A stretch of DNA of 64,000 nucleotides from a virus. The stretch spans positions 54,587 to 118,586 of the IMG/VR virus record IMGVR_UViG_3300036823_000117; one strand, written 5' to 3'. The translations under genes were made by a program, and so were the position numbers. This document shows positions 1-64,000 of this stretch, piece after piece (position 1 is the stretch's first letter; each line of letters begins with the position of its first letter). The notes below the pieces were generated by a model, which saw nothing but the letters and a program-made list of their open reading frames with translations, had not been told where the DNA came from and searched no databases.

Positions 1-242
1 CGTCGAGCAACGGCGTGAACGTGGCGGGCACGGCGCAGACCGCGCTGGCGCCGGCGTCCACGGTGTTCACGCAGTCGACGGTCGGTGACCTGGTGTCGGC
101 ATCGACGACCAGCGCGACGATCACCGCGGGGCCGCTGAACTCGGACCGGTTCCAGCAGCCGGACGGGAACATCTACATCGACCTGTCCCAGACCACGTCG
201 GTGACGGTGTACGCGCTGCAGCTGCCGTTCAACGCTATCTAG
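1..242 (+). CDS. C-terminus of a small head (decoration-like) protein, partial
   Basis: The reading frame is open at the left edge of the window and closes with TAG at 240-242, so only the last 79 or so residues are visible. They are rich in Ser, Thr, Ala and Val and end in alternating beta-strand-like sequence (VTVYALQLPF). A similar tail occurs in the protein at 4055-4411. Position just before connector genes suggests a capsid or decoration protein. The function is inferred from context only. Confidence 0.55.
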   Translation, partial: SSNGVNVAGTAQTALAPASTVFTQSTVGDLVSASTTSATITAGPLNSDRFQQPDGNIYIDLSQTTSVTVYALQLPFNAI

Positions 243-245
243 CCG

Positions 246-605
246 ATGGCCGACGCGTGGCTGCGGGGGGAGAACGGGGCGGTCCTGACGGTGGGTGAGC
301 CGCTGCCCGCAGGGGTGGCGGCCCGCCTGGCGTCGGGCGAGTTGTCCCGCATTCCCCCGCCAGCCCGCGGCGGCGTCATCCCGGCCCAGCTCGCCGTGAC
401 CGCGGATCAGCCGAGCATCGAGCTCGCGGCCGCCGCGCATGTGATGCCGGCTGTTCCGCCCCCGGCCGCGGATGCCAAGCGGGGCGAGTGGGCGAGGTAC
501 GCGATCAGCCAGGGCGCTGACCCGGGTGAGGCGTGGAAGATGTCCCGCGACGCGCTGGCTGCCCGGTTCGGTACCCAGCTAGGAGAGGATCTGCGGTGGC
601 CCTGA
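246..605 (+). CDS. Small phage head-region protein of unknown function
   Basis: This 119-residue protein starts with ATG three bases after the previous stop. Its middle is rich in Ala and Pro. The C-terminus has a compact charged helical segment (GEWARYAISQGADPGEAWK, then a DALAARFG-like end) of the kind seen in small actinophage proteins encoded between capsid and connector genes. No enzyme motif is visible. Its last ten bases overlap the next gene. Confidence 0.65.
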   Translation: MADAWLRGENGAVLTVGEPLPAGVAARLASGELSRIPPPARGGVIPAQLAVTADQPSIELAAAAHVMPAVPPPAADAKRGEWARYAISQGADPGEAWKMSRDALAARFGTQLGEDLRWP

Positions 606-859
606 CGCTGACGCAGGTGGCAGTCACTTCGGCCGCCACCGCGCTCCCAGCGCTGTCCCTCGGCTCGGCAGTCACGCTTATCGCGTCGGCTGCCACGAAC
701 ATCGGCACCAGCAATGCGGTAACAACCAGCACGGGATTCGTCCTTCCGGCGAATGTGCCGGTCACGCTGCCGCTGCTGGATTACATCGGCCAGTCCCCCG
801 CGGCGCTCTACGCGATCACGGCCTCGACGGCCACCCTGAGCGTCGCGATTTCCTCGTAG
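596..859 (+). CDS. Small structural (decoration or fibre-like) protein
   Basis: An 87-residue protein starting at GTG 596, seven bases after AGGAGAGG at 581-588; this start overlaps the previous gene. The sequence is Ala/Ser/Thr/Val-rich beta-strand material with no charged domain, like the other short head proteins here. A capsid decoration role is inferred from position and composition. Confidence 0.6.
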   Translation: MALTLTQVAVTSAATALPALSLGSAVTLIASAATNIGTSNAVTTSTGFVLPANVPVTLPLLDYIGQSPAALYAITASTATLSVAISS

Positions 860-872
860 CAGGGGGTGAGCG

Positions 873-1622
873 GTGTCCGGCAGCGTCCTTTCCTACACCG
901 TGTCGGATGTCATTCCCGGCGGGCAGATCCTTCTGACGCAGCTGTTCGAGACGTTCGTCGGCAGCGGCCAGGCGGCGAGCGCGTCGGGCGTGACGGTCAC
1001 GATCGCTGCGGCGGCCGGCCCGTCGGGCGGGTCGGGTACGCCGGTCCCGGCGACGAGCACGGGCCTGTCGAGCACCAGCGGCAGCCTGTACACCTACACC
1101 TGGAACTGCCTGGCCAGCACGGTCCCGGGCGACTACACCGTCACATTCGCCGGCAGTGTCGGCGGGACGGCGATCTCGTACTCGTGGGTGGTCACGGTCG
1201 CGGCGCCCCCTGCGGCCGCGCCCGCACCGGGCGTGTATGCCACCCTCGCGCAGTACCAGGACGAGGTCGGTGACACGGCTACGCCGCCGTCGCTGGTGAC
1301 GGCGAAGCTGCGGCTGGCCTCCGATGACATTGACATGGCGCTGGTCGGCGCGGTGTACCCGGTGAACCCGCAGGGCATGCCGACGGACCCGCTGGTGATC
1401 AACGTGCTTATGCGGGCGTGCTGCCAGCAGGTCGCGTTCCTTCTCGCTGATAACGATGACCAGGGCGTGAAGCGGCAGTACTCGACGACGTCCTCGAGCG
1501 GGGTGTCGGCGACGAGGACGGCGAGCGCTCAGGGGATGCTCCTGCCTCCTCTGGGGCCGCGGGCCCTTCAGATTCTCCGCACGAACGGCGTGCTGCAGGC
1601 CGCCGTGCTCATCGGCTGGTAG
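873..1622 (+). CDS. Head-to-tail connector (gp6-like) with N-terminal Ig-like domain
   Basis: A 249-residue protein. Residues 1-110 look like an immunoglobulin-like beta domain (GDYTVTFAGSVGGTAISYSW). Residues 120-245 resemble the HK97 gp6-type connector family: a helical domain beginning YATLAQYQDEVGD and a terminal PPLGPRALQIL segment. Connectors of this family form a ring below the portal. The N-terminal beta domain is an addition and may be exposed on the virion. The GTG start follows a purine-rich AGGGGGTGAG. Confidence 0.7.
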   Translation: MSGSVLSYTVSDVIPGGQILLTQLFETFVGSGQAASASGVTVTIAAAAGPSGGSGTPVPATSTGLSSTSGSLYTYTWNCLASTVPGDYTVTFAGSVGGTAISYSWVVTVAAPPAAAPAPGVYATLAQYQDEVGDTATPPSLVTAKLRLASDDIDMALVGAVYPVNPQGMPTDPLVINVLMRACCQQVAFLLADNDDQGVKRQYSTTSSSGVSATRTASAQGMLLPPLGPRALQILRTNGVLQAAVLIGW

Positions 1623-1687
1623 CCGCTTCCTCATTCTTTGCCGTGCTGTTGCGTGGCCACTGTTCTCGCGCCTGAAAGGACACCACC

Positions 1688-2320
1688 ATGCCCGTGTACC
1701 TGACCGAGTCCGGCGGCCTTGCTTCGGGTGGTTCGCCCGCCAGCCTCGACTACGTGGCGACGCAGGCGCCGCTGTACGCCAACCAGGCTGACCCGCCGGT
1801 CGGCGGGGGCATCGCGGGTCACATCGCGGAGACGGTGGCGGCGTCGTCGGCTACGGCGGCGCTGACGATGGTGTCGGGCAGTGCGTCGATCGCGGCGGTG
1901 CGGCTGGTCGCGGGGCAGGTGGTCAGCAACGCCGGGTTCGTGACGTCGACGACGGCGGGCATCACGATGACGCACTGGTGGCTGGCGCTGCTTGACAGCT
2001 CGTACACGGTGCGGGCGGTGTCGGCGGATCAGACCAGCGGGGCGATCGGGGCGTCGACGTGGTTCACGCTGCCGTTCGCTTCGGTATACACGGTCCCGTC
2101 GACCGGGGTTTACTTCGTCGCCGTCATGATCGCGGCGTCGACGGTGCCTACGCTGTGCGGTTCGACGGCGCCGCTCGCGGCCATGATCACCGGCACGGGT
2201 GCGCCGGCGCCGCTGCTCGGCGGGGTGTCCACGACCGGCCAGACGACCGCCCCGGCGGTGGGCACCGCGCTGATCGCGCCGACCGCCGCGGCTGTGACGC
2301 CGTACCTGTTCCTCTCCTAG
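1688..2320 (+). CDS. Virion-associated beta-rich protein, probable minor structural protein
   Basis: A 210-residue protein rich in Ala, Thr, Ser and Val. The repeated short strands (THWWLALLDSSYTVRAVS, VYFVAVMIAAS) suggest a beta-sandwich fold. It lies between two connector genes, so it is probably a virion component. The start ATG follows GAAAGGACACC. I do not recognise a specific family; a capsid-fibre or receptor-contact role is possible. Confidence 0.6.
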   Translation: MPVYLTESGGLASGGSPASLDYVATQAPLYANQADPPVGGGIAGHIAETVAASSATAALTMVSGSASIAAVRLVAGQVVSNAGFVTSTTAGITMTHWWLALLDSSYTVRAVSADQTSGAIGASTWFTLPFASVYTVPSTGVYFVAVMIAASTVPTLCGSTAPLAAMITGTGAPAPLLGGVSTTGQTTAPAVGTALIAPTAAAVTPYLFLS

Positions 2321-2329
2321 GAGCCGGCC

Positions 2330-2668
2330 GTGGTCGCCGAGACCGCTAACACGACGGTCGCCTTGTTCCGCGGGACCGATTTCGACGGTTACGGCGACGT
2401 GACCGATTCGCCGCTGCCGTACATCCAGGGTGTCGCCGCGACGCTGATCGAGACGACGCAGATCGTCCAGGATCCGGCGACGCAGACTCCCAGGGTGATC
2501 CGGATGTCGACGGCCCTGGTTCCGCTGTGGCTGGGCGTGAAGGACAGCGACCGGCTGGAGAACGAGCTCAGCGGCGACATCTTCATGATCGAGGATGTCA
2601 TCCGGATCCCGAACCTCACGGGGGCGGTCCCGGACCTGAAGCTGGTCTTGAAGCGGGTCACCCAGTAG
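2330..2668 (+). CDS. Head-tail stopper (neck) protein
   Basis: A 112-residue protein starting at GTG 2330. Size, order (after the connector, before the gp10-like protein) and the segment VPLWLGVKDSDRLENELSGD fit the head-closure/stopper family of siphoviruses, which plugs the portal channel before tail joining. The family call rests mainly on synteny and partial motif resemblance. Confidence 0.65.
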   Translation: MVAETANTTVALFRGTDFDGYGDVTDSPLPYIQGVAATLIETTQIVQDPATQTPRVIRMSTALVPLWLGVKDSDRLENELSGDIFMIEDVIRIPNLTGAVPDLKLVLKRVTQ

Positions 2669-2677
2669 GGGGTCCGC

Positions 2678-3349
2678 GTGCGGGTTGTGGTGGATGACGA
2701 CGCCCGGGAGAAAGCCGACGCGGCTGTTGTCCCGTGGATGCGGGAGCAACTCGGGCCGGAGATCGAGGAGCGGGCGAAGCGGTACGTCCCGATCGACACG
2801 GGGGCGCTGCGCGAGTCCATTGAGCATCACATGGACGGCACGACGCTCGTGGTGTCGGCCACCGGTTCTGACGTGCGGACGTACGCCGCGTACATCGAGC
2901 TCGGGCACCGGGTGTATCACCCGTCGACCGGGAAGGTCGGCCCCGAATGGGTTCCGGCTCAGCCGTTCCTGCGGCCGGCGCTTTACGGCGGGTCGTCGCA
3001 CCTGCGCGCCAAGGCGTTCCGTGAAGACTCCGTCATGCAGGACCGCAAGACCGCGGCCCGGGCTGCGGCGCGGACGGCGAAGTGGGAGGCGCGGCGCGAG
3101 CGGGAACGCGAGGCGCGGGCCCATCTCACCGACGAGGAACGCGCGGCCCGCGAGGCGAAGTGGCGCACCGAGTCGGCGGAGCGCACCGCGCGCCGCGAGC
3201 GGGAACTCGCGAACTACGAGCGGTCCATGGAAGTCCTGGCTGAGCGCAAGGCCAGGGAAGACAAGTGGCGGGCCGCGCAGGAGCAGCGCTACATCGAGAA
3301 GTGGGAGCGCGAGCACCCCGGCGAGCCCGGCGGTCCCGTGCCGTTCTAG
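2678..3349 (+). CDS. HK97 gp10-like neck/tail protein with charged coiled-coil extension
   Basis: A 223-residue protein. Residues 1-110 match the HK97 gp10-like family that joins neck and tail: helix, then RYVPIDTGALRESIEHH, then YAAYIELGHRVYHP and PFLRPAL. Residues 115-215 form an unusually long Arg/Glu/Ala-rich helix, probably coiled coil, which the family usually lacks. The GTG start is ten bases after the previous gene. Confidence 0.75.
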   Translation: MRVVVDDDAREKADAAVVPWMREQLGPEIEERAKRYVPIDTGALRESIEHHMDGTTLVVSATGSDVRTYAAYIELGHRVYHPSTGKVGPEWVPAQPFLRPALYGGSSHLRAKAFREDSVMQDRKTAARAAARTAKWEARREREREARAHLTDEERAAREAKWRTESAERTARRERELANYERSMEVLAERKAREDKWRAAQEQRYIEKWEREHPGEPGGPVPF

Positions 3350-3361
3350 GGCGGAGGGCCG

Positions 3362-3841
3362 GTGCCGGTAAGGCTCCTCGCCAACAGCGAGCTCGTTGCG
3401 GTGTCCTACTTCCAGCAGATGCCGGGCTTGAAGGCGGACGTGATCGCGACCCAGCTCCCGAAGGATGAAGCGGACTGGGCGGCGAACGGCGCGATCACCG
3501 TCCAGGTTGTCGGCGGTCACCCCGATTCTGACTTGCCGGTCCGCAACCCGCTGGTCCAGGTGGACTGCTGGGCGACGACGCTCAAGAGCAACAAGCCTCC
3601 GTGGTTCAAGGCGGCCGCGCTCGCTGAGGCGGCGTGGCTGGGAACCCGGAACCGGAACCGCGGCGCCCGGCGGGTGCCCGTCTCCGCCGGCCCGGTGGTG
3701 TACCCGGCGGCGATCGTCTTGACGGCCCTGTGGCTGACCGAGTGGCGGCGGGTTTACGACGACAAGGCCGACGCTGCCCGTTACTCCGCGGACCTCGGGA
3801 TGTCGTGGGCGCCTGCTGACCCGATTCCCGAGCCGTTCTAG
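3362..3841 (+). CDS. Tail terminator protein
   Basis: A 159-residue protein starting at GTG 3362. It resembles actinophage tail terminators: the N-terminal block PVRLLANSELVAVSYFQQ, the central VVGGHPDSDLPVRNPLVQVD and the following KPPWFKAAALAEA. Terminators cap the tail tube at its head-proximal end. Its place between the gp10-like gene and the major tail gene is the usual one. Confidence 0.8.
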   Translation: MPVRLLANSELVAVSYFQQMPGLKADVIATQLPKDEADWAANGAITVQVVGGHPDSDLPVRNPLVQVDCWATTLKSNKPPWFKAAALAEAAWLGTRNRNRGARRVPVSAGPVVYPAAIVLTALWLTEWRRVYDDKADAARYSADLGMSWAPADPIPEPF

Positions 3842-3850
3842 GAGGCCCCT

Positions 3851-4054
3851 GTGCCGCTGGTGAAGCTCACGATCCGCGAGGAGCCCGTCGAGGTCGACGA
3901 CGGCGAGCTGCTGGTTCTCCGCGGCCAGAACCTGGTCGACCGCGTCCTGGACGCCGTCCCGGCCGCAACGGCCCCGGCCCGGCCACCGGGTCCTGTCGAT
4001 CCCCCTGTTGTGCCCGCCCCGGCCAAGCCCGGACCCAAGAAGCAGGAGAAGTAG
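3851..4054 (+). CDS. Small Pro-rich phage protein
   Basis: A 67-residue protein starting at GTG 3851 after AGGAGG-like sequence. The first 35 residues are acidic and possibly folded (LTIREEPVEVDDGELLVLRG). The rest is a Pro/Ala/Lys-rich tail that is probably disordered. No function is recognisable. The next gene begins immediately after its stop. Confidence 0.6.
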   Translation: MPLVKLTIREEPVEVDDGELLVLRGQNLVDRVLDAVPAATAPARPPGPVDPPVVPAPAKPGPKKQEK

Positions 4055-4411
4055 ATGGCAACTCAGACCCTCCTCCCGACCGTGGCCGTTCCCGATGGCC
4101 CGGGCCTGGACATCACCGCGCTGCTGGCCACCCCGACCGGCACGACGCTGCTGTTCGCCAACACCGGCCGGGAGCAGCTGTACATCTCCGCCGGCGCCGT
4201 GTCGGAGACCGTGACCGTGGACATGGGCGCGCTCGTCGACGGGCAGACCGTGACCAACTTCCCGACGGTGAACCTGACGAACGGCCACATCTACCGGTTC
4301 GGCGAGTTCCACAGCGTGCTCGACAACACCGGGACGAACCAGGTCCAGGTCACCCTGTCGACGGTCACGAGCATCACGGTCGCGCTTGTGCAGGACGCCG
4401 CTGTCTTCTAG
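4055..4411 (+). CDS. Beta-rich structural protein (decoration-like)
   Basis: A 118-residue protein starting directly after the previous stop. The sequence alternates hydrophobic and polar residues throughout (TVTVDMGALVDGQTVTNF) and ends ITVALVQDAAVF. It resembles the C-terminal fragment at the left edge of the window, so the two may be paralogous. It is followed by a terminator, which ends the head/neck transcription unit. A virion decoration role is inferred. Confidence 0.6.
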   Translation: MATQTLLPTVAVPDGPGLDITALLATPTGTTLLFANTGREQLYISAGAVSETVTVDMGALVDGQTVTNFPTVNLTNGHIYRFGEFHSVLDNTGTNQVQVTLSTVTSITVALVQDAAVF

Positions 4412-4438
4412 GCCGCCGCGCTTCACCCCGCTTGTCCG

Positions 4439-4463
4439 CCCTGGCCTTGGCCGGGGCTTTTTT
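4439..4463 (+). terminator. Rho-independent terminator
   Basis: CCCTGGCC pairs with GGCCGGGG (one G-T pair) across a tiny loop and is followed by C and six T. It separates the head/neck genes from the major tail gene. Confidence 0.75.
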
Positions 4464-4507
4464 CATGCCCGCCCCCTAGTACCCGGCAAACGGGATAGGA
4501 GCGCTCG

Positions 4508-5086
4508 ATGTCCGTCGTGCCTAGCAACTTGACCCAGGGCCCCGGAGTTCTCTGGTACGCCCCGTTCGGAACCGCAGCCCCCGCGGACTCCGCGTTCGCC
4601 TCCGCCCCCGGATCCAGCTGGATCGACGTCGGCGGCACCCAGGGCGGCATCATGGCGGAGATCGACAACACCTACATGCAGCAGGTGGTCGACCAGATCC
4701 CCATCTCCGTCGGCGGCCGCCTCACCAAGCAGGCCATCACCGTCACCACCCAGCTCGCCGAGACCACGCTGAACAACCTCAACCTGGCCATGAACGGCCT
4801 GATCAGCATCACCCAGCAGTCCGGCTACTCGACCACGGACCTGCAGACCGCCACGAGTGCGACGCAGCCGCAGTACTCCACGCTGATCGTGGACGGCTGG
4901 GCGCCGACCACCGGCACCACCGAGCCGTCCTGCCGGCGCCGGCTGATCATCTGGAAGGTGCTCTCCCAGGGCAAGGCCACCTTCGAGTACTCGATGGAGA
5001 AGAACTCCGTCTACAGCGTCACGTTCGAGGCGTACTACGTGTCCGGGTCGGTTTCGCCCTGGCACAGCATTGATCAGACGAGCTAG
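4508..5086 (+). CDS. Major tail (tube) protein
   Basis: A 192-residue protein with ATG 4508 preceded by ATAGGAGCG. Length, a beta-sandwich-like pattern, the segment GGTQGGIMAEIDN near the N-terminus and the internal TLIVDGWAP fit actinophage tail tube proteins. It directly precedes the frameshifting chaperone genes, the conserved order in long-tailed phages. A terminator upstream and a gap of about 45 bases suggest its own promoter, which I could not define. Confidence 0.8.
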   Translation: MSVVPSNLTQGPGVLWYAPFGTAAPADSAFASAPGSSWIDVGGTQGGIMAEIDNTYMQQVVDQIPISVGGRLTKQAITVTTQLAETTLNNLNLAMNGLISITQQSGYSTTDLQTATSATQPQYSTLIVDGWAPTTGTTEPSCRRRLIIWKVLSQGKATFEYSMEKNSVYSVTFEAYYVSGSVSPWHSIDQTS

Positions 5087-5098
5087 GGCAAATAACCC

Positions 5099-5494
5099 AT
5101 GGTCGCCGCAAACAAGGCGCGTGCCTCAGTGCCCGCCCGCCCGCGCGTCATCGAGCCGGACGACATCCTCGACCCGGCCGAGACCGCCCCGCTTGAGATC
5201 ACCTCGGGCTCCCGCAAGAAGGGCCGCCGGATCGTCATCTTCTACATCGACGGCACGCCCCACTCGGTACCCGAGGACCCGCCCGCCATCATCATGATCA
5301 ACTACCTGGACGCGGTCCGCCGCCACGGCCCCGTGCCCGCGTCCACGTACCTGCTCGAGGCCATGCTCGGCTCGGACTCCTACGCCGCGCTGTGCAGCAG
5401 CGAGGACATCACGCAGGAGCAGCTGGGCCAGGTGATCGAGAAGGTCGACGGGATCCTGATGGCCGCGCAGAGGTCCCCAAAAGCCGGGTCCTAG
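5099..5494 (+). CDS. Tail assembly chaperone, short form (G-like)
   Basis: A 131-residue protein. The core contains RRIVIFYIDGTPHSVPEDPP, then a helical region ending in QLGQVIEKVDGILMAAQRS. Chaperones of this type coat the tape measure before tail tube polymerisation. Translation in this frame stops at 5492-5494, twelve bases after the slippery heptamer at 5476-5482, so most ribosomes make this form. Confidence 0.8.
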   Translation: MVAANKARASVPARPRVIEPDDILDPAETAPLEITSGSRKKGRRIVIFYIDGTPHSVPEDPPAIIMINYLDAVRRHGPVPASTYLLEAMLGSDSYAALCSSEDITQEQLGQVIEKVDGILMAAQRSPKAGS

Positions 5495-5835
5495 CTTCGT
5501 ACCAGGAACACGGCTGGGTCCTGGGCCACCTGGATGACCTGGAGTCTGACTTCAGCGTCTTCCACCGGGTCGATGACATGTACGAGATGCCGGCCAGGAA
5601 ATTCCGTGTCCTGGCCGGCCGGCTCGTGCATTACGAGGGCGCGTTCCGGGCGGCCGTGAAGGCGCAGGACCAGCCCGGTGCCCCGGTGCCCGCGACGAAG
5701 CTCATGTACGACATGAACCCTGACCTCCGCGGCCTGTCCACGTTCGCGGAGGTGGCCAGGCCCGCAGAGCTGACGCCTGACCAGCAGGCATACGTCGACT
5801 CTCACCCCGAGTTGCAGGCCCCTCCCCGCCGCTAA
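5099..5835 (+). CDS. Tail assembly chaperone, frameshifted long form (GT-like)
   Basis: A -1 slip on CCCAAAA joins residues 1-128 of the upstream frame to 117 residues encoded in the -1 frame to 5835, giving a 245-residue fusion. The second part has no convincing start of its own and contains SYQEHGWVLGHLDDLESDFSV and MYEMPARKFRVLAGRL. This G/GT arrangement directly upstream of the tape measure is conserved in long-tailed phages. The frameshift is inferred from frame geometry and the heptamer. Confidence 0.8.
5476..5482 (+). promoter_or_regulatory. Programmed -1 frameshift site CCCAAAA
   Basis: The zero frame reads TCC CCA AAA; the heptamer C-CCA-AAA is a canonical X-XXY-YYZ slippery site. 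Slipping back one base continues as CCC AAA AGC into the downstream frame. Confidence 0.8.
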
Positions 5836-5862
5836 CCGATCACTGCAAGGCGGTGAACGGAC

Positions 5863-8800
5863 ATGGCGGGAGAAGAGGGCTTTCACGTAGCGAGAGCGTA
5901 CGTAACGGTCGAACCGGACGCTACGGACTTTCCGGAGAAGCTGAAGGCTCAGCTGGAGGAAAACAAGTTCGACCTGCGGGTCCCCGTCGCCCCGCAGATG
6001 GACGGCTTCCGCGAGGAAATGCAGGCCGGCCTCGAGAAGGAGAAAGGCCAGGACGTCACTGTCGACGTCGAGCCCGACCCAGGCAGCGTCGCTGACTTCA
6101 CCCCGAAGGTGCAGGCGGCCCTCGACGCCAACAAGGCCAAGGTCGAGGCCGGGGTCGAGCCAGACCAGGAGTCCGTCGCCGGGCTCCCCGGCAAGGTCCA
6201 GGCCGAGCTGGACGCCGAGCGGAAGCCGACGCTCAACATCAAGTCCAACCTTGACGAGGCGTCCCTCGCCGCGAAGGTCGCGGAGGCCCGCAGCGAACTC
6301 GGGGACCTGAAGATCGGCGATGACCTGTTCGCCGCGTTCAGCCGGACCGGCAGCAACTCGTTCATCGCCCAGTACGCCACGGACCTGAAGGATCTCACCG
6401 GGGACGCCGAAGCCGCAGCCGGGGCGGTGCGCCGGACTGCGGCCGCCGTGGACCAGGCAGGCGCGGCGGCCCGGAAGTCGGATCAGGCGTTCCGGATCTT
6501 CGGTGTCGGGATCAGCAAGCTCGCCGTCCACGGTGTCGTCACGGGGGTGATCGACTTCCTGGCCGTGGCTATCCCGGCGGCGGCCGCGGCGGGTGCGTGG
6601 GCTGCGGCGTGGTCGAAGGGCGCGGAGCAGGTCGAGCAGCACATGGTTGCCCTGCACACGGCCACGCAGGCGACCAATGCCATGTTCGGGCAGACGACCG
6701 GGTCGGCCCTGGGCCTGGGCGGTGCCCTGGCCAAGGCCCAGACCGCTGCCCGGCCCGAGGTGTGGTCGGCCCTGGGCGCGGCGATCAACCTTGCCAAGGA
6801 GCGCATGGGGGACTTCTCCTCCGTCGGCCTGCAGGTCGGGCGCATCTTCGACAACTTCGCGGCGAAGCTTGTCTACGACTTTTCCTCCGCGGGTGACGCG
6901 GGGAAGACGTTCGGCGGCCTGCTGTCGAACATGGTTCCCGACCTGACCCAGCTCGGCGAGGTCTTCGGGAACATCGGGCACGCCGTTGGCAGTTTCGCAT
7001 CGCAGATGCCCGGTGTCGCCCAGGTGCTCCTCGCTGGCCTTGCCGGGGCGACGAAGCTGGCCACGAGCCTCATCGACCTGTCTGGGCGGTTCAAGATCGC
7101 CGGGGCGTCGGCGCTGACCCTGATCATGGGGTTCCACGAGCTCAACACGTGGGGCAGCATCGGCGTCGCCGCCCTGGGCAAGATGGGCCTGGCGACCTCC
7201 GAGGTGACCGGCGGGTTCTTCTCGCTGGAGCGCGCCGGCGGTGTGCTGTCGAACATGCTGGGCGTTGTCCCGACGCTGCTGTCCAAGATCACCGCCGGGC
7301 TCAGCGGCATGACCCGCGGGGTCGGCTCCGTTGTCAGCGGGCTTGGCGGGATGGTCGGGAAGATCGGCGGCGACGGCAACGTCTTCAGCAAGCTCGGCGC
7401 GGGCGCTGAGGGTGCTGGCAGCAAGGTCGACCGGCTGGGCGTGACTATCGGCGGCCTGGGCTCTGACCTGGAGGAAAGCGCGTCGGGGCTCGGCTTGTGG
7501 CAGGTTGCGCTGATCGGCGCCGCTGCGGCCGGGCTCGGGTTCCTGATCTACAAGCTGGCCACTACGAAGACCGCGGCGCAGCAGTTCGCCGACTCGCTGC
7601 AGGCCAGCATCGACAAAGCCTCGAACCTTCAGTCGCTGAGCGCCCTGGCGGCCGGGATGGGGCAGCTCGGCGCGGCCACCCAGAAGGCGGCGACCCAGCA
7701 GCAGTACGCGGGCGGCATGTCCACTCGCTACGCGCAGACTCTGTCAACTGCCGGGGCGGCTGTCGCCACGTTCGGCGCGAAGCAGGAGCAGCTGGCCGAG
7801 CAGTTCGTCACGGTCAACAAGCACGCCTCCATGCTCGCCACCCAGTACGGCACGTCCTTTGTCGGCGCCCTCGCCTTGGCTGACGAGGCCGGCGTCAAGC
7901 TGAACCAGACCATGACCCGGCAGCAGTGGGTCATGGCCCAGATCAAGATCTCTGATCTGGTGAAGGGCTACCAGGCCATGGGCCAGCCGATGGGCGCCGT
8001 CGGCAACGACATGGATGCCCTGGCCATTCAGTCGGGGCTGGCCGCGACGAAGGTGGCCGCGCTGAACTCGGCGTGGGACGAGTTCATGTCGAACCTGACC
8101 GGTGGTACCACCGGGCTGGCCGGGTTTGAGCAGGCCCTGACGAACCTCAGCACCGGCACTACCAAGATCACCAACGTTCTCGGAAAGGGCGGCAGCGTCA
8201 CCCTGTCGGTGAAGGACTTCGCCAGTTCGCTGCAGTCGTTCACGGGCAAGGGGGCTCAGGCCTGGCAGAACTTCAACCAGGTCGTGGGCACGAGCGCCCC
8301 TCAGCTCATCGACTGGCTGCGCACTGCCGGCGCCGAAGGAGCCCTGTCCGGGCAGAACCTGTCTCACGGCCTGTCACAGGGCACGACGGCTGCGAAGAAC
8401 TTCCAGCAGGGCATCCTGGACATGATCTCCCAGCTGACCCCGCTGGCGTCCAAGAGCAAGACCGCCCAGGCCGAGTTGGTCGGGCTGGCGCAGCAGGCCG
8501 GGCTGAACATCACGACGTTCCCGCAGCTGACCTCAGCGATTCAGGCCAGCCATGCGTCCGTCAGCAACCTGCAGGCCATCATCTCGCAGGCCACGATCAA
8601 GATGGGCAACATGTCGGCCGTTGCCCAGAACCTGGGCAACGTCCTCAACTCGGCGGTCGCGTCGGCGATCTCGAACGCGTCGCTGAAGGCCTCCGGGTTC
8701 TACAAGGACATGTCCGATCTGACGGCGGCCACGCAGAAGTACGGCGCTAACTCCCCGCAGGCCATCGCGGCCGCCAACAAGGTCGCTACCGCGCTGCACA

Positions 8801-10413
8801 CCGCCAGCGCGGACGCGTCCTCCATGGCGACCAATGTCGGGAAGGCCGGCAACGCCTCCGCCACGGCCGGCGACCAGATGGAAACCGCCGCGACCAAGGC
8901 CTACAACCTCCGCACCGCGATCGACGACCTGCACAGCAAGACCGTCGACATCAACGTCCTGTTCAACATCAGCGGAAAGCAGCCCGGCGCTGGCGTGGCA
9001 CTGCCCGGGGCGCCGCAGTACGCGGCAGGCGGCGTCGTCCCGGGCCGCGACACAGGCCGAGACGAGCACCTGGTCCTTGCCCGCGGCGGCGAAGGGATGA
9101 TCATCCCCGAGGCCGTGCAGGGGCTGGGCGGCCCGAAGGCCATCGACGCGATCAACCGGGCATACGGCGGCGGCCGCAAGACCGCCAGGGGCCGGTTCGC
9201 GGCCGGCGGCGTGGTCACGGAATCGGCGCAGTTCGGGTTCCCCCAGGACGTGTTCAACTTCCAGATCGGCCCGATCGGTTTCGGCGGCTCGCGGACCACC
9301 GTGGGCGGCGGCGGGGCCTTCACGGGATTCCAGCAGCTCGCCGACGAGCTCAAGGGCTTCAAGACAGCTGGCGCCCAGTACCCGGGCCAGAGCGCGTCAT
9401 CGTACGCCAATTACCTGGCCACGATCAAGAAGGACAACGCCTCCCGGTTCGCTCAGATGGAAGCCGACGGCAAGAAGCTCGTCGCCGCGTTCAGCGAAGG
9501 CACCCTGACGACCGTCGCCGCGATCAAGTCCGAGGCCGCGACGGCTCTGAAGACCCTGCAGACCTACTACTCCGGGCCGGCTGCAAGCCGGCTCGAAGCG
9601 ACAATCACCCGGCAGACCACGGCCATGGAGAAGCTCGCCGCGGCGTCCGCGAAAGTCTCCGCGACCATCGCGAACATGAAGGCGTTCAGCGCCCAGGAAG
9701 TTCAGTCTCTGCAGGGTTTCTCCAACATTTCCAATATCACCGGGACCACGAACTCGACGACGGGGGCGACCGCTCCGCCGACGGGGGCGCAGATCAAGGC
9801 CGGCCTGCAGAAGATGCTGGCCCAGCTGCGGCAGTTCGAGGCCGTGATCAAGAAGCTGAAGGCCGAGAAGGTCGCGTCGGTGATGATCGAGCAGGTCATC
9901 CAGCTCGGCCCCGAGGAAGGCATCCAGTACGGCCAGGCGATCCTCGCCGGCGGGAAGACGCTCATCGCCCAGATCAACAAGACGGAGAAGGCGATCACGG
10001 GCGAGGAAACCGTGATCGGTCACACGTCCGCGGAAATCCAGTACGGGCAGTCAATCACCAAGGGATTCCTGGCGAGCCTGGAGAAGCAAGAGACCACGCT
10101 CAAGAAGAAGATGCAGAACCTTGGTGACGAGATCGCCAAGGAACTGGCTAAGGCCCTGGGCGTCCCGCTTGCGACCCTGAAGAAGGATGAGGGGATCGGC
10201 AAGTCGAAGCTCGCCCCGGCGCCTAAGATCAAGAACCCGGTCACGCCGCCGCACATTGTGTACAAGCCGCCGACGGTTCACCCTGATGCGAAGACGACGA
10301 ACGTGAAGCAGGACATTCACATTACGGTCAACTCGCCGAAGGGGTATTTCAGCCCGGAGCAGCTGGCGGCTATCAAGCACGAGATCTCCGCCGTCCTGGC
10401 CATTTCCCACTAG
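5863..10413 (+). CDS. Tape measure protein
   Basis: A 1516-residue protein, the longest gene in the window, directly downstream of the chaperones. Residues about 40-135 hold repeated units of the pattern VEPDxxSVA...KVQAxLDA. Hydrophobic Ala/Gly-rich stretches occur near residues 220-245 and 560-580. Further on are long helical regions and Gly-rich segments around AAGGVVPGRDTGRDEHLV, a motif common near the end of actinophage tape measures. At roughly 0.15 nm per residue (a general rule) the tail would be about 230 nm long. Confidence 0.9.
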   Translation: MAGEEGFHVARAYVTVEPDATDFPEKLKAQLEENKFDLRVPVAPQMDGFREEMQAGLEKEKGQDVTVDVEPDPGSVADFTPKVQAALDANKAKVEAGVEPDQESVAGLPGKVQAELDAERKPTLNIKSNLDEASLAAKVAEARSELGDLKIGDDLFAAFSRTGSNSFIAQYATDLKDLTGDAEAAAGAVRRTAAAVDQAGAAARKSDQAFRIFGVGISKLAVHGVVTGVIDFLAVAIPAAAAAGAWAAAWSKGAEQVEQHMVALHTATQATNAMFGQTTGSALGLGGALAKAQTAARPEVWSALGAAINLAKERMGDFSSVGLQVGRIFDNFAAKLVYDFSSAGDAGKTFGGLLSNMVPDLTQLGEVFGNIGHAVGSFASQMPGVAQVLLAGLAGATKLATSLIDLSGRFKIAGASALTLIMGFHELNTWGSIGVAALGKMGLATSEVTGGFFSLERAGGVLSNMLGVVPTLLSKITAGLSGMTRGVGSVVSGLGGMVGKIGGDGNVFSKLGAGAEGAGSKVDRLGVTIGGLGSDLEESASGLGLWQVALIGAAAAGLGFLIYKLATTKTAAQQFADSLQASIDKASNLQSLSALAAGMGQLGAATQKAATQQQYAGGMSTRYAQTLSTAGAAVATFGAKQEQLAEQFVTVNKHASMLATQYGTSFVGALALADEAGVKLNQTMTRQQWVMAQIKISDLVKGYQAMGQPMGAVGNDMDALAIQSGLAATKVAALNSAWDEFMSNLTGGTTGLAGFEQALTNLSTGTTKITNVLGKGGSVTLSVKDFASSLQSFTGKGAQAWQNFNQVVGTSAPQLIDWLRTAGAEGALSGQNLSHGLSQGTTAAKNFQQGILDMISQLTPLASKSKTAQAELVGLAQQAGLNITTFPQLTSAIQASHASVSNLQAIISQATIKMGNMSAVAQNLGNVLNSAVASAISNASLKASGFYKDMSDLTAATQKYGANSPQAIAAANKVATALHTASADASSMATNVGKAGNASATAGDQMETAATKAYNLRTAIDDLHSKTVDINVLFNISGKQPGAGVALPGAPQYAAGGVVPGRDTGRDEHLVLARGGEGMIIPEAVQGLGGPKAIDAINRAYGGGRKTARGRFAAGGVVTESAQFGFPQDVFNFQIGPIGFGGSRTTVGGGGAFTGFQQLADELKGFKTAGAQYPGQSASSYANYLATIKKDNASRFAQMEADGKKLVAAFSEGTLTTVAAIKSEAATALKTLQTYYSGPAASRLEATITRQTTAMEKLAAASAKVSATIANMKAFSAQEVQSLQGFSNISNITGTTNSTTGATAPPTGAQIKAGLQKMLAQLRQFEAVIKKLKAEKVASVMIEQVIQLGPEEGIQYGQAILAGGKTLIAQINKTEKAITGEETVIGHTSAEIQYGQSITKGFLASLEKQETTLKKKMQNLGDEIAKELAKALGVPLATLKKDEGIGKSKLAPAPKIKNPVTPPHIVYKPPTVHPDAKTTNVKQDIHITVNSPKGYFSPEQLAAIKHEISAVLAISH

Positions 10414-10423
10414 CGGGGGTGCC

Positions 10424-11674
10424 GTGCCAAGTCCCCCGACTCCGGCGACGCCGGGTCAGAGCTACACGCTGTTCCTGAATTTCTTCGACATGACGTCGGG
10501 TTCGCTGGCGAATGCGACGAGCCTGCAGCTGGATATCACGTTCGGGTCGGAGGCGCCGCTGGTCCCGGATGTTTCCGGCCCGTTCACTTGGACAGGTGCG
10601 ATCGAGCCTGGCCCGGATGAGATCTGGGAGCTGGGCACCGGGCAGTACGGGTTCGACTGGCAGGTGCCGTCGAACCTCGCCGCCGGCGCGTACGTGGCGA
10701 CGTGGACGGTCGGGTACGGCGGCGACGAGTTCCTTGTCACCGAGAACTTCCCGCTCGCGGCGTCTATTACCCCGGTCGCGTCGGGGGATCTCGGGTACTG
10801 GACGGGGAGCATCACCTACCAGCCGTCTTACCTGTCGTCGCCGCTGGTGATCCCGCTCGGCGGCACGGATTCCAGTGGCGTGTCGTGGATGCTGCAGAAG
10901 GTCGAGGGATGGGATTCGCCGCCGTCGGCGGTGGGCCAGGTGATCCAGCGGTCCGGGGATCATGGCGGGTGGCCGACGGCGCAGTTTTACGGGCCGCGGC
11001 TGATCAGCCTGATCGTCATGGCGTCGGCGCCGTCGCAGGCGCTGCGGGACCAGGCCCGGGCGGTGCTGCAGCAGGCGGTGCCCGTGGGCATCACGGCGTC
11101 TGACCTGGCCACGTTCACCTATGACGAGCCCACGCCGAAGCTCGCTTACGTCCGGCGGAACGCGTCGGCGACGATCGCGGAGACGTATCCGACGCTGACC
11201 GACGTGGTCTTCACGATCCCGCTGACCTGCCCGGATCCGCGGAAGTACTCGACGACGACGCAGGAAGCGTCGACGATCACGCCGTCGACGGCGTCGCCGC
11301 TGGCCCTGCCGTTCGCATTGCCGATCACGTTCCCGGCCGAGTTGTCGGCGGGGAAACTCGGGATCCTCGCAGTTAATGCCGGGACGTTTGAGACGCGGCC
11401 GATTTGCACGGTGACCGGGCCGATCACGTCGCCGTCGGTCATCAACGCGGCCACGGGCCAGGCGGTCACTTTCACCGGCCTGACTGTCCCCGGCGGGTCG
11501 CAACTGGTCCTGGACATGGACGCCCGGCAGGCATTCCTGAATGGGGCGTTTACGCCCGCTGATGCTGCGAGCGCCTGGTGGGTTGTGCAGCCGGGAGAGT
11601 CGCCCATCTACATGACGGGCACCTCTTCCGCCGGGTCAAGTTTGGCTATGTCATGGGCAAGCGCGTGGATCTGA
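10424..11674 (+). CDS. Distal tail protein (Dit-like)
   Basis: A 416-residue protein starting at GTG 10424. Residues 1-125 look like an extra Ig-like domain. The middle contains VEGWDSPPSAVGQVIQR followed by SGDHGG, the signature-like turn of Dit proteins. The C-terminal half is a galectin-like beta region. Dit forms the hexameric hub at the tail tip below the tape measure. Gene order supports this. Confidence 0.75.
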   Translation: MPSPPTPATPGQSYTLFLNFFDMTSGSLANATSLQLDITFGSEAPLVPDVSGPFTWTGAIEPGPDEIWELGTGQYGFDWQVPSNLAAGAYVATWTVGYGGDEFLVTENFPLAASITPVASGDLGYWTGSITYQPSYLSSPLVIPLGGTDSSGVSWMLQKVEGWDSPPSAVGQVIQRSGDHGGWPTAQFYGPRLISLIVMASAPSQALRDQARAVLQQAVPVGITASDLATFTYDEPTPKLAYVRRNASATIAETYPTLTDVVFTIPLTCPDPRKYSTTTQEASTITPSTASPLALPFALPITFPAELSAGKLGILAVNAGTFETRPICTVTGPITSPSVINAATGQAVTFTGLTVPGGSQLVLDMDARQAFLNGAFTPADAASAWWVVQPGESPIYMTGTSSAGSSLAMSWASAWI

Positions 11675-11690
11675 GGCATTAGGAGTGTGA

Positions 11691-12764
11691 ATGGCTTCTA
11701 GTGTCGGACTCGGCACGCCATTGTTTGTGGACGATGCACCCAACACGGCGGCAACTCCTTTCAGGAGTTACGAAATTGGGACGCGCGTGAACAATGTCGG
11801 CACCGCGTCGGCTAACCAGGTCGCAGGCGGCGTGTTCCCCGGCGTCGGCGCCATGGCCGTCACCCCCGGTTCCGGGCTGGCCGTCCAGGTCGCTGCGGGG
11901 TACTGCTGCGTCCCCGCCGCGTCGGCGCTGCAGGGCGGCTACGTCTTCGGCGCCATGACGAGCCAGTCGCTCACCCTCGCCGCGGCTGACCCTACGAACC
12001 CGCGGATCGACCTGGTCACCGCGCAGGTCACCGACACCGGCACGTCAGCATCGTCGTGCAGCCTGAGCATCGTCACCGGGACTGCGGCGTTCTCCCCGTC
12101 GCCGCCGTCGCTGTCGTCGCTCACCGCGATCGTGCTGGCCGCAGTGCAGGTCGGCGCGGGGGTCGCTTCGCTGACCAGCGCGAACATCACCGACGAGCGG
12201 GCGTATGTCACGGCGCCGGGCGGGATCCTGCCGATCTCCTCGGCGGCGGCCGCGCCGGCCGCGCCGGCGTGGCAGCTGTTCTACAACGTGTCAGCCGGGG
12301 CGCTGGTCACCGGGTCGGGGACCGCCGGGGTTGTCTCGCCGCTGCCGGTGCTGCCCTGGGCGCCCGTGATCAGCCAGGTCGCCACCACGATGTCGGACTC
12401 GTCGTCGCCGGGGACGCTGACCACGATCACGACATGCTCGATCACCACGGGCGGCGAGGACATCGAGGTCTTCTACAAGTGGCCCGGCTGGAAGGTCAGC
12501 TCGGCGCCGCTCCTGGTCACGGTGCAGGTGTCGCTTGACGGCACGGTGATGGACCAGACGGTGCTGTTCCCGGCGTCGTCGAGCCTGGCGTCGTGCGGCG
12601 GGTCGGCCCGCTGGTACTCCTCGGCCGCTGAGTCGACGACGCCGTCGGCGGGGTCGCACACGGTGGCGTTCGCGTTCCAGTCGGCCAGCGGGTCGGCGAC
12701 CACCACTCTTGCCGCGTCGGGGACTGCGCTGGCTGTCCTGCGCGCCGCGCCGGCCAGCGCCTAG
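11691..12764 (+). CDS. Minor tail protein, first of a tandem pair
   Basis: A 357-residue protein. It shares with the next gene a conserved block (VTPGSGLAVQVAAGYCCVP in this copy), the pattern NITDERAYV and an Ala-rich AAAAPAAPA linker, so the two arose by tandem duplication. Residues 1-180 resemble a baseplate upper protein/fibre base domain; residues 230-350 form a beta-sandwich with EDIEVFYKWPG. A receptor-contacting tail-tip role is likely but inferred. Confidence 0.65.
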   Translation: MASSVGLGTPLFVDDAPNTAATPFRSYEIGTRVNNVGTASANQVAGGVFPGVGAMAVTPGSGLAVQVAAGYCCVPAASALQGGYVFGAMTSQSLTLAAADPTNPRIDLVTAQVTDTGTSASSCSLSIVTGTAAFSPSPPSLSSLTAIVLAAVQVGAGVASLTSANITDERAYVTAPGGILPISSAAAAPAAPAWQLFYNVSAGALVTGSGTAGVVSPLPVLPWAPVISQVATTMSDSSSPGTLTTITTCSITTGGEDIEVFYKWPGWKVSSAPLLVTVQVSLDGTVMDQTVLFPASSSLASCGGSARWYSSAAESTTPSAGSHTVAFAFQSASGSATTTLAASGTALAVLRAAPASA

Positions 12765-12772
12765 GAGGCCTG

Positions 12773-14059
12773 GTGGCACTTTCGGTCAGCCTCGGCTCGC
12801 CTGCCTGGACGGGCGGCACGACCTGGAACGGCCTGGGGATGCGGCAGTTCTGGGCCGCGACCAAGACCACCGATCATGGCAGCGCCGCGGCTGCCGCCCC
12901 TGTCGGGGGCGTCTACCCGGGTGGCGGGGAGATGAAGGTCGTCCCGGGTTCGGGGCTGGCGGTGTCGGTGTCGGCGGGTTACTGCTGCGTGCCGCACCCC
13001 ACCTCGGGTGATGGTGCTTACGTCTTCGGGACGATGGTGTCGGAGACGCTGACCATCGGGTCGAACTCGTCGGGTGCGACGCGCACGGACCTGATCGTGG
13101 CCCGCGTTTTCGACCTCGGGTCGTCGTCGTCGTCCTGCGATGTCGAGGTCGTTGCGGGCACCCCGGGGGCGGGTGCCCCGGCGGCGCCGACGGCGTCGGT
13201 TCCGCTGGCGGCCGTGGCGGTGGCGACCGGGGCGTCGAGCATCTCGAGCGGCAACATCACTGACAAGCGCGCCCATGTCGTCCCGGCCGGGTGCCTGCTG
13301 CCGATTGCGAACGCGGCGGCCGCGCCGGCCGCTGGGACTGCTCAGCTCATGTTCAATATCGCGACGGGCCTGGTCTGCGCCGGGACCGGGATCGCGGGGC
13401 AGGCCGCCGCGGTCGGGTTCGCGGGCCTCGCCGGCCAGGACTATGTCAACACCTCCGCCGGGCAGCAGGGCACCACCCCGGGCACCCCGTCGAGTGACCC
13501 GTGGGGAATCGGCTACGGCGAGATCGACAGCGCCTTCGGCGGCGGGGGCGGCAAGGGCGGCGGCGGTCACGGCTTCGGGAGCGGCGACACCGACGGGACG
13601 ATAGCCACCGAGCTCCAGGTCACCTTCGCCGCTGACGGGGTCAGCGATTACGAGTTCTTCTGGAAGTGGCAGCTCGCGGTCCCGGCGCAGGCCTACGCCG
13701 GCGGGTCCCCGACGGTCACCGCCGCCGGGGTGTCGCTCATCCTGCTGATCGACGGCGGCGTAGCGGACTCTGTGAGCCTGATCTGCGCGGATGACCCGCT
13801 GGGCTCATCGGGGGGCGGGAGCGCGTCCTGGTACACCTCGGGGCTGGAAGGGACCACCCTCAGCCCCGGTCTCCACACCGCGCAGATCGCGGTCGAGACA
13901 TCGAGCTCGTTCTCGTCTTCCGGGCCGGTCGCCGGCGTCTTCATCGGCGATGTCGCCACCGCGGGCCCGACGGTGTTCGGCGCAGCGGTCAGCGGCTACT
14001 ACGCCGCGCTGACCGCCGAGAACTGCCTGCTCCGCGTCGCTTCCGTCCCGGCCAGCTGA
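12773..14059 (+). CDS. Minor tail protein, second of a tandem pair, with Gly-rich loop
   Basis: A 428-residue paralogue of the preceding gene, starting at GTG 12773 after AGGAGG. It shares VVPGSGLAVSVSAGYCCVP and NITDKRAHV. A Gly-rich insertion around residues 245-270 (FGGGGGKGGGGHGFGSGD) is absent from the first copy and resembles flexible glycine-rich adhesin loops. The C-terminal beta domain contains DYEFFWKWQL, matching EVFYKWPG in the partner. Confidence 0.65.
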   Translation: MALSVSLGSPAWTGGTTWNGLGMRQFWAATKTTDHGSAAAAAPVGGVYPGGGEMKVVPGSGLAVSVSAGYCCVPHPTSGDGAYVFGTMVSETLTIGSNSSGATRTDLIVARVFDLGSSSSSCDVEVVAGTPGAGAPAAPTASVPLAAVAVATGASSISSGNITDKRAHVVPAGCLLPIANAAAAPAAGTAQLMFNIATGLVCAGTGIAGQAAAVGFAGLAGQDYVNTSAGQQGTTPGTPSSDPWGIGYGEIDSAFGGGGGKGGGGHGFGSGDTDGTIATELQVTFAADGVSDYEFFWKWQLAVPAQAYAGGSPTVTAAGVSLILLIDGGVADSVSLICADDPLGSSGGGSASWYTSGLEGTTLSPGLHTAQIAVETSSSFSSSGPVAGVFIGDVATAGPTVFGAAVSGYYAALTAENCLLRVASVPAS

Positions 14060-14071
14060 CGGGAGGCGGGC

Positions 14072-15211
14072 ATCTCAACCTTCCGCTTCGCCACTACGAA
14101 CCTTTTGTCGGGTCAGCTGACGAGCGACAACCTGCCGATCACCGCGCAGAGCTTCGGCCGGCAGATCAACACGTCGGGTGCCGCCACGGTCAGCCTGAAC
14201 CTGACCGGGTCGGCCCAGCAGAATGCCGCGAACATCGCTGCCGTGATGCCGCGCAAGTCGGTCCTGTGGATCCTCCAGGACGACGCGGTCATCTGGGGCG
14301 GCCCGATCTGGGACTGGAATCACCAGTCCATCGCCAGCGGCGTGCTGCCGCTCGGGTGCTCGACTTTCGAGTCGATCCTCAGCCGCCGGGTGCAGAATAA
14401 GACGGTCACGTACACGTCCGAGGACGTCTTTGACATGTTCCGCGACCTGATGCAGACCTACGCCCTGGCCAAGCTCCCCAACGGGCAGATCGCCGGGCTG
14501 ACGTACAGCGAGAACCGCTCTGGCGTTTCCGACACGCTCACTTTCGACGGCACCCAGCTGCAGACGTTCGACGATGCGATCGGGACGCTGGTCAGCGCCT
14601 ACGAGATTGAGTACTCGTTCCGTCCCTACCAGGATTCGGCGGGCAACTTCAAGGTCAACGTGGACCTGGCCTACCCTTACCTGGGGCAGCCATTCCCGCA
14701 GTCCGGCCTGGTGTACAACTTCCCGGGCAACCTGACGGACTACGCATTCCAGGCAACGGGGTCCACGTCGATTAACTCCCTGTTCGTCACGGCGTCAAAC
14801 GACAACACCACTAGCGGCACAGACACGACGCTGAATGGGTTCTGGGACGATTACACCGACCTGGATCTCGGCTACCCGATCCTGCAGGGCGTCCTGTCGC
14901 TCACCACGGCGTCCTGGACCAGCGACGCGCAGGTCCAGAAATTCGCGGGCGGCTACATCCCGCAGGTCACTGACACGCAGCTCACCCCGGTCCTGACGAT
15001 CTCCGGCGACGCGTTCCCGAAGATCCGGCAGACAACTCTCGGGTCGGGTGCCCAGTTCAATGCCACGTCGATCCTGCACCCGGCCGGCCCGAATGGCGAG
15101 CCCGGGTACACGGGTGTCGGCCGGGTCACGGGGTGGACGTGCACGCCCGGCGGGGAAGGCCAGACCGAGCAGGCGCAGATCACAATGGGCAATTTGCTCA
15201 TGGTGCCTTAG
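14072..15211 (+). CDS. Baseplate hub / tail-associated protein (Gp37-like)
   Basis: The frame between TGA 14057-14059 and 15211 has no in-frame ATG, GTG or CTG at its beginning. The best start is ATC 14072, five bases after GGAGG, giving a 379-residue protein beginning STFRFATTNLLSGQL. A TTG at 14105 lacks a ribosome site. The protein resembles the Gp37-like hub family (WGGPIWDWNHQ, FRPYQDSAGNFKVNVDLAYP) that follows Dit in many actinophages and threads the tail tip. No lysozyme domain is visible. Confidence 0.7.
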   Translation: MSTFRFATTNLLSGQLTSDNLPITAQSFGRQINTSGAATVSLNLTGSAQQNAANIAAVMPRKSVLWILQDDAVIWGGPIWDWNHQSIASGVLPLGCSTFESILSRRVQNKTVTYTSEDVFDMFRDLMQTYALAKLPNGQIAGLTYSENRSGVSDTLTFDGTQLQTFDDAIGTLVSAYEIEYSFRPYQDSAGNFKVNVDLAYPYLGQPFPQSGLVYNFPGNLTDYAFQATGSTSINSLFVTASNDNTTSGTDTTLNGFWDDYTDLDLGYPILQGVLSLTTASWTSDAQVQKFAGGYIPQVTDTQLTPVLTISGDAFPKIRQTTLGSGAQFNATSILHPAGPNGEPGYTGVGRVTGWTCTPGGEGQTEQAQITMGNLLMVP

Positions 15212-15220
15212 AGGGGTGCA

Positions 15221-15418
15221 ATGACGGTCATCACGGAATCGTGGTATTCGCGGGTGATCGAGGGCGGGTTCATCCGCCTGACGTGCCATGACTGCGGTGG
15301 CGAAGTCCGCTTCCGTGACATCCCGGCAGGGCATGCGAAGGCCGCGGGCATGGTCGCCGTGCATAAGCCGTCGGGGTGCTGCGATGAGCGGCAGGCGAAT
15401 GCGGGCGGCCGGCCATGA
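15221..15418 (+). CDS. Small zinc-ribbon-like protein
   Basis: A 65-residue protein. Cysteines in CHDCGGEVRF and a later GCC could bind zinc. It overlaps the next gene by four bases (ATGA), so the two are probably translationally coupled. Position inside the tail-tip operon suggests an assembly or minor virion role; none is recognisable from sequence. Confidence 0.6.
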   Translation: MTVITESWYSRVIEGGFIRLTCHDCGGEVRFRDIPAGHAKAAGMVAVHKPSGCCDERQANAGGRP

Positions 15419-15789
15419 CGACTTACCCGGACCGGCAGATCGCGCAGTTCTCGGCGACGATCAAGAAGATGCAGCGGAAGCTCACCGTCGCCGAAACGCA
15501 GCTGAATAACGCCAAGACAGACATCGCGAACCTGAAGGCGCTGGTCAATACCCTGTACACCCGGATCGGTGACCCGTCCAAGGGCGGCACGGCCGGGCTG
15601 ACGCAGGCGCAGAGCGTGTTCCTGGCCACGATCCAGCAGATGACGACCCCCGGCACTTACCCGCTCGGCACCGACGGCGGGTCAGGCAGCTACTGGATCA
15701 CCGGAGAACGCAACTTCGTCAACGCGGGCCTGAATATGGACAACTTGCTGGTCCAGAAACTGCAGCGGTCCGGGCTCATGCACACATGA
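15415..15789 (+). CDS. Short coiled-coil tail protein
   Basis: A 124-residue protein. Residues 8-50 form a coiled coil (IKKMQRKLTVAETQLNNAK). A linker and a compact C-terminus (YWITGERNFVNAGLNMDNLL) follow. It overlaps both neighbours by four bases, so it belongs to the same translational unit as the glycosyltransferase. It is probably a trimeric tail accessory protein. Confidence 0.6.
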   Translation: MTTYPDRQIAQFSATIKKMQRKLTVAETQLNNAKTDIANLKALVNTLYTRIGDPSKGGTAGLTQAQSVFLATIQQMTTPGTYPLGTDGGSGSYWITGERNFVNAGLNMDNLLVQKLQRSGLMHT

Positions 15790-16433
15790 CGGCGCCGCTG
15801 GTCAGCGTCATCACGGCCACGTACCGCCGGCACCGCGAGTTGCTGGGCCGCTGCATCCCCTCAGTCGCCGCCCAGACCTACGAGGCGATCGAGCACGTCG
15901 TCGTGTCCGACGGGCCTGACCCGGAGCTGCAGCAGCTGCTCGCGGAGACTGGTGCCCGGTACGGGGAAAGCGAGCACGGCGGCCACTGGGGTCACCTGGC
16001 CCGCCTCAAGGGCATCGAGATGGCTACCGGCGAGCTCATCGCGTGGCTCGACGACGACGACGCGTGGCGGCCCGACCACGTTGCCCTGCACGCCGCGGCG
16101 CTCGAGGAGCACCCCGAGGCGGGTTTCGCGTACTCGCGGCTGCTGATCGGCGCGCAGGACGCCAACGCGCGGACTTACCGGGATGACCCGGAGGAGTGCC
16201 TGGGCACCGACGTTTACGCGTCGGGCCAGGTGCTCACGTCGATGCTGTTTCACCGCCGGGCGGTCCTGGACGTTGCGACGTGGGGCACCGGGACCGGGAC
16301 GCCGGACAGCGACCTGGTGTCCGCGTGGGCTGACGCCGGAATCCCGTACGTGTCAATTCCGCAGGTCAGTTCGTGGATGTGGACGCACGACGACTACGAC
16401 CACCCGGGCGAGCTTCTGCTGCCGGATTTCTGA
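15786..16433 (+). CDS. Family 2 glycosyltransferase
   Basis: A 215-residue protein with the GT-A fold signature: SVITATYRRHRELLGRCI at the N-terminus, VVSDGP, and the metal-binding region IAWLDDDDAWRPDH. Such enzymes transfer a sugar from a nucleotide donor. No membrane segment is visible, so it acts in the cytosol. Its position between tail genes, with an ATGA overlap, suggests it glycosylates tail fibres or another virion protein. Modification of host surface glycans is the alternative. Confidence 0.85.
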   Translation: MTAPLVSVITATYRRHRELLGRCIPSVAAQTYEAIEHVVVSDGPDPELQQLLAETGARYGESEHGGHWGHLARLKGIEMATGELIAWLDDDDAWRPDHVALHAAALEEHPEAGFAYSRLLIGAQDANARTYRDDPEECLGTDVYASGQVLTSMLFHRRAVLDVATWGTGTGTPDSDLVSAWADAGIPYVSIPQVSSWMWTHDDYDHPGELLLPDF

Positions 16434-16459
16434 CGCGCGAGGATCGGCGGTGACCGGGC

Positions 16460-17419
16460 GTGGTAGCTGAGGGGTTCGGGGCGGCCAGCAAGGTCAGCAA
16501 GGCCGGCGACACGATGACCGGGACGCTGGTCCTGGGCGCGACGCCGCCGCTGCAGGCCCCTGCGGGTGCGACCAGCGGGTATGTCCTGGGCACCGACGGC
16601 TCGGGGAATGCGTCGTGGGTTCCTGCGGGCGGCAGCACCACGGTCATTGACGGCGTGACGGTCTCGGGTGCGGCGGCGTCCGGCAAGGTGCTGACGGCTA
16701 CGTCGGCGTCGGCGGCTGACTGGCAGACCCCCGCGGCGGGCAATGTCATCGACGGGGTGACGGTTTCCGGGACGCCGTCGAGCGGCGAGGTGCTGACCGC
16801 GACGTCGCCTACTGCGGCGGACTGGCAGGTCCCGTCGGCGGGCACCGTCATCAGCGGCATCACCGTGTCGGGCACGCCGTCGACCGGGATGCTCCTGACG
16901 GCCACTTCGGCGAGCGCGGCGGACTGGCAGAACCCGGCTAGCGGCGCCGGGGTGACCCTGGACACGACGTCCGCGGACATCCAGGCCCTCGGCTCCCAGG
17001 CGGCCGGGTCGGTCGGCCAGGCTGCGGACGCAGGGCACGTCCACCCGACGACGGGCGTGGCGCTGCTGGCCGGGGCGACGTTCACCGGGGCTGTCGCGCC
17101 CGCCGTGGCGGCGCTCACCGACGGGTCCAGCATCGCGGTCAACGCCGCGCTGGGGAACGTCTTCACCGTCACCATCGCAGGCAACCGGACGCTGGCCAAC
17201 CCGTCCAACCCGGTGGATGGCCAGCCGATGACGGTCATCGTGAAGCAGGACGGCACCGGGTCGCGGCTGCTGAGCTACGGGACGGCCTACGAGTTCTGCA
17301 CGGCGCTCCCGTCGCCGACGCTTTCGACCTCCGCAGGCCTCTCCGACTACCTGGGTTTCCGCTACTCGGCTGCGGCGTCCAAGTGGAGATTCCTGGCCTA
17401 CCTTCCGGGCTTCAGCTAG
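16460..17419 (+). CDS. Tail fibre protein with three 34-residue repeats
   Basis: A 319-residue protein starting at GTG 16460. Residues 62-163 hold three copies of a 34-residue unit, each with VI(D/S)G(V/I)TVSG, a VLTATS-like strand and ADWQ. The N-terminal segment KVSKAGDTMTGTLVLG resembles trimeric fibre attachment motifs. A segment near residues 180-200 (AGSVGQAADAGHVHP) is typical of phage fibre linkers. The next gene starts directly after its stop. Confidence 0.75.
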   Translation: MVAEGFGAASKVSKAGDTMTGTLVLGATPPLQAPAGATSGYVLGTDGSGNASWVPAGGSTTVIDGVTVSGAAASGKVLTATSASAADWQTPAAGNVIDGVTVSGTPSSGEVLTATSPTAADWQVPSAGTVISGITVSGTPSTGMLLTATSASAADWQNPASGAGVTLDTTSADIQALGSQAAGSVGQAADAGHVHPTTGVALLAGATFTGAVAPAVAALTDGSSIAVNAALGNVFTVTIAGNRTLANPSNPVDGQPMTVIVKQDGTGSRLLSYGTAYEFCTALPSPTLSTSAGLSDYLGFRYSAAASKWRFLAYLPGFS

Positions 17420-18082
17420 ATGTCCTGGTCGCTGGTCCAGAAGTCGTCGGCGCCTGGCACTAACTCCAGCGGAGCGTCCGTGGCTCCGGCGATCGGCGCG
17501 GGCTCGGCCGCCGGGAACCTGCTGGTCGCGGTGATCACGAGCGTCAACGACCCAGACACGCTCACCGGCCCGTCGGGGTGGGCCCCGGTTGTGCAGGGAG
17601 TCCAGGCCACGGGCGGCACGGCGAACCTGTGGTGTTATCTCGACAACCCGGGCGGGATCAGCAGCGCCACGTTCACTGACACGGCCAGCGCGCTCGAGGA
17701 CTCATGGATGGCGGAGTTTTCCACGTCCGGAGTGTCGGGCGCGGCGGTGGACTCGTCGGGCACTGGCAGCACCAGCGGCGGGAACAGCTGCACCGCTACC
17801 TGCACGGGTGCTAACGCGTCCGGGGACCTGTCAATCTGCATCTTCCAGAACTTCGTGTTCGGCGGCACATGGACTACGCCGTCGGGGTGGACGCTTCTGG
17901 GCGATGACGTCGGGTCTATCGGGTTCGCGTGGTCCGGGTACCAGCTCAGCGCCTCGGCCGGCACGCTGGCGGTCACCAGCCATTTCAGCAACACCGGCTG
18001 GTGGGCTGGCGCTGTCGCGACGTTCTCCGCGTCTGGCGGTGCCCCGGCCGTGAACACCGGGGCTTTTTTCTCCCTGTTCTGA
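17420..18082 (+). CDS. Fibre-associated beta-sandwich protein
   Basis: A 220-residue protein with a jelly-roll-like pattern (GNLLVAVITSVNDPDTLTGP, then GGTWTTPSGWTLLGDD), like carbohydrate-binding or concanavalin-like phage domains. ATG 17420 follows the preceding stop immediately, so translation is probably coupled. The last ten codons overlap a terminator hairpin. Receptor binding is likely but unproven. Confidence 0.65.
   Translation: MSWSLVQKSSAPGTNSSGASVAPAIGAGSAAGNLLVAVITSVNDPDTLTGPSGWAPVVQGVQATGGTANLWCYLDNPGGISSATFTDTASALEDSWMAEFSTSGVSGAAVDSSGTGSTSGGNSCTATCTGANASGDLSICIFQNFVFGGTWTTPSGWTLLGDDVGSIGFAWSGYQLSASAGTLAVTSHFSNTGWWAGAVATFSASGGAPAVNTGAFFSLF
18042..18069 (+). terminator. Rho-independent terminator overlapping the end of the upstream gene
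   Basis: CCCCGG at 18042-18047 pairs with CCGGGG at 18057-18062, followed by C and six T at 18064-18069. The gene stop is at 18080-18082, so the hairpin lies inside the coding sequence and encodes part of its C-terminus. Confidence 0.7.
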
Positions 18083-18140
18083 CATCCGCCTGGTCGCGCG
18101 GCTCAGCGCCGCCTTTCCCCATTAGCGAGGAGTTGGCTTC

Positions 18141-19964
18141 GTGGCCCTTCCAGGCGATCTCAACACAGCTACTATCACTGGCACGTACCTGGATCCTTCT
18201 GGTGCGCCGCTGGCGGGAACCATTACCTTTACGCCGTCGTCGCAGCTCGCGGACTCGACGGGCAGCACGGTCATCCCGTCGTACGGGAAGACCTACAATC
18301 TGTCGGCCGCGGGCCATTTCCAGACGGACCCTCTGGTCGCGACAGACAACAGCGATATCGCGCCGTCGGGTTGGTCTTACCTGGTGACCGTGGCTATCCA
18401 GAATCTGCAGCCGATCACGTTCTCGGTCCTGGTCCCGCATACCCCGTCACCGGTCGACATCTCGGCGCTTATGCCTGTAGTGGCGTCGGGCACTATCGGG
18501 GATTTCCTGCCGGAACTGGTAGCGAATGTCTCAGTGTCGGCTTCGGGGACGCTGGCGCTGAACACAGTGACGGAAGTCAGCGCCTCGTCGGCGAGCCGCA
18601 CGATGACGCTGCCGACGGCCGGCGCCGGGGACCTGGTCGTGGTCGAGAAGTCCGATTCCAGCGTGAACACCGTCGCGGTTACCGGCACGATCCGCGGCTC
18701 GAGCGGGTCGATCACGCTGAAGTTGCAGAACGAGTCGGAGATGCTCTACGGGTGGGCCGGGTCGTGGTGGCCGGTCGCCGGCCACAAGACCCTCGGGTCG
18801 CTGGACGCCCGGTACGTCCAGGGGACTGGCGGCAAGATGACCGGCCCCTTCGTGACCCAGGTTCCGGTTATCGTCTTCGACGGCGACTCGATCACTTTCG
18901 GTATCGGCGCGCTGCCGGTCAACCGGTTCCCCAACTCCAACGACTACCCTTCGCAGGTCGTCGGCAGCCTCGATCAGCGCGGCACCTACGTGAACATCGG
19001 CGTCGCCGGCGAGACCACGGCCACGATGATCACTAACGCGCCGACTGCCGTGGACCCGTATTTCACGGCTGGGTGCAACAACGTCGTGTGCTTCCACGGC
19101 GGCACCAACGACATCCAGTTCGGGGCCGACGCCCCCACGACATACGGCCGGATCGTGACCTACTGCCAGGCCCGGCAGGCGGCCGGCTGGCGAGTCATCG
19201 TCGCCACCATTACCCCCCGCTCCGACGCGGGCACGCCGGGGAATTTCGAGACCATCCGCCAGTCCGTGAATACCAGCATCCGAACGAACTGGCAGACCTT
19301 CGCGAACGGCCTCGCTGACATCGGCAACGACGCGAACATGGGGCAGGCCAGCGATCAGACGAACACGCAGTATTACAACGGCGACCTCGTCCACCACAAC
19401 CCGTACGGGTATGGCATCCTGGCCAGCTACTTCCAGCAGGCCCTGTCCACCCTCGGCATTGTCAGCAGCTTCGCCCGGGACCGCGAGGTTCTGCATTCCG
19501 ATATCTGGATCCCGGCGGGAGCTTTCCAGGCGGCCAGCGGTACCCCGACGGCGGCGGTCACCGGCCAGATGCCCGTATGGAACCTGGCCCACGGCGCGAG
19601 CACCGAGATGTGCGCCCAGGGGGTACTCCTGCCCCAGAACTGGCTGCAGTGGGGCGCGGAGGTGTGGTGGGCGCCGAGCACCACCGGGGCCGGGAATGTC
19701 GTCTGGCGGGTAGACAGCCTGCCCGTGTTCACCGCTTCGACGCTGAACAGCGGCGTCGTGGTCGGCACGGCCCTCGCCTCGGCCGCGACCGGGACGACCG
19801 GGCTGATGCAGGTGCTCACCAGCGCCGCGTCGGCGAACGCGAATATCGGCGGAGCCCCCCGCACGCTGCTGGCGCTGCGGGTCTGGCGGCTCGGCTCGTC
19901 CGGCAGCGACACCTACGCCGACGCCGCATCGTTCGTCGGCCTCCGCGTGTGGCGGAGCATCTGA
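18141..19964 (+). CDS. Tailspike/fibre with SGNH (GDSL) esterase domain
   Basis: A 607-residue protein starting at GTG 18141. Residues 1-95 are an attachment domain shared with the next gene. Residues about 240-435 form an SGNH hydrolase: block I FDGDSITFG (Ser about 249), block III GGTNDI (about 320-325), and block V DLVHHNPYG (Asp 415, His 418). Such domains deacetylate or de-esterify surface polysaccharides during adsorption. The C-terminal 150 residues form a beta domain, probably for trimerisation or binding. Confidence 0.85.
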   Translation: MALPGDLNTATITGTYLDPSGAPLAGTITFTPSSQLADSTGSTVIPSYGKTYNLSAAGHFQTDPLVATDNSDIAPSGWSYLVTVAIQNLQPITFSVLVPHTPSPVDISALMPVVASGTIGDFLPELVANVSVSASGTLALNTVTEVSASSASRTMTLPTAGAGDLVVVEKSDSSVNTVAVTGTIRGSSGSITLKLQNESEMLYGWAGSWWPVAGHKTLGSLDARYVQGTGGKMTGPFVTQVPVIVFDGDSITFGIGALPVNRFPNSNDYPSQVVGSLDQRGTYVNIGVAGETTATMITNAPTAVDPYFTAGCNNVVCFHGGTNDIQFGADAPTTYGRIVTYCQARQAAGWRVIVATITPRSDAGTPGNFETIRQSVNTSIRTNWQTFANGLADIGNDANMGQASDQTNTQYYNGDLVHHNPYGYGILASYFQQALSTLGIVSSFARDREVLHSDIWIPAGAFQAASGTPTAAVTGQMPVWNLAHGASTEMCAQGVLLPQNWLQWGAEVWWAPSTTGAGNVVWRVDSLPVFTASTLNSGVVVGTALASAATGTTGLMQVLTSAASANANIGGAPRTLLALRVWRLGSSGSDTYADAASFVGLRVWRSI

Positions 19965-20016
19965 CCTTCTTAGGCCACCCCCTCCATTCCTTACTGCCTC
20001 CTGAAGGGGGATACCC

Positions 20017-23000
20017 GTGGCTTTGCCGACGGATCTGACCAGCCTCGTCGTGAATGGCACGTACCTCGACCCGTCCGGCGCTCCGCTGGCCGGGCACATC
20101 ACGTTCACGCCGTCGGCCCAGCTGACCGATTCCACCGGCACGACGGTGATCCCGGCCTACCCGAAGCAGTACAACCTGTCGGCGTCGGGGAAGTTCACCA
20201 CCGATGCGCTGGTCGCGACCGACAACGCCGATATCACGCCGGCGAACTGGACGTACCTGGTCACCCTGGCGCTGCAGAACCTCCCGACGACGTCGTGGAA
20301 CGCCCAGATCCCGGCCGCGCCGTTCTCGTTCACCGCGACGAACGCGACGCCGTGCGTGTTCACCGCGGCGGGCAGCGCCTACTCGAATGGCAGCCCGGTG
20401 AAGCTGGCCGGCGGGTCGCTGCCGGCCGGGTTTACTGCCGGGACTACGTACTTCGTGGTGTCGGCGTCGGGTACGAGTTTCTCCCTGGCGGCCACGTCGG
20501 GCGGGTCGGCTATCGCGTCGACGTCGACCGGGTCGGGCACGGTGTCAACGGCTGCGGTTGACGTGTCGTCGCTGTCCCCGGTGTTCTCGCAGCTGGCCGC
20601 GCTGCAGTACGCGGAGCTTCTCCTCCCGACCAGCGTGCAGTCCGGGTCGATCACCGCGGCGGCCGGGCAGCTGGTCCTGGTGACGACGGCCAGCGGGAAC
20701 GCGACTGTGAGCATGCCGACCGGGGTGGAAGCCGGATCGCAGGTCGGCGTGAAGATGGTTGTCCTCGGTGGCTCCAACACGGTCGCCATCTCGTGCACCG
20801 GCACTGACAAGTTCAATGTCGCCGGCGGCGGGACCACGCTGACGCTGAGCATGCTCGACCAGGGCATGGGGTTCATCTACACCGGCAGCGTGTGGGTCGT
20901 CGCGAACGACGACGTCCCGCTCGGCCAGCTCGACGCCCGGTACATGACCAACCTGTCGCAGACCGCGGTGAAGACCGCGAACTACACTGCGGCCGCGAAC
21001 CAGCTGGTCCCGTGCAACACCTCCGCCGGCGGCTTCACGGTCACCCTGCCGACTGCCCCAGCCGCAGGAACCCTGGCCGGCGTGGCGATGAGCGGCGTAT
21101 CCGGTGTCGGCGTCAACACCTTGACCGCGGCCACGGGCGGCTCCGACGTCTTTGATATCACCGGAGGCGGGACAACCTCGACGCTGACGCTGTTGCACCA
21201 GGCCGTCCTTTGGGAGTACAACTCCGGGGTCTGGGCCAAGGTCTCCTCGGCTGACCCGTACCTTCAGGTCGCGCAGGCCCGGCAGGGCACCTGGTACCTT
21301 GACCAGTTCGCCGGCACCGACGACCAGAAGATGACGTCCGCGCTGACGGCATTGTTCGCGGCCGGCGGCGGCACTGTCCGCCTGTCGCCCCGTGCCCACA
21401 GTTTTGCGGGCCAGTGGGCAACGTCCTACGTCAATGGCGTGGTCACCACCGTCCGCATTGTCGGCGCGGGTGCCTCCCAGGTCGGCGCAGTTACCATCAA
21501 CACCTCCGGCCCGACAACCTGCACGATGACCTACGCCGCAGGTGCCGGCCAGATGGATTTCCAGCACATCGGCACCATCGAGATCACCGGCATCCGATTC
21601 GTCGACACCACAGGCAGCGTCCCGTTCTTCTTCGCCTCCAACGCCACCCCCAACATTCACGACTGCGCGTTCACCGGGGGCGGCGGCCTGGCGGCGTGCA
21701 CTAAAGACGCGATTGTCCTCGGCGGCCAGGGAAACGGGCCGACCGGGGATACCGCGAAGTACAACGGCTACAACGGGTTCATCGAGCGAAACTACTTCGA
21801 CACGATCCGCCAGTGGGTCGTTTTCGGCGGCGGATGCAACGGCGTCGTCGTCACTGGCAACAACGGCAACGAGTTGTGCGGCATGGCTGGTAACTGGGGG
21901 GCCCCATTCCGCTTTAACGGGAATTCCTCGCACGGAAACACCGCGAATTTCATCCACGATAACTACGTGCCGCTGACCGGCTACGGCGCCTGCTTCAATG
22001 GCACAGGCGGATACGCCGGCCGCAACGTCATCGGCCCGAACGTCACCTGGGATGCCTCCGGTGTCGTATATGCCATCCTGGACTCGACCTGCCAGGCGAA
22101 TTTCATCCACGACACCACATGGCGGACCGCCAGCAGCTCGTTCGTGGCATACACCACCGAGCCTGCCGGCAGTCAGTCCACCGCCCTTTCCGTCAATGGG
22201 CCGAACTTCTTCCAGCAGCCATTGATCTCCAACGCTGACCTCATCGTCCGTTTCGGTTCGGTCGGCCCGAAAACGGAAGGCGCCTCCGGGGACCGGGCGT
22301 GGTTCCAGTCCATCCACAACGGCTCCATCGCCGCGCCGGGATTCACGGTCACCGTCCAGCCGGGAACCACGGTCACAGACGGGTCGGCCATCAGCGGGTC
22401 GAACGTCGTGACATCGCTCACCGCCGCGTTTGCTTCCGGCGACACTGGCGTATTCATCACCGCCTCCGGGGTCATCCCGGCCAACACCTACATCCGTTGG
22501 ACGGTCGCCCCGTCGTCGCCCGGGTTCGTCTGGACGGCCTCGGTGGCCTACGTGGCCGGGCAGGTGATCACCCCGGTCACCGCCAACGGCCACCTGTACC
22601 AGTGCACCACGGGCGGCACCTCCGGCACCAGCCAGCCATCATTCCCGACCGGCGGCGGCACTGTTGCGGACGGCACTGTCGTGTGGCAAGACCTGGGCGC
22701 CGCGGCAACGGCGGCGATCCTGTCCCAGAACGCGACCTCCACGAACGCGGCGACCACAGTCTCATTCGGGCGCCCATCCGGGTCGTCGTCGCTGATGACA
22801 AAATTCATGAACCATCACATCATCGGCTCGGGGGGCGCCCCGGCCTACGCCGCCCAGGCCGGGGCGGGCACGGGCGCCACCGCGACCGTGACCGGGACTG
22901 ACATTGGCCACATCGTCACCCTGACCACAGGTACCGGTTCCCTGGTGCCCGCGATCCTGGTCAAGGGCACCCCGGCGAACTCGTTCTCCGGGTCCGCGCA

Positions 23001-23151
23001 GTCCGGCGCCTACGCCATCACCCCCGGCAACGCCGCCGCCGCCGGCCTCGGCCTGTACGGGACATTTGCCTCGAACCTGTGGAACATCTCCTGCGCGAAC
23101 AGCCCGGCGCCATCCACGCAGTACATCTTCAACGTCACCATGATCGGCTGA
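20017..23151 (+). CDS. Large tailspike with beta-helix domain
   Basis: A 1044-residue protein starting at GTG 20017 after GAAGGGGG. Residues 1-92 are closely related to the N-terminus of the preceding SGNH spike (GTYLDPSGAPLAG, ITFTPS, LVATDN). Residues about 430-780 have the Asn/Gly-rich turns of a right-handed beta-helix (NYFDTIRQWVVFGGGCNG, FIHDNYVPLTG), as in polysaccharide-degrading tailspikes. The C-terminus is beta-rich with a chitin-binding-like segment (AYVAGQVITPVTANGHLYQC). No catalytic residues could be assigned. Confidence 0.8.
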   Translation: MALPTDLTSLVVNGTYLDPSGAPLAGHITFTPSAQLTDSTGTTVIPAYPKQYNLSASGKFTTDALVATDNADITPANWTYLVTLALQNLPTTSWNAQIPAAPFSFTATNATPCVFTAAGSAYSNGSPVKLAGGSLPAGFTAGTTYFVVSASGTSFSLAATSGGSAIASTSTGSGTVSTAAVDVSSLSPVFSQLAALQYAELLLPTSVQSGSITAAAGQLVLVTTASGNATVSMPTGVEAGSQVGVKMVVLGGSNTVAISCTGTDKFNVAGGGTTLTLSMLDQGMGFIYTGSVWVVANDDVPLGQLDARYMTNLSQTAVKTANYTAAANQLVPCNTSAGGFTVTLPTAPAAGTLAGVAMSGVSGVGVNTLTAATGGSDVFDITGGGTTSTLTLLHQAVLWEYNSGVWAKVSSADPYLQVAQARQGTWYLDQFAGTDDQKMTSALTALFAAGGGTVRLSPRAHSFAGQWATSYVNGVVTTVRIVGAGASQVGAVTINTSGPTTCTMTYAAGAGQMDFQHIGTIEITGIRFVDTTGSVPFFFASNATPNIHDCAFTGGGGLAACTKDAIVLGGQGNGPTGDTAKYNGYNGFIERNYFDTIRQWVVFGGGCNGVVVTGNNGNELCGMAGNWGAPFRFNGNSSHGNTANFIHDNYVPLTGYGACFNGTGGYAGRNVIGPNVTWDASGVVYAILDSTCQANFIHDTTWRTASSSFVAYTTEPAGSQSTALSVNGPNFFQQPLISNADLIVRFGSVGPKTEGASGDRAWFQSIHNGSIAAPGFTVTVQPGTTVTDGSAISGSNVVTSLTAAFASGDTGVFITASGVIPANTYIRWTVAPSSPGFVWTASVAYVAGQVITPVTANGHLYQCTTGGTSGTSQPSFPTGGGTVADGTVVWQDLGAAATAAILSQNATSTNAATTVSFGRPSGSSSLMTKFMNHHIIGSGGAPAYAAQAGAGTGATATVTGTDIGHIVTLTTGTGSLVPAILVKGTPANSFSGSAQSGAYAITPGNAAAAGLGLYGTFASNLWNISCANSPAPSTQYIFNVTMIG

Positions 23152-23286
23152 TCACTCAGGCGCAGCCCGATTTGCCGCAGTTATCTCGTGGCACTCTCGC
23201 GTGCATGTCTCATCGCAGTCGCAGTCACATTCCGAGCAGTCGCGGCATAGCTTTCCGCACCGTCCCGTGTCCGCCGTGTCGCCCAT
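23152..23286 (-). CDS. Cysteine-rich 44-residue protein
   Basis: On the minus strand an ATG at 23286 opens a 44-codon frame ending TGA at 23152, directly next to the tailspike stop. The product has eight cysteines between residues 10 and 32 (spacing C..., CxxC, CxxC, CxC, CxC) with interspersed acidic residues, like a small metal-binding protein. No ribosome site is evident, and third-position GC is lower than in neighbours. It fills an otherwise empty 175-base gap but could be chance. Confidence 0.35.
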   Translation of the reverse strand: MGDTADTGRCGKLCRDCSECDCDCDETCTRECHEITAANRAAPE

Positions 23287-23326
23287 GAGCGGATGTTAAC
23301 CGCACACAGGTACGGGACGGGGGCGC

Positions 23327-23758
23327 ATGGCGGAATGGCCCCCGATGCTGGCCGTCCACAGGGCCGCTCTCGCCGCGGCGCACCTCGCACCGTGGCCGCC
23401 GACCCTCCCGTTCCTCGCTGGCGGGCCATCCTCGGACAGCAGCATCGTGTCCGCCGCTGTCCAGACCATCCTGGGATACGGCGTCCTCGGCGTCGTCGCC
23501 CTGGTCCTGGCCTGGATCGTGTGGCGGGGCAAGTTCGTCCCCCAGGAACGCGTCGACCAACTCATCGGCGCCGGCCGGGCCGACCTGCTCCGCGAGCTCG
23601 ACCTGGTCCGCGCTGACCTGCTGAAAACCCAGGAGCAGCGGGACGCCGCGATGAAAATGGCCACCGACCAGCTGGTCCCCCTCCTCACAAGTTTTGTGGC
23701 CACCAGCCAGAGCCTGATCCCGCTCCTGCAGGAACTGGTCCGCAACCGGGAAAGGTGA
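23327..23758 (+). CDS. Single-span membrane protein with coiled coil, holin-like
   Basis: A 143-residue protein with one membrane segment near residues 47-66 (GVLGVVALVLAWIVW), then a positive residue and a cytoplasmic coiled coil (ERVDQLIGAGRADLLRELD). This layout is common in the lysis cassettes of actinophages, between tail and endolysin genes. It may be a holin, antiholin or envelope-disrupting protein. Confidence 0.6.
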   Translation: MAEWPPMLAVHRAALAAAHLAPWPPTLPFLAGGPSSDSSIVSAAVQTILGYGVLGVVALVLAWIVWRGKFVPQERVDQLIGAGRADLLRELDLVRADLLKTQEQRDAAMKMATDQLVPLLTSFVATSQSLIPLLQELVRNRER

Positions 23759-23764
23759 CGGGGC

Positions 23765-24016
23765 GTGCCCGACCGCGACACCGAAGGCCTCTCCCCCAAC
23801 GTCGCCGAGCTCATCGAGAAGGTCGAGGCCCGCGTGGCAGCAGCGCCGACCGCCCGGGAAGTCCGCGAACTCGCCGACCGGGTCATCGCGGAATCCCGCG
23901 CCAACGCGCTCACCATCGCCGAGATCCGCCAGCTCACCACCCTGGCCATCGGCCGCGCCCAGCAAGTCGAGGCAGCCGCCGCCCGGCTCGCTGACCTGGT
24001 CCAGGGAGGCGCCTGA
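23765..24016 (+). CDS. Small helical protein of the lysis cassette
   Basis: An 83-residue protein, almost entirely helical with heptad-like Leu/Ala/Ile spacing (VAELIEKVEARVAAAP). It starts at GTG 23765 six bases after the preceding stop, and its TGA overlaps the next ATG (TGATG). Function unknown. Confidence 0.6.
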   Translation: MPDRDTEGLSPNVAELIEKVEARVAAAPTAREVRELADRVIAESRANALTIAEIRQLTTLAIGRAQQVEAAAARLADLVQGGA

Positions 24017-24177
24017 TGGCGCCCCGCGACAAGGACGCCGAGATCTGGAAAGTCGCCGCGGAACTCGACGCGCTCCTCGACGACCTCGCAGCGTCGGTCG
24101 ACGCGCTGAACGCGATCCTCATGCCCCCGGTGCCGCCCGTTCCGGGAGATGACGACGAAAGGCTCGTGTCCCCGTGA
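24016..24177 (+). CDS. 53-residue acidic helical protein
   Basis: A short frame starts at ATG 24016, sharing its A with the previous stop, and ends at 24177, overlapping the next GTG by four bases. The product begins MAPRDKDAEIW, continues with Leu/Asp-rich helix (ELDALLDDLAASVDAL), and ends in a Pro-rich acidic tail. The overlaps at both ends strongly support translation. Function unknown. Confidence 0.6.
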   Translation: MAPRDKDAEIWKVAAELDALLDDLAASVDALNAILMPPVPPVPGDDDERLVSP

Positions 24178-24578
24178 CTGAGCAGACCCCCCCGCAGAAC
24201 CCACTGCAGGCCGCGCTGGCTGCCGTCACCGACCTCTCAACACGCGTCAAGAAACTGACCGGCGAAGTCGTCTATCTCCGGAAGTACGGCCGGCGAAGCC
24301 GCACGTTCATCATCTTCGACATCGTCCTGACCGTCGGCATCCTCGCGATCAGCTACCTATTCGCGCAGCAGCACTCAACCCTCGTCGCCGCCTGCCAGGC
24401 AGGTAACCAGACCCGCGCGCAGGAACGCGGCCTGTGGAAGCACCTCTACCAGGGCGCCCTTAAAGAGCACCCCACCCCGGCGCAGCTGGCCGCTGACCGG
24501 ACCCTCATCGCCTACGTCAACAAGACATTCGCCAGCCGGAATTGCGCTGCGGTCTACCGGCCCCACTGGCTGCCCTGA
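24174..24578 (+). CDS. Single-span membrane protein of the lysis cassette
   Basis: A 134-residue protein starting at GTG 24174. A short cytoplasmic helix is followed by a membrane segment near residues 46-64 (IIFDIVLTVGILAISYLF) and an external domain with two cysteines (VAACQAGNQTRAQERGLWKH and SRNCAAV). The orientation and paired cysteines suggest an extracytoplasmic domain. Similar proteins occur next to actinophage endolysins; the exact role is unknown. Confidence 0.65.
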   Translation: MTEQTPPQNPLQAALAAVTDLSTRVKKLTGEVVYLRKYGRRSRTFIIFDIVLTVGILAISYLFAQQHSTLVAACQAGNQTRAQERGLWKHLYQGALKEHPTPAQLAADRTLIAYVNKTFASRNCAAVYRPHWLP

Positions 24579-24601
24579 ACCCGACTTCCCAGGAGGTACC
24601 G

Positions 24602-24781
24602 ATGCTCGCTGCGATCGCTTTCCTGCTTGGCCTGATCGCCTTGATCCTGAAGGTTGTCGGCACCCACGGGTCGTGGCTCCAGTGGATGCTGATCATCGGG
24701 CTGATGCTCGTGTCGGCCGCCGTGGCGTGGGACTGGGGCCGGCCCTGGTGGACCGGTCGCAGGCAGCCGCCGGCCGCGTGA
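24602..24781 (+). CDS. Two-span small holin-like membrane protein
   Basis: A 59-residue protein with a strong ribosome site (AGGAGG, five bases upstream). Two hydrophobic helices (AIAFLLGLIALILKVVG and MLIIGLMLVSAAVAW) are joined by a short turn, with a positively charged C-terminus. Size and topology fit class II holins, which permeabilise the membrane at lysis. It overlaps the next gene by four bases. Confidence 0.65.
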   Translation: MLAAIAFLLGLIALILKVVGTHGSWLQWMLIIGLMLVSAAVAWDWGRPWWTGRRQPPAA

Positions 24782-25218
24782 AAGCTGGTCGGCGTGAGCT
24801 GGCGCGGCCCGTGGTGTTCGGCTTGTGCGACGGGGCGATGTCCATCATGGGCGTCGTCCTCTACCTCGCCGGCCACACCACGCTGGTTTTCCCCGCGGCC
24901 CTGTCCGGCGGCCTGAGCGCCGCGGTGTCAATGGCCGGCGGGGAATGGCTGTCCCAGTCCGACAGCGGCCCGGCGGCGAGCCTGGCGATGGGCGGCGCCA
25001 CCCTGACCGGCAGCATCCTCCCCGCGATCCCCTATGCGTTCCTGCATGGCTGGCAGGCCCCCGCCATGTCCGTCCTCATCCTCGTCCTCGTCGCCGCGGC
25101 GGTCGCCTGTCTCCGCGGCCACCGCCGCCACCCGTGGCTCGAAACCGCCCTCGTCCTCGTGATCGTTCTCGCGGCCGCCGCGACGTGCGCGCTGCTGATC
25201 CCCGGAGGTGCGGGCTAG
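24778..25218 (+). CDS. VIT1/CCC1-like multispanning membrane protein
   Basis: A 146-residue protein; GTG 24778 overlaps the previous stop (GTGA). The first half resembles the start of the VIT1/CCC1 iron-manganese transporter family: FGLCDGAMSIMGVVLYLAG followed by AALSGGLSAAVSMAGGEWLS. Four or five hydrophobic helices are visible. Family members are about 230 residues, so this is shorter. In a lysis cassette it may have been recruited as a holin-like pore rather than a transporter. Confidence 0.6.
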   Translation: MKAGRRELARPVVFGLCDGAMSIMGVVLYLAGHTTLVFPAALSGGLSAAVSMAGGEWLSQSDSGPAASLAMGGATLTGSILPAIPYAFLHGWQAPAMSVLILVLVAAAVACLRGHRRHPWLETALVLVIVLAAAATCALLIPGGAG

Positions 25219-25490
25219 TGGGCCACGTCCTGTGGATCCTGTTCGGCCCGGACGCCTGGGGGACCGGCGGCAACTTGGTGGCCTGGGTTCTTTGCGGCGC
25301 ACTGGGGGTCGGCGGCGCCTTCCTGTTCCGCGACCTCATCGGCCGGCGCCTCGCCGCGTGGTGGCACAGGCACCACCGCCGGCACCTCGCCGGCGAGCTC
25401 GACGCCATGGAGCAGCGGCTCAAAGCCCACATCGACACACGCCACCAGGAACTCACCGAACAGGTCACCAGCAAGGGGAGGCGTGCATGA
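25218..25490 (+). CDS. Membrane protein with His/Arg-rich segment
   Basis: A 90-residue protein; GTG 25218 overlaps the previous TAG. One or two hydrophobic segments (GHVLWILFG, NLVAWVLCGALGVGGAFLF) are followed by RRLAAWWHRHHRRHLAGEL and a charged helix. It overlaps the endolysin by four bases. Probably another holin or lysis regulator. Confidence 0.6.
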   Translation: MGHVLWILFGPDAWGTGGNLVAWVLCGALGVGGAFLFRDLIGRRLAAWWHRHHRRHLAGELDAMEQRLKAHIDTRHQELTEQVTSKGRRA

Positions 25491-26260
25491 CCATTCCCGG
25501 CCGCTGCCATTTCGACGCGAACGGCTGGCTCCAGGGCCCGATCTCGATCACCCACATGCTGACGCCGAACCGCTACAACTCGGGGTTCGCGGACCACGGC
25601 AAGGGCGTCGTCTTCCACACCGAGGACGGGTTCGAAGCCGGGACGATCGCCACTTTCATGTCCCCGGCCAGCCAGGCCTCAGCGTTCTTCGCCGTCGGAG
25701 CCGACGGCGCGAGCACCCAGTTCCTGCCGGTGGGCCAGGGGTACTGCGCATGGGCACAGGAAGCCGGGAACCAGGCCTGGAGAAGCATCGAGGACGCCGA
25801 CGGCACCCACCCGTCGGTCCCGCTGGCCGCCCCGCAGATGGCCGCGTTCGCGCAGATCCTCGAAGCCTGCTCCGCCTACGACGGGTTCCCCCTCCAGATC
25901 ACCGACGACGTCAACGGCACCGGCCTCATCACCCACGGCGACGGGGGACTCGCCTGGGGCGGCCACTTCGGGTGCCCGGGTGACGTCCGCAAGGCCCAGC
26001 GCCCCGCCCTCATCGCGCTGGCCAAGCAGATCCGATCCCAGGGAGCAACCATGGCCGTGGCCACTGACGGCAAGACCACCCTGCACCAACTCGCCGCGGC
26101 GCACGGCGCCGTGGCCTCCGAAGTGCTCCGTATGACCGCCGTCGCAGACGGCCTGTTCCCGGCCCCGGTCGCCGCGTGGCTCAACGCGGTCTTCGCCGGG
26201 ACGGTCTCCGCGACGGAGCCGATGCCCGCGAAGCTCGAGCTCCAGGTACCCCGCGCCTGA
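25487..26260 (+). CDS. Endolysin, N-acetylmuramoyl-L-alanine amidase (Amidase_2/PGRP-like)
   Basis: A 257-residue protein; ATG 25487 follows AGGGGAGG and overlaps the previous stop. The catalytic domain spans about residues 30-185: VVFHTEDG supplies the first zinc-ligand His, THGDGG and GGHFGCPGD supply the second His and the final ligand. This family cuts the bond between muramic acid and the peptide of peptidoglycan. The 70-residue C-terminus is helical and may bind the wall or regulate activity. Confidence 0.85.
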   Translation: MTIPGRCHFDANGWLQGPISITHMLTPNRYNSGFADHGKGVVFHTEDGFEAGTIATFMSPASQASAFFAVGADGASTQFLPVGQGYCAWAQEAGNQAWRSIEDADGTHPSVPLAAPQMAAFAQILEACSAYDGFPLQITDDVNGTGLITHGDGGLAWGGHFGCPGDVRKAQRPALIALAKQIRSQGATMAVATDGKTTLHQLAAAHGAVASEVLRMTAVADGLFPAPVAAWLNAVFAGTVSATEPMPAKLELQVPRA

Positions 26261-26508
26261 TGGACAACTCCGACCCGGCCCGCGACGCCCTGCACGAAGG
26301 CTGGCTCGCCGCAGTCCTCAAGCGCGAACCCGCGATGGCCGCCGGGATCACCACCGCGATCGTGACGCTCGCCGCGGTGTTCGGGCTGGACTGGGCCGCG
26401 ACAGTAGTCGGGCCCGTCGTCGCGGTCGTTACCCTGATGCTGTCGGCTGTCGTCCGCAGCAGAGTCACCCCGGCCAAGCCAGCGGCACCGGAGCACGCCG
26501 GCCGCTGA
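26260..26508 (+). CDS. Two-span holin-like protein downstream of the endolysin
   Basis: An 82-residue protein; ATG 26260 shares its A with the endolysin stop. A short N-terminal amphipathic part is followed by two hydrophobic helices (ITTAIVTLAAVFGLDW, VVAVVTLMLSAVV) and a basic tail. The layout fits actinophage holins that follow the lysin. A strong terminator comes next. Confidence 0.65.
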   Translation: MDNSDPARDALHEGWLAAVLKREPAMAAGITTAIVTLAAVFGLDWAATVVGPVVAVVTLMLSAVVRSRVTPAKPAAPEHAGR

Positions 26509-26526
26509 ACACGATCCCCGCAAACT

Positions 26527-26574
26527 GCCGTCCCGGCCGCGCTCCCCCTCGGGCGCGACCGGGACGGCTATTTT
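26527..26574 (+). terminator. Terminator between convergent lysis and Ro60 genes
   Basis: GCCGTCCCGG at 26527-26536 and CCGGGACGGC at 26559-26568 are perfect 10-base complements with further inner pairing, followed by TATTTT. It ends the rightward late operon and may also serve the leftward gene that stops at 26581. Confidence 0.8.
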
Positions 26575-26580
26575 GCGTTG

Positions 26581-28248
26581 TCAGCCCGTGGCGGGAAGAT
26601 CCCAAGGCCAGGTGGCGTCGCGGCCGGCCTCTGTGACGGGGATGATCCGGAAGGCGGCATCGGTCAGGCCGCCCAGCGTGACCCGCGTCCCGGACCCTGA
26701 CGGGGTAGCCCCGGCCGAGTAGCCGCCGAAGTTCCACATGTACAGCGGGACACTCGCCGGGACCAGGTCGTCGATCAGCGTTTCCTGCATGCCGCCGTTG
26801 CGCCACATGTTGGACGGCAGGTAGCCGGCCCGGGTCTGCTCGTCGGTGACGATCACGACACGAGTGTGCTCGGGCCGCAGGTGCGTCTTGACCGCGAGCG
26901 GGATGTCTGTGCCGCCGGGCGCCGGCTGGTAGCTGAACCGCTCGACGATCTTCAGCACGGACTCCGCGGCCGTGAACTTCACCGGCCGGGATTTCCCCCA
27001 GAATTCCACCAGGTCGGAGTGCTCGGCCCGCCGCGCGATGGCCGCGCCGAAGATGGCCGCGCCGTCCGCCCAGGGCATGTCGGAATGCTCGGAGAACTTC
27101 TGATCCCACATCGACGGCGACCGGTCCACCAGCACCAGGGTCCGGCCGCGGAGCGCGGGCACGTTGGCCAGGGACAGGTTCAGCGCCTTCTCCAGCGGAT
27201 GCCCCCACCGCAGCGACGGCGCAGCGCGGTAAGCCGACAGGAACCGGAACGGGAACTGGCGTGACCGCGCGACGTGGTCCGGGTCCGCGAGCATGGCCGC
27301 GACCTGCTCGACCACGTCATCGGGAACGCCGGCGTCGTCCAGGTTCCGCAGGTTGCGAAGGCGTGCCATGTAGCTCATCGATGGCAGGATCGCCGTCCAC
27401 GCCGCCGCGTCCATCGGCCCCTGCAGCCAGCCCGACATCGACTCCCATGTCATCCCGGCCTCGTGCAGCTGCTCGCTGGCGGCGGGCTCGCTGATCAAAA
27501 TCCGCCGGGCGGCAACAGGCAGCGCCATCAGCGCGGCCTGCCAGCGCAGCGTCTCCAGCACCTCCGGGATCTCGTTGTCCCGCCCGTGGCGCCGCTCGAT
27601 CGCGTGCCGGTACAGGGCGTCTCGCCACGTCCCGTAGGCGTTGCCGTGGTACCGGGGCTGAACGAGCTCGATCACGTCACCGAACCGGACCGCCGCCTCG
27701 GCCGTGTCCCACTTCAGCAGGGCCCGCTCGTTGTACAGACGGTTCACCGCGTCAGCGACACCGCGCTTGAAGCCGATCGGCATCTTCCGGCCGTACCGCG
27801 CCAGCCAGTACGCGATGATCTCGCCCGGCTCATCGGCGCGCTGCAGCACCGAGTCGACGACCTTGCGGACCGGCACGCCCGGGTTGCTGACCTCACGGCC
27901 CGTGCCAGCCTCATCGCGACGCGCCCACGCGTACTCCGCCGCGGCCTCGACGGGCGCGAGCCTCAGGTTCCCCGGCCCCCGCATCCACGCCAGCAGGCCC
28001 GCGGTCCAGTCCGGGTGGACAGCTGACGCCTCGCGGACCAGGCCCCGGAACCGGCTCACCCGCGCGTCGGTGCCCTCGTGGAACGCCTTCTCGCCTGGCA
28101 GGTTGCACGCGGCCAGGAGAAACAGCTCCGACTGCAGGTCGCGGGTGTAACCCTGCGCGCCCAGCGCGGTCCGGGCTACGGGCGACGCCGTGCTGACCAC
28201 GGGCGTGCGCGTCGGAGCCTTGACGGATCCCCGGTTGTTTCTGCTCAT
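26581..28248 (-). CDS. rsr: Ro60/Rsr homologue: TROVE domain plus von Willebrand A domain
   Basis: A 555-residue protein; ATG 28248 (MSRNNRGSV) is chosen because GGAGGG lies seven bases upstream, whereas the longer frame lacks a site. Residues about 20-345 match the TROVE helical ring that binds misfolded RNA and Y RNA (TRDLQSELFLLAACNLPG; RDALYRHAIERRHG). Residues about 375-545 form a vWA domain with an intact metal site: DRSPSM, GGTD and VTDEQ. Bacterial Ro60 works with Y RNA and exoribonucleases in RNA quality control. Two candidate Y RNAs lie in the tRNA array. Confidence 0.9.
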   Translation of the reverse strand: MSRNNRGSVKAPTRTPVVSTASPVARTALGAQGYTRDLQSELFLLAACNLPGEKAFHEGTDARVSRFRGLVREASAVHPDWTAGLLAWMRGPGNLRLAPVEAAAEYAWARRDEAGTGREVSNPGVPVRKVVDSVLQRADEPGEIIAYWLARYGRKMPIGFKRGVADAVNRLYNERALLKWDTAEAAVRFGDVIELVQPRYHGNAYGTWRDALYRHAIERRHGRDNEIPEVLETLRWQAALMALPVAARRILISEPAASEQLHEAGMTWESMSGWLQGPMDAAAWTAILPSMSYMARLRNLRNLDDAGVPDDVVEQVAAMLADPDHVARSRQFPFRFLSAYRAAPSLRWGHPLEKALNLSLANVPALRGRTLVLVDRSPSMWDQKFSEHSDMPWADGAAIFGAAIARRAEHSDLVEFWGKSRPVKFTAAESVLKIVERFSYQPAPGGTDIPLAVKTHLRPEHTRVVIVTDEQTRAGYLPSNMWRNGGMQETLIDDLVPASVPLYMWNFGGYSAGATPSGSGTRVTLGGLTDAAFRIIPVTEAGRDATWPWDLPATG

Positions 28249-28346
28249 CTCGACCCTCCAGATGGAGGGGAGGGAAGACTTCAGCGTGACCGCGCCCGAC
28301 AACGAGTCGGACTAGGCGACATGCGCCTTAAGCGCACCTATAGCCA

Positions 28347-28374
28347 AGGAAGTAGCCCAATCCTGCACTTCGGG
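28347..28374. repeat. Direct repeat copy A upstream of the Ro60 gene
   Basis: AGGAAGTAGCC, four variable bases, then CCTGCACTTCGGG. The unit can fold as GAAGT-GC/GC-ACTTC with one bulged A. A second copy starts 93 bases further right. Confidence 0.6.
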
Positions 28375-28439
28375 CCCGACCATGCATGAAGTTTGATCCC
28401 CCCCGATAACGGAATGGCGGCGGCGAATTTCTTCTTGAC

Positions 28440-28467
28440 AGGAAGTAGCCGTCACCTGCACTTCGGG
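28440..28467. repeat. Direct repeat copy B upstream of the Ro60 gene
   Basis: Same two conserved blocks as copy A with a different four-base spacer. Both lie between the Ro60 gene and the macro-like gene, so they may be operators or structured leader elements. Confidence 0.6.
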
Positions 28468-28527
28468 AGAGGTGCTGACCGGAACGCTACACGACGTGAC
28501 GGGACCGGTCCACTGCATTACCGCCTG

Positions 28528-28896
28528 TCACCAGCCCGGCGGCCGGATCACGTTGGCCGGCGCGCCCGCGAACAGCCGCCTCACCTCCGGCTCCGCATGC
28601 CCCGCGATCCCGCACCCCACCTTCGTCAGCAAGAACACCAGGTCATGCGACAACCCCGCGTACAGCATGAACCGGTCCGCCGCATTCGCCAGCGACATCC
28701 GCCCCTCCATCGTCGGCAGTGCATACGCCTGCCCGCACAGGCCCTCGCCGACACCCCACCGCAACCCGAACCGCTCCCACGCGAACCGTGCGGCACCACC
28801 CGCATGATGGCCATGGACATTCGTCCCGGCCACGAACACCTCACCCTCGGCCAGGTCCGTGATCATGTCCGGGGTCGTACGCAGCGGCGTGGCCAT
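28528..28896 (-). CDS. Macro-domain-like phage protein
   Basis: A 122-residue protein; ATG 28896 is preceded by GGAG. It has the glycine-rich pattern FVAGTNVHGHHAGGAARFA, then GEGLCGQAYALPT, and late VGCGIAGHAEPEVRRLF and NVIRPPGW. These match a widespread phage/bacterial family resembling macro domains, which bind or hydrolyse ADP-ribose. Transcribed toward the Ro60 gene 280 bases away, so the two may be co-regulated. The macro-domain assignment is by pattern only. Confidence 0.65.
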   Translation of the reverse strand: MATPLRTTPDMITDLAEGEVFVAGTNVHGHHAGGAARFAWERFGLRWGVGEGLCGQAYALPTMEGRMSLANAADRFMLYAGLSHDLVFLLTKVGCGIAGHAEPEVRRLFAGAPANVIRPPGW

Positions 28897-28976
28897 GGGG
28901 TTCTCCAGGCGGGTGGCGGGTGGCGGGTTGCGTGGTTTACTCGTGCACAGGGTAGCTGACCTGCGGAAACACGCCG

Positions 28977-29022
28977 CACCCTTTAGATAACTATAACGTG
29001 TCTCCACGTGCGCTAAAGGGTG
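28977..29022. promoter_or_regulatory. Nested inverted repeat upstream of the serine integrase (attP or operator candidate)
   Basis: CACCCTTTAG at 28977-28986 and CTAAAGGGTG at 29013-29022 are perfect complements. Inside, ACGTG at 28996-29000 and CACGT at 29005-29009 form a second pair. It ends 13 bases before the integrase ATG, the usual neighbourhood of attP for serine integrases. Confidence 0.55.
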
Positions 29023-29035
29023 TAGCATCTGACGC

Positions 29036-30514
29036 ATGGCCGACCAGCAACTCGACGCCGTCGACTACAGCCGCGTCAGTGACGACAGCAAGCGCCGCGA
29101 CGCCCGTTCGGTCACCGAGCAGGCCAAGGACAACCTCGCCGACATCCGCAGGAATGGCTGGCGGCACGCCGACTCCTACTCCGACAACGACGTCTCCGCC
29201 TCGAGGTTCGGCACGCAGGAGCGGCCCGACTGGAACCGCCTGCGCGCCGACCTCGACAACGACTCCAAGGTGTTCGATGTAATCGTCCTCTGGGAAACCA
29301 GCCGCGGTGACCGCACCGCCGACACATGGCTCCAGTTCCTGTCGGCCTGCCGCAAGCGCGGCACCCTGATCCACGTCACGAGCCACAGCACCACCTACGA
29401 CGTCCGCAAGCCCCGCCAGTGGAAGATCCTCGCCACCGACGGCATCGACAACGCCTACGCCAGCGAAGAGACATCCCTCCGCGTCAAGCGCGACATGAAG
29501 GCCTCCGCCGAGGCCGGCCGCCCTCACGGCTCGGCACCCTACGGCTACCGCCGCGTCTACGATGCCGAGACCGGCGTCATGGAAACCCAGGTCCCCGAGG
29601 AGCCAGCCGCCGGGATCGTCCGGGAGATCATCAGCCGCGTCGCCGAAGGCGAAGCGGTTTCCGCGATCACCAAGAGCCTCAACCGTCGCGGCATCCCGTC
29701 CCCCCGCGGAAAGCAGTGGGCCTGCTACCCGGTCCGGCGCATAGCCACCAACCGCGCGTACATCGCCCAGCGGATCTGGCCGGGCGAGAGAGCACCCCTT
29801 CCCGGGATCTGGGAACCCATCATCGACCCGCCGGACGTCTTCTGGGACGCGCAGGCCGTCCTCGAAGCCCGCCACAACCCGGCCACCCGCAGCGGCCGCG
29901 CCAGCCACCTCCTGTCCTGGCTCGCCATCTGCGGCAAATGCGGCCAGCGTCTCGTTTACAAGGGCAACGCCCGCGGGCCGGCTTCCCGCGGCACCGCAGT
30001 CCGGCCCGTCTACTCCTGCCCGGCCGGCTGCGCAGCGATGATCGCCGAATGGCTCGACACCTACGTCACCACGCGCATCATCACCCGCCTCTCCCATCCC
30101 GACCTGTTCGGCCAGCTCACAGCCGGCGGCAACGACGAAGCCGCCCATGCCCGCGCCACTGCAGCCGAGCTCCGGAGCCGCCACGCCGAAGCTGCCCAGT
30201 CGGCCGCCAGGGGAACGCTGTCTATCACCGCCCTTGAAGCCATCGAGAACGTGCTGCTCCCCGATATCGAAGCCGCCGACCGGAAGGTCGCTGCGCTGAC
30301 CGTTCCCCCGCTCATCCGGGGCATCGTCGGCCATCCCCGCGACCAGGTCGCCGAAGAGTGGGCCGGGATGCCCATAGCGGCACAGCGCGACATCAGCCGC
30401 GTCCTCCTCGAGCACATCAAGCTCATGCCTGCCGTCGGCGCCGCCCGCAGCGGCCACGCATTCGACCCCGACCGGATCCAGATGCGGTGGACAGGCGACG
30501 ATGAAGACTCCTGA
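29036..30514 (+). CDS. Large serine recombinase (integrase)
   Basis: A 492-residue protein. The N-terminal catalytic domain has YSRVSDDSKRR with the nucleophile Ser12, and VLWETSRGDR with conserved arginines. A recombinase domain follows (GSAPYGYRRVYD, AITKSLNRRGIPSPRG), then a zinc ribbon (LAICGKCGQRL ... YSCPAGC) and a C-terminal helical part. Such enzymes join attP and attB without host factors. Complete length; no inactivating change seen. Confidence 0.9.
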   Translation: MADQQLDAVDYSRVSDDSKRRDARSVTEQAKDNLADIRRNGWRHADSYSDNDVSASRFGTQERPDWNRLRADLDNDSKVFDVIVLWETSRGDRTADTWLQFLSACRKRGTLIHVTSHSTTYDVRKPRQWKILATDGIDNAYASEETSLRVKRDMKASAEAGRPHGSAPYGYRRVYDAETGVMETQVPEEPAAGIVREIISRVAEGEAVSAITKSLNRRGIPSPRGKQWACYPVRRIATNRAYIAQRIWPGERAPLPGIWEPIIDPPDVFWDAQAVLEARHNPATRSGRASHLLSWLAICGKCGQRLVYKGNARGPASRGTAVRPVYSCPAGCAAMIAEWLDTYVTTRIITRLSHPDLFGQLTAGGNDEAAHARATAAELRSRHAEAAQSAARGTLSITALEAIENVLLPDIEAADRKVAALTVPPLIRGIVGHPRDQVAEEWAGMPIAAQRDISRVLLEHIKLMPAVGAARSGHAFDPDRIQMRWTGDDEDS

Positions 30515-30758
30515 CACCGAAGAGATGAAGCGCTACGGCATGGAGGGCTGGTCCACCATCAGCGGCACCCTGGGTGTCGACTGCAAACGGCCACGACGAA
30601 TGCCGCAGATGTGGCAGATAGCCGACTACTGGCTCATGCGCGGAACATTCGGAATGCGCGTCGCAGAACCGTGGTGTTTCGCCTGCCGCATCACCGCGAC
30701 ACCCGACTTCCCTAGCGAGCCTTGTACGGCTGCCCTGGGTTCGCCTTCCGGTCGCTAG
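30501..30758 (+). CDS. Small HNH-like/zinc protein downstream of the integrase
   Basis: An 85-residue protein overlapping the integrase end by 14 bases. It is rich in Met and Trp (MPQMWQIADYWLMRG) with WCFACRI and a further Cys, so a metal-binding site is possible. Such small genes after an integrase are often excision or directionality factors, but no motif proves this. Confidence 0.5.
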   Translation: MKTPDTEEMKRYGMEGWSTISGTLGVDCKRPRRMPQMWQIADYWLMRGTFGMRVAEPWCFACRITATPDFPSEPCTAALGSPSGR

Positions 30759-30928
30759 CCCCGCTGCCGCCATCCCCGGCGGGACTGGGCGCGCCCAGCA
30801 ATGGCGCGGGCCTGCTCGGAAGCCTCAGAACGCGACTTCCCCTCAACGCGCAGGGCCAGGTAGACAATCACGAATCCCGCGCGCTGGCGCCACCGGGGGA
30901 TGTCTCCCGTGTCGCTGTCTTCGCTCAT
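30755..30928 (-). CDS. Small basic protein with one hydrophobic helix
   Basis: A 57-residue minus-strand frame (MSEDSDTGDIPRW start) with typical high third-position GC. An acidic N-terminus, a hydrophobic segment (GFVIVYLALRVEG) and a Glu/Ala/Arg-rich helix follow. Its stop overlaps the stop of the gene on the other strand. No clear ribosome site; moderate support. Confidence 0.45.
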   Translation of the reverse strand: MSEDSDTGDIPRWRQRAGFVIVYLALRVEGKSRSEASEQARAIAGRAQSRRGWRQRG

Positions 30929-31027
30929 GCCAGCACGGTAACGTAGCCGCCTTCTGCCGCGCCCGGTACGGCTGCCGAACCGCCGTCGACCGGCTCAGCC
31001 TGCCGCAGGTACTGGTGCCACAGGGAC

Positions 31028-31261
31028 ATGCCTGAGTTCCGCGCAGGGACGGGACCCTGGGCCATCTCCTGGGTGCAGGGCGGCGGCCGCTGGAAGAAGC
31101 TCCCCGGTTACCTGCAGCGGCCGACCCGCAGTTTCACCGCGGGCGGCATGAGCTGGCCGGATTACGTGTGGCGTTGCGCACGCATGGCGGACCTCGATGA
31201 AGCCGAGGCGGAAGCGTGCGCCAAGGCAATCGACTTCACGGGCTGGGCGGTGTGGCGCTGA
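31028..31261 (+). CDS. Small phage protein, unknown
   Basis: A 77-residue protein starting at ATG 31028. It contains GPWAISWVQGGGRWKKLPGY and a charged helix ending in CAKAIDFTGWAVW. No family recognised. It is followed by a hairpin shared with the convergent gene. Confidence 0.5.
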   Translation: MPEFRAGTGPWAISWVQGGGRWKKLPGYLQRPTRSFTAGGMSWPDYVWRCARMADLDEAEAEACAKAIDFTGWAVWR

Positions 31262-31297
31262 TCCGCATGCGCTGGGCCGGCGACACCGAAGACAGCT

Positions 31298-31326
31298 GAG
31301 CCGGCCACCGAAAACGTGGCCGGCTC
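31298..31326. terminator. Bidirectional hairpin between convergent genes
   Basis: GAGCCGGCCAC at 31298-31308 pairs perfectly with GTGGCCGGCTC at 31316-31326 over a 7-base loop. No T run follows, so it is a hairpin-type stop of uncertain strength. Confidence 0.55.
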
Positions 31327-31334
31327 GACGGGGA

Positions 31335-31688
31335 TCAGGACGCCAGGTACGTGCTGTTCGTGGTCGTGAATTCCCGCGACCATCCCCACCGATCCATCAC
31401 GATCTGGTCGAACAGCCGCGAGTGAAGGCGCACCGTCGGCTCCTGGTGCATCTCCAGCATCCGGATCTCCCGGTCGTAGTCCTCCGTGTGATCCTGCGGT
31501 TCCGGAAGTGCCACGATCAGCCGCACCGAGCGGCCCGCCCGCGCATCCGCCAGGCTCCGGTCCAGCTCCTCGATCGCCTTCGTCCGAAAGCCGGCCTGAG
31601 CCTTCAGGAACACTTCCCGATGTGCGGCCCGGTTCTCCTTCAGCACCGCGAGCAACTCATCGCGGTCGACGACCACCTCGTCCGGCAT
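31335..31688 (-). CDS. Conserved actinophage protein of unknown function
   Basis: A 117-residue protein; ATG 31688 (MPDEVVV) lies eight bases after GGGGAGA. The N-terminal helix (LKENRAAHREVFLKAQAGF) is followed by LIVALPEPQDHTEDYDREI, a short strand and VMDRWGWSREF. The pattern is familiar from many actinophages, but no activity is assigned. It is divergent from the leaderless gene at 31796. Confidence 0.65.
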   Translation of the reverse strand: MPDEVVVDRDELLAVLKENRAAHREVFLKAQAGFRTKAIEELDRSLADARAGRSVRLIVALPEPQDHTEDYDREIRMLEMHQEPTVRLHSRLFDQIVMDRWGWSREFTTTNSTYLAS

Positions 31689-31758
31689 GCAGATCTCCCC
31701 TCGTTGCGACGCCTCCGGAGACAGGGTACGCGGGGTGACCAACCGGTTGCAGAAAGGG

Positions 31759-31788
31759 TTCACAAGGTCGCTACGGATACTGCATAAT
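31759..31788 (+). promoter_or_regulatory. Promoter for a probably leaderless transcript
   Basis: TTCACA at 31759-31764, an 18-base spacer and CATAAT at 31783-31788. The expected transcription start coincides with ATG 31796. CATAA/TTATG flanking the site form a short inverted repeat that could be an operator. Confidence 0.55.
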
Positions 31789-31795
31789 GCTAGTT

Positions 31796-32116
31796 ATGAG
31801 ACTCACGCCGGAGCACGAGTGGTGGCTGATCGCGAACAGGCACTACGGGGTCCACGTCGCATGGGGCCGCTCGGCTGCCGAGGCCAAGGCTGACGTGCGC
31901 GACCGCATCGCTGAAACCTACGCCGGCGAAGGCCTGTCACCGAGCGCCTGCCGGCGGGCGGCATCCAGCTACGGAGTCTTCGCCATGGCTGGCCCCGTTA
32001 CCGAGAAGGAAGCGCAGGCGGCGCACGACGCTTGGTTCCGCGAGGACTGGCAGCCGGCGATGGCGCTGGCTCGCCGGACGGGAACCCGCTTCGGCCGATC
32101 CGGGAAGGCTGCATGA
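31796..32116 (+). CDS. Small phage protein, paralogue of 42370-42714
   Basis: A 106-residue protein. ATG 31796 is chosen because the earlier ATG 31787 overlaps the -10 element. The segment WWLIANRHYGVHVAWGR, RDRIAETYAGEGLS and RRAASSYGVF recur nearly unchanged in the gene at 42370-42714, so they are paralogues. Function unknown. It overlaps the next gene by four bases. Confidence 0.65.
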   Translation: MRLTPEHEWWLIANRHYGVHVAWGRSAAEAKADVRDRIAETYAGEGLSPSACRRAASSYGVFAMAGPVTEKEAQAAHDAWFREDWQPAMALARRTGTRFGRSGKAA

Positions 32117-32511
32117 CCGACCAGCGGTGGTGGATCTGCGACCTGGCTGACGAGACGTCACCCGGCGGCCACCTGTACGAAGCGCCGAACGCCAGGAGTG
32201 CCCTGGCCAAGTTCCGCGCGGACATGGTCGAGCATTACCTGGCCGCCGCTACGTCCCGGACGCACGCCAGGGACATCGTGCGGGCGAACCGGCCGAGGGT
32301 CTACGGCGGTCCGCTCACTGCCGCCGAGGCTTTCGAGCACGAGTTGGGGTGGGCGTGGGCATGGGAGATGTGCAGCCCGAAGTACCGCAGCGACGTCTAC
32401 TGCAGCCCGGATGGCCGGGCCACCCGCGATGAGGCCGTGATGATCCTCGGCGAGAGGATCACGGCGCTGATGGAGCGTCAGGCCGGCGACGTCTACGGAC
32501 TCTCGGCATGA
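32113..32511 (+). CDS. Phage protein of unknown function
   Basis: A 132-residue protein. It begins MTDQRWWICDLADE, has a helical middle (ARSALAKFRADMVEHYL) and ends with an acidic-basic helix. It overlaps both its neighbours by four bases, which places it in one unit with the tyrosine integrase. Such position suggests a regulator or excision factor, without sequence proof. Confidence 0.6.
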   Translation: MTDQRWWICDLADETSPGGHLYEAPNARSALAKFRADMVEHYLAAATSRTHARDIVRANRPRVYGGPLTAAEAFEHELGWAWAWEMCSPKYRSDVYCSPDGRATRDEAVMILGERITALMERQAGDVYGLSA

Positions 32512-33488
32512 CGGCGCTCGAGCCGGTCCTCGCGGGCACTATCGTCGCGCGGCCGCCAACTCTCTCGGTCCGCGATGTCGACGCATCCCGGTGGGGCGAG
32601 CCCGAGATGCTTCACCACGCCGTCGACATCTGGCTCGACGCGCAGCTGTCGGTCCACACCAAGGCCGCCTACTGCCGCGAGTTCGGCTACTGGATCGAAT
32701 GGTGCACCGAGAACGGGGTCCCGGCCGCTGACCCACGTGGTCCCGACGTCGATGCCTGGCGCAAGACCTTCACCGGCCTGTCCCCCGCGACCGTCAACCG
32801 GCGGCTCAGCACCGTGTCCAGCTTCTACACCTACTGGACTGAGGAAGACGTCCTGACCCGCAACCCGGTCGCCCATGTCAAGCGACCCAAGGTGTCCGCC
32901 AAGCCCGTCAGCATCTACCTCAGCAAGCCCCAGGCCACCCAACTCGTCGCCTACACCGACAGCCTCGACGACCCGCGGCCGGGCGTGATCTGCCGGCTCC
33001 TCGCACAGACCGGTATGCGCGTCGGCGAGCTCACCGCCGCCACCGTCCCCGACCTGGCCATGTCCGGCGGCCACCACATCATTGAGATCACCCGCAAGGG
33101 CGGCAACCGCCAGCAGCTCGTCATCGTCCCCGGCACCTACCAGCGGACCGTCGACTACCTCGACGGCCGTACCTCGGGATACATCCTGGCCGTCGCGCGC
33201 ACCGAACGGCGGGCCGCCGACGGCCAGATGGACCGCTCGTACGTCCGGCAGCTGCTGCGCCGCATCGCCCGCGAAGCCGGACTACCGGAAGCCGTCTGGC
33301 AGCGGATGCACCCGCACGTCCTGCGCCACTCAGTCGCCACGCTCCTCGCCGCCGACAAGGTCCCCGTCCACGAGATCCAGGAGTTCCTCGGCCACGCGTC
33401 CCTGCAGACCACACAGCGGTACATCCACCACGCCCAGGAACTCGACGACAGCCCCGCCTACCGCATGCAGAAGATCCTCGCCGGCTAG
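32508..33488 (+). CDS. Tyrosine recombinase (integrase)
   Basis: A 326-residue protein. The N-terminal SAM-like DNA-binding domain spans about residues 35-125 (SVHTKAAYCREFGYWIEWC). The catalytic residues are all present: Arg in TGMRVGEL, Lys in TRKGGNRQ, His-x-x-Arg in HVLRHS, His in LGHAS, and the nucleophile Tyr in TQRYIHH. It should be active in site-specific recombination. Its presence 2 kb from a complete serine integrase is unusual. Confidence 0.9.
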   Translation: MTALEPVLAGTIVARPPTLSVRDVDASRWGEPEMLHHAVDIWLDAQLSVHTKAAYCREFGYWIEWCTENGVPAADPRGPDVDAWRKTFTGLSPATVNRRLSTVSSFYTYWTEEDVLTRNPVAHVKRPKVSAKPVSIYLSKPQATQLVAYTDSLDDPRPGVICRLLAQTGMRVGELTAATVPDLAMSGGHHIIEITRKGGNRQQLVIVPGTYQRTVDYLDGRTSGYILAVARTERRAADGQMDRSYVRQLLRRIAREAGLPEAVWQRMHPHVLRHSVATLLAADKVPVHEIQEFLGHASLQTTQRYIHHAQELDDSPAYRMQKILAG

Positions 33489-33703
33489 ACGCGCACCCAG
33501 TCCTGGCCGTCGCATGCAGGCCAGTACCACCGCCACCTGCAGGTCCCGCAACGCAAAGTGTGGTGGCCGTTGAAGTTGCCGCGGCCAGCGTCGCATTCGC
33601 CGCAGGGCTGCCAGCCGGCGAGTACCTTCCCCGGTCCCCAGGGGTGCCCGTCGGGGCATTCCGCTGGCCGGCTGCCTGGCGGGAAGATCGGGACGGTGTC
33701 CAC
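33485..33703 (-). CDS. Small zinc-ribbon protein
   Basis: A 72-residue protein with two likely metal sites: CPDGH/PCGECDAG and RCGTCRWRWYWPAC. It is convergent with, and overlaps by four bases, the tyrosine integrase. Rich in Trp and Gly. Small proteins of this type are common in actinophage accessory regions; function unknown. Confidence 0.6.
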   Translation of the reverse strand: MDTVPIFPPGSRPAECPDGHPWGPGKVLAGWQPCGECDAGRGNFNGHHTLRCGTCRWRWYWPACDGQDWVRV

Positions 33704-33736
33704 GGCCCCAGCGAATCACACGGCGGGTTCTACCGC

Positions 33737-33881
33737 TCTACCCGGTCCTTGTGAAGTCGGGTAGAAACCAGTGAACCCCCCGGTTGGCCTTGTGAGCCCG
33801 AAGCTCTTGGCCTAACCGGGAGGTCCGATCACCGTGCTGGCGGTCAAGCCGGCCGGTGAAGTGGAACAGCCCTGGCCGGCT
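33737..33881 (-). terminator. Three successive hairpins 3' of the tRNA array
   Basis: In the direction of tRNA transcription: AGCCGGCC/GGCCGGCT (33847-33881), CCCGGTT-GGCC/GGCC-TAACCGGG (33779-33820) and TCTACCCG/CGGGTAGA (33737-33765). None has a clear T run, so they may act as RNA 3'-end barriers or weak terminators. The stretch 33704-33913 holds no gene. Confidence 0.5.
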
Positions 33882-33913
33882 TGGGTCTCGTCCTCGGCCG
33901 GCTAGGGCCATCG

Positions 33914-33988
<75 letters not shown>

Positions 33989-34038
33989 ATCAGAAGACTA
34001 CCGCACGTGACTGTCAGCCGGCTAGCTTCCTGGCCGGC

Positions 34039-38744: not shown

Positions 38745-38773
38745 GCCGCCCTCCAGGGGCTCCTGGGGGCGGC
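38745..38773 (-). terminator. Terminator of the leftward operon before the tRNA array
   Basis: GCCGCCC/GGGCGGC plus inner CCAGG/CCTGG form a long stem; on the minus strand it is followed by TTTCTCGTTAA. It separates the metallophosphoesterase operon from tRNA-Trp. Confidence 0.7.
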
Positions 38774-38792
38774 GTCTTCGTAGTGTTTGCCC

Positions 38793-38894
38793 CTACGTTG
38801 ACGCCTTGGTCCCGAACGTGTCCAGCAGCATGGCTCGCGAGCAGCTGGTGGCGGTGTGCCGCTGCTGCTCGTACCTGGGCTGGTTGCTGGTCAT
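38793..38894 (-). CDS. 33-residue protein ending the metallophosphoesterase operon
   Basis: A short frame (MTSNQPRYEQQRHTATSC start) whose ATG overlaps the stop of the metallophosphoesterase gene by four bases (ATGA) and which is followed by a terminator. The coupling and terminator favour a real gene. No function recognised. Confidence 0.5.
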   Translation of the reverse strand: MTSNQPRYEQQRHTATSCSRAMLLDTFGTKAST

Positions 38895-39553
38895 GGATCC
38901 AACTGTACGCGAGGGGTCGGGCAGTCGGCAACTGCATTTTGGGTTGCGTCGAGGTCGGTGATGATTTTGCTGATTGTCTCGGCGGCGACGGGGCGGAGGT
39001 TCCAGGCGTCAAGACCGACGTGGACCATTTTTCCGCGCCATTGTGGTTCTCCGCGGAACGGGGTGAATGGCAGTGCGTCGACCTGGGCGCGCTCGGCTCC
39101 GTGGGTGTGGCCGTGGAGCAGCCATTTGCCTTCGTCGCGGAGCCGGTACTGGGTGTGGCGGTCTTCGTCGGAGTGGTCGCCGTAGTAGGGAAAGTGGGAC
39201 AAGAGGACTTCGGTGCCGTCGATTTTCCGGCGGGCGTACTGCTGGATAGACGCGAAGTACTGGAGCCACAGCCGCTGGGTTCTGTGCGCGTCCCTGTGGG
39301 CTGGCCAGGGGGCGTCGTGGTTGCCGGTGATGAGGTGGATGGTGCCGTTGAGCCGGGCGACCCAGGGGAGGATCTCGGCTGGTTTCCCGAGGCCTACGTC
39401 GCCGAGGTGCCAGACGGTGTCATCGCGGCCGACCGCGGCGTTCCAGTTGGCGACGATCGCCTCGTCATGGTCAGGGGCGGTGTCGAACCCGCGGAGCCTG
39501 CCGACCATGGCGTGGGTGAAATGGGTGTCGGAGGTGAAGAACTGGCCGCCCAT
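38891..39553 (-). CDS. Calcineurin-like metallophosphoesterase
   Basis: A 220-residue protein with the full set of metal-binding motifs in order: SDTHFTH, WHLGDVG, TGNHD, LSHFPY and HGHTH. Such enzymes hydrolyse phosphoesters of nucleotides, nucleic acids or proteins. ATG 39553 shares its A with the stop of the AAA ATPase gene, so expression is coupled. Phage members have been linked to nucleic-acid or cyclic-nucleotide hydrolysis; the substrate here is unknown. Confidence 0.85.
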   Translation of the reverse strand: MGGQFFTSDTHFTHAMVGRLRGFDTAPDHDEAIVANWNAAVGRDDTVWHLGDVGLGKPAEILPWVARLNGTIHLITGNHDAPWPAHRDAHRTQRLWLQYFASIQQYARRKIDGTEVLLSHFPYYGDHSDEDRHTQYRLRDEGKWLLHGHTHGAERAQVDALPFTPFRGEPQWRGKMVHVGLDAWNLRPVAAETISKIITDLDATQNAVADCPTPRVQLDP

Positions 39554-40818
39554 CACGCCGCCTTGAATCCGGGGATGTGGCGGGTGGCGAGGTCGTGGAT
39601 GGCGTCGGCGTGGTGGTCGTGGCGTTTGCAGGCTTCGACGATCTCGGCGGGCGCGATCCCGGAAATGCCGCGGATCTTCAGGTCGTCGTGTCCGTAGTAG
39701 CGGGATATGAGGCGGGAGGCTTGTTCTTCGGTGGCGGGGCCGAAGTGCTCGCGGAGGTCGATGCGGCCGTCTCGGGCGACGGCGTCGTCGAGGACGCCGG
39801 GGTTGTTGGTTGTCATGACGGTGAGGAGGCCGTGGGGTGTGGCGATGCCGTCGAGGGCGTTGAGGAGGCCGGAGAGGGTGAGGCCGCCGTGGTTGTCGTC
39901 GCGGCTGGTTGCGGCTGAGAAGACGTCTACGTCTTCGAGGAGGAGCATGGAGCGGGGGCCGATGCGGGAGATGTGGCGGAGGAGGTCGCCGTCTTTTTTC
40001 ACGTCGGCGAGGGGCATGTACCAGACGTCGAGGCCGAAGTGGGACGCGATGGCGCGGGCCACTGAAGTTTTGCCGGTGCCCGGGTCGCCTTCGTAGAGGT
40101 GGCCGCGGTGCCACGGGATGCACCTGCGGAGGTAGTCCTGTTCGGCGTCGAGCCACCGCTGGACGTCGGTGACGAGGCGGTGCAGCTGCCCGTCGGGGAG
40201 GATGACGGAGTCGAGGGTGCGCGGGGGGAGGTCGTCGCAGCGCTGCCAGTCGTCCCACTGGCCGAGCATCCGGAATGCGGGCTTGGTGCGTTCCCGGTGG
40301 GTGCGCTCGAGGACGCCGGCGATCTGGGTGAGGAGGGCGCGGCGGGCGGTGACGGACCGGGCGGTGAAGATGATCTCCGGTGGCTTCCACCTTTGGCCGG
40401 CGGTCTCGTCGCCGCCTTCGGATACGACGACCTTGATTTTGTGGCCGGCGACTCGGATGTCCTGCTCGCGGGTGCCGTCGTAGCGGAGGCGCAGCTCGGG
40501 GGGCTTGGCGGGTTCGTCGTCTTCGGGCATGGCGAAGTGGCGGCGGGTGGACCAGGCGACAAGGGCGTGCTGTTCCCTGGGTGGGAGGAGGCTGAGGACC
40601 CAGGTGTGGAGCTCGTCGTAGATGGCGTCGTTGCCGGAGACCTTGACGGTGTAGGTGGTCCGGCTGCGGGCCTGGCGGCGGAGGTGGTCGGCGAGGGGCC
40701 ATGCGGCCTGGCCGGCGGCGAAGGCGAGCGCGGTCCGGGGGGCGTGTTCCTGGAGGGCGGCGATCAGGTCCGACGCGGACCGGGCCCGGATCGGGCTGGC
40801 CGGGACTTCGTGGGTCAA
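39553..40818 (-). CDS. BCS1-like AAA ATPase
   Basis: A 421-residue protein. Residues 55-175 resemble the BCS1 N-terminal domain (TVKVSGNDAIYDELHTWVL and AWSTRRHF). The AAA domain has Walker A GDPGTGKTS, Walker B MLLLEDVDV, a sensor asparagine in TVMTTNNP and an arginine-finger region DGRIDLREHF. No N-terminal membrane anchor is present, unlike mitochondrial BCS1. Bacterial relatives often occur in conflict systems. It overlaps the SLOG gene by four bases. Confidence 0.8.
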   Translation of the reverse strand: MTHEVPASPIRARSASDLIAALQEHAPRTALAFAAGQAAWPLADHLRRQARSRTTYTVKVSGNDAIYDELHTWVLSLLPPREQHALVAWSTRRHFAMPEDDEPAKPPELRLRYDGTREQDIRVAGHKIKVVVSEGGDETAGQRWKPPEIIFTARSVTARRALLTQIAGVLERTHRERTKPAFRMLGQWDDWQRCDDLPPRTLDSVILPDGQLHRLVTDVQRWLDAEQDYLRRCIPWHRGHLYEGDPGTGKTSVARAIASHFGLDVWYMPLADVKKDGDLLRHISRIGPRSMLLLEDVDVFSAATSRDDNHGGLTLSGLLNALDGIATPHGLLTVMTTNNPGVLDDAVARDGRIDLREHFGPATEEQASRLISRYYGHDDLKIRGISGIAPAEIVEACKRHDHHADAIHDLATRHIPGFKAA

Positions 40819-41336
40819 CGGGTCTCTTCCTGTGGTGCGGCGGTCACAGGTAGTGAGGGTGCCATGAAGCGCCTGGTCGCGATACCCGCTTTCTCGGCAA
40901 CGCTCAGGCAGTGGGATCCGCCGTGTGATGGGTGGGGCTGCGGATCACGGCAGCCGGGTTTCACGCATGGCCCGACGTAGGCGTGGCATTCGCTGGCGCC
41001 GAGTTTCACCATGGCGGTGTTGCGCGCGAACCCGGCGCCCTTGCCGCGGTTCCAGTCGGCCGGGTGCGGCTCAGTTTCCCAGCAGAGGTCCCTGGCGATG
41101 ACGTCGGCCAGCCAGTCCGCGCCGAGCAGGATCTCCCGGTGGTGGGGTTGCAGGCGCAGCGCCATCTGCCAGGGGACCTTGACGCGGGTGCGGGGATGGT
41201 GGGGGTCGCACATTCCGTGGACCAAGACCATGTGGCCGCAGGGGTGCGCGGCCTGCACCTCGAGCATCGCGGCGCGGATGATGTCGGGGTGGTCCCAGTC
41301 CCGGCTGCCGGTCACGAGGACCCTGTAGTCGGTCAT
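40815..41336 (-). CDS. SLOG-family protein (YspA-like, DUF2493)
   Basis: A 173-residue protein; ATG 41336 (MTDYRVLVTGSRDW) gives the family N-terminus. The motif VLVTGSRDW, VLVHGMCD and GAGFARNTAMV fit the YspA-like SLOG fold, which binds nucleotide-derived ligands. The C-terminus has CVKPGCRDPQPHPSHGGSHC, possibly zinc binding. It is coupled to the genes on both sides. Confidence 0.8.
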   Translation of the reverse strand: MTDYRVLVTGSRDWDHPDIIRAAMLEVQAAHPCGHMVLVHGMCDPHHPRTRVKVPWQMALRLQPHHREILLGADWLADVIARDLCWETEPHPADWNRGKGAGFARNTAMVKLGASECHAYVGPCVKPGCRDPQPHPSHGGSHCLSVAEKAGIATRRFMAPSLPVTAAPQEETR

Positions 41337-41644
41337 GACGCTTCTCGCTCTGGCGTGCTGAATTCCGGCCAGCTGAACGCGGGCCGGATGATGCCGCTGC
41401 TGATGACTTCGTCGCCGGCCCGGATTTCCCATGCGCCGGCCGGCAGGTCGGGGTTGGGGATGATGGGGATGCCGGTGAACGCGGCGGACATTTCGAAGCC
41501 TGGCGCGGGGGCCTGGGCGGGGACGCTGATGCGGCGGAGGGCTTGCTCGGCCAGTTCCGATACGTGGAGTGTTTTGGGTGGGCCGGGTGGCGGGAAGCTG
41601 GCGGCGAAGCTCGCGAGGTCGTTCCAGCTGAGGGGGCTTGTCAC
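41333..41644 (-). CDS. Phage protein of unknown function
   Basis: A 103-residue protein starting at GTG 41644 (VTSPLSWNDLASF). Pro-rich middle; the C-terminus has GIPIIPNPDLPAGAWEIRAGD, a strand-rich segment. It overlaps the SLOG gene by four bases. The start has only a weak ribosome site. Confidence 0.55.
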   Translation of the reverse strand: MTSPLSWNDLASFAASFPPPGPPKTLHVSELAEQALRRISVPAQAPAPGFEMSAAFTGIPIIPNPDLPAGAWEIRAGDEVISSGIIRPAFSWPEFSTPEREAS

Positions 41645-41715
41645 CGTGCTGATTGTTTCGTGGCTGGTGGTGCGGCGGGCGCGCAGCGGGCGGTTCCCGG
41701 TGCGCGCCCGGTGTG

Positions 41716-41829
41716 TTACACCATGAGCCACCAGTGTGCGGGCTGGCCTACCCAGTCTGCTTGCTGGTCGGGGCGTGGTCCGTTGCCGTTGGAGAAGCTG
41801 CGGGTGTCGGGTTGCTGCGCGGGGGGCAT
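41716..41829 (-). CDS. 37-residue protein at the head of the operon
   Basis: A short frame (MPPAQQPDTRSFSNGNG start) with GGGAGA five bases before ATG 41829 and a TACAAT -10-like element further upstream. It ends VGQPAHWWLMV. The good ribosome site makes translation likely. Function unknown. Confidence 0.5.
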   Translation of the reverse strand: MPPAQQPDTRSFSNGNGPRPDQQADWVGQPAHWWLMV

Positions 41830-41863
41830 GGTTTTCTCCCTGGGTTGTCGGTCTTTGTGCCAG

Positions 41864-41869
41864 ATTGTA
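41864..41869 (-). promoter_or_regulatory. -10 element TACAAT for the leftward operon
   Basis: TACAAT on the minus strand, 35 bases upstream of the 37-residue gene. The -35 region is not clear. Confidence 0.4.
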
Positions 41870-41955
41870 GGCCGATTCCCGTGATTGTGCGAGTGAAACT
41901 TTCATGCCGTTTTTCGAGTGCCTTTTAGCGCGCATTTCACTTCCGGGCGGGGCAT

Positions 41956-41983
41956 TTGAAAACGTTGCCACGGTGCGCATAAT
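41956..41983 (+). promoter_or_regulatory. Promoter TTGAAA-16-CATAAT
   Basis: TTGAAA at 41956-41961 and CATAAT at 41978-41983 with a 16-base spacer, facing right toward the small exported protein gene at 42010. Confidence 0.6.
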
Positions 41984-42009
41984 GGCGGGAAACGAGACTT
42001 GGAGGAACA

Positions 42010-42150
42010 ATGTTCAAGGTTCGGGCTGTCATCGTTTCCGCTTTCCTGGCCGTCGGCCTTCCTCTTGGCGTGGTGGCATCCATCGCGACCACGAGTGCCG
42101 TCCCGCAGGCTTCCGGGCAGGTGGCGCCCCTCTACTTCGTGCACGGGTAA
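42010..42150 (+). CDS. 46-residue exported or membrane protein
   Basis: A plus-strand gene among leftward genes, with its own promoter and a strong ribosome site (GGAGGA). The product starts MFKVRAVIVSAFLAVG, continues hydrophobic to about residue 26, and ends in a short polar tail ALYFVHG-like. It is a signal peptide or single membrane helix; function unknown. Its end overlaps the opposite-strand gene. Confidence 0.6.
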   Translation: MFKVRAVIVSAFLAVGLPLGVVASIATTSAVPQASGQVAPLYFVHG

Positions 42151-42398
42151 GACCTCCGGGCTTCCCTGGCCCGCACGTTCTCCAGGTGGTGGAAGTGCCA
42201 CAGCTGGCGGTCGGCGTCTGACTTGCGCAGCCCGGAGCTGACCATGCACTCGCACCTGGTGAAGCCGTCCGGGCCGTCAGCGGGGACGTCTTCCACGCCC
42301 TGCGAGCGGTAGGGCCTGCCGTCGTCCTGGAGGGCGTGGCCGGGGATGCCGGCGTCTGGCAGGGGCAGGTCAGGCACCGGACGCCTCTGGGTACTCAT
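42132..42398 (-). CDS. Small Cys/His-containing phage protein
   Basis: An 88-residue protein from ATG 42398 (MSTQRRPVPDLPLPD). The middle has VEDVPADGPDGFTRCECM, the end KSDADRQLWHFHHLENVR. Cys and His residues could bind metal. It overlaps the paralogue gene upstream by 29 bases. Confidence 0.5.
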   Translation of the reverse strand: MSTQRRPVPDLPLPDAGIPGHALQDDGRPYRSQGVEDVPADGPDGFTRCECMVSSGLRKSDADRQLWHFHHLENVRAREARRSYPCTK

Positions 42399-42714
42399 CT
42401 GCGATCTTGCGTGACCATCGGGACCGGTAGCGGCGTGCCAGCCGGATGACAGGCTGTGAGTCGTCCAGGTCCCACGCCTGTCGCGCTTCCCGGGCTTCAT
42501 CGCAGCCGAGGCCGCCGGCGATGACAAAGACGCCGTAGCTCGATGCGGCCCGCCGTGCGGCGGAGGCGGACAGTCCCTCGCCCAGGTAGGTCTCCGTGAT
42601 GCGGTCACGGACCTCGGCCTTGGCATCAGGCCCGGTGCGGCCCAGCGCGACATGGACTCCGAACATCCTGTTGCCGATCAGCCACCAGGTCTCAGAGGGC
42701 CTGCGGCTAGGCAC
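42370..42714 (-). CDS. Paralogue of the protein at 31796-32116
   Basis: A 114-residue protein starting at GTG 42714 after GGAGG. WWLIGNRMFGVHVALGR, VRDRITETYLGEGLS and RRAASSYGVFVIAGG are nearly the same as in the gene 10 kb to the left. It has an extended C-terminus (VIRLARRYRSRWSRKIADE). The pair suggests duplication and dispersal within the genome. Function unknown. Confidence 0.65.
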   Translation of the reverse strand: MPSRRPSETWWLIGNRMFGVHVALGRTGPDAKAEVRDRITETYLGEGLSASAARRAASSYGVFVIAGGLGCDEAREARQAWDLDDSQPVIRLARRYRSRWSRKIADEYPEASGA

Positions 42715-43060
42715 CGGGAACCTCCTCCTTGCCGCGGGCGTGGCGTGGCGGCCCGGCGTGCGCCCTGTGCTGCCGCCGGTCCCGGACCACCATGACCTGC
42801 ACCATCGTGATCGTGGCCGGCCACATCAGGGCCAGCAGCAGGAAGAACACGGCCACCTTGCCGGGGGCGACGTCTCGGAGGCCGGCGAAGCCGCTGCGGA
42901 CGCTGGCCCACTCGGCGCGGGTGCCGCACTCGGGGCAGTCCCTCGATGGCGTGTCCATCTCGCCGCGGTCCATGCTCCGGACGGCCCACATCGCCAGGGT
43001 CAGGACCAGGCAGGCGGGGATCAGGTAGAGGCCCAGGGCGATGGCGGCCGGCCCGCTCAC
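42707..43060 (-). CDS. Membrane protein with Cys motif
   Basis: A 117-residue protein from GTG 43060, seven bases after GGAG. Two hydrophobic helices (IALGLYLIPACLVLTLAMW and VAVFFLLLALMWPATI) flank DCPECGTRAEW. The C-terminal 25 residues are strongly basic. An inner-membrane protein of unknown role. Confidence 0.6.
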   Translation of the reverse strand: MSGPAAIALGLYLIPACLVLTLAMWAVRSMDRGEMDTPSRDCPECGTRAEWASVRSGFAGLRDVAPGKVAVFFLLLALMWPATITMVQVMVVRDRRQHRAHAGPPRHARGKEEVPGA

Positions 43061-43485
43061 TGCCGCTCTCCTTCCGGGCCGGGAACCGCGAGGGGCTCGG
43101 CCAGCTCGGCGGCCAGACTCAGCAAGTCGTCCGCATGACACGCCTTGCCAATCGCGCACCAGCACGCCAGGTCCCGCCCGCCCAGGTCCGCGGCCATGCT
43201 CATCATCAGTCCGGGCTGCTCGATGATCCACCAGGAGAACGCGGACACCACGTCCTCAGCGCGGAGCATGGCCACGCGGGCCAGCCCTGATGCGCCGCCG
43301 GGGACGGTGCGGGCCACGAAGGGCCACAGGGGGCTGTCCCGGTCTACGGGCTCCTTCACCTTGAAGGGGTTGGCGTAGGGGCTGGCTGGCAGCCCCGGGG
43401 CCGCCCGGCCGACATAGACCGCGCCGTCAGGAACGCGCCCGTGGAACAGGTCGCCCTGGACGCGCACGCGGCGCGGGCTAAGCAT
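43057..43485 (-). CDS. DUF4326-type protein
   Basis: A 142-residue protein. RVQGDLFHGRVPDGAVYVGR, PYANPFKV and GGRDLACWCAIGKACHAD match the DUF4326 pattern, common in phages and bacteria and of unknown activity. Complete length. It overlaps the membrane protein gene by four bases. Confidence 0.75.
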   Translation of the reverse strand: MLSPRRVRVQGDLFHGRVPDGAVYVGRAAPGLPASPYANPFKVKEPVDRDSPLWPFVARTVPGGASGLARVAMLRAEDVVSAFSWWIIEQPGLMMSMAADLGGRDLACWCAIGKACHADDLLSLAAELAEPLAVPGPEGERQ

Positions 43486-43735
43486 CTGGGTCTCCGATCA
43501 GGGAGGCGATCTGGTCGCGGGTGTCGTAGGCCGAGCAGCCGTCCTCGCCGCACGGGCAGGTCCAGGCTTCCAGCAGGGCGAGGATGCGTTCCCGCTCGGC
43601 AGCTACGATGAGCGGGGTGGCGTCGCGGAGCACATCGTCGGCCAGGTCGCGGTACGTGGTGTCGTCGCCTTCGACGTCAGCGAGGACCAGCGCGGCGGCC
43701 GTGACGGCCTCTGGCGGGACAGGGATGTCAGGCAC
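43478..43735 (-). CDS. Small accessory phage protein
   Basis: An 85-residue protein from GTG 43735. A helical N-terminal half (EAVTAAALVLADVEGDD) is followed by an amphipathic helix and TCPCGEDGCSAYD, a possible zinc site. No function recognised. Confidence 0.55.
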   Translation of the reverse strand: MPDIPVPPEAVTAAALVLADVEGDDTTYRDLADDVLRDATPLIVAAERERILALLEAWTCPCGEDGCSAYDTRDQIASLIGDPDA

Positions 43736-43943
43736 GGGGGGCCTCCGGGCGGTACTGGACGATCTGGCGGTGGACGGCCCAGGTCGTATGTCCGGTCTCG
43801 CGGGCGTGCTCGCGGGCTTTCCGGCCGGCCGACCCGGGGCTGACAAGGCCGGTCTTCCAGGCGCAGCCCGGACCTTCCATGCACTTGGCCGACGATCCGC
43901 TCGAGGACTTCCACATGGCCCGGATCAGCTCACTGGCGGCCAT
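43728..43943 (-). CDS. Small protein with conserved Cys pair
   Basis: A 71-residue protein from ATG 43943. Contains SSAKCMEGPGCAWKTGLVS then SAGRKAREHARETGHTTW, which looks like a C2H2-type pattern seen in small actinophage proteins. It overlaps its neighbours by 8 and 14 bases. Confidence 0.55.
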   Translation of the reverse strand: MAASELIRAMWKSSSGSSAKCMEGPGCAWKTGLVSPGSAGRKAREHARETGHTTWAVHRQIVQYRPEAPRA

Positions 43944-44250
43944 CGCTGCCGTCCTCTCCGGTCAGGGCGCGCTCGATGGCCGCAACTGTCGGGCACGGCC
44001 AAGAGGCTCCGGGTCCTCCTGGCTTGATGCCGCAGTGAGCGCAGAACTTCCACGTCGTGCCCATCGCCGGGATCGTCTCGGTGATGAGCTTGTGTCCAGC
44101 CAGCACGGCCTCTACGGCAGCGAGAAGGCGGGGAACGTCCTCGGCCGAGACCAGTCCGTGCAGCATCAGCTCAAGTCCGATCCCTGGCTTCTGGAGGTGC
44201 CCTCTCCGCTCGCGGATGGCGGCCAGCTCTGCGGATACCCGGTCACTCAT
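43930..44250 (-). CDS. Small accessory protein with CAHC site
   Basis: A 106-residue protein from ATG 44250. Helical N-terminus (AAIRERRGHLQKPG), central VSAEDVPRLLAAVEAVLAGH, then KFCAHCGIKPGG. Small helical proteins ending near a Cys pair recur in this operon. Function unknown. Confidence 0.55.
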   Translation of the reverse strand: MSDRVSAELAAIRERRGHLQKPGIGLELMLHGLVSAEDVPRLLAAVEAVLAGHKLITETIPAMGTTWKFCAHCGIKPGGPGASWPCPTVAAIERALTGEDGSDGRQ

Positions 44251-44578
44251 CGGTGCCGCCTTCCCGCTCAATCCGCAGATTCAGCTTGCGGTAGATGAAC
44301 CGAAACGCCTTGGCTGACGTGATGTCCCAGGTCTCCAGGATGTCGCCGTCATCGTTGATTGCGTCCAGCACGGCATAGGCGTGCTCGGGTGTGCAGTCGC
44401 GCACGTACCCGACTGCCGCGCACATCCGCACGAACCGCTCGCACCCCTGCCAGGGGCTGCGGGGGAAGGTGGTCGCGGTGTACTGGCGCCCGCTGCCGTC
44501 TGGCAGCTCGCGGAGCGCGGTCAGTGCCACGGTCCCCGCTGGCGGCTGGCTCGCGCGGCTACTCATCGCTGCCGTCAT
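44243..44578 (-). CDS. Phage protein of unknown function
   Basis: A 111-residue protein from ATG 44578; an in-frame ATG at 44566 is an alternative. It contains QGCERFVRMCAAVGYVRD and AKAFRFIYRKLNL, a mixed helix-strand protein. Overlaps on both sides place it in the same leftward unit. Confidence 0.55.
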   Translation of the reverse strand: MTAAMSSRASQPPAGTVALTALRELPDGSGRQYTATTFPRSPWQGCERFVRMCAAVGYVRDCTPEHAYAVLDAINDDGDILETWDITSAKAFRFIYRKLNLRIEREGGTDE

Positions 44579-44963
44579 CCCTCACGCCTACCCCGGCGAT
44601 AGCGTTCTGGGCATCCTGGAGCGCCCGGCACAGTGCACGCGCTGCCGTCTCTGCCCGCCTCAGGGCCAGACGGGCCTCGAATATCCGGGCCTCCGGGGCA
44701 GCGTCCCGCGCGTCGTACAGGCCCGTGCGCCCCGACTGGCCGGCCAGGAACTCGCCTGCCTGCTCCGCGAGCTGGGGCATCATCCCGGCTGCGTGCGCCC
44801 AGTTGCCCAGCAGCGAGTAGGCGTCGGAGGGATACTCCAGCCCCCCGGCGCGGCCGGAGGTGGACCGATTCAGGCAGCGCACGATCTCGCCCAGCGCGTC
44901 TCCCAGCTCGCGGGTCCGGTCCGGGGAGTGCGGGGCGTCGGGGTTCAGGTCAATGTCAGTCAT
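44559..44963 (-). CDS. Helical accessory protein
   Basis: A 134-residue protein, almost entirely helical (TRELGDALGEIVRCLNRS; ARLALRRAETAARALCRAL). No catalytic motif. It overlaps the following gene by 20 bases. Confidence 0.55.
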   Translation of the reverse strand: MTDIDLNPDAPHSPDRTRELGDALGEIVRCLNRSTSGRAGGLEYPSDAYSLLGNWAHAAGMMPQLAEQAGEFLAGQSGRTGLYDARDAAPEARIFEARLALRRAETAARALCRALQDAQNAIAGVGVRDDGSDE

Positions 44964-45192
44964 CGGTACTTGCCTCCTCGGCTTGCCTGCGGTCCCATTC
45001 CTTCTCGGCGAACGCTGCCTCGACGGCGTCCCGGTGCCCGTCGGAGTAGCCCTGCCGGCGTCCGTCCGTCTCGGCTTTCTCCAGGGCGGCGCGGAGAATG
45101 GACCGCCGGCTTCCCGCCCAGTTCGGCGTTCCCGGCGGGTATTTGTCCAGGTCCATCTCCAGGCCGAACAGGATGTCGTTGACGGTGGTCAT
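44956..45192 (-). CDS. Small charged helical protein
   Basis: A 78-residue protein: MTTVNDILFGLEMDLDKYP then a Lys/Glu/Arg-rich helix (ALEKAETDGRRQGYSDGH). It overlaps the upstream MazG-like gene by four bases. Confidence 0.55.
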   Translation of the reverse strand: MTTVNDILFGLEMDLDKYPPGTPNWAGSRRSILRAALEKAETDGRRQGYSDGHRDAVEAAFAEKEWDRRQAEEASTDD

Positions 45193-45806
45193 GACTGCTG
45201 GCTCCCCTCGGGGGAAGCGGCCAGAATCTCCGCGATGCGCGGCGGCTCGTAGCCCGGCCCCTTGAGGATCTTGCCGTCCTCCCGGAGACGCGGTCCCCAG
45301 CCGGTGAACTTGGTCATGTTCGACCGGTGGACCTCGGCCAGCACCACGTCGAACGGGATGCCGTAGGTCACTGCGGTGCCGGCCACGACGTAGGCGATGT
45401 CGGCCAGCGCGTCCGCGATCCCGGTCAGGTCCCGCGCGGCCACGGCGTCGCGCAGCTCCTGGACTTCCTCGTCAAGGATCTTCTGCCGGACCTCGTCGCT
45501 GACGAACTCGGCGCCTATATCCAGGGTCGGGTCGTCGGGGAGGCTCAGGCCGGCGGCGTGGTGGAAGGCGCGGGCCATCTGCTCAAGGGACAGGGCGCCG
45601 CCGGGCTTGACGGGCGCCCGGCCAGCCTGGGTTGCGCAGTCGCCGCATTCGGTACTGCGCCACCAGCGCTCGTTGCCGAGCTCGCCGCCAGGGGCGAGGA
45701 CGTGCTCGTTGTAAAGCTCGCCGCGCCTGATCGTCCGGCGGCACGGGTAGCTGCCGCACGGGCGGTCCTTCGCTGCCCGGCGGACGGTCGTCTGCTGAAG
45801 GGTCAT
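45189..45806 (-). CDS. MazG-like nucleotide pyrophosphohydrolase with zinc domain
   Basis: A 205-residue protein from ATG 45806. Residues 1-70 hold a Cys-rich domain (CGSYPCRRTIRRGELYN; ECGDCA). Residues 75-190 resemble the all-alpha MazG/PRA-PH fold: DEEVQELRDAVAARD, then IADALADIAYVVAGTA, supplying the acidic metal ligands, and NMTKF. Phage members hydrolyse (d)NTPs or alarmone-related nucleotides. The zinc domain may target the enzyme. Confidence 0.75.
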   Translation of the reverse strand: MTLQQTTVRRAAKDRPCGSYPCRRTIRRGELYNEHVLAPGGELGNERWWRSTECGDCATQAGRAPVKPGGALSLEQMARAFHHAAGLSLPDDPTLDIGAEFVSDEVRQKILDEEVQELRDAVAARDLTGIADALADIAYVVAGTAVTYGIPFDVVLAEVHRSNMTKFTGWGPRLREDGKILKGPGYEPPRIAEILAASPEGSQQS

Positions 45807-46108
45807 CGGGTTACTCCCCCTCGGTGTCGTCGGGTACGGAGGACAGCCCTGTCCAGTTCGTAAATCTTGGCCAGGGCCTTGCGGTAAGCGTCGGCCTCGG
45901 CGCCATAGCCAGCGGCGAGACGGGTGCCGCCGGGCTTCTCCGCTGCCACGTCGCGGGCCTCGTCCATCGCTGCGGCCATGGTCGTCAGGTAATCGCGGAG
46001 AGCGGCCAACTTGCCTTCCGCAGAGAACCCGCAGGGCCAGTCCCGACCGCAGGTGCACTGGTTGTCGCCCTGGACGACGGCGCGCTCATGCGGGCCGAAG
46101 TAGGTCAC
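45803..46108 (-). CDS. Small accessory protein with CTCG site
   Basis: A 101-residue protein. DNQCTCGRDWPCG near residue 17 is a likely metal site. The rest is helical (LAALRDYLTTMAAAMDEAR) with a basic tail. Four-base overlaps on both sides. Confidence 0.55.
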   Translation of the reverse strand: MTYFGPHERAVVQGDNQCTCGRDWPCGFSAEGKLAALRDYLTTMAAAMDEARDVAAEKPGGTRLAAGYGAEADAYRKALAKIYELDRAVLRTRRHRGGVTR

Positions 46109-46401
46109 TGTCCTGCCTCCAGTCGTCCCATGCTCTCCACCACAAAGCGCCGGTACGCCTCGCCTGACATGCCATCAGGGCGCAGGCAGAAGATGATGTC
46201 CTTGAGCGCGGCCCAGCGGTCGGGCAGGCCGGCCTTCTCCAGCATCACGGCGGTCACCGTGCGGACGTCGGCGGCGGCGACATCGAACGAGACGTCATCG
46301 TCGCCTGTCGTCAGGATGCGCAGGCTGACGCCGCCCTGGTCGCCCCGGATCTTGAGTGTGTCGCCGGACCAGTCCTCGAAGGTGCTGGGCTCGGAGGTCA
46401 T
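46105..46401 (-). CDS. Small accessory phage protein
   Basis: A 98-residue protein with a strand-rich first half (DTLKIRGDQGGVSLRILTTG) and a helical second half (AVMLEKAGLPDRW). Function unknown. Confidence 0.55.
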   Translation of the reverse strand: MTSEPSTFEDWSGDTLKIRGDQGGVSLRILTTGDDDVSFDVAAADVRTVTAVMLEKAGLPDRWAALKDIIFCLRPDGMSGEAYRRFVVESMGRLEAGQ

Positions 46402-46571
46402 GACTGCTGGCTCCCCTCCCGCTCAGGCTTGCTTGAATCACGCACCGCATCGTTCAGGTTTCCGACCGCTGCCTTGTGGCACCGGTCACGGTGGGGCTGG
46501 CCGAGGAACCGGCCGCAGTGGGGGCAGCCCGTCATGCCCAGCGGGGGGCAGGTGCAGCGCTCGGCGGTCAT
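46398..46571 (-). CDS. 57-residue zinc-finger-like protein
   Basis: From ATG 46571 (MTAERCTCPPLGMTGC). CTC plus CPHCG and a later HxxRC form a plausible two-metal or single zinc knuckle. Couples by four-base overlaps to both neighbours. Confidence 0.55.
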   Translation of the reverse strand: MTAERCTCPPLGMTGCPHCGRFLGQPHRDRCHKAAVGNLNDAVRDSSKPEREGSQQS

Positions 46572-46786
46572 GACTGGCTCCCCTCGGGAGAAGCGGCGGC
46601 CCATGCATCGTCAAGGTCATCCTGCGCCGTGACCAGGTCGCGGGCCGCAGCGGTCAGGTCTCCGTAAAGCTCGCGTGCCTGATCACTGCCAGCAGACGGC
46701 TCGGGCTCGCCCAGCCAGCGTTCGACTACCTGCCGCAGGCTCCAGCGGGCGAGGACAAGTCGCTGGCCGGGAGTGAGGTTGGTCAT
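46568..46786 (-). CDS. Small helical protein
   Basis: A 72-residue protein from ATG 46786 (MTNLTPGQRLVLARW). It ends in the segment AAASPEGSQS, similar to the C-terminal tails of two other genes in this operon, suggesting short duplicated 3' segments. Confidence 0.5.
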   Translation of the reverse strand: MTNLTPGQRLVLARWSLRQVVERWLGEPEPSAGSDQARELYGDLTAAARDLVTAQDDLDDAWAAASPEGSQS

Positions 46787-47025
46787 CGCCGCTCCCCCTC
46801 GGTCTCGCGGTCGGCGGTGAGGCAGCAGGCCCCGTGGCACTCGGTCCCGGCCTGAGCCCGGGCGGCCTCGATCGCGGCGGACAGGTGGCGGGTGAACTCG
46901 TCAGAAGCGGCGGGGAACTGGACGTTGTTGACGGTGACCGAGCCGTGGTCGACACCGAAGAAGATCCGGATGCCGTACTCGTCCTCCATGCGGCCGGTCT
47001 CGCGCACCTGGGGGCTGATGGGCAT
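46783..47025 (-). CDS. Small accessory phage protein
   Basis: An 80-residue protein from ATG 47025 (MPISPQVRETGRM). Strands GIRIFFGVDHGSVTVNNV are followed by a helix and a Cys-containing tail (ECHGACCLTADRE). A start at the internal Met 12 is possible. Confidence 0.5.
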   Translation of the reverse strand: MPISPQVRETGRMEDEYGIRIFFGVDHGSVTVNNVQFPAASDEFTRHLSAAIEAARAQAGTECHGACCLTADRETEGERR

Positions 47026-47027
47026 GG

Positions 47028-47477
47028 CTAGGACTCCGATCGGGCAGGAGTAGCGGAGCAGCCCGGGCACGGGATCGTGTCGTCCCAGCGGGCGCCCTCC
47101 ACTCGCGGGAGCGCGCCCAGCCCGTCGCAGGTCCCGCATCCCGCGACGCGCATGGCGCCCAGGTCGGGGGCGAGGAACGTGCGGCCCCGGTTGTAGTGCG
47201 GCACGGGATCAGCGACGGGGATGGCCACCATGAAGTCGGCGGTCATGTCGTCCCGCTCCGCGTCGCTGATGAGGCGCATCTCGTCCTTGTGGGCGGCGTG
47301 GGCCTTCTTGCGCTGGCCGTTGGACTCCAACACCTCAGACATCCAGCCGCACTCGCACAGGGCACTGCCGGAAGGCGTGTAGTAGGCCGGGCTCACGGGG
47401 CCGCCGGTCCGCTCGCTGATCACGAACGGCTTGCCCTCGGAGTTCAGGCCGTGGCCGGCCACTCGGGTGTTGCGCAT
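47028..47477 (-). CDS. Zinc-ribbon phage protein
   Basis: A 149-residue protein. Two Cys sets are visible: CECGWMSE and GCGTCDGLG with a later CPGC. The second set (CxxC, about 25 residues, CxxC) resembles a DnaJ-type or rubredoxin knuckle. Middle part acidic. Function unknown. Confidence 0.55.
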   Translation of the reverse strand: MRNTRVAGHGLNSEGKPFVISERTGGPVSPAYYTPSGSALCECGWMSEVLESNGQRKKAHAAHKDEMRLISDAERDDMTADFMVAIPVADPVPHYNRGRTFLAPDLGAMRVAGCGTCDGLGALPRVEGARWDDTIPCPGCSATPARSES

Positions 47478-48070
47478 AGTTCAGCCCCCTCGGGCTTGTG
47501 GTCGGACAGCAGGGCGGCGAGCTTCGCGGAGTTGTGCGGGCTCAGCCGGATTCCGCCGCCTCCGTGCTGGTAGCGGTCAGCGAAGATCCCGTGCTCCCGC
47601 AGCGCGGCGATAGCGGAGTCAGACATGGCCGTCTCGGCGTCACGGACCCGGCGCTCGTCGGCCATCCGCTCGCGCTCGCGCGCTTCCTGCGCCTTGCGTG
47701 CGGCGACGACCTCATCCCACGGCCCGAGCACGGCGGCCATGTTGGTGAGGATGTCGCGGGTGATGCCGGCCTCGGCCAGCAGTCCTGACCAGACGTTCTG
47801 CTCGATCAGATCCGGCCCGAGGCTCGCCAGCTTCTCGATTGGCGTCTCGCCGGCAGTGCCGAGCGCCACCGGGTAGCCGACATCCGAGCCACCGTAGCCG
47901 CTCCCGGCTCTCGGCTTCGTGTCGTGCGCAGCCGGGGTCGCCCACCGTCCCCGGCCGTACTCGGGGGAGCGGTGCAGGCCCAGGCTCAGGAACACCATCG
48001 GCCGGGGGTTGCCGTAGTTGCCGCGCCGGTAGGCGTATACGACGCCAGTCTTGATGTCGGTCTTCTTCAT
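47444..48070 (-). CDS. Phage protein with central helix
   Basis: A 208-residue protein. Residues 1-75 are Gly/Arg-rich (GVVYAYRRGNYGNPRPMVF). Residues 120-165 form a long charged helix (VVAARKAQEARERERMADE). The end overlaps the next gene by 34 bases. No family recognised. Confidence 0.55.
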   Translation of the reverse strand: MKKTDIKTGVVYAYRRGNYGNPRPMVFLSLGLHRSPEYGRGRWATPAAHDTKPRAGSGYGGSDVGYPVALGTAGETPIEKLASLGPDLIEQNVWSGLLAEAGITRDILTNMAAVLGPWDEVVAARKAQEARERERMADERRVRDAETAMSDSAIAALREHGIFADRYQHGGGGIRLSPHNSAKLAALLSDHKPEGAELCATPEWPATA

Positions 48071-48073
48071 CGG

Positions 48074-48472
48074 TCAGCCCTCCACCGGGATCACGCGGTA
48101 CAGGCCGCCAGTGGGCGCGTACCGGAGGATGAGGTTGCCGTCAGCGTCGCGAGAGTCGGCTTCCCAGTCCTCGTGCCACGCCGGGTCGGCGCTCGACGGG
48201 CCGGCGACGATCAGCAGGCCCGCGCTCTCGCCGCGCCGGACGATCCACCCTGCGGCCTCGATCGTGGCGGCGTAGTCCTCCAGGTGCGGCCAGGCTTCCT
48301 TCGCGCCGAGCGCCCGGTTGAAGTGCAGGTGGCGGACAGCCACGTCGCAACGCCGGGCGAACACATCCCAGCCAGGGGCGTTGACCCGGCGACGGCTGAC
48401 GCTTGACCTAGCGTGGCCTGCCTCTTCCAGCAGGGCGCTGATGCCCTGCTGGGTCGGGGGCTTCGCGGTCAT
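48074..48472 (-). CDS. Phage protein of unknown function
   Basis: A 132-residue protein from ATG 48472 (MTAKPPTQQGISALL). Contains CDVAVRHLHFNRALGAKEAW and AATIEAAGWIVRRGESAGL, an alpha-beta pattern. Function unknown. Confidence 0.55.
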   Translation of the reverse strand: MTAKPPTQQGISALLEEAGHARSSVSRRRVNAPGWDVFARRCDVAVRHLHFNRALGAKEAWPHLEDYAATIEAAGWIVRRGESAGLLIVAGPSSADPAWHEDWEADSRDADGNLILRYAPTGGLYRVIPVEG

Positions 48473-48476
48473 CGGG

Positions 48477-48698
48477 TTACTCCCCCTCGAGAGACGCGGC
48501 CGGGCAGTCCGGGTCTGCGGCGTCCAGGACCCACAGGCCGCAGGTGCCCCAGGTGCCCCGCTCGGCCTCCATCGACCGCCGGGCGGTGATCCCGGCGCCC
48601 AGCGTGGGGAACGGTCCGGCGAGCCTGGCACCGTCGTCCTTCGCGCGGGCGGTCGTGACCCACCACTCGCCGGGCTGGTCGCGGATGCTGTCGGTCAT
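48477..48698 (-). CDS. Small accessory phage protein
   Basis: A 73-residue protein: MTDSIRDQPGEWWVTTARAK, then a strand-rich end with one Cys pair separated by a loop. It ends ASLEGE. Coupled by four bases to the upstream gene. Confidence 0.5.
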   Translation of the reverse strand: MTDSIRDQPGEWWVTTARAKDDGARLAGPFPTLGAGITARRSMEAERGTWGTCGLWVLDAADPDCPAASLEGE

Positions 48699-48889
48699 GG
48701 CTGCCCGATGCCCGCGACCTGGATGGCCTCCAGGGTGGCGAGCAGCTGCTTGAGGTTCTCGTTGACCGCGAGGGTCGCGGTGACCTGCGCCCGGCCGATC
48801 AGGGCGGCCCGGTCGGCCGGGTCCGCGGTGTTGCTGCTGGCGTCCAGGTACCCGAGGGCTGCACCCTCGTACATTTCAGCGTTGGCCAT
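48695..48889 (-). CDS. Small helical protein
   Basis: A 64-residue protein with helices GAALGYLDASS and NENLKQLLATLEAIQVAG. Function unknown. Confidence 0.5.
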   Translation of the reverse strand: MANAEMYEGAALGYLDASSNTADPADRAALIGRAQVTATLAVNENLKQLLATLEAIQVAGIGQP

Positions 48890-48900
48890 TTCAGTTCTCC

Positions 48901-49239
48901 TCAGTGTCGTCGTGGGCGATGGCGGCCATGGGATTCCAGCTGCTCAAGCGACAGTTCGTGGTCCGGGTCGAGGCGGATGCCCTCAGCTTCAAGGGCATCT
49001 ACGGCGGCCGAGTAGCGTTCCCGTTCGGCGTCAAGGTCCCGGTCGACGACCTCGAACCAGGTCCCGATGCCGACCTGGAGCCCCTTGGAACGACACGTCT
49101 GGATGTCGAACTCTTTCAGCCGGTCGCCGTAGGTGATCGTCACCCATTTGCGGCCGATGAAGGTGACCGTTCCGGGCCGCGTGCCGAACGGGCTGTGTAC
49201 GCGGACCTCCTGGCCCACGGTCAGATCCTCGCCGGTCAC
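48901..49239 (-). CDS. Small SH3-like protein
   Basis: A 112-residue protein from GTG 49239. LTVGQEVRVHSPFGTRPGTVTF followed by KWVTITYGDRLKEFD has the strand-turn pattern of an SH3-like or KOW-type barrel. A charged helix follows. Possibly nucleic-acid associated; not proven. Confidence 0.55.
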   Translation of the reverse strand: MTGEDLTVGQEVRVHSPFGTRPGTVTFIGRKWVTITYGDRLKEFDIQTCRSKGLQVGIGTWFEVVDRDLDAERERYSAAVDALEAEGIRLDPDHELSLEQLESHGRHRPRRH

Positions 49240-49421
49240 CGGCCAGCCTGCGCGATCCCGAAGGTGCGGATCCCCGAGAGCTCGTCCAGGATGCCGCGGA
49301 GGGTTTCCGCGATGGCCACGAGCGCCTGCGCCTGGGCGAGCGCGATGGTGTCAGCGGGGCTGTCGTGGCGCACCGGGTACTCGCCGGCGATGAGGTCGCG
49401 GGCAGCGTCAAGAGGGTCCAC
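49236..49421 (-). CDS. Small helical protein
   Basis: A 61-residue protein from GTG 49421, mostly one or two helices (ADTIALAQAQALVAIAETL). Coupled by four bases to the SH3-like gene. Confidence 0.5.
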   Translation of the reverse strand: MDPLDAARDLIAGEYPVRHDSPADTIALAQAQALVAIAETLRGILDELSGIRTFGIAQAGR

Positions 49422-49424
49422 CGG

Positions 49425-50057
49425 TCAGCCCGCCATCTGGGCTGCGATGGCTGCCCGGTACGCGGCGATCAGGTCGGAGAACTCCTCGATCTCGGCCATG
49501 TAGGCGTCGTCGCTGGTCGCACCGTGGGTGACGTACCAGTCCATCTGCGCGGCGGTGTTCTTGTTCACGTCGCCGAGCAGGGTTTCCAGGACCCGGGTGC
49601 GGGTGGCGCGTTCCAGGGGAGCGCCGGCCTTGATCGCGAGGCTGACCATCAGATCGTTGAACATGGCCGGGTCGGTGAACCGGACGTTGCGGGTCGCGAA
49701 GCCTTCGCTGCTGTCAAACTGGTCGGCCATGTCGCCGAGGTGGCCGAGGAGTTCCGCGCCGAGCGCTACCCCGGTGAGCTTCTCCAGCGCGGCGAGGTCG
49801 CCGAGGTTCGGCGCGGGTGCCCGGTCGGATGAGATCAGGACCGGCTCGCCTTTCTTCGTCCAGAACGACAACGGCCCGGGCCACGCGACCTTCACAAGGT
49901 CGGGCTCCTCCTCGTTGTGGTACTGGACGGTGATACCCCAGCCGCCGGGGACCCACATCGTGGCCCCCCACTCGCTTTGGCCGCCGACCCACAGGTGCAA
50001 CTCGCCGGGGTACTGGCTGCGGTGTAACGGAACCGGGGTGATTTCCAGCATGGCCAT
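49425..50057 (-). CDS. First gene of a long leftward operon, unknown
   Basis: A 210-residue protein. Residues 1-75 are beta-rich (ELHLWVGGQSEWGATMW). Residues 85-205 are helical with MADQFDSSEGFATRN. No family recognised. It lies downstream of the 313-base divergent region. Confidence 0.6.
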   Translation of the reverse strand: MAMLEITPVPLHRSQYPGELHLWVGGQSEWGATMWVPGGWGITVQYHNEEEPDLVKVAWPGPLSFWTKKGEPVLISSDRAPAPNLGDLAALEKLTGVALGAELLGHLGDMADQFDSSEGFATRNVRFTDPAMFNDLMVSLAIKAGAPLERATRTRVLETLLGDVNKNTAAQMDWYVTHGATSDDAYMAEIEEFSDLIAAYRAAIAAQMAG

Positions 50058-50370
50058 TGGTTAGCGCTCCTCGTCCGGGTCGGCGCCTTCGGCGATGATC
50101 CGAAGCCGGTTGACACAGCCGGGGGGCGCAAGCCGTGTCCTGATCCCGCGTCCCCGGCCCTGACGTGATCGGGCTGCACCGCTTGGTGGCGGGGACTCCT
50201 GCTGCTACTTGGCGGACATTACGGGCTCCTCCCCGAGGGGACAGGGTCATCAGGCCTTGGATACTACCGGGGTCAAGTTCGCTGTGTTATCTACATGACG
50301 AGAACGCTACCCGCCTGGCTGGGCACCTGTCAACTTGAATCGCGGCCTTACTTCCGTGCATACTGGCCGG
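50058..50370. promoter_or_regulatory. Divergent regulatory region without a gene
   Basis: No gene is convincing here. On the minus strand TAGTAT (50261-50266) could be the -10 for the leftward operon. On the plus strand TTGAAT (50335-50340), an 18-base spacer and CATACT (50359-50364) precede ATG 50371 by six bases, so the rightward transcript should be leaderless. Confidence 0.5.
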
Positions 50371-50622
50371 ATGAAGCAGCCCGGCGAGCCCGACGAGCTC
50401 GACTGCGCGGTCCGCCGCGCCACCGACAAAATCAACGACGGCTACCGCGAGCTGCTCGCCGCCATCGAAGCCCAGTACGCCGCAGGCCGCGGGCCATCCC
50501 GCATTGCCCGCCACACCGACTACACCCGCGAGCACATCTCCGACCTGCACAAGAACGGCAGCAAGACCGCGGTCCCGCGGCGGCGGCGAGCCAAAGCGCA
50601 GCCAGGTCACGCCGGCTCCTGA
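50371..50622 (+). CDS. Small helix-turn-helix DNA-binding protein
   Basis: An 83-residue protein. ARHTDYTREHISDLHKNG after GRGPSRI fits a helix-turn-helix reading head, and the C-terminus is strongly basic (PRRRRAKAQ). Its leaderless promoter in the divergent region suggests it regulates the leftward operons or itself. It overlaps the RusA-like gene, which is convergent. Confidence 0.65.
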   Translation: MKQPGEPDELDCAVRRATDKINDGYRELLAAIEAQYAAGRGPSRIARHTDYTREHISDLHKNGSKTAVPRRRRAKAQPGHAGS

Positions 50623-51050
50623 GCCGCGTCCTCGACGACCTCGGTGATCGTGATCCGGACCAGGCCCCGCGGGTGCTTGACGGCTGCCAGCCGGTAGGTG
50701 ACCTGCCGGACCCACTTCCGGCTGTCGTTGACCAGCACGCCCGCCCGGACTAGCGCGTCGATCGCCGCTTTCGACGTCGGCGCGATGTTCTCCGCGTCCT
50801 TGACCTCCTGCGACGACAGCGGGTGCCGGTCAGCTTTCCGGTGCGGAGGGGACGCGTACTCGACCAGCACATCCACCTGCCCGGCGAACGGCGGCGGCCG
50901 CTGCGACCGGACGAGTTGGGTCACCACGGCGGCGAGCGCCTCGACCCGGTCACTCCGGTCATGGAAGTGGAGGCTCTGGTTCGCCGTCAGGATCGGGGTG
51001 CCCGCCGGCAACTCGAGGACGTAGGTCCGCGGGTCAGGCATGGAGGCCAT
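50607..51050 (-). CDS. RusA-like Holliday-junction resolvase
   Basis: A 147-residue protein from ATG 51050; ATG 51041 is an alternative. The N-terminus has ELPAGTPILTANQSLHFHDR. The region PPHRKADRHPLSS, then DAENIAPTSKAAIDALV and NDSRKWV, matches the acidic active-site layout of RusA family endonucleases, which resolve branched DNA before packaging. One catalytic Asp may be replaced (DAENI for DxDN). Confidence 0.65.
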   Translation of the reverse strand: MASMPDPRTYVLELPAGTPILTANQSLHFHDRSDRVEALAAVVTQLVRSQRPPPFAGQVDVLVEYASPPHRKADRHPLSSQEVKDAENIAPTSKAAIDALVRAGVLVNDSRKWVRQVTYRLAAVKHPRGLVRITITEVVEDAAQEPA

Positions 51051-51291
51051 CGGGGCTGAGGGCCATGGAGACCAGGCCCAGGAACTCGGGTTCGATGGCG
51101 GCGAGAGCCTCAGCGGCCGGCCCGGTCGCGTATCCCAGGATGAACCGCCGGAACCTGGGGAAGTTCGCCGGCTCGGAGCAGAACACGGCCGCTGCGGAGA
51201 GGAGATCCTGCATAAAGGCCTCGGTTTCCGGGTCGGCGAGGAACCCGGTTCCGGTGACCTTCAGGGTGGCGTGCCCGGCGCTCGCGCTCAC
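51034..51291 (-). CDS. Small accessory phage protein
   Basis: An 85-residue protein from GTG 51291. ATLKVTGTGFLADPETEAF is followed by helices ending in MALSPDGLHA. It overlaps the RusA-like gene by 17 bases. Function unknown. Confidence 0.5.
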   Translation of the reverse strand: MSASAGHATLKVTGTGFLADPETEAFMQDLLSAAAVFCSEPANFPRFRRFILGYATGPAAEALAAIEPEFLGLVSMALSPDGLHA

Positions 51292-51497
51292 CGCCGCCTC
51301 ACCGCCGCGGCCACGGCCTGGCGCCGGTCGTGTTCCCGCAGGACCGGGACCAGGGCTGCGGCCACGTTCACGAGCAGCTGCTTGCTGGTCGACGTCAGCG
51401 GCCCGCCGAGGTCCCGGACGTGGATCTCGAGAGCCCAGGTGCCGGGTGCCCACTCGGTCAGCGAGAACGCCTTCGGGTGGTCGTCGACGGCGCTCAT
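51288..51497 (-). CDS. Small accessory phage protein
   Basis: A 69-residue protein from ATG 51497 (MSAVDDHPKAFSL). Strands TWALEIHVRDLGG and a basic C-terminal helix. Function unknown. Confidence 0.5.
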   Translation of the reverse strand: MSAVDDHPKAFSLTEWAPGTWALEIHVRDLGGPLTSTSKQLLVNVAAALVPVLREHDRRQAVAAAVRRR

Positions 51498-52345
51498 GCC
51501 GATGCCGCCAACTCGGCGGGGAACTCGTCCCACGTGCGGCCGTCGAGCAGCCGTCCGGCCTTGTGCTTGCCGATGCGAGCGATCTCCTCGCGGCAGCCGT
51601 GGTCATCGACAGGCGGCCCGACGAAGCCGCGGCGGGGGTCGTGACCGCCGATGCCGACGGCGCCGGTTGGTGCCCATTCGCCCCATTGTTTGAACAGGAA
51701 CGGGACGCTGTCGGCCTGGCACTGGTCGCGGAGTTGCCGTGCCCATGCCGGAAGCATCGGCCGAGCACCGGGGCCGCTCTCACCCCCGGCGATCAGCCAC
51801 CCGATGCCTGTCAGGTCGAGGCCGTCGAGCGGCCCGATCAGAGGCTCGCAGGACAGAAAGCGCACCGCGGCGGGCACCTCCCGCAGGTGGTCAACGCGAC
51901 CCAACTCGCTCGCGTTCTCAACTGACACTCCCATCCACAGATTTGGTGGCCAGTCCAGCTTGCCGGCCACGCGGGCCAGGCGCAGCGACCGCTTGGTGAG
52001 GATCTGGTAGGTGTGCTTCGGGGTGTCTGCGATCACCGAGAAGACGTCACGGACGAACGACAGCGGAACCCTCGCGTGCAGCAGGTCGCTCATCGAGTTC
52101 ACGAAGACCAGGCGAGGCTTGGCCCAGTGGTACGGCTCGTCGAGCGACGCCGGGTGGATGGCCACGCCGAAGCCGGGCCCGCTGGTCCGCGGGTCGCCGT
52201 CCGTCTGGTACTTGGCCTGACCCATTGCCTTGAGCCGGCCGGCCATCGTCAGTGCGTAGCAGCGGTCGCAGCCAGCTGAAATTCGGTCGCAACCCGTGGT
52301 CGGATTCCAGGTATCGGTGGCCCATTCGATCTTCGTGGTGCTCAC
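51494..52345 (-). CDS. DUF5131 (phage Gp37/Gp68 family) protein
   Basis: A 283-residue protein from GTG 52345. The family signature WNPTTGCDRISAGCDRCYA lies at residues 14-32 with three cysteines spaced as an iron-sulphur or radical-SAM-like site. Further matches: PRLVFVNSMSDLLH, YQILTKR, LWMGVSVEN, SCEPLIGPL and WLIAGGESG. Complete length. Family activity is not settled; a nucleic-acid-related radical reaction is one idea. Confidence 0.85.
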   Translation of the reverse strand: MSTTKIEWATDTWNPTTGCDRISAGCDRCYALTMAGRLKAMGQAKYQTDGDPRTSGPGFGVAIHPASLDEPYHWAKPRLVFVNSMSDLLHARVPLSFVRDVFSVIADTPKHTYQILTKRSLRLARVAGKLDWPPNLWMGVSVENASELGRVDHLREVPAAVRFLSCEPLIGPLDGLDLTGIGWLIAGGESGPGARPMLPAWARQLRDQCQADSVPFLFKQWGEWAPTGAVGIGGHDPRRGFVGPPVDDHGCREEIARIGKHKAGRLLDGRTWDEFPAELAASA

Positions 52346-52905
52346 GATGACGCCGCCAGCTGCTCGTCGATCCACGCGATGAACGCGGCGTGACGCTCCT
52401 CGGGGGTCATGTGCCCGTAGGTCTCGTCGTTGCGGGAGGCCAGCGACCAGGCCAGGGTCAGCGCCACTCCGGCTTGCTGGCCCGCAAGGGCGGTCTCGTA
52501 GCCGGTCGCCTGGCTGTCCAGCAGCCGGGGCAGCGCGGCGAATGCTTCGGCGGGGTCCATGCCGGCCTTGACTTTCTTGTGCCACAGGTAGGCGCCCATC
52601 GCGCAGACGCCCTCGCCCTGGCCGTCAACGGCGTCCTCGAGTTCGCTTGGGTAGAAGCTGCGGCCAAACGGACTCGGGTCCGCCGCCTCTTTCGCGCGTT
52701 CCTCCGCAGCCTCAGCGGTTGCGCCGACCGTGCACAAGGCGCCTTCGATGAGCTTGTGCTCGGGAAGCGCCAGCAGGGCTTCGCGCATGTCGGCGAGGAG
52801 CCGCCGGCCGCGCTTGCCTTTGAGGGCCCGCTCGTAGTTGGCCCACCAGAATGCCGACTGGTTGGGGAAGTTCTCCTCGTAGTCGTCGTCGCCGAACCTG
52901 CTCAT
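52342..52905 (-). CDS. Helical phage protein of unknown function
   Basis: A 187-residue protein. FWWANYERALKGKRGRRLL and ALCTVGATAEAAEERAKEA resemble a family of helical actinophage proteins. No enzyme motif. Overlaps both neighbours by four bases. Confidence 0.55.
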   Translation of the reverse strand: MSRFGDDDYEENFPNQSAFWWANYERALKGKRGRRLLADMREALLALPEHKLIEGALCTVGATAEAAEERAKEAADPSPFGRSFYPSELEDAVDGQGEGVCAMGAYLWHKKVKAGMDPAEAFAALPRLLDSQATGYETALAGQQAGVALTLAWSLASRNDETYGHMTPEERHAAFIAWIDEQLAASS

Positions 52906-53567
52906 GCTGCTGCCGTTTCTTCTTCGTGTTGCTGACGGTGGGGGAACTGGGTGGCCAGCTGCTCGGCGAGCGCGGCCGTGGCTTTGGTTTCGTCGAGGCC
53001 GGTGTCGAGGAGGGCGTCGAACGCGTCGAGGTCGTCGACCTTGGCGAGGATGGTGTCTACGCCGCGGAAGTCGCGGCGGTTCCAGGCGGTCACGTAGGCG
53101 CGGGCGCGGGTGATCTCGGCGGGGATGCGGCGGGATGCCTCATCGGCCCACACCGCCGCAGCGGGGGGTTCTGGTGGCGGCGGGATAACTGGCGGGATGG
53201 CGGGGGCCGACCCGGACTTGCGGGCAGGGCGGCCGTCCTGCCTGATCCGCTCGACGCGGGGCGGCGGGGGCACGTACCCGCCGAGGCCAAGGGCGAGGGA
53301 ACGGCGGTAGCACTGCTCCGAGATGACCGGGTTCTTAGCCGGGCGGACCGCGGGGAGGCCGCAGTGCCCGCAACCGCACGTGCCGTCCGGGAAGGCATGG
53401 AGAGGCCGGGCGGCGAGTTTCCGGGCGGCGTGACCGAACGGGGGTGCCACCGGGCCGGGCGGGCAGCCCTGGCCTACCCACCTCTTACGGCAGGTCGTGG
53501 AGAGGTCCGAGCGGTCCTTGTGCGGGACCGCGTCCCTCCCGCAGGTGCAGCTGCATTTGTCCGTCAC
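52902..53567 (-). CDS. Multi-zinc-finger phage protein
   Basis: A 221-residue protein from GTG 53567. The N-terminus has CSCTCGRDAVP and a later TTCRKRW; residues 65-90 have GTCGCGHCGLPAV and QCYRRS. A Pro-rich linker is followed by a helical C-terminal domain. It may bind nucleic acid through the zinc sites. I do not recognise the family. Confidence 0.6.
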   Translation of the reverse strand: MTDKCSCTCGRDAVPHKDRSDLSTTCRKRWVGQGCPPGPVAPPFGHAARKLAARPLHAFPDGTCGCGHCGLPAVRPAKNPVISEQCYRRSLALGLGGYVPPPPRVERIRQDGRPARKSGSAPAIPPVIPPPPEPPAAAVWADEASRRIPAEITRARAYVTAWNRRDFRGVDTILAKVDDLDAFDALLDTGLDETKATAALAEQLATQFPHRQQHEEETAAA

Positions 53568-53857
53568 GGCGAGGCCTCCATCTTCGCGCGGGCTAGGCCG
53601 GCGGCCTCGGTGAGCGCGATGGCCGCGGTCGGAGCGATGACGTCGGACACGGCCGAGGTCTTGCCGGCCATCTCCGCGGCGACCTTGTCGAGGTCGGCGG
53701 CGAACGACCGGAGTGCTTCCCGCCAGGCGGCGGCGTACAGGCACGTCGAGTGCCAGGCGAGGCAGCCGAGCGGGTGCGCGTCGTCGCCCATCGCGTGGGT
53801 GTGGTTGCCCGGCGGGTACCGCTTCGCGAGGTAGTCGCCGACAGGGGTGAGGCTCAC
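53564..53857 (-). CDS. Small accessory phage protein
   Basis: A 97-residue protein from GTG 53857. It has His/Cys residues in GNHTHAMGDDAHPLGCLAWH and a helical C-terminus. Function unknown. Confidence 0.5.
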   Translation of the reverse strand: MSLTPVGDYLAKRYPPGNHTHAMGDDAHPLGCLAWHSTCLYAAAWREALRSFAADLDKVAAEMAGKTSAVSDVIAPTAAIALTEAAGLARAKMEASP

Positions 53858-54339
53858 TAGGTCGCCGCCTTCCCCGCCGCTTTGACGCGGCCGACAGCGT
53901 CGCGGAACGCTGCGACGGACTGCGCCTCGAGGAGCGGGGCGAGGGCCGCCCCGTACTCAGCGGCGAAGCCGGCGGCTTCGGGGTCGCCGCCGTCGGCGTC
54001 CCGCTGGCACGCCCGGATCGCGTCTTGCAGGGTCACGCGGAGGAACGCGGTGGTCACCGCCACCTGACCGGGTTCCAGGGCCCGTGCTTCCAGCTCGGCG
54101 ATGCGCTGGTCCTTGGCCGCGGCGGCTTCCTCGGCGCGTTCCGCCCGCTCGTAGTCAGCGATCGAAGCGTCCAGCGTGCGCGAGCAGGCCAGGCATGACG
54201 TGTTCCAGTTGATCGCGTTCTCGTAGTCGGCGATCCGGGCCTGCAGGGCCGCGATGGTTTCGGCGGCAGGCTCAGAGATCCTCAGCCCATCCGACTCAGC
54301 TTCGGGGCCGGGTGCGAGGCCCTCGGTCTCGTCAGGCAC
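53857..54339 (-). CDS. Coiled-coil protein with Cys pair
   Basis: A 160-residue protein from GTG 54339. Coiled coil with TIAALQARIADYENAI, a Cys pair in NTSCLACSRTLD and heptads in DQRIAELEARALEP. It overlaps the sliding-clamp gene by eight bases. Confidence 0.55.
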   Translation of the reverse strand: MPDETEGLAPGPEAESDGLRISEPAAETIAALQARIADYENAINWNTSCLACSRTLDASIADYERAERAEEAAAAKDQRIAELEARALEPGQVAVTTAFLRVTLQDAIRACQRDADGGDPEAAGFAAEYGAALAPLLEAQSVAAFRDAVGRVKAAGKAAT

Positions 54340-55069
54340 TGACGGCCTCCGCAGCGGCCGGCTCGGAGGCAGCCTCGGGAACGGGCTTCTCGGCGGCGGC
54401 GGTGGCCACCGTCCACTCGGCCCAGTGCCGGGCCACGGCTGCTTCGCCGCCGAGCCTTACCAGCATGAGAGCGCCGATGAACCAGTCTCCGGCTGTGGCC
54501 ACGAGCGTCGGGATCCCGTTGTCGGCCCGGGCCAGGAGCCGGATGTTCAGAGAGTCGTGCGCGCGGGAAGGACCCGGGGTGAGCCGGGCCAGCTTGGCCG
54601 GGTTGACCGCGGCCAACTCCCCCATCGGCACCTGCGTGCCTGTGAGGAAGCCGTGCAGCATCTCACGCCAGCCGGGGAAAGACGGGTTTCCCTGGGCGGC
54701 GTGCCCGGGTGCGACGGCCGTCCAGGAGCCGCTGACGTCGCCGGCGCTGACGGTGATCTTGCCGTCGCCGACGCAGAGCACGGCCTTGTCATCGCGCCGC
54801 TTCAGGATGCGGCGCAACTCCCACGCTCCGGCGAGGGGGAGGGTCGCAGCCTGGTCGGGGAGGCCCGCTGCGGCGGCTTCGGGCACGGCCTCGCGGGCCA
54901 CGCCGAGGGTGTACCGGTCCGTCGCGACCAGGTACAGCGCCCCCGCCTGATAGTCGAACCGGACACCGCTGATCTGGGGAAGGTCGCAGTCGGCGTCGGT
55001 GTGGGCCAGGACCGCGGTCAGCATCAGCCGCAGCTTCGGCGCCGGGACGGAAATCGTGGTGGTGGTCAT
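54332..55069 (-). CDS. dnaN: Sliding clamp-like protein (DNA polymerase III beta-like)
   Basis: A 245-residue protein from ATG 55069 with AAAGG upstream. The segment ISGVRFDYQAGALYLVATD then RYTLGVA is the clamp-domain signature. The family usually has about 370 residues in three domains, so this one has about two. The C-terminus is a long Ala/Glu-rich tail. Phage clamps can recruit a phage polymerase or host factors. The name is by domain, not proven function. Confidence 0.7.
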   Translation of the reverse strand: MTTTTISVPAPKLRLMLTAVLAHTDADCDLPQISGVRFDYQAGALYLVATDRYTLGVAREAVPEAAAAGLPDQAATLPLAGAWELRRILKRRDDKAVLCVGDGKITVSAGDVSGSWTAVAPGHAAQGNPSFPGWREMLHGFLTGTQVPMGELAAVNPAKLARLTPGPSRAHDSLNIRLLARADNGIPTLVATAGDWFIGALMLVRLGGEAAVARHWAEWTVATAAAEKPVPEAASEPAAAEAVSA

Positions 55070-55105
55070 TGCTAGTAACCTTTCTTGGTTGCAGGGGTGC
55101 GACTC

Positions 55106-55150
55106 CGTCCCCCGCTTCCCGGTACGCGCAGCACCGGGAAGCGGGGGACG
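55106..55150 (-). terminator. Perfect 18-base inverted repeat
   Basis: CGTCCCCCGCTTCCCGGT at 55106-55123 and its exact complement at 55133-55150 with a 9-base loop. It lies between the upstream gene and the clamp gene; no T run, so attenuation or RNA stabilisation is also possible. Confidence 0.6.
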
Positions 55151-55157
55151 ACGCGGT

Positions 55158-55451
55158 TTACTCCGGTTCCATGTCCGCCGCGACCGTGCGGATCGCTTTG
55201 GCCCAGGCCCGGTCCAGGTTCTGCTCCGCGGCGGGCAGCTCATCGAACGGGACCAGCGCCCGGTGACCCGGGTCAGTCCCGGCCCGCCAGGCCGCCCAGG
55301 CGTTGTGGACGTCCTCGTCGGTGACTCCGGTGCCCTTCGCCAGGGCCAGGACCGCGTAGATCCGCAGGAGCTCACGCGGGCATTCCGCCGGGGCTTCCCG
55401 GCCGATGTCGTCGGCCAGGTCATCGACGTAGTTGCCGGGCACGCCGCTCAC
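55158..55451 (-). CDS. RyR-domain-like phage protein
   Basis: A 97-residue protein from GTG 55451. The block EDVHNAWAAWRAGTDPGH followed by LVPFDELPAAEQNLDRAW resembles the RyR-type domain found in phage and bacterial proteins. It overlaps the upstream membrane protein gene by four bases. Role unknown. Confidence 0.65.
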   Translation of the reverse strand: MSGVPGNYVDDLADDIGREAPAECPRELLRIYAVLALAKGTGVTDEDVHNAWAAWRAGTDPGHRALVPFDELPAAEQNLDRAWAKAIRTVAADMEPE

Positions 55452-55789
55452 CCGCCGGCCGGGGTGCAGGACAGCGGGTCCCGGTACGAGCTGAACAGGG
55501 GAATGCGGGCCCCGTTCACCCGGCACTTATAGGTGGCGCCGACGTTCAACTGGTTGAACAAGTCGCTGGAGTTGAACTTCAGGAACGGGACCGAGTCGGT
55601 GTCCTTGAAGACGCCCTGCTTGGTGAACACCAGGTACTGGTGGCCGTTGCCGGCGGCCTGGTCGTCGAGACGCGTCACATTGATCGTCACCGTCGACTCC
55701 GTTGCGCGGGCCCAACCGAAGTAGACAAGGCCGATCACGACCAGGAGGACCAGGCCGATGCAGCCCACCGTGCCGTTGTTGTTGTTCAT
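55448..55789 (-). CDS. Membrane-anchored protein
   Basis: A 113-residue protein with an N-terminal membrane helix (VGCIGLVLLVVIGLVYFGW). The external part has QYLVFTKQGVFKDTDS and VGATYKCRVNGARIPLF with two cysteines. The pattern is known from conserved phage and bacterial membrane proteins of unknown function. Confidence 0.65.
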   Translation of the reverse strand: MNNNNGTVGCIGLVLLVVIGLVYFGWARATESTVTINVTRLDDQAAGNGHQYLVFTKQGVFKDTDSVPFLKFNSSDLFNQLNVGATYKCRVNGARIPLFSSYRDPLSCTPAGG

Positions 55790-55980
55790 GCTGCGAGCCT
55801 CGCTTTCGCGCAGGTGGCCTCGACACGGTCATGCAACCGGGTCAGGTTCGTCGCCTGCCGGGGCGCGGCCTTGACAGGCGCCGGCGGGGGGCTCGGCGCG
55901 TAAGTGACGAGCCCCGAGCCGTACGTCGACGGCATGATCATCGTGCCGGTGGACGATGACGTCGTGTAGTAGTACGACAT
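55786..55980 (-). CDS. Small Pro/Ser/Tyr-rich protein
   Basis: A 64-residue protein: MSYYYTTSSSTGTMIMPS, a Pro-rich linker and a short basic helix with one Cys. Couples by four bases to the membrane protein gene. Function unknown. Confidence 0.5.
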   Translation of the reverse strand: MSYYYTTSSSTGTMIMPSTYGSGLVTYAPSPPPAPVKAAPRQATNLTRLHDRVEATCAKARLAA

Positions 55981-55984
55981 GGGC

Positions 55985-56509
55985 CTAGTCCGCCTTCGCG
56001 CGGCTGCGGGTCGCCGGCTGGGCGCTGGCCTCGAGGTTGACCTCGATCGTCGGGAGGCGTTCCATCAGCGACTTCGCGATCCCGTCGAACCGGTCGACTT
56101 CCCGCTGCATGTGCTCCCGCTGGAACGCCATGTCCTTCTCGAACCGCTTCTGCTCGGCCTCGAGGTTGCCCTCACGGACGGTCAGGACGGCTTCTCGCCT
56201 CGCCGACTCGACATCGAACTCGCGTTCCTTCAGCAGCAGCCCCGCCTCGTGGGTCGCGGCCTGGACCTTCATCTCAGCGTCCTGAGTTGCCTCGCGGAGC
56301 TTCCGGGCGTTCTCCTCCTCGAGCCGGTCCTTGTCGATCTGGAGCTTCGAGATCTGCCGCTCAAGGTCGATGGCCGACTTGTGGCCCTGGCGTTCCTCGC
56401 GGAGCGCGCGGACCTCAGCCCGCAGCTGCGCCATCTCGTTGAGCAGCCGCTGGTACTCCGACTCCCTCTCGTCGTCATCGACGGTGGTCTTCCCGCTGAA
56501 AATCCCCAT
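55985..56509 (-). CDS. Long coiled-coil protein
   Basis: A 174-residue protein. After a short start (MGIFSGKTTVDDDE) the sequence is a nearly continuous coiled coil to residue 150 (MAQLRAEVRALREERQGH; QISKLQIDKDRLEEENAR). The end is low complexity. It may be a scaffold or spacer; no catalytic part. Confidence 0.6.
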   Translation of the reverse strand: MGIFSGKTTVDDDERESEYQRLLNEMAQLRAEVRALREERQGHKSAIDLERQISKLQIDKDRLEEENARKLREATQDAEMKVQAATHEAGLLLKEREFDVESARREAVLTVREGNLEAEQKRFEKDMAFQREHMQREVDRFDGIAKSLMERLPTIEVNLEASAQPATRSRAKAD

Positions 56510-56564
56510 GTGGTTCCCCTCGTTTGTTTTCGGTTTCAGCCCGCCGCCAGGTGGCGGCGGGGGG

Positions 56565-56861
56565 TCAGGCAGCTTTCGCCCGGCGGCCTTTCCCGCCGCG
56601 GATCACCCGCAACGGCCGGCGACCACCGCCCCGGTGGGACCGGTCGAATTCCTCGACCTCGGCCAGCAGCAGCGCAGCGTTCTCCGCGGCCTGCGCCCTG
56701 GTCACCGGGGCCAGCCACCCAACAGGAGTCGGCCGGCACGGCAGGCCCTCAGCAGCGAACCGGCGGACCGCGTCCTCGTACACGCACGTCCCGCACGGCC
56801 GCTCCCCCGCCGCCTGGTGCGCCAGTAAGCCGGCCAGCGTGCCGCACGACGGCCGGATCAC
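56565..56861 (-). CDS. Small zinc-finger protein
   Basis: A 98-residue protein from GTG 56861. SCGTLAGLLAHQAAGERPCGTC is a CxnHxnCxxC zinc-binding pattern widely seen in small actinophage proteins. The C-terminus is basic (RRPLRVIRGGKGRRAK), consistent with nucleic-acid binding. Confidence 0.6.
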   Translation of the reverse strand: MIRPSCGTLAGLLAHQAAGERPCGTCVYEDAVRRFAAEGLPCRPTPVGWLAPVTRAQAAENAALLLAEVEEFDRSHRGGGRRPLRVIRGGKGRRAKAA

Positions 56862-57397
56862 GACGCCTCCTCGAACAGGGTTAGCGGGGGCTGTTCCCCC
56901 GGCTCGGATGGTCGTGACGCCGTCGTCCAGGCGCGGGCGTCCTGGTTGCAGATGCGCTCCCAGAGGCCGCGTTCGACACCGTCTGCGCCGCGGTCCTCGC
57001 GCGGCCGGCCGGGCATGTCCCAGCCGGGGCGGGCCTTCCGCTTAGCCACCTCAACGAACCCGGCCGCGCGAAGAGACGCGCCGCTCTCTTTGTCCAGGTT
57101 GTAGGTGATGACGCGGTAGTACCCCGAGCCCTTGCACGTCCGGGCCGCAGCGCCGTAGAGCAGCGACGACGCGTTCCGGGTTCCGTCGGTCGCGACCCGC
57201 GTGATCTCCAGCGTCAGCCCGTCGTCGAAATGCCGGGCGACCGGCCGACCCGTGAGCGCTACGCCGCGGAGAATGTCCTGGTCGTCGGCTACCGCGTGCC
57301 GGAAGATGCTGCGCAGGGGGGGCGCTAGGTGCCGGTGCCACACGGTCACGAACTCGCAGGCGGCATCCCAGGAGACCGGCACAATGCGGAGGCTCAC
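56858..57397 (-). CDS. XF1762-like family protein (GNAT-like)
   Basis: A 179-residue protein from GTG 57397 (VSLRIVPVSWDAACEFV). Matches by pattern: WHRHLAPPLRSIFRHAV, GVALTGRPVARHFDDG, LEITRVATDGTRNASS and LYGAAARTCKGSGYYRV. This family is phage-associated and resembles N-acetyltransferases. Substrate unknown. Overlaps the methylase gene by four bases. Confidence 0.75.
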   Translation of the reverse strand: MSLRIVPVSWDAACEFVTVWHRHLAPPLRSIFRHAVADDQDILRGVALTGRPVARHFDDGLTLEITRVATDGTRNASSLLYGAAARTCKGSGYYRVITYNLDKESGASLRAAGFVEVAKRKARPGWDMPGRPREDRGADGVERGLWERICNQDARAWTTASRPSEPGEQPPLTLFEEAS

Positions 57398-58227
57398 GAC
57401 GCCGCCTCCGCGCTGAACAACTCGAGTGGCGCTGCAGGGAACGGCCGGTTCGACCACAACACCTCGGTCCGGTTCCCCCACGTCTCCGCGTTCTGCCCCG
57501 TGCCGGCCGTGAACTCGGTCCGGTTCCATCCTGCGTAGAGCTCGTCGTACAGCGGCGACGGGTAGCCCGACAGCACCACCGAGGCCCTGGCCTTGCGAAG
57601 TGCCCCGGCCAGGTCGCGGTGATCAGCGTCGGTCATCTTGTGGCGGTAAGCGTCACTCGAACGGGTTGACCGGACGTAAGGCGGGTCGACGTACAGCAGC
57701 ACGCCCTCGGCCCGGCCGTACCACTCGACCAGCTCGAGTGCCGGCCGGCATTCCAGCGAGACATGGTGCAGCCGCTCGGCCGCCGAGGCGATGCGCTCGG
57801 CGTAGGCCGTCAAGTAGTCGGGCATCCCGAACGACCCCGTCGGCTTCACGAAGTGCCGCCAGCCTGTAGTACACAACGTCCCAGCACGCCCCTGCGTGAG
57901 ACGCACCCACACCCGCCGCGCCACCTCAAGCTCGCCGCCCTGGGGGGGGGCGTCGACTGCCTCAACGTCCCGGAATTCGGCCAGGGAATGCGGGGTCAGC
58001 GCGCAAGCCCGCTCGAGATCGGCGGGGCGGTCCCGCAGGACGCGCCAGAACGTCTGCAGGGCCCGGTCAAGGTCATTGACGGTCTCCATGGCCGACACGG
58101 GCTTGGCCAGCATCACGGACAAGGAACCGCAGTACGGCTCGACATAGTGACCATGCGCAGGCAGCAGCGCAGCGATCCGGGCGCCAAGGATTTGCTTCCC
58201 GCCGAAGTACGGCACGGGCGGCTTCAC
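57394..58227 (-). CDS. dam: DNA adenine N6-methyltransferase (Dam/D12 class)
   Basis: A 277-residue protein from GTG 58227. Motif I-like PVPYFGGKQILGARI, then HYVEPYCGSLSVML, and the catalytic DPPY in LLYVDPPYVRST. D12 enzymes methylate adenine in short sites. Phage copies often protect their DNA from restriction. Specificity cannot be read from sequence. Confidence 0.85.
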   Translation of the reverse strand: MKPPVPYFGGKQILGARIAALLPAHGHYVEPYCGSLSVMLAKPVSAMETVNDLDRALQTFWRVLRDRPADLERACALTPHSLAEFRDVEAVDAPPQGGELEVARRVWVRLTQGRAGTLCTTGWRHFVKPTGSFGMPDYLTAYAERIASAAERLHHVSLECRPALELVEWYGRAEGVLLYVDPPYVRSTRSSDAYRHKMTDADHRDLAGALRKARASVVLSGYPSPLYDELYAGWNRTEFTAGTGQNAETWGNRTEVLWSNRPFPAAPLELFSAEAAS

Positions 58228-58607
58228 GACGCACGCCCGAGGTCATGCCGGGCCAGCGCCGCCGCAGTCGCCGGCGCGTTCTCAGCGATCATCTGCCGGG
58301 CCTTTGCCGCACCCCGCGCCGACGTGTCCTCCGGGTCAGCGACCGGCTGGGCTTTCAGCGTCGGCTTCCGCGACGCGATCGTCAGATCCTCCGGATCCGA
58401 ACCCTCCGTCGTGATCAGCCGGGCAGCGAACCCCGCTACCTTCGCCCACGGCCACTCCGACCGCGCCGCATTAATCGCCGCACCCAGCTGCGTCGCGAAA
58501 TTCGGGGAACGCTCCGCCGCCGCCCACACCAGCAGCTGCGTCGGAGCGACCTTCAACGTCGCGTCCTCCGGGGTCTTCTCCCACTTCGGGGCATCCGGGT
58601 CGCTCAT
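58224..58607 (-). CDS. Phage protein of unknown function
   Basis: A 127-residue protein. LLVWAAAERSPNFATQLG and SEWPWAKVAGFAARLIT fall in helical segments; the end is a Lys/Ala-rich helix. It overlaps the methylase gene. Its place between initiator and methylase suggests a replication role, but no motif proves it. Confidence 0.55.
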   Translation of the reverse strand: MSDPDAPKWEKTPEDATLKVAPTQLLVWAAAERSPNFATQLGAAINAARSEWPWAKVAGFAARLITTEGSDPEDLTIASRKPTLKAQPVADPEDTSARGAAKARQMIAENAPATAAALARHDLGRAS

Positions 58608-58942
58608 GCCGAGCCGCCAGCCGATTCCTGCCGGGCCGCCGCGCGCTCCCGGGCCCGGATCAGGGACCGGCGCTGGGCATCTCGCAGCTCAGGGGATGTC
58701 GGGTTCGTGATGGCCCAGAGTTCGACCTCAACGAACTTTCCGTCGGACATCCGAACCAGGATCAGCGGGGCGTCCGGCGCGGCGATGTCGTCGCCGAGCA
58801 GCGCCAGGTGGATCGCGTCCGCGACCTCGTAGACCTCGCTCTCGATACGAAATGCACCCGCGTCCCGGAAGTGCCGGTAAAGCACGCCGGTCAGCGCGTA
58901 GTCCAGGCGGCCGCCCTCGTTGATATCGGTGGTCATGGTCAT
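58604..58942 (-). CDS. Phage protein of unknown function
   Basis: A 112-residue protein from ATG 58942 (or ATG 58936). RLDYALTGVLYRHFRDAG and EVYEVADAIHLALLGDDIA; an Arg/Ala-rich helix at the end. Overlaps the initiator gene by four bases. Confidence 0.55.
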   Translation of the reverse strand: MTMTTDINEGGRLDYALTGVLYRHFRDAGAFRIESEVYEVADAIHLALLGDDIAAPDAPLILVRMSDGKFVEVELWAITNPTSPELRDAQRRSLIRARERAAARQESAGGSA

Positions 58943-59655
58943 GCTCCGTTCCGGCTGGCCGCGGCGGCGGCCTCCTGCTGGCGGATGAACTCGGCCAGCG
59001 CGTTGGACTGGCGGTCGACCTCGGCCGCGACGTCAGTGCGGCTGCTTGTGAAACTGATGCCGCCGTTGACTGCACCGTCGTTGCTGCTTTCCACCTCAGG
59101 TGAGGTCAACAGATGATTCGGAGGCTGACGGCTCAGTACTGACGGGGTATCTGACGGAGTGGGGATCACTATTGGTGAGACCCGTTCGTCGATTTTTGAG
59201 ACCCGTTGCCCCTCGTTTTGAGACCCGTTGTGGATAACTTCCTCGGGACGGGTCTCAACGATCGTGAGATGCGAACGGGTCTCAGCTTCCGTGAGATCTG
59301 TTCGGTCATCCTCAAACTCCGAACACGTCTCACCTTGCGTGAGACCTGAACGGGTCTCAGCTACTGCGAGACCCGTTGGGGAGAAGTTGTGAAGGATGGC
59401 GATCTCGTAGATCGCCCGCTGGCCCGGAGCCGATTTCCGGACGACCCGGATAAGCCCGGAATCCGTCAGCGCCTTAATGCGCCGGTACAGCGTGGCCCGC
59501 GAGCACTTGCCCCGGGCCATCAGGTGCTCGTGGCCGGGCATGCCTCGACGGGTCTCGTAGCGCGCGTCGAGCGCGATGTCCATCAGGGTCCACCATTCCG
59601 GTCCGGGTCGCTCCGGGCGTGCGGCAGCGACCTCTTCGGCTAGCTGCCAGCCCAT
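58939..59655 (-). CDS. Winged-helix replication initiator candidate
   Basis: A 238-residue protein. Residues 20-105 form a winged helix: LMARGKCSRATLYRRIKAL, then DSGLIRVVRKSAPGQRAIY. The middle (about residues 93-170) is encoded by the iteron array and has recurring ETRS/ETRP segments. The C-terminus is helical. A DNA-binding protein whose gene contains iterons and a DnaA box resembles lambda O-type initiators. The initiator role is inferred. Confidence 0.65.
   Translation of the reverse strand: MGWQLAEEVAAARPERPGPEWWTLMDIALDARYETRRGMPGHEHLMARGKCSRATLYRRIKALTDSGLIRVVRKSAPGQRAIYEIAILHNFSPTGLAVAETRSGLTQGETCSEFEDDRTDLTEAETRSHLTIVETRPEEVIHNGSQNEGQRVSKIDERVSPIVIPTPSDTPSVLSRQPPNHLLTSPEVESSNDGAVNGGISFTSSRTDVAAEVDRQSNALAEFIRQQEAAAAASRNGA
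59176..59377. other. Iteron array with DnaA box: candidate replication origin
   Basis: At least ten copies of TGAGACCCGTT or its complement, exact or with one to three changes. Exact direct copies start at 59176, 59197 and 59219, about 21 bases apart; exact inverted copies are at 59274-59284 and 59349-59359. A perfect TGTGGATAA (DnaA box) lies at 59229-59237. Confidence 0.7.
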
Positions 59656-59778
59656 AACTGAGGCAGCCTTCCGGGTGTCGTGCTGCTGACTGCCACCGGC
59701 TGGTCGCCCTTTCTCGTGGTGCTGGCAACATCCTTACGACAGGGACACTACACGTCCGGTCTCCATGACGCTATCAGG

Positions 59779-59807
59779 TTGTAATCTGGCGTGCCAACGT
59801 GTAATAC
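59779..59807 (+). promoter_or_regulatory. Promoter TTGTAA-17-TAATAC
   Basis: TTGTAA at 59779-59784 and TAATAC at 59802-59807 with a 17-base spacer. Next to it, GGACGTCC (59811-59818) is a palindrome that could be an operator. Faces the HTH gene at 59856. Confidence 0.65.
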
Positions 59808-59855
59808 TGGGGACGTCCAGTCGTGTCGTGTCATGATGAGGAGGTGCAAAGCCCG

Positions 59856-60092
59856 ATGACCGCGTCGCTCGCTGCGAAAGCCGAGTTCCGCCACGTCCAC
59901 GACGTCGTGATCCCGGAGATCCGCAAGCGGGCCATGGCCAAGATGGGCCGCACCGTCCTCGACGAGCGCAAGGCGCAGGGCCTGACCCAGCAGCAGGCAG
60001 CCGCCGGCCTGGGTGTCGTCGTCGAGCAGGTCCGCCGGTACGAAGCCGAATGGCGCGACTGGCAGAAGACACACCCCGACGAGGCTCCCTAG
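59856..60092 (+). CDS. XRE-type HTH regulator
   Basis: A 78-residue protein from ATG 59856, with AGGAGG eleven bases upstream; a GTG at 59823 is an alternative. The helix-turn-helix lies in VLDERKAQGLTQQQAAAGLG then VVVEQVRRYEAEW. Divergent from the initiator gene, so it probably represses one or both promoters, as Cro/CI-like proteins do. Confidence 0.7.
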   Translation: MTASLAAKAEFRHVHDVVIPEIRKRAMAKMGRTVLDERKAQGLTQQQAAAGLGVVVEQVRRYEAEWRDWQKTHPDEAP

Positions 60093-60413
60093 TCACCGGG
60101 CGAACTCCTTCAGCTTGAGCATGTCGAGCAACATGTCGCTGACGGCCATGTCCCAGAGGTGGCCCGGGTGGGTGCAGGCGTCCTTGTCTGGTTCGACGGT
60201 CAGCCCGCATTGCTTCCCGTGACCGACCCGCAGCACGATGTCGGTGATCGTCGCTGCGGCTTTCGCGCACTCTTCGCGGGTGACGTTCCCGAGGGACAGG
60301 TACGGGGTTTCGGATCCGAAGTTGGAGGTCTGGGATGCCCTGGTCCCGGTGCGGGACGCTTCGGCGAACCGGCGGTCGGCGATCTCGTCGCGGGCGCGGT
60401 TGCGGTTGCTCAC
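60093..60413 (-). CDS. Phage protein of unknown function
   Basis: A 106-residue protein. The middle has SETPYLSLGNVTREECAKA, the end has DMAVSDMLLDMLKLKEFA. Two Cys-His pairs (KQCGLTV, DACTHPGH) may bind metal. It converges on the HTH gene and stops directly beside it. Confidence 0.55.
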   Translation of the reverse strand: MSNRNRARDEIADRRFAEASRTGTRASQTSNFGSETPYLSLGNVTREECAKAAATITDIVLRVGHGKQCGLTVEPDKDACTHPGHLWDMAVSDMLLDMLKLKEFAR

Positions 60414-60748
60414 GGGGCGTCCTCCTTGGGTGTCACGTCGAACGCGGCGAGGAGCGCCCTGGCGAATGCGCGGGCCGTCCCGGGTGGCACTGACATGGGG
60501 ATGTAGCCGACGATGCGGAGTTCGGCGAGTTCTTGTTCGTCGGCGATCCTGCGGGCCTCGGCTTCGAGGATCGACCGCGCTTCAGATGCTTTCGCTGCGA
60601 GGGCTTTGGCGAGCTCGTCGGCGGTGTCGGCGGTCATGATGCGGTCCCCGGAGCCGAGCACCACCCCGTCGAGGCGCATCATGACCTTGCCGTCGGGCGT
60701 GCATTCCAGCTCGATGCCCGTGAACCTCACGTCCATCCCGGCGGTCAT
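60410..60748 (-). CDS. Phage protein of unknown function
   Basis: A 112-residue protein from ATG 60748 (MTAGMDVRFTGIELEC). Beta-strand N-terminus, then helix KALAAKASEARSILEAEAR. Overlaps neighbours by four bases. Function unknown. Confidence 0.55.
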   Translation of the reverse strand: MTAGMDVRFTGIELECTPDGKVMMRLDGVVLGSGDRIMTADTADELAKALAAKASEARSILEAEARRIADEQELAELRIVGYIPMSVPPGTARAFARALLAAFDVTPKEDAP

Positions 60749-61386
60749 ACGGCGGCTGCCAGCGGCTCGGCCCCGCGGACGGCGTCGGCCGGCATGGTCG
60801 ACCCGGGGCACCATGGCCTGCCGTGCCGCCGCAGGGACCCGTCCTTGTTCAGGAGGATCCTGCGGTGGCATGCCGCGCATTCCATGCGGCCGTCGCCGGC
60901 GAGGAGCCACGCCTCGAACGCGGGGTTGCACAGGCACGCCGGGGACCGCTTCTCCCGGATCAGCGCGATGGCCTCAGCGGCTGTGTAGCCGTCGAGCATG
61001 AGCACCTTGGCGACGACCAGGCTGGACCGGTTGAGGCCGGCCTGGCATGCCACCAGGGTCGGTCCGTCGGCCCTGCACGCGGCGGCCCACTGGGCCAGGT
61101 GCTCGATGAGCCCCATGTCCTCGCCCAGGCCGTCGAGCATCCGGATGTGGACCGCGGTGGTCAGCTCGTGCTTCGCGGTGTAGGACTCCCACGGGTACAG
61201 CGACACCAGGTGCTTGATCTGCCTGGGGAGGATGAGGCCGTCCTCGCAGCCGCCCTGCCAGAGGTTGTGCGCGATCTCCGTCATGAACGGCACCGAGAAC
61301 GGGATGTTGCCGTGCGCGGCCACGCCGGTCATCCGGCGGGTCAGCGGGTCGGTGGTCAGGCGGATCCGTGTCGGGTCGAGGCTCAC
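60745..61386 (-). CDS. Dual-specificity/tyrosine phosphatase-like protein
   Basis: A 213-residue protein from GTG 61386. The Cx5R catalytic loop is present: TLVACQAGLNRSSLVVA. An acid loop DGLGEDMG lies before it, and the central part has NLWQGGCEDGLILP. A C-terminal zinc motif (ECAACHRRILLNKDG) is added. Such enzymes remove phosphate from proteins, RNA caps or phosphoinositides; the substrate here is unknown. Confidence 0.75.
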   Translation of the reverse strand: MSLDPTRIRLTTDPLTRRMTGVAAHGNIPFSVPFMTEIAHNLWQGGCEDGLILPRQIKHLVSLYPWESYTAKHELTTAVHIRMLDGLGEDMGLIEHLAQWAAACRADGPTLVACQAGLNRSSLVVAKVLMLDGYTAAEAIALIREKRSPACLCNPAFEAWLLAGDGRMECAACHRRILLNKDGSLRRHGRPWCPGSTMPADAVRGAEPLAAAV

Positions 61387-61616
61387 GGGTTTTCTCCGTT
61401 GACGAGGGCGGCGCAGATGTCGCGGAACCGGTCGGGGTGCCCCTCGGCGAGTTGCTCCATGGCTGCTTTGCGGATCCGCCCGGCGGCGTCGGCGGTCTTG
61501 TGGCTGGCGGCGTAGGCGGCGTGGGCGTCCTTGCAGGCCCGGTCGGTTTCTTCGCCGGCGACGATGTGGCGCATGTAGGCGGCGTTGGTCCCGCATGGCG
61601 CCAGGGGCTTGCTCAT
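61383..61616 (-). CDS. Small zinc-containing protein
   Basis: A 77-residue protein from ATG 61616. APCGTNAAYMRHIVAGEETDR then ACKDAHAAY fits the CGT-H-GE-C zinc pattern also found at 56565-56861, so the two may be related. Function unknown. Confidence 0.55.
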   Translation of the reverse strand: MSKPLAPCGTNAAYMRHIVAGEETDRACKDAHAAYAASHKTADAAGRIRKAAMEQLAEGHPDRFRDICAALVNGENP

Positions 61617-61867
61617 GGCCGTCGTCCTTTCCGGTGACACCAGGCAAGCTCGGCTCGCGCGTTGGCTTCGAAAACCTGGTCGGCGAGCCCGGTGGCGGGT
61701 GCGCCGGCACCCGCCACCGGGGGCACGGAAAGCGGAGGGGCCGGGGACCGGGGGGAACCCGGCCCCTCCGCGCCGGCGCGGGCGGGTACGCGCGCCGGGG
61801 ACACCGCGGGCCCGGGCCGGGGGAACGAACCCTCGCCCGCGGTGCGATCAGGGTGACGGCAGCTCAT
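61613..61867 (-). CDS. Small Pro-rich protein
   Basis: An 84-residue protein. MSCRHPDRTAGEGSF, then Pro/Ala-rich low complexity, then ADQVFEANARAELAWCHRK. Cys and His at both ends could hold a metal. Function unknown. Confidence 0.45.
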   Translation of the reverse strand: MSCRHPDRTAGEGSFPRPGPAVSPARVPARAGAEGPGSPRSPAPPLSVPPVAGAGAPATGLADQVFEANARAELAWCHRKGRRP

Positions 61868-62106
61868 CGGCGATCAGCAACCCGCCCGAGCCTCGTCGGA
61901 GGGGCGGTGCCGGCTGCCGCTGCGACCTTCACGGCAGCCGGCACCGGCTCAGGGACCGCCGGGGCGGCCAGCCTCGGCGGGGTCGGCGGGCGCTGCGGAG
62001 TCGCCGCGTAACGGGCCCTGATGGCTGCCAGGGCCACGACCACAACCCCGGCGACCATGACCACGATCACGACATACGGGGCCGCGGCAAGCCACGTTGG
62101 GGTCAC
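61864..62106 (-). CDS. Single-span membrane protein
   Basis: An 80-residue protein from GTG 62106. Hydrophobic helix YVVIVVMVAGVVVVALAAI, then a Pro-rich cytoplasmic tail with basic end. No function recognised. Confidence 0.55.
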   Translation of the reverse strand: MTPTWLAAAPYVVIVVMVAGVVVVALAAIRARYAATPQRPPTPPRLAAPAVPEPVPAAVKVAAAAGTAPPTRLGRVADRR

Positions 62107-62432
62107 AGGGCCTCCCCCAGGTAAGCGCGGGCCACCGCAATCGCCGGGTCCACGTCACCGCCGTCATCACCCGCGAGGAACTGCTGCGCCGAATCGCCGT
62201 ACAACTCGTACTGCCGGGCTTCCTGCTCGAGCATCCCCGCGACCGCGTCGACCGTGTCCGGATCCCACCGGGCGCCCAGCTTCCCCGCCGGGCCGCCAAG
62301 GCAGTCGTCGATGACAGCGCGGTACCCGTGCCCCCACGTCCGCGGGTAGCGGGCCATCTCCGCGCGCATCCGCGCCGCGTCCGCGCGCATGATGCCCGCC
62401 GCGCGCTGCAGCTGGGCCAGGGGCGTGGTCAC
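62103..62432 (-). CDS. Helical phage protein
   Basis: A 109-residue protein. MTTPLAQLQRAAGIMRADAA, then WDPDTVDAVAGMLEQEARQY. Similar helical proteins occur in other actinophages. Overlaps on both sides by four bases. Confidence 0.55.
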   Translation of the reverse strand: MTTPLAQLQRAAGIMRADAARMRAEMARYPRTWGHGYRAVIDDCLGGPAGKLGARWDPDTVDAVAGMLEQEARQYELYGDSAQQFLAGDDGGDVDPAIAVARAYLGEAL

Positions 62433-62806
62433 GACGCGTCACCCGCCTGGCCGCTGTCGGTTTCCGCGGCGGGCTCATCGCCGGCCGGCGTTTCCGTGGT
62501 TTCGGCCGGCTCGGCCGTGTCAGATCTGGCCGGCTCGCCGCCCTCGGCGGCCGCGGGATCAGCGGCCTGGACCTCAGCGGCGGCCTGGGCCATCTCGGCG
62601 AGACGCGCGTTAGCCCGGGCGGACTGCTGCCGCTCATCGCACGCCTTGATCTGCGCCCGGAACTCCGTCAGCGCCGCCTGGCTCAGGCGCCCGCAGTAGA
62701 ACTGGCCGTCGCCGTCGGTGGTCATGTCCTCGACCTGGCCGGGTTTCCCGCACAACGCGCACGGCACGGTGGTCAGCGGCTTCACTTCCAGAAGTTCATG
62801 CGACAT
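62429..62806 (-). CDS. Small zinc-finger protein with acidic tail
   Basis: A 125-residue protein. The zinc finger is TVPCALCGKPGQV with a later YCGRL; then a helix with KACDERQQS, and an Ala/Glu/Thr-rich acidic low-complexity tail. Function unknown. Confidence 0.55.
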   Translation of the reverse strand: MSHELLEVKPLTTVPCALCGKPGQVEDMTTDGDGQFYCGRLSQAALTEFRAQIKACDERQQSARANARLAEMAQAAAEVQAADPAAAEGGEPARSDTAEPAETTETPAGDEPAAETDSGQAGDAS

Positions 62807-62842
62807 GGTGTTTCCCCTCGATCGGTCATCACGGGTTCAGCA

Positions 62843-62877
62843 CCCGCGCCAGCCACGGGGGTCGGAGCTGGCGCGGG
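62843..62877 (-). terminator. Hairpin after the secreted-protein gene
   Basis: CCCGCGCCAGC at 62843-62853 pairs perfectly with GCTGGCGCGGG at 62867-62877. No T run. It lies between the secreted-protein gene stop and the next gene to the left. Confidence 0.5.
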
Positions 62878-62894
62878 CACTCAGCCCGCGGCTA

Positions 62895-64000: not shown

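What the first reader, a model, noticed from the sequence alone, without database searches (positions are those of the whole stretch)
26581..28248. Phage-encoded Ro60 (TROVE plus vWA) protein
The 555-residue protein has both domains and an intact metal site (DRSPSM, GGTD, VTDEQ). Ro60 homologues are rare in bacteria and known in a few phages. Here it is convergent with the lysis genes and about 8 kb from a large tRNA array that contains tRNA-like RNAs. A phage may use it to protect or sort phage tRNAs, or to redirect host exoribonucleases.
Basis: partly seen in the sequence, partly recalled or inferred. Interest (0 to 1): 0.78.

Follow-up and report, generated by a model that had tools for sequence, protein, structure and literature searches.

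The report
Phage Ro60 with split Y RNAs
A bacterial virus carries the RNA-binding protein Ro60 and two small partner RNAs beside it that lack their usual tRNA-shaped part, while two free-standing copies of that part lie hidden among the virus's tRNA genes, where they may act as tRNA decoys.

Summary
The protein call is right. Window 26581-28248 (minus strand) encodes a full-length 555-residue phage Ro60: Pfam TROVE, PHROG_850, and an AlphaFold model whose only matches at Foldseek E<=0.001 are Ro60 chains. By itself this is ordinary: phage Ro60 is an annotated family and a phage Ro60 structure is in the PDB. The new part is the RNA. Two Y RNAs lie just upstream of rsr (28396-28473, 28289-28380). 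Both have the Ro60-binding terminal stem but lack the tRNA-like domain that 72 of 80 bacterial and 8 of 9 named-phage Ro60 loci carry nearby. Two free-standing copies of that domain, as circularly permuted cloverleaves without a Ro60-binding stem, lie in spacers of the tRNA array (38361-38444, 36758-36832). The same free modules occur in two syntenic viral arrays and in Reyvirus mycobacteriophages, in which I detect no Ro60 and which carry RtcB ligase. Seven copies show compensatory changes at 13 of 23 pairs. Most likely reading: a split Ro60/Y-RNA system whose freed, anticodon-less tRNA mimics act as decoys for tRNA-handling enzymes. The architecture is shown in sequence; release and decoy function are inferred. 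A general link between rsr and tRNA arrays is mixed.

The parts
26581..28248 (-). rsr: phage Ro60 (TROVE + vWA), 555 aa
28289..28380 (-). YB: rsr-proximal Y RNA with Ro60-type terminal stem and a short hairpin where relatives have the tRNA-like module
   Evidence: R2 model built without window sequence, 28.6 bits, E 7e-4; no R1 module hit here
28396..28473 (-). YA: rsr-distal Y RNA, Ro60-type terminal stem, no tRNA-like module
   Evidence: R2, 66.2 bits, E 2.6e-11
38361..38444 (-). Y1: free-standing permuted tRNA-like (YrlA-type) module filling the spacer between tRNA-Ala and tRNA-Pro
   Evidence: Rfam YrlA 37.7 bits, below gathering 69; R1 60.5 bits, E 5e-19; spacer boundaries
36758..36832 (-). 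Y2: second free-standing module, starting at the 3' end of tRNA-Gly(gcc); its 3' end is not defined by a neighbouring tRNA
   Evidence: Rfam YrlA 30.9 bits; R1 57.1 bits, E 6.8e-18; fold
33913..38733 (-). tRNA array, 34 tRNA genes by ARAGORN, hosting Y1 and Y2
   Evidence: 27 over Rfam's cut-off

Best explanation
This is a phage Ro60 (Rsr) RNA-protein system in which the Y RNA has been split. Two short Y RNAs upstream of rsr keep the stem that binds Ro60 but have no tRNA-like effector domain. The effector domain is supplied apart, as two circularly permuted, anticodon-less tRNA mimics inside the tRNA array, where tRNA maturation (RNase Z after tRNA-Ala or tRNA-Gly, RNase P before tRNA-Pro) should release at least Y1 exactly. 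I propose that the short Y RNAs occupy and gate Ro60, while the freed modules are abundant competitors for enzymes that recognise tRNA bodies, most plausibly host anticodon nucleases or PNPase, alongside the array of replacement tRNAs. Shown: protein family and fold, Y RNA genes, absence of modules at rsr, modules in the array, their conserved structure in other viruses. Inferred: expression, processing, Ro60 binding, decoy function.
For: Ro60 identity. Short Y RNAs found blind. Modules found blind with a model built only from other viruses' rsr-proximal modules: 60.5 and 57.1 bits against at most 38.5 for tandem tRNAs in this window (in other arrays tandem-tRNA hits reach about 49 bits). Across the whole 118.6-kb record a structural descriptor rings only at Y1 and Y2. 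Usual arrangement, module within about 0.5-1 kb of rsr: 72 of 80 bacterial loci, 8 of 9 named phages, 22 of 26 other virus records, most of which contributed to the model. Free modules in syntenic slots: G036 between tRNA-Gly(gcc) and tRNA-Leu(cag), as Y2; G031 two in tandem between tRNA-Pro and tRNA-Phe. Free modules after tRNA-Asn in Rey, Aziz and a third relative. Seven free modules: 98.1% of cells paired, 13 of 23 pairs changed on both sides, 0 of 500 shuffles as good. The decoy idea has a printed precedent: PMC7790460 suggests that YrlA's tRNA-like domain, not cut by the anticodon nuclease, may inhibit it competitively (passage read). PMC8394870 states that the basal stem binds Rsr and the tRNA-like domain binds PNPase (passage read).
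Against: No expression or binding data. Y1 and Y2 score below Rfam's YrlA cut-off. YB is a modest hit (E 7e-4). No sigma-70-type promoter was found upstream of rsr (Streptomyces-type promoters are not covered). YA/YB show no better-than-shuffled pairing with Y1/Y2, so no reassembly in trans. L003 and L023 lack modules anywhere in their records, so a Ro60 can persist without them. No RtcB in this record. Descent from YrlA rather than from an independently permuted tRNA is not proven.
Confidence: 0.5

Rival explanations
1. Ordinary phage Ro60/Y RNA system for structured-RNA decay or tRNA quality control (RYPER-like, or the first reader's tRNA protection). The split is incidental: short Y RNAs suffice to regulate Ro60, and the array modules play no part in Ro60 function.
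For: Short module-less Y RNAs are common as one of the two Y RNAs upstream of rsr. L003 and L023 have only module-less Y RNAs. Ro60 often sits in or near arrays in named actinophages.
Against: Does not explain the conserved free modules in several phage arrays, some without a detected Ro60.
Confidence: 0.25
2. Y1 and Y2 are relics: Y RNA modules captured by recombination between tRNA-like sequences, kept by hitch-hiking in the array.
For: In relatives the rsr-Y locus lies inside the array, which gives a route; the lack of a module at the window's rsr is an isolated change next to L002/L014, which keep it.
Against: Compensatory changes in all three variable helices and high pairing across seven copies; same slot kept in G036.
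Confidence: 0.12
3. The modules are true circularly permuted tRNA genes whose ends are ligated into an anticodon loop, so that they decode.
For: Permuted order, 5-nt variable loop, U8; Rey and Aziz carry RtcB, in Rey just after the array.
Against: In the window no RtcB is found; with a five-pair stem the next two bases of Y1 and Y2 are C and G, so the position equivalent to 33 is not U (read from the sequence); no CCA or discriminator precedes the closing loop.
Confidence: 0.05

Closest known systems
Rsr/Ro60 with Y RNAs (Deinococcus, Salmonella rsr-yrlBA-rtcBA)
   Same: TROVE+vWA ring protein; Y RNAs encoded next to it with a Ro60-type terminal stem
   Different: Here both rsr-adjacent Y RNAs lack the tRNA-like domain; no RtcB in the record
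YrlA (Rfam RF02553)
   Same: Y1/Y2 have its T-arm, closed acceptor-like hairpin and D-arm in the same permuted order
   Different: No Ro60-binding stem, below the gathering score, lie in tRNA spacers instead of beside rsr
Phage 'Ro-like RNA binding protein' family (PHROG_850) of Streptomyces, Gordonia and Arthrobacter phages; Thermus phage phiLo Ro60 (PDB 9l5y)
   Same: 36-44% identity over 99-100% of the length to the 22 closest phage records; same fold
   Different: 8 of 9 named phages keep the tRNA-like module within about 1 kb of Ro60
Circularly permuted tRNA genes of algae and archaea (PMC3978253, passages read)
   Same: 3' half precedes 5' half
   Different: No evidence of ligation or of a decoding anticodon loop; acceptor closed by a short hairpin loop

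Membership tests
Ro60/Rsr | TROVE domain by profile | tested here: met
   50.6 bits against cut-off 23; PHROG_850 E 3.5e-39
Ro60/Rsr | vWA domain with MIDAS residues | tested here: met
   Pfam vWA_Ro60 below cut-off (16.3 against 27.7), but vWA fold matched and D375, S377, S379, T447, D469 invariant in 23 rows
Ro60/Rsr | Ring of helical repeats closed by vWA | tested here: met
   AF2 pLDDT 86.4; Z 20.1-25.6 to ten Ro60 entries
Ro60/Rsr | Y RNA gene next to the protein gene | tested here: met
   YA and YB upstream
Ro60/Rsr | Binds Y RNA on its outer surface and misfolded RNA in the pore | not testable with these tools
   needs biochemistry
YrlA RF02553 (Y1, Y2) | Score above Rfam gathering cut-off | tested here: not met
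   37.7 and 30.9 bits against 69; none of 28 records, most with Y RNAs, exceeded it
YrlA RF02553 (Y1, Y2) | tRNA-like module with T-arm, closed acceptor-like hairpin, D-arm | tested here: met
   R1 60.5 and 57.1 bits; folds and pair counts
YrlA RF02553 (Y1, Y2) | Ro60-binding terminal stem | tested here: not met
   Y1 is an 84-nt inter-tRNA spacer; no R2 hit in the array on the array strand; no UACUUC hallmark upstream
YrlA RF02553 (YA, YB) | tRNA-like module | tested here: not met
   no R1 hit near rsr; no T-arm parsed within 1.5 kb upstream of the window's rsr
RYPER (Rsr-Y RNA-PNPase) | Tethering of PNPase by the Y RNA | not testable with these tools
   needs biochemistry
Circularly permuted tRNA | Decoding anticodon loop after end joining | tested here: inconclusive
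   position equivalent to 33 is not U in Y1/Y2 with a five-pair stem; joining itself untestable

The most novel reading that the evidence does not exclude
Phages use the tRNA-like half of Y RNA as an independent class of array-borne small RNA: permuted, anticodon-less tRNA mimics that are freed by tRNA processing and protect phage tRNAs by soaking up host tRNA nucleases or PNPase, with or without a phage Ro60. Free modules outside arrays in three more viral contigs (L188-L190) suggest a wider family.
Probability: 0.35. Interest if true: 0.82.

Novelty: new variant of a known kind. Interest (0 to 1): 0.62.

Why it matters
What the tRNA-like half of bacterial Y RNA does apart from Ro60 is, to my knowledge, open. 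A phage lineage in which the two halves are separate genes lets each be deleted on its own. Cultured Reyvirus mycobacteriophages that carry the free module, a tRNA array and RtcB but no detected Ro60 make the decoy idea testable in a laboratory host.

Tried and rejected
Trans-pairing of YA/YB with Y1/Y2: no better than shuffled. YrlA hits at 34563-34668 and 35100-35198, and the Vibrio hit that I opened: tandem tRNA pairs (T-arm of one, D-arm of the next), rejected. RF02553 at E<=1 is uninformative: it rings in 12 of 14 control genomes. Control for the descriptor, which was designed after seeing Y1 and Y2: 200 reordered arrays of 34 tRNAs gave 28 hits, 0.14 per array. RtcB in this record: none. 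Near relatives of window 1-24900 among named phages: none by megablast. Literature: I found no description of free-standing Y-RNA modules in phage tRNA arrays in searches (open-licence library only; search listings plus the passages named). Chen et al. 2014 and two reviews by Sim and Wolin are not held and may contain it. Rows dropped: A1 used 24 of 25 parsed modules (one misparsed); A2 used 10 short Y RNAs (near-copy L008 and the longer L013 left out); A3 used 23 of 28 Ro60 proteins (L012 and L024 dropped for a stop codon in the range, L027 after the first attempt, L008 and L026 never entered); one search left out L008; A4 left out Rey's second module (long insert) and the finds. A4's boundaries and the structure come from these same sequences, and Rey and Aziz stem ends from the descriptor, so pairing is partly favoured; the slid and shuffled controls remain far lower.

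Full report
What was checked first. The ORF is at the stated place on the minus strand: 555 codons from an ATG at 28248. Pfam TROVE is over its cut-off; Pfam's Ro60 vWA model is not. PHROG_850 covers nearly the whole protein. A profile of 23 viral homologues finds PDB TROVE proteins at 1.8e-50, human RO60 at 6.8e-11, the 60-kDa Ro chain 1yvp at 3.6e-9 and Deinococcus Rsr at 3.4e-8. The AlphaFold model is confident. The 13 PDB chains with Foldseek E<=0.001 are all Ro60/Rsr, among them a Thermus phage Ro60. VIA Z falls from 20.1-25.6 for ten Ro60 entries to 10.7 for the next protein. So it is a genuine Ro60. That a phage has one is not new: 48 phage records of this branch, many already annotated 'Ro-like RNA binding protein', and 680 of a divergent branch. 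Papers already mention it in jumbo phages (PMC7824862), cluster C and AF mycobacteriophages (PMC12363180), cluster C1 phage McGee (PMC9583779) and BE2 Streptomyces phages (PMC13191466); passages read.

The record. The window is bases 54587-118586 of a 118,586-base virus record. It has a tape-measure-like gene, tail and virion structural genes, two integrase-type recombinases and 34 tRNA genes. Megablast of window 1-24900 finds no near named phage. The closest Ro60s are in two uncultured virus contigs (L002, L014, 74% identity) and then in Streptosporangium and Streptomyces genomes (58-59% and below), so an actinobacterial host is likely but not shown.

The Y RNAs beside rsr. Upstream of rsr, most viral relatives have one to four tandem Y RNAs with a terminal stem whose arms covary in sequence between loci. 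Commonly there is a short distal one (69-76 nt) and a longer proximal one (133-154 nt) that holds a T-arm, a closed hairpin and a D-arm, the known tRNA-like module. A model (R2) of ten short Y RNAs from other viruses, with no window sequence in it, finds exactly two places of note in the window: YA, 28396-28473, 66.2 bits, E 2.6e-11, and YB, 28289-28380, 28.6 bits, E 7e-4; the next is E 0.33. Neither contains the module. The window's sister proteins L002 and L014 have the module in their proximal Y RNA. L003 and L023 lack it, and the tree needs three changes for the three module-less loci.

Where the module went. A model (R1) of 24 rsr-proximal modules from other viruses, again without window sequence, finds no module at the window's rsr. 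It finds two in the tRNA array: Y1, 60.5 bits, E 5e-19, and Y2, 57.1 bits, E 6.8e-18. The following hits, 38.5 bits and lower, lie nearly all in the tRNA array, where the T-arm of one tRNA and the D-arm of the next imitate the module; in other arrays such false hits reach about 49 bits. Rfam YrlA had pointed at the same two places below its cut-off. Y1 fills the 84-nt spacer between tRNA-Ala and tRNA-Pro; Y2 begins at the end of tRNA-Gly(gcc). Each is a permuted cloverleaf closed by a GGGGAG/CUCCCC stem where the anticodon stem would be, with no strand left to form the Ro60-binding stem. A descriptor of that fold, run on both strands of all 118.6 kb, rings only at Y1 and Y2.

How unusual this is. 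With R1, 72 of 80 bacterial rsr loci have a module, the hits lying within about 500 nt upstream of rsr; these loci played no part in building the model. Of nine named phages examined whole, eight have a module within about 1 kb of Ro60; Rabbitrun has none at E<=1e-11. Of 26 other virus records, 22 have one at rsr scoring 45 bits or more, though most of these contributed to the model; G002, G014, G022 and G026 do not. Among all Ro60-bearing records examined, only the window has its modules in the tRNA array and none at rsr.

Free modules elsewhere. A sequence pattern scan of 2.9 million viral contigs gave 12 loci. Two, in records G036 and G031, have tRNA arrays in nearly the same order as the window's, with free modules: in G036 between tRNA-Gly(gcc) and tRNA-Leu(cag), the slot of Y2; in G031 two in tandem between tRNA-Pro and tRNA-Phe, next to the slot of Y1. 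Both records are partial and show no Ro60, which proves nothing about the phages. Mycobacteriophages Rey and Aziz (complete genomes) and a third relative, L185, have a free module right after tRNA-Asn. No TROVE protein was found in Rey and no DUF2828-type Ro-like protein either, although the TROVE search also misses Whirlwind's divergent Ro-like protein; the Ro60 protein and profile find nothing in Rey and Aziz, and the profile nothing in L185's record. Rey and Aziz carry RtcB, in Rey just after the array. Three more contigs (L188-L190) have a free permuted module; no tRNA was called in the loci of L188 and L189 and only one, 1.7 kb away, in L190. They were selected by a pattern that fixes the outer stem, but their T-stems and acceptor-like hairpins, which the pattern does not fix, also pair, in L189 the hairpin only over five pairs.

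Is the free module a real RNA structure? Seven free copies (A4) form 98.1% standard pairs over four helices, with both-side changes at 13 of 23 pairs and 27 cells; 0 of 500 shuffles reach any of these values, and sliding the partner by one to three columns drops pairing to 35-49%. The outer stem reads GGGGAG/CUCCCC, GGGAG/CUCCC, GGAAG/CUUCC or GCGGG/CCCGC in different phages. Caveats are given under Tried and rejected.

Mechanism. From print: the basal stem of YrlA binds Rsr and its tRNA-like domain binds PNPase and is modified by tRNA enzymes (PMC8394870, passage read); the tRNA-like domain is not cut by the Salmonella anticodon nuclease and might inhibit it competitively (PMC7790460, passage read); tRNA arrays are considered a putative antidefence system (PMC12803027, passages read). 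Inference: the window's phage has separated the Ro60-binding half from the tRNA-mimic half. The mimic, made with the tRNAs and lacking an anticodon loop, would be a nuclease-proof competitor; its presence in phages without a detected Ro60 argues that it can work without one. A plausible route for the split is that in some phages (Alone3, pSt2308, BRock) the whole rsr-Y locus lies inside the tRNA array. Base pairing of the two halves in trans is not supported.

Weighing. Identity of the parts: high confidence for Ro60, YA, Y1 and Y2; moderate for YB. Function of the free modules: open, with the decoy reading favoured over relic, passive passenger and decoding tRNA.

Noticed in passing
window 35301-35360 (-): Inter-tRNA spacer folding far better than shuffles (z -6.2): a D-armless, tRNA-like hairpin of unknown kind.
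   Followed up: partly
window 37221-37298 (-): Inter-tRNA spacer with a perfect T-arm and acceptor-like ends but no recognisable D-arm (z -3.7); not called by ARAGORN.
   Followed up: partly
window 38004-38077 (-): tRNA called Tyr with anticodon ATA; weak as a tRNA by Rfam (26.6 bits, below cut-off).
   Followed up: no
window 39553-40818 (-): BCS1-like AAA ATPase beside the array, conserved (58%) in G036, which has the syntenic array.
   Followed up: no
window 38891-39508 (-): Metallophosphoesterase (PHROG_547) between the array and the AAA ATPase.
   Followed up: no
L188 178-270, L189 10887-10964 (-), L190 7697-7770: Free permuted tRNA-like modules in viral contigs with no nearby tRNA array or detected Ro60; in L189 a TATACT box lies just before the module.
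   Followed up: partly
L060 3623-3743 (Rey 57616-57736): Second free module directly after Rey's tmRNA, with a long insert in the acceptor-like hairpin.
   Followed up: partly
L178 (Streptomyces phage Kela): RNA ligase gene directly upstream of Ro60.
   Followed up: no
G022 11178-12281: RtcB ligase in the record of L023, whose two Y RNAs both lack the tRNA-like module.
   Followed up: no
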